7,857 bases of DNA from Candidatus Latescibacterota bacterium (lineage in GTDB: Bacteria; JAAXHH01; JABIQT01), in NCBI GenBank assembly GCA_018667995.1, contig JABIQT010000510.1, forward strand, positions 1 through 7,857, in the 5' to 3' direction. The translations under genes were made by a program, and so were the position numbers. The notes beneath the pieces are model-generated. The model ran no database searches. It worked only from the letters and a program-made list of their open reading frames with translations, and was not told the DNA's origin. This document shows, one piece after another, positions 1 through 7,857 of the stretch (the first letter of the stretch is position 1; each line of letters begins with the position of its first letter).

Positions 1-926
1 AATGGGCCATGACCACGTCGTGCGGTATGGCGGCTATGAGCCAGGTTTTCTTTGGACTTCTCAAACAGGGCGACCGCATTATCGGACATCGGTGTCTGTA
101 CGCGGGTGCAAGCATGTGGCTCGATGATGATCTGCCTGATCAATGGGGCGTTGATACGGTACGTGTGGACCTGCGCGATTTGGATGCGCTGAGGGAGGCG
201 CTGAAGCAGCCGACCCGGGTGGTGTACTTCGAACCGTATGCCAATTCCTCCATGGATTTCATCGATGTGAAAGCCGTCATTGATCTGGCACACGAAGCGG
301 GGGCATTGGCGGTTGTGGACAATACGTTCCTGACGCCATATCTATTACAGCCGATCTACTACGGCGCGGACGTGGTGCTGCATTCCATGACAAAATACAT
401 GGCCGGGCACGGCGATGCTCTGGCTGGAGTTGTTGTGGGGCGGAATGACAGGATTCGCGAGCAGATTCATCGGATGCGAATCCTGATGGGCGGTGTGCTA
501 GCGCCTATGAACGCTTTTCTCGTACATCGCGGCTTGAAAACGTTGGCCTTCAGAATGGAACGACATTGCGCCAGTGCTCAGAAAGTCGCTGAGTTTCTTG
601 AACAGCATCCTCGTATTGTCGAGGTTCGATATCTGGGTCTGCCATCCCATCCTGATCATGAAACTGGCATCAAATACCTCCGTGGTTTCAGCGGCATGCT
701 TGGTTTTTGCACGAAACCAGAGGTGGATCATGAAGCTCTGGGAAAAGCGCTGAGAATGTGCAAGCCCTGGTTCAGTCTCGGCGATGTGGAAACCCTGGTG
801 CTCGGGCACGGTGTTTCAGGTAATCCGGCCCAGGGCATCCCGCCTGACTACACGCGTGTTTCTGTCGGGCTGGAAGATCCGCATGACATAATACAGGACC
901 TGGATCAGGCGTTGAACAAGTCCTAG
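1..926 (+). CDS. PLP-dependent Cys/Met metabolism enzyme, methionine gamma-lyase-like (5' truncated by window edge)
   Basis: A fold-type I PLP enzyme of the Cys/Met metabolism family, which cleaves or forms C-S bonds in cystathionine, methionine or homoserine derivatives in the cytosol. The reading frame is open to the window edge, and the ATG at 9 lies inside the protein: the text around it (SCGMAAMSQ) is the PLP-phosphate-binding stretch normally found about 80 residues in, so roughly 75-85 residues are missing. Numbering from that Met, I see the active-site Tyr of LYAG (Y31), the Asp that pairs with the PLP pyridine nitrogen in VVDNTF (D104), the Schiff-base Lys in HSMTKYMAGHGD (K129), the GLKTLAFRMERH helix, and the C-terminal substrate-carboxylate region ending RVSVGLEDP. 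The GHGD after the lysine resembles methionine gamma-lyases, but the residue at the lyase Cys116 position appears to be Gly, so substrate is uncertain. The usual ExPxNP motif reads EPYANS here. Upstream neighbours are unseen; no terminator is evident after the TAG. Confidence 0.9.
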   Translation, partial: WAMTTSCGMAAMSQVFFGLLKQGDRIIGHRCLYAGASMWLDDDLPDQWGVDTVRVDLRDLDALREALKQPTRVVYFEPYANSSMDFIDVKAVIDLAHEAGALAVVDNTFLTPYLLQPIYYGADVVLHSMTKYMAGHGDALAGVVVGRNDRIREQIHRMRILMGGVLAPMNAFLVHRGLKTLAFRMERHCASAQKVAEFLEQHPRIVEVRYLGLPSHPDHETGIKYLRGFSGMLGFCTKPEVDHEALGKALRMCKPWFSLGDVETLVLGHGVSGNPAQGIPPDYTRVSVGLEDPHDIIQDLDQALNKS

Positions 927-1645
927 ATGGGTTGTATTGTTAGCGGCGTTCGTTTTCTGGATCTGTGACGGAAGCATGAACGCGAGCGTGAGCCAGTTAA
1001 ACGGGGCTCTCATGCGCATAAAAAGTGTATGCATGTTTGCCCAATCAAGAATCCGAGATAGAGGTAGAATTCAACACACCTCGCGAGTCAGATCGTTATC
1101 AAGTCAATACTGCTATGGAGGGGGGGTATTGAACTCCGAAACCTCGCCGCCTGCCCCCAATGCAATTACCCAGCAGAACCCTGACAGATCCGCGCAAGTT
1201 CAGATCAGACAAGCGCTTAGAACGGCCTTGCTTTGGACAAACGGGAGGTTCCTCTTTTTGCCACCTATCCAAGTTTCTTCATTATAACTCTCAAGGAGTG
1301 CATAAGGCCGTATACGTCGGCTGATAACCACGTGCTGAAGGGCAAATATTGAAGTAATAGGACCTGTTTGAGGTAAAAAATGAATACCATGAGTCCAACT
1401 ATGATCGATAGGACGGCATCGTTTTGCCGCTATTGTCTCCTTCTGGATCCATTCGGGCGGAAAAAAAGGTAAGTAGCAGACAGCACGCTGACGATAGTAG
1501 TAGCTGGAGAGCGTAGTCGGCCGTACGTACAACCATGCGTTGGAGCGTCACAGCCTTAACAGGGTCGGAATCGTCTTTCTAACGCTTTGATCCAATGGGT
1601 TTTTATTTCTTCTCCTATCTGGCTATGACGTGCAACTTAAGGGGC
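927..1645. other. Long intergenic stretch without a recognisable gene
   Basis: Between the PLP enzyme and the hydrolase leader I find no coding region I can support. Two open frames of about 110 codons exist, one on + from TTG 937 to 1287 and one on - from TTG 1532 to 1200. Both begin at TTG, lack a convincing ribosome binding site and encode compositions unlike any family I know. A G-run with an imperfect inverted repeat (1124-1131 against 1163-1171) sits here, but no tRNA folds from it. The stretch may be a decayed gene, a long untranslated region or a former insertion site; I cannot tell which. Confidence 0.6.
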
Positions 1646-1668
1646 GTTTGCCGTGAAACAGGGCAAAC
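1646..1668 (+). promoter_or_regulatory. Perfect 7-bp inverted repeat upstream of the hydrolase
   Basis: GTTTGCC (1646-1652) and GGCAAAC (1662-1668) are exact reverse complements around a 9-base loop. The repeat ends 17 bases before the AGGAG at 1686-1690. No T-run follows, so it is a poor intrinsic terminator. It could be an operator half-site pair or a 5'-leader hairpin that affects expression of the hydrolase. Function is inferred from position only. Confidence 0.35.
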
Positions 1669-1699
1669 TCGATTAAATACGTAACAGGAGAGACAATCA

Positions 1700-1774
1700 A
1701 TGCGAGCACTCGGATTTGCCCTCCTATTTCTCCTATCAGTGGGCGGCGGTACGGGACGGAGTTACTGCTTGTGA
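1700..1774 (+). CDS. 24-codon signal-peptide-like leader frame overlapping the hydrolase start
   Basis: ATG 1700 has a strong ribosome binding site (AGGAG 1686-1690, 9-base spacer). It encodes Met-Arg, a hydrophobic run (ALGFALLFLLSV) and a Gly-rich stretch before TGA 1772-1774. This is the layout of a Sec signal peptide: short positive N-region, hydrophobic core, small residues. It ends in a GTGA overlap with the GTG start of the serine hydrolase, which is in a different frame. Either one base has been lost (or two gained) between a signal peptide and its mature enzyme, or this is a real short upstream ORF translationally coupled to the hydrolase. Because many family VIII esterases and class C beta-lactamases are exported, the broken-signal-peptide reading is attractive, but the sequence alone does not decide. 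Confidence 0.4.
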   Translation: MRALGFALLFLLSVGGGTGRSYCL

Positions 1775-2919
1775 ATGATCATACGCGTGCGGCGCTTGAT
1801 GACGTCCTTCGATCCTCGGTAGACGCAGGCGAAGTCCCAGGTGCGGTTGCCATGGTGGTTGATCGCGACAGCATCCTCTACAGTAATGCTGTTGGTGTCA
1901 TGGATTCGGCGGGTACAGAGGCCATGCGGCTAGACGCTATCTTCCGGATCTTCTCCATGACGAAACCCATCACGTCTCTCGGGATCATGATCCTGCAAGA
2001 AGAGGGCTTGCTGTCCCTCGATGATCCGGCTTCTGATTATCTTCCCGAACTGGCAGACCGTGAGGTCCTGGTAAGTGTCGACACCGACAATTCATCGGCA
2101 ATAACACGACCTGCCTCGCGCCCCATCACCATCAGGGATCTTCTTCGTCATACCTCTGGGTTTGGGTACGCATTTTCGAGCCCCGAAGTCCTTGAAATCT
2201 CCAGTAATTCATCTATCCCTGCGCGCGAGTACCCCATTCTGCACGATCCGGGCGTCAGATGGACGTACGGCATGAGTACAGCCTTCCTTGGCTGGATCAT
2301 TGAAGAGATCTCAGAACAGTCACTCCCTGAGTTTCTATCTTCACGTATTCTCGATCCCCTTGAGATGACGGATACATCCTTTGACCTCGCCGATGAGAAT
2401 TATGTCAGGCTGGTCGCGACATACCAGCGTACTGATACAGGAATGGAGGGGCAACCGCGACCGGATCAATATCACGCCATAGTCCGTGGCGATTATGGAC
2501 TGTTATCAACCGCCAATGACTACACCCGCTTTGTTCAATTGATCCTGGGTGGAGGAGAGCGCGGAGGGACCAGAGTGCTTAGTGAAACATCAATCTCTGA
2601 AATGGCTCGGGACCAGCTTGAGGACATCACTGTGGTTGAGCAGCCGTCTACGCTCCCTTACAAGTCCAGGGCCTTTCCTCTCGGGGCGAGCAAGGATGGC
2701 TTTGGACTCGGCTTTCAGGTGAGTGTGGGGCAGAGCGCCGGCGGCCGTCCTCCCGGCACATTGAGTTGGGCCGGTATCCGGAACACACACTTCTGGATCG
2801 ATCCAACGAATGGGATCGGCGTGGTGCTGTTGCTCCAGCTGCTGCCGTTCTACGATAAGAAGGCCATTGATATCATGACAACGTTCGAGAGGACACTATA
2901 CGACGGCCTTGTATCATAG
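1771..2919 (+). CDS. Serine hydrolase, class C beta-lactamase / family VIII esterase fold
   Basis: A 382-residue serine hydrolase of the beta-lactamase (class C) superfamily, probably an esterase or peptidase rather than an antibiotic-resistance enzyme. The nucleophile motif SxxK is SMTK (S62, K65), inside the usual FRIFSMTKP setting. The second motif Tyr is Y166 in WTYGMS, with Gly-Met after it instead of the Ser-Asn of true AmpC. The third motif is W-A-G (333-335) in LSWAGIRNTHFWIDP, the form typical of family VIII esterases (EstB type) in place of the KTG of AmpC. Length and domain are complete from the GTG at 1771, which has a GGAG at 1758-1761 nine bases upstream. The frame stays open upstream of the GTG, and a signal-peptide-like ORF in another frame overlaps it, so the natural start and cell location are in doubt. 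It converges on apbE with 19 bases between stop codons. The natural substrate cannot be read from sequence. Confidence 0.9.
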   Translation: MNDHTRAALDDVLRSSVDAGEVPGAVAMVVDRDSILYSNAVGVMDSAGTEAMRLDAIFRIFSMTKPITSLGIMILQEEGLLSLDDPASDYLPELADREVLVSVDTDNSSAITRPASRPITIRDLLRHTSGFGYAFSSPEVLEISSNSSIPAREYPILHDPGVRWTYGMSTAFLGWIIEEISEQSLPEFLSSRILDPLEMTDTSFDLADENYVRLVATYQRTDTGMEGQPRPDQYHAIVRGDYGLLSTANDYTRFVQLILGGGERGGTRVLSETSISEMARDQLEDITVVEQPSTLPYKSRAFPLGASKDGFGLGFQVSVGQSAGGRPPGTLSWAGIRNTHFWIDPTNGIGVVLLLQLLPFYDKKAIDIMTTFERTLYDGLVS

Positions 2920-2929
2920 CAACAAGGTC
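2905..2929. terminator. Possible bidirectional terminator hairpin between convergent genes
   Basis: GGCCTTGT (2905-2912) can pair with ACAAGGTC (2922-2929), eight pairs including one G-U, around a 9-base loop that contains the hydrolase stop codon. It lies exactly where the hydrolase and apbE converge. No T-run follows on either strand, so this is weak as an intrinsic terminator. Confidence 0.3.
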
Positions 2930-2938
2930 TATCTGGCT

Positions 2939-3994
2939 TCATTTCTCAATTCTGGTCAGATTCCTATATCCGGTCGTTGCCTTCTCAAAGAATCCATCCT
3001 CTCCCTTAATGATAAATAGAGCGGAGAGGCCTTCTCGTTCAGCCAGTCGATACCCCTCTTGCGGACCAAGCACCATGAAAGCTGTGGCCAGGGCATCTGC
3101 CCGCATACAGGAGGAATCCAATACCGTAACCGATGCCAGGACGTGTCGGATGGGTTTCCCTGTCTTTGAGTCGACCTCATGCGAATACCTCTGATCATCT
3201 TTGTCAAAATAGTTACGGTAATCTCCCGACGTGGCGATCGCCTGATTGCTCAGGTTGATGATCTGTTGAATCTCCTGTTTATCTATCACAGGACGTTCAA
3301 TAGCAATTTTCCAGGGCACACCTCCCGTTTTTTGTCCTCTGCCCTTCATTTCTCCGCCTATATCCACAAGGTGGTCTGTGATTCCTATGGATTCCAGGTA
3401 GTCTGACAGAAGATCAACGGCAAAACCCTTGGCAATTCCAGACAGATCAAGATAGAGGTCAACGATATTTTTTCTTAGGGACGGTGGGGCCAGACGGAAT
3501 TGCAGATGATGTGATCCCACTTTCCCCAAAGTGGTGTTGATTTCTTCTTGGCTTGGGATCTCCCCCTTTCCGCCGGAAGGGCCAAATCCCCAAAGGTTTA
3601 CGAGAGGTCCTACCGTTACGTCAAATGCGCCTTCGGTCAGACTGTGAATGTTGAGCGCTTCCTCTACTACCAGAGCCGTTTCGGATGAAACTGGAAACCA
3701 GTCGGTCTTCTCGTACTGGTTAAAGCGAGAGAGTTCAGAGTCTGGAATATAGGTGGACATCTGAGCGTTGGTCTTTTCCAGAAGGTCTTCAATGGAGGCT
3801 CTTAATTCATTCTTGTGAATTGATTGGGGAAGCGAGGCGACGGTGACCTTGAAATAGGTCCCCATCGTGGAGCCCGATACCGTGAGGGGACCGTCAACAG
3901 TTTGGGGAGAGGAGGAGTTGCTGCAGTCAAAAAGAGTAAAACAGCAGAATGTAAATAATCCGACTGGTAACAACGATTTTAGAATGGGTGCCAT
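2939..3994 (-). CDS. apbE: FAD:protein FMN transferase (ApbE)
   Basis: ApbE moves FMN from FAD onto a Thr of a target protein as a covalent phosphoester, using Mg2+, on the outer face of the cytoplasmic membrane. Family landmarks in order: GSTMGTYFKV (41-50), MSTYIPDSELSRFN (79-92), FDVTVGPLVNLWGFG (124-138), DLSGIAKGFAVD (183-194), DIGGE (211-215), ATSGDYRNYF (254-263), SHEVDSKTG (271-279) and the metal-site SCMRADALATA (295-305). Its 351 residues are a normal length. The N-terminus has Lys, a hydrophobic stretch (8-22) and a Cys at 24 (LFDC), suggesting a lipoprotein, though Asp before the Cys departs from a standard lipobox. It is last in the rnf operon, 121 bases after the FNR gene, with only a weak ribosome binding site (AGGGA, 11 bases before ATG). 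The DxxSGAT sites in RnfD and RnfG of the same operon are its expected targets. Confidence 0.95.
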   Translation of the reverse strand: MAPILKSLLPVGLFTFCCFTLFDCSNSSSPQTVDGPLTVSGSTMGTYFKVTVASLPQSIHKNELRASIEDLLEKTNAQMSTYIPDSELSRFNQYEKTDWFPVSSETALVVEEALNIHSLTEGAFDVTVGPLVNLWGFGPSGGKGEIPSQEEINTTLGKVGSHHLQFRLAPPSLRKNIVDLYLDLSGIAKGFAVDLLSDYLESIGITDHLVDIGGEMKGRGQKTGGVPWKIAIERPVIDKQEIQQIINLSNQAIATSGDYRNYFDKDDQRYSHEVDSKTGKPIRHVLASVTVLDSSCMRADALATAFMVLGPQEGYRLAEREGLSALFIIKGEDGFFEKATTGYRNLTRIEK

Positions 3995-4115
3995 GACGCA
4001 AATTGTCCCTGCCGCATACGCGATTACACTCTTACTGGAATTCGTTTCATGGCCGTTCTACCGCCGGCTTCTCACAGGCTGAATTCCCGGTGAAGAAACA
4101 GCTGAGTCCCAGCCA
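3995..4115 (-). other. Gap between the FNR gene and apbE
   Basis: This 121-base gap is by far the longest inside an otherwise overlapping operon. I see no clear -35/-10 pair and no stable hairpin followed by T's. An ATG near its middle on the - strand opens only eight codons. apbE could be read through from the operon or have its own promoter; the sequence does not settle this. Confidence 0.4.
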
Positions 4116-5057
4116 TTACTCATGACTGAGATTCTCCTCTTCCTTGAGCATAGTGATGACCTCGTCAGCGACGTCATCGGGAATAGTCCATTGGGGGTCA
4201 TCGTAGAACAAGGTTGCCCAGCGTCCCTTGTCGACCATCTCTTGTTTGAGTTTCTTCCAGGCATCCCAGGAACCGGCAAATTCAGTAAGTGCTTTTTCCA
4301 TGGATACCTCCAATCGAGAAAGACCGGATGCATAGACAAAGGTTTTGGGATCTTGAACAAGATTCCAGACCTCCTCCGCGTTATCCTTTAAGGTCTGCTC
4401 CACTTCCTCAGGCTCGTCGAAGTGGGGCTTGGGGCTTAGAGACTCAAACGCCTTAAAAGTCTCCTGATCGTAATACTGGCTGAGATCTCCGTTCTTTTCA
4501 TTCATGTAAAGCAGGTCCAGCCCGGTGCGCCCACCATAAAATAACCGTACCTGGCCCCTCCAAACCTTGCGCTCCTCATAGATGTGCTTCATGAATGCCC
4601 GGAAGGGCGCAATGCCCGTACCGACTCCGATCATCAACAGATTGCAGGTGTTGTCGCGGGGGGGCAGAAAGTGGCGACCGTAGGGGCCTGCGAGCTGAAT
4701 GAAATCTCCGGGCTGCTTATCGCACAAAAAGTTGGAAGCGACCCCCGGGAATCGCTCGCCGCTGAATTCATCGATGTAGAAGCAACGGCGGACACAGATT
4801 GAAATCTCGGTCATGTCCTGGTTCTCGCCCTGCCGCGCACTGGCAATTGAATAGAGCCGAAAATGATTCTCGTTGCCGTATGCGTGGGGACCCGGAACCA
4901 GAACTCCAATGCTTTGGCCTTCAATGTAGTGGAAAGTAGCATCCGCAACGTTCAAAACGATGTGGCGGACTTCATCGGTGTTTTCATCAGTGATCCGTTC
5001 CGACCTCGTGATGGTTGCCTGGTAGGGATGTTTGATATCGAACTCAGATGTTTTCAT
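4116..5057 (-). CDS. Plant-type ferredoxin-NAD(P)H oxidoreductase (FNR)
   Basis: A 313-residue soluble FAD enzyme of the plant-type FNR fold, passing electrons between NAD(P)H and ferredoxin. The FAD site is HFRLYSIAS (65-73). GVASNFLCDKQPGD (105-118) matches the SNFLC flavin-phosphate loop of chloroplast/cyanobacterial FNR and of the BoxA reductase. The nucleotide site is GVGTGIAPFRAF (144-155), followed by LFYGGRTGLDLLY and VYASGL (241-246). I chose ATG 5057 because AGGAG (5065-5069) stands 7 bases upstream; the frame is open farther, but that part (to 5249) is a shadow of the preceding gene. There is no transmembrane segment and no ferredoxin-type Cys cluster, so this is not NqrF although it holds the nqrF position. 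The usual C-terminal aromatic residue near the flavin may be Y285, leaving an acidic tail of 28 residues. The 2'-phosphate ligands of NADP enzymes are not obvious, so NADH use cannot be excluded. It overlaps the preceding small gene by 14 bases. Confidence 0.88.
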   Translation of the reverse strand: MKTSEFDIKHPYQATITRSERITDENTDEVRHIVLNVADATFHYIEGQSIGVLVPGPHAYGNENHFRLYSIASARQGENQDMTEISICVRRCFYIDEFSGERFPGVASNFLCDKQPGDFIQLAGPYGRHFLPPRDNTCNLLMIGVGTGIAPFRAFMKHIYEERKVWRGQVRLFYGGRTGLDLLYMNEKNGDLSQYYDQETFKAFESLSPKPHFDEPEEVEQTLKDNAEEVWNLVQDPKTFVYASGLSRLEVSMEKALTEFAGSWDAWKKLKQEMVDKGRWATLFYDDPQWTIPDDVADEVITMLKEEENLSHE

Positions 5058-5295
5058 TTTTCTTCTCCTGGTTGATTTCTTTGCTCTTTCCATCATCGGA
5101 AGCAAATAACGCGCGCTTGCTACACGATTGCCGATCCCGACACAGGCAAAACAAACCGCAACCTCCCACTTCTTCACGAGACGGGCCAAATTCGGAATGC
5201 CGGTTGGCTGTGGCACGAGCCAGGTGCTGTATTCCCACCCATCCGGCAAATGCTCCGAGGATGATTAATACTGAAACGGCGTACGTGACCATCAT
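5044..5295 (-). CDS. Small cysteine-rich single-pass membrane protein, possibly NqrM-like
   Basis: An 83-residue protein with one N-terminal transmembrane helix (about residues 4-22), a short basic linker, then a cysteine cluster C46-x3-C50-x-C52-x5-C58 within GGCGLFCLCRDRQSC, and a charged Lys/Glu tail. It starts one base after the rnfA stop, using the GGGAGG that ends rnfA (about 5301-5306) as ribosome binding site; ATG 5292 is an equally possible start. Its 3' end overlaps the FNR start by 14 bases, so it is surely part of the operon. NqrM (DUF539) of the Na+-NQR system has the same plan: one helix, then G-x-CG, a C-x-C pair and a last Cys. NqrM helps assemble the Fe centre held by NqrD and NqrE, which correspond to RnfE and RnfA just upstream. 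Cysteine spacing here is shorter than in the NqrM I know, so homology is suspected, not shown. A role as a small electron carrier or anchor for the FNR is an alternative. Confidence 0.75.
   Translation of the reverse strand: MMVTYAVSVLIILGAFAGWVGIQHLARATANRHSEFGPSREEVGGCGLFCLCRDRQSCSKRALFASDDGKSKEINQEKKNENI
5065..5069 (-). promoter_or_regulatory. Ribosome binding site that fixes the FNR start
   Basis: AGGAG on the - strand, seven bases before ATG 5057. It lies inside the 3' end of the preceding small gene and is the reason to start the FNR here rather than at the farther in-frame ATG 5249. Confidence 0.8.
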
Positions 5296-5296
5296 C

Positions 5297-5878
5297 CTAT
5301 CCTCCCAATCCTGCAAATCCCATAAAAGTCAGAGACAATAGACCGGCAATCACTAAACTGAGAGCCGCCCCCATGCTCACATCTGGAACGTCCGCCAGCT
5401 CGAGCTTCTCTCTGAGTCCTGCCATCAGCATCAAAGCCAGGGTAAAACCGGCGCCGGCGCCCAGACTGAACGCCAGACACTGGAAAAAATCATAGTCGCG
5501 TTGGGTTTGAAACAGTGCCACGCCCAGGATAGCGCAGTTAGTAGTGATCAAAGGCAGGAAGATACCCAGGGTTCGAAAGAGGGCAGGACTCCATTTTTTT
5601 ATGGCCATCTCGACTAACTGTACGGCCGAAGCGATCACAGCGATGTAACAGATCAGGCGTAGAAATTCCAGGTGGTAGCGGATCAAAAGGAAATTGATGG
5701 CGTAAGCGCAAGTCGAACTCACCAGCATGACAAAGATGACTGCCAGACCCATATTCCAGGCTGTCTTGATCTTTCCGGAAACGCCCAGAAAAGGACACAA
5801 TCCAAGAAACATCGCCAAAACAAAGTTGTTGATGATGAAGGCATTTAAGAAAATGAAACTCAGAGAATCAGGCTGCAT
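5297..5878 (-). CDS. rnfA: Rnf complex membrane subunit RnfA
   Basis: An integral membrane subunit of the Rnf ferredoxin:NAD+ oxidoreductase, homologous to NqrE. The 193-residue length and its six predicted hydrophobic segments are normal. The two conserved half-helix cysteines are present: FLGLCPFLG (C28) and TTNCAILG (C115). With the matching pair in RnfE they hold the buried iron centre that carries electrons across the membrane. LELADVPD near 153-160 is also typical of RnfA and separates it from RnfE/NqrD. The start is ATG 5878, which overlaps the end of rnfE by 11 bases and has GGAGG and AAAGGA upstream. The next gene begins one base after the TAG. In many operons ending C-D-G-E-A, rnfB follows rnfA; here a small Cys protein and an FNR follow instead. 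Confidence 0.95.
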
Positions 5879-6527
5879 TCGTCCTTTCCTCCATTGAGCT
5901 TTCAGTCACTTTCAGTCGTTTTCGAACCACAGCAAACAGGAATAACCAGAAAGCCAAAACAAAGAAGCCTCCTGGAGGTAATACAAATACGGCCCACGGC
6001 TGAAAATCGGGTCCGAACAGGGATAATCCAAAAAGACTGCCGCTGCCCAGCACCTCTCGCACAGCACCTAGGCACAGCAGAGCAAAGGTAAAGCCCAGAC
6101 CCATTCCCAGGGCATTGACGAAGGCGCTCACCACTGGATTCTTCGACGCATAAGCCTCCGCCCGGCCAAGGATGATGCAGTTGACCACGATGAGCTGAAT
6201 GAATGCGCCCAATGCCTTATAGAGATCCAGACTGACGGCCTGGATGGCATAGTCGACGATGGTCACAAACGTGGCGATGATAATGATATAGGAGGCAATC
6301 CGGACCTGCCTCGGGATTAGGTTGCGCAATACCGAGACCAGAACACCCGAGCATAGGAGGACAAATGTAGTCGCCAAACCCATGCTAAGGGCATTCATGG
6401 CCGTATTGGTTACCGCCAATACCGGACAAAGACCGAGTAGCATGACAAACACGGGGTTCTCCCTCCATAAGCCTTGTATGAAGGTGTCCCAGCTAAGCGC
6501 CTCGGGGGTTCGCGGGTCTCTGGTCAT
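5868..6527 (-). CDS. rnfE: Rnf complex membrane subunit RnfE
   Basis: An integral membrane subunit of Rnf, homologous to NqrD and the inverted-topology partner of RnfA. Its 219 residues show six hydrophobic segments. Family landmarks: [17 protein letters not shown] with C34, [18 protein letters not shown] (72-89), [19 protein letters not shown] with C117, and [11 protein letters not shown] (140-150). C34 and C117 are the expected iron-centre ligands. I prefer ATG 6527, whose first base is shared with the last base of the rnfG stop (TGATG); the TTG one codon upstream would add one residue. AGGA lies upstream within rnfG. The tight overlap suggests coupled translation of rnfG, rnfE and rnfA. 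Confidence 0.95.
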
Positions 6528-7237
6528 CAATGCAATCCTGTCGTTTTAGAACTCATTTTCTTCCTGTCTAAGGACGCTTTGTTCTTCACCAGCCAAGGAA
6601 GCATTTGGCTGGTGCTCCCACGCAATGCGTTGCCGACGGCCTTGGAAGTAATGGTCGCTCCCGAGATGCCGTCAACCTGCCACGGGTGGACTTTTTTTCC
6701 ATGTTTGACCGTGACGATTTCGTTCCGCATGGCCGTTCTGTCTTCATTAAGACTGGCATCCAGGCAATCGAAATTAGCAAGAAACCCCAGGTCGGTTTCC
6801 ACTCTGTCTCCAAGACCCGGGGTTTCAGTGCTCTGCAAAACCGTCACGCCGATAATGCATTCCTTTTCCAGGGAATAACCGTAGAGAATTCTGACGATGT
6901 CCTGATACCCCCGTGCGGATCCTTCCATGGCCACCCCGATCACTTCACCGGCCTCATTATATCCTGCATAAACATTGGCCCTGGCAAAATCCTCGTCGGG
7001 CAACGCCACTAAACCGGACGAATCGAGAAGATAGTTCGAACGGACGGTGGCATCGGAAAGCACAGCAAAGACCGCCTGCTCCAGCGCTTCTTGTTTATTC
7101 TGGGTTATCCTCGGTTCGGTTACATTGAAGGTGAGAACCACCAGAAACCCGGACATCATGGCAATGAGGCAGAGCGTTATGATCAGTCGGCTACTGGCCG
7201 GCATAGGCTGGGGGAGGGATGACGTGTCCTGGTTCAT
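6527..7237 (-). CDS. rnfG: Rnf complex FMN-carrying subunit RnfG
   Basis: RnfG, homologous to NqrC, carries a covalent FMN in a domain held outside the membrane by one N-terminal helix (about residues 17-38). Seen here: the helix, then the FMN-binding domain with [14 protein letters not shown] (109-122), [14 protein letters not shown] (136-149) and [16 protein letters not shown] (186-201). The DGISGAT heptad (189-195) fits the flavinylation motif DxxSGAT, so T195 is the predicted FMN attachment site. The 236 residues are complete. ATG 7237 overlaps the rnfD stop in the four-base ATGA pattern. The TETPGLG and SGATIT motifs, together with the RnfD-type neighbour, support RnfG over NqrC. The modifying enzyme, ApbE, is encoded at the end of the same operon. 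Confidence 0.95.
6653..6673 (-). other. Predicted covalent-FMN site of RnfG
   Basis: The seven codons encode DGISGAT, followed by Ile-Thr. This is the classic RnfG/NqrC flavinylation motif, with the Thr at 195 as the acceptor. Confidence 0.88.
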
Positions 7238-7857
7238 GCCACTCCTTTCACTTTTCCGGTTCCATAAATGCGCGGCTGGGTCACGGCGCTGATGAGCGGC
7301 GAAAAGGCATTGCCAAGCAGAATTGCATACATGACACCCTCGGTAAGGCCTCCGTAAAGACGAATGATGACTGTGACTAAACCAATGAGTGCGCCATACA
7401 CCCAGATGCCTAGTGGAGTAACCGGGGAGGCCACCATGTCGGTGGCCATAAAGACCGCACCCAGCATCAAGCCGCCCGAACAGAGGGTAAACCAGGGGGT
7501 CGGATAGACTTGCGAATCAATCAGAAAAAACACACCAGACACAATGAAGGCCGTGAGCAGAATACTGAAGGTGATGCGCCAGTCCATCATGTTTCGGAAA
7601 ATCAGGTAAATACCGCAAATGAGAATCAGCAGCGCTGATGTCTCTCCGGCCGACCCCGCCGTAGTTCCGAGAAGGAGCTGAATGGAATCGGTGGAGATAT
7701 TCTCGAACTTCATCAAAGCAAGCGGAGTCGCGCCCGAAAAGCCATCGGCTGCGCCTCTGGCCAGCCATTCGGTCAACGGCGGCGGTTTCAAAAAAGGGAG
7801 CGTCAGAGTCGATGGAATGAATTCCGTAAACCTCCCCATGGCGTGGGAGGGGACCCA
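7234..7857 (-). CDS. rnfD: Rnf complex membrane subunit RnfD (5' part outside the window)
   Basis: RnfD, homologous to NqrB, is a polytopic membrane subunit with a covalent FMN, thought to form part of the ion and electron path. The frame is open to the window edge with no stop upstream of ATG 7839, so that Met is internal and the N-terminal part, perhaps 120-150 residues, is missing. Numbering from it, DGFSGATPL (32-40) is the flavinylation motif, with T38 as the predicted FMN site. AGSAGETSALLILICGIYLI, GGLMLGAVFMATDMVASPVT and YGGLTEGVMYAILLGNAFSPLI follow; the SPVT form and the short C-terminus are those of RnfD rather than NqrB. Four to five hydrophobic segments are visible. In operons of this order rnfC would be expected just beyond the right edge. 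Confidence 0.93.
   Translation of the reverse strand, partial: WVPSHAMGRFTEFIPSTLTLPFLKPPPLTEWLARGAADGFSGATPLALMKFENISTDSIQLLLGTTAGSAGETSALLILICGIYLIFRNMMDWRITFSILLTAFIVSGVFFLIDSQVYPTPWFTLCSGGLMLGAVFMATDMVASPVTPLGIWVYGALIGLVTVIIRLYGGLTEGVMYAILLGNAFSPLISAVTQPRIYGTGKVKGVA
7726..7746 (-). other. Predicted covalent-FMN site of RnfD
   Basis: The seven codons encode DGFSGAT, matching the ApbE recognition motif DxxSGAT. The last Thr is the expected phosphoester-FMN residue by analogy with characterised RnfD/NqrB. Confidence 0.85.

Follow-up and report, generated by a model that had tools for sequence, protein, structure and literature searches.

The window analysed here is the whole of contig C1013, a stretch of 7857 bases belonging to a draft genome of 6.06 Mb. 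The main features identified on its minus strand, in the order in which they are read, are as follows:

7234-7857, minus strand: 3' part of rnfD (PF03116, E 7e-57), the gene being cut by the window edge
6527-7237, minus strand: rnfG (FMN_bind), with an SGATIT motif
5868-6530, minus strand: rnfE (TIGR01948, 241.6 bits against a cut-off of 213.4)
5297-5878, minus strand: rnfA (TIGR01943, 234.1 bits against a cut-off of 229.3)
5044-5295, minus strand: gene for a small protein containing a single predicted membrane helix and a Cys cluster, C-x3-C-x-C-x5-C
4116-5057, minus strand: gene for the plant-type FNR (313 aa from the ATG at 5057), a member of a distinct clade
4119-4202, minus strand: C-terminal tail of the FNR, 28 aa after Tyr285, pLDDT <50
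2939-3994, minus strand: apbE, FAD:protein FMN transferase (PF02424, E 7e-89)

The genes from rnfD to that of the FNR were found to overlap or abut one another, the small gene starting with an ATG (5295) directly after the stop of rnfA (5297) and having its own stop (5044) within the FNR gene. Examination of the minus-strand ORFs thereby confirmed the gapless run of rnfD-rnfG-rnfE-rnfA, small Cys membrane protein and FNR that had been described in the initial annotation. The start of the FNR is likely to be the ATG at 5057 and not the TTG of a longer ORF starting at 5249. The rnfG gene scored 96.8 bits with the rnfG model, just below the cut-off of 102. The next gene after that of the FNR on this strand is apbE, whose product is likely to flavinylate RnfG and RnfD. 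On the plus strand, a gene for an esterase of the beta-lactamase fold (1771-2919) is convergent with apbE, its top NCBIfam match being the methyl acetate hydrolase AcmB (253 bits, below the cut-off of 550), and a cut gene resembling those of Met gamma-lyase/cystathionine gamma-synthase is found at positions 9-926.

A search for RnfB located rnfB, a PFOR gene (1641 aa), rnfC and the beginning of rnfD, in that order, on contig C237 of the same genome, which ends at that point. Comparison with relatives indicated that approximately 22 rnfD codons are missing between the ends of C237 and of the window contig. We infer that the two contigs join within rnfD and that the full order of the cluster is rnfB-PFOR-rnfCDGEA-small-FNR; the gene order so joined matches that of the relatives. 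No other genes of the RnfA/E type were found in the genome. All six Rnf subunits were identified, with D, G, E and A encoded in the window and B and C on C237. The flavinylation (FMN-attachment) motifs of RnfD (SGATP) and RnfG (SGATIT) are present in their translations, as are the Cys motifs of the intramembrane cluster in RnfA/RnfE (LCPFLG/NCAILG and LCPVLA/NCIILG). RnfC (Complex1_51K, E 8e-47, with GLGGAAFP) possesses the NADH/FMN domain and RnfB retains its Fe-S motifs. The Rnf complex is therefore complete as judged from its sequences, and the FNR comes on top of it.

These genes bear on the position of the FNR within the operon. It had been suggested that the FNR occupies the place where rnfB or nqrF might stand, which is not the case because rnfB and rnfC are both present on C237; replacement of RnfB by the FNR can be ruled out on the same ground. 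The accompanying expectation that rnfB may lie upstream of rnfC, beyond the window, proved correct. The complex was also not assignable to Na+-NQR, as RnfB and RnfC are present and the FNR has neither a helix nor a ferredoxin domain, while the rnfE and rnfA models score above the nqrD and nqrE models. The PFOR gene between rnfB and rnfC lies outside the window and was invisible to the initial annotation.

The PFOR of C237 consists of POR_N, PFOR_II, POR, Fer4 and TPP domains and matches the solved PFOR 6cin (phmmer E 8e-73), in keeping with its assignment. Its score with the TIGR02176 equivalog is under the cut-off (383 against 911), and pyruvate is therefore only its presumed substrate. Its C-terminus is a ferredoxin domain with one cluster, resembling ferredoxin I of Desulfovibrio africanus, and such a C-terminal domain, with CxxCxxC...C, was identified in every full-length PFOR of these clusters, among which no separate ferredoxin gene was seen. 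An example of the long form (approximately 1640 aa) with this domain is encoded at L061:7165-12090. Shorter PFOR relatives without the tail also adjoin rnfC in other genomes.

The FNR was found to consist of FAD- and NAD-binding domains only, without a helix, in agreement with its earlier description as lacking a ferredoxin domain and a membrane anchor. It matches cyanobacterial FNR with a phmmer E of 4e-45, and its AlphaFold2 model (pLDDT 83) aligns with plant and Anabaena FNR with a Z of 33 over residues 6-285, the nearest structures being NADP-dependent FNRs. Its identity as a plant-type FNR is far beyond chance, and it has the FAD and NAD(P) domains and the RxYS and GTGxAP motifs of the superfamily fold. 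Anabaena PetH (1GJR) and spinach FNR (1FNB) share its whole fold (rmsd approximately 2.2 A over 272-274 residues, at 30-34% identity), its RLYS and GTGIAPFR motifs and the terminal Tyr, whereas the 2'-phosphate site, the Cys of the CGLKGME loop and the position of the C-terminal catalytic Glu are not kept in the window protein. With the PetH equivalog it scored 197 bits against a cut-off of 600. It is also not a benzoyl-CoA epoxidase reductase (BoxA), as it scored 161.6 bits against a cut-off of 459.2 and has no N-terminal ferredoxin domain.

Tyr285 of the FNR aligns with the terminal Tyr of the plant and Anabaena enzymes, and the window protein alone among these runs 28 poorly predicted residues further, a detail that had been missed in the initial annotation. 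This tail (IPDDVADEVITMLKEEENLSHE, window positions 4119-4202) matches the end of separate ORFs of 61-64 aa situated 3' of the FNR gene in two Opitutae, an Opitutaceae MAG (L066:3775-3960) and Pelagicoccus (L068:11135-11329), with the motif PDDVxDE...EExxxHE being common to them. As this motif closes separate short ORFs in the two Opitutae, the FNR of the window may be a fusion with that small conserved protein.

Eighty named loci were obtained when 84,980 species genomes were scanned on the basis of an alignment, and these loci were annotated against the proteins of the window and of C237. In a maximum-likelihood tree, 62 FNRs including that of the window formed one clade (support 100/100, stem 0.6). 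A clade FNR adjoins rnfA in 47 of the 62 cases, and these belong to nine named phyla in addition to that of the window; the other 15 do not adjoin it, some of them lying at contig ends. The order [rnfB]-PFOR-rnfC-D-G-E-A-small-FNR was identified in Verrucomicrobiota, Kiritimatiellota, Pseudomonadota (Chromatiaceae among others), Hydrogenedentota, Acidobacteriota, Calditrichota, Myxococcota and Planctomycetota, being read from partial contigs in some phyla, while in clusters of Bacteroidota rnfB is placed after the FNR. The neighbourhood is thus not unique to this genome and FNRs of this subtype lie mostly beside rnf, which upholds the view of the initial annotation that the FNR is part of an rnf operon and extends it to a linkage conserved over about ten phyla.

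Where the clade FNR is detached from rnf, 12 of 13 genomes were found to hold the PFOR elsewhere (52-63% identity), in most of these 12 within an rnfB-PFOR-rnfCDGEA cluster. Among 384 broadly sampled genomes, a PFOR of at least 60% identity and a clade FNR occurred in the same four, a coincidence to be expected by chance about once in 10^9, this figure being uncorrected for kinship and two of the four sharing a family. Divergent PFORs with the ferredoxin tail (33-47% identity; G303, G132 and G203) were identified in genomes in which the clade FNR was not found. The ferredoxin tail of PFOR is therefore not strictly tied to the clade FNR; by gene content, the FNR is likewise not obligatory for PFOR-rnf clusters, and it appears to be a later addition to a PFOR-rnf arrangement, since such divergent clusters exist without it. 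No conserved second neighbourhood of the detached FNRs was found, with the exception of acs in two tubeworm endosymbionts. In these vestimentiferan endosymbionts (L087 and L089), the clade FNR gene lies directly after a gene reading as that of an acetyl-CoA synthetase, together with an acetate-permease-like gene and away from the PFOR-rnf cluster.

Anabaena FNR recognises the 2'-phosphate AMP half of NADP+ by means of Ser223, Arg224, Arg233 and Tyr235 (PMC8944804). In the alignment of the clade, the column of Ser223 holds Ser in 54 of 62 members, that of Arg224 mostly Pro and Arg in none (0/62), that of Arg233 Arg in a single member (1/62) and that of Tyr235 Tyr in none (0/62). The Cys of the catalytic CGLKGME loop is likewise present in 0/62, with Ala, Ser or Gly in its stead. 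Among outgroup FNRs (n=23), by comparison, the NADP pocket residues and the loop Cys are held by 22-23 of the 23. The FAD motifs and the pyrophosphate loop (GTGIAP) are intact in all 62 clade members. The residues of the clade hence differ from those of the NADP+-specific plastidic/cyanobacterial FNR (PetH): the alignment indicates that the classical 2'-phosphate site is lost across the clade while a nucleotide site is retained, and the nucleotide is therefore probably not bound in the classical NADP manner. NAD(H) would be the simplest choice and is somewhat more likely than NADP(H), although the SPRP motif could hold the 2'-phosphate in a new way and so render NADP(H) usable. The clade looks to be a previously unremarked type of FNR. 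An FNR with canonical NADP motifs (partial in L050) is encoded directly before an SthA-type soluble transhydrogenase-like gene in three loci of the Lambdaproteobacteria type (L048, L049 and L050).

The small protein follows rnfA in 43 of the 47 FNR-linked clusters. It was also identified after rnfA in PFOR-rnf clusters where the clade FNR was not found (genomes G256 and G120; loci L194 and L198), and its distribution therefore ties it to Rnf and not to the FNR. It is probably an accessory of Rnf, such as a cluster-maturation factor, and not an anchor for the FNR. NqrM (DUF539), the Fe-S maturation factor of Nqr, is short, has a single helix at its N-terminus and bears a Cys cluster; the small protein shares this layout, and both are encoded beside Rnf/Nqr membrane subunits. 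Unlike NqrM, the small protein gave no PF04400 match in the eight family members tested, and no Pfam match was found for it. A genome search with PF04400 yielded no match anywhere, not even in the controls, and was uninformative. An NqrM-like role would be a guess by analogy.

As to how the cluster came into this genome, searches of 15 genomes of the same order found no clade FNR, PFOR or rnfB in any of them, and the FNR, RnfA and PFOR are most closely related to those of an Opitutales MAG (75-87% identity). The absence from the 15 genomes points to a likely horizontal gain of the cluster, loss in the sister lineages being possible instead. As a binning control, the Met gamma-lyase-like gene of the window contig was found to be 64-67% identical to genes of ten genomes of the same order; the contig therefore fits its genome, and misbinning is disfavoured.

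We propose that the window covers the distal half of a conserved cluster acting as an electron junction with two exits, rnfB-PFOR-rnfC-D-G-E-A-small-FNR, a reading that we consider slightly more probable than not. The PFOR, whose make-up is seen in its sequence, would interconvert pyruvate and CoA with acetyl-CoA and CO2, and would exchange low-potential electrons with the ferredoxin domain fused to its own C-terminus. This tail, or a free ferredoxin, would deliver electrons to RnfB or to the FNR. At one exit, electrons would pass from RnfB through Rnf to NAD+ with the pumping of ions or, in reverse, NADH and the ion gradient would supply reduced ferredoxin for pyruvate synthesis; at the other, the soluble FNR would pass electrons to a nicotinamide nucleotide with no pumping. 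PFOR and FNR would then represent a split counterpart of the fused eukaryotic PNO, situated inside an rnf operon. The sequences are compatible with electron flow in either direction. A point against this reading is that an NAD(H)-using FNR, if unregulated, would short-circuit Rnf. The further proposal of a new functional class is a tentative one that we regard as rather unlikely: the FNR would take electrons from the PFOR-tethered ferredoxin domain, the pair acting as a two-gene pyruvate:NAD+ oxidoreductase tied to Rnf for a switch between pumping and non-pumping modes, possibly in a membrane assembly of PFOR, FNR and Rnf.

The initial annotation had proposed that Rnf (with NADH) and the FNR (with NADPH) share a ferredoxin pool and act as an ion-gradient-coupled transhydrogenase. 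This is consistent with the intact fold and GTGIAP loop in all clade members, with the NADP-dependent FNRs as nearest structures and with the presence of a complete Rnf. However, its step from NADH to NADPH is made doubtful by the clade-wide loss of the 2'-phosphate-binding residues and by the membrane transhydrogenase PntB, which is already present in 11 of 12 clade-FNR genomes tested (that of the window included), and the consistent partner PFOR is not needed by it; we regard it as a possible but rather doubtful explanation. The FNR may also be envisaged as a diaphorase, or as a valve against oxidative stress, through which ferredoxin is drained and over-reduction of PFOR and Rnf is prevented in aerobic or microaerobic hosts. 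Many carriers, for example Pelagicoccus and Flavobacteriaceae, are presumably aerobic or facultative organisms, but no oxygen-response genes are found in the cluster and carriers also include groups of anaerobic lifestyle such as the purple sulfur bacteria, which leaves this valve improbable.

Direct docking of the FNR on Rnf was raised in the initial annotation as a more radical possibility. In such a model the FNR would feed in electrons from NAD(P)H, with the small Cys protein as anchor and Fe-S relay, the two being in effect a split NqrF. The overlap of the rnfA, small protein and FNR genes and the frequency of the small protein after rnfA would accord with it, as would the view that NqrF arose when a gene of the FNR family took over from RnfB (PMC12174285). 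Against this, the complex includes both RnfB and RnfC, the FNR lacks an anchor, and in about a dozen genomes its gene lies away from rnf; the small protein after rnfA where no clade FNR was found likewise weakens the notion of a split NqrF composed of these two products. Such docking is accordingly disfavoured, being the least supported when set against the two-exit and transhydrogenase readings, and we consider it highly improbable. That the FNR is a passenger, an unrelated gene carried along with the rnf operon, might be argued from the unlinked members of the clade, but linkage conserved over some ten phyla and co-occurrence with PFOR even in the unlinked state make this an exceedingly unlikely explanation.

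In most discussions, Rnf figures as a ferredoxin:NAD+ pump that draws on a pool of diffusible ferredoxin. In the two-exit reading, the cluster would fix one source of electrons (a PFOR with its own ferredoxin) together with two exits (Rnf and a remodelled FNR). Many of the carrier phyla are not those of the classical Rnf anaerobes, and the reading offers a testable model for how Rnf serves bacteria of facultative, phototrophic and symbiotic lifestyles, whether pyruvate is oxidised or, with Rnf running in reverse, synthesised.

Among known systems, eukaryotic PNO is a PFOR joined to an FNR-superfamily reductase in one fused chain by a flavodoxin-like linker, a coupling akin to that proposed for the cluster. 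The cluster differs from PNO in that its PFOR and reductase are encoded by separate genes, in that the putative link is a [4Fe-4S] ferredoxin domain, and in the presence of Rnf.

The placement of a PFOR between rnfB and rnfC is already published and is not new here: in a 2014 account of the genome of the Solemya velum symbiont, a PFOR is described between rnfB2 and rnfC2 and pyruvate is suggested as an electron donor to Rnf (PMC4287430). The rnf2 cluster of this symbiont has the same order, rnfB-PFOR-rnfCDGEA, while no mention of an FNR, a small Cys protein or a cross-phylum distribution was found there (PMC4287430). No description of an FNR in rnf clusters was found in the openly accessible literature searched.

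NqrF is, according to a 2025 review, the product of an FNR-family gene that replaced RnfB at the origin of Nqr (PMC12174285). Like the FNR of the window, it is an FNR-family flavodomain linked to a complex of the Rnf/Nqr type, but it takes the place of RnfB and has in addition a [2Fe-2S] domain and a membrane helix (PMC12174285), whereas the FNR of the window has neither of these elements and RnfB is present beside it. With the clade described here, an FNR-family enzyme would have been taken into the Rnf/Nqr family for a second time and independently, a point relevant to the origin of NqrF.
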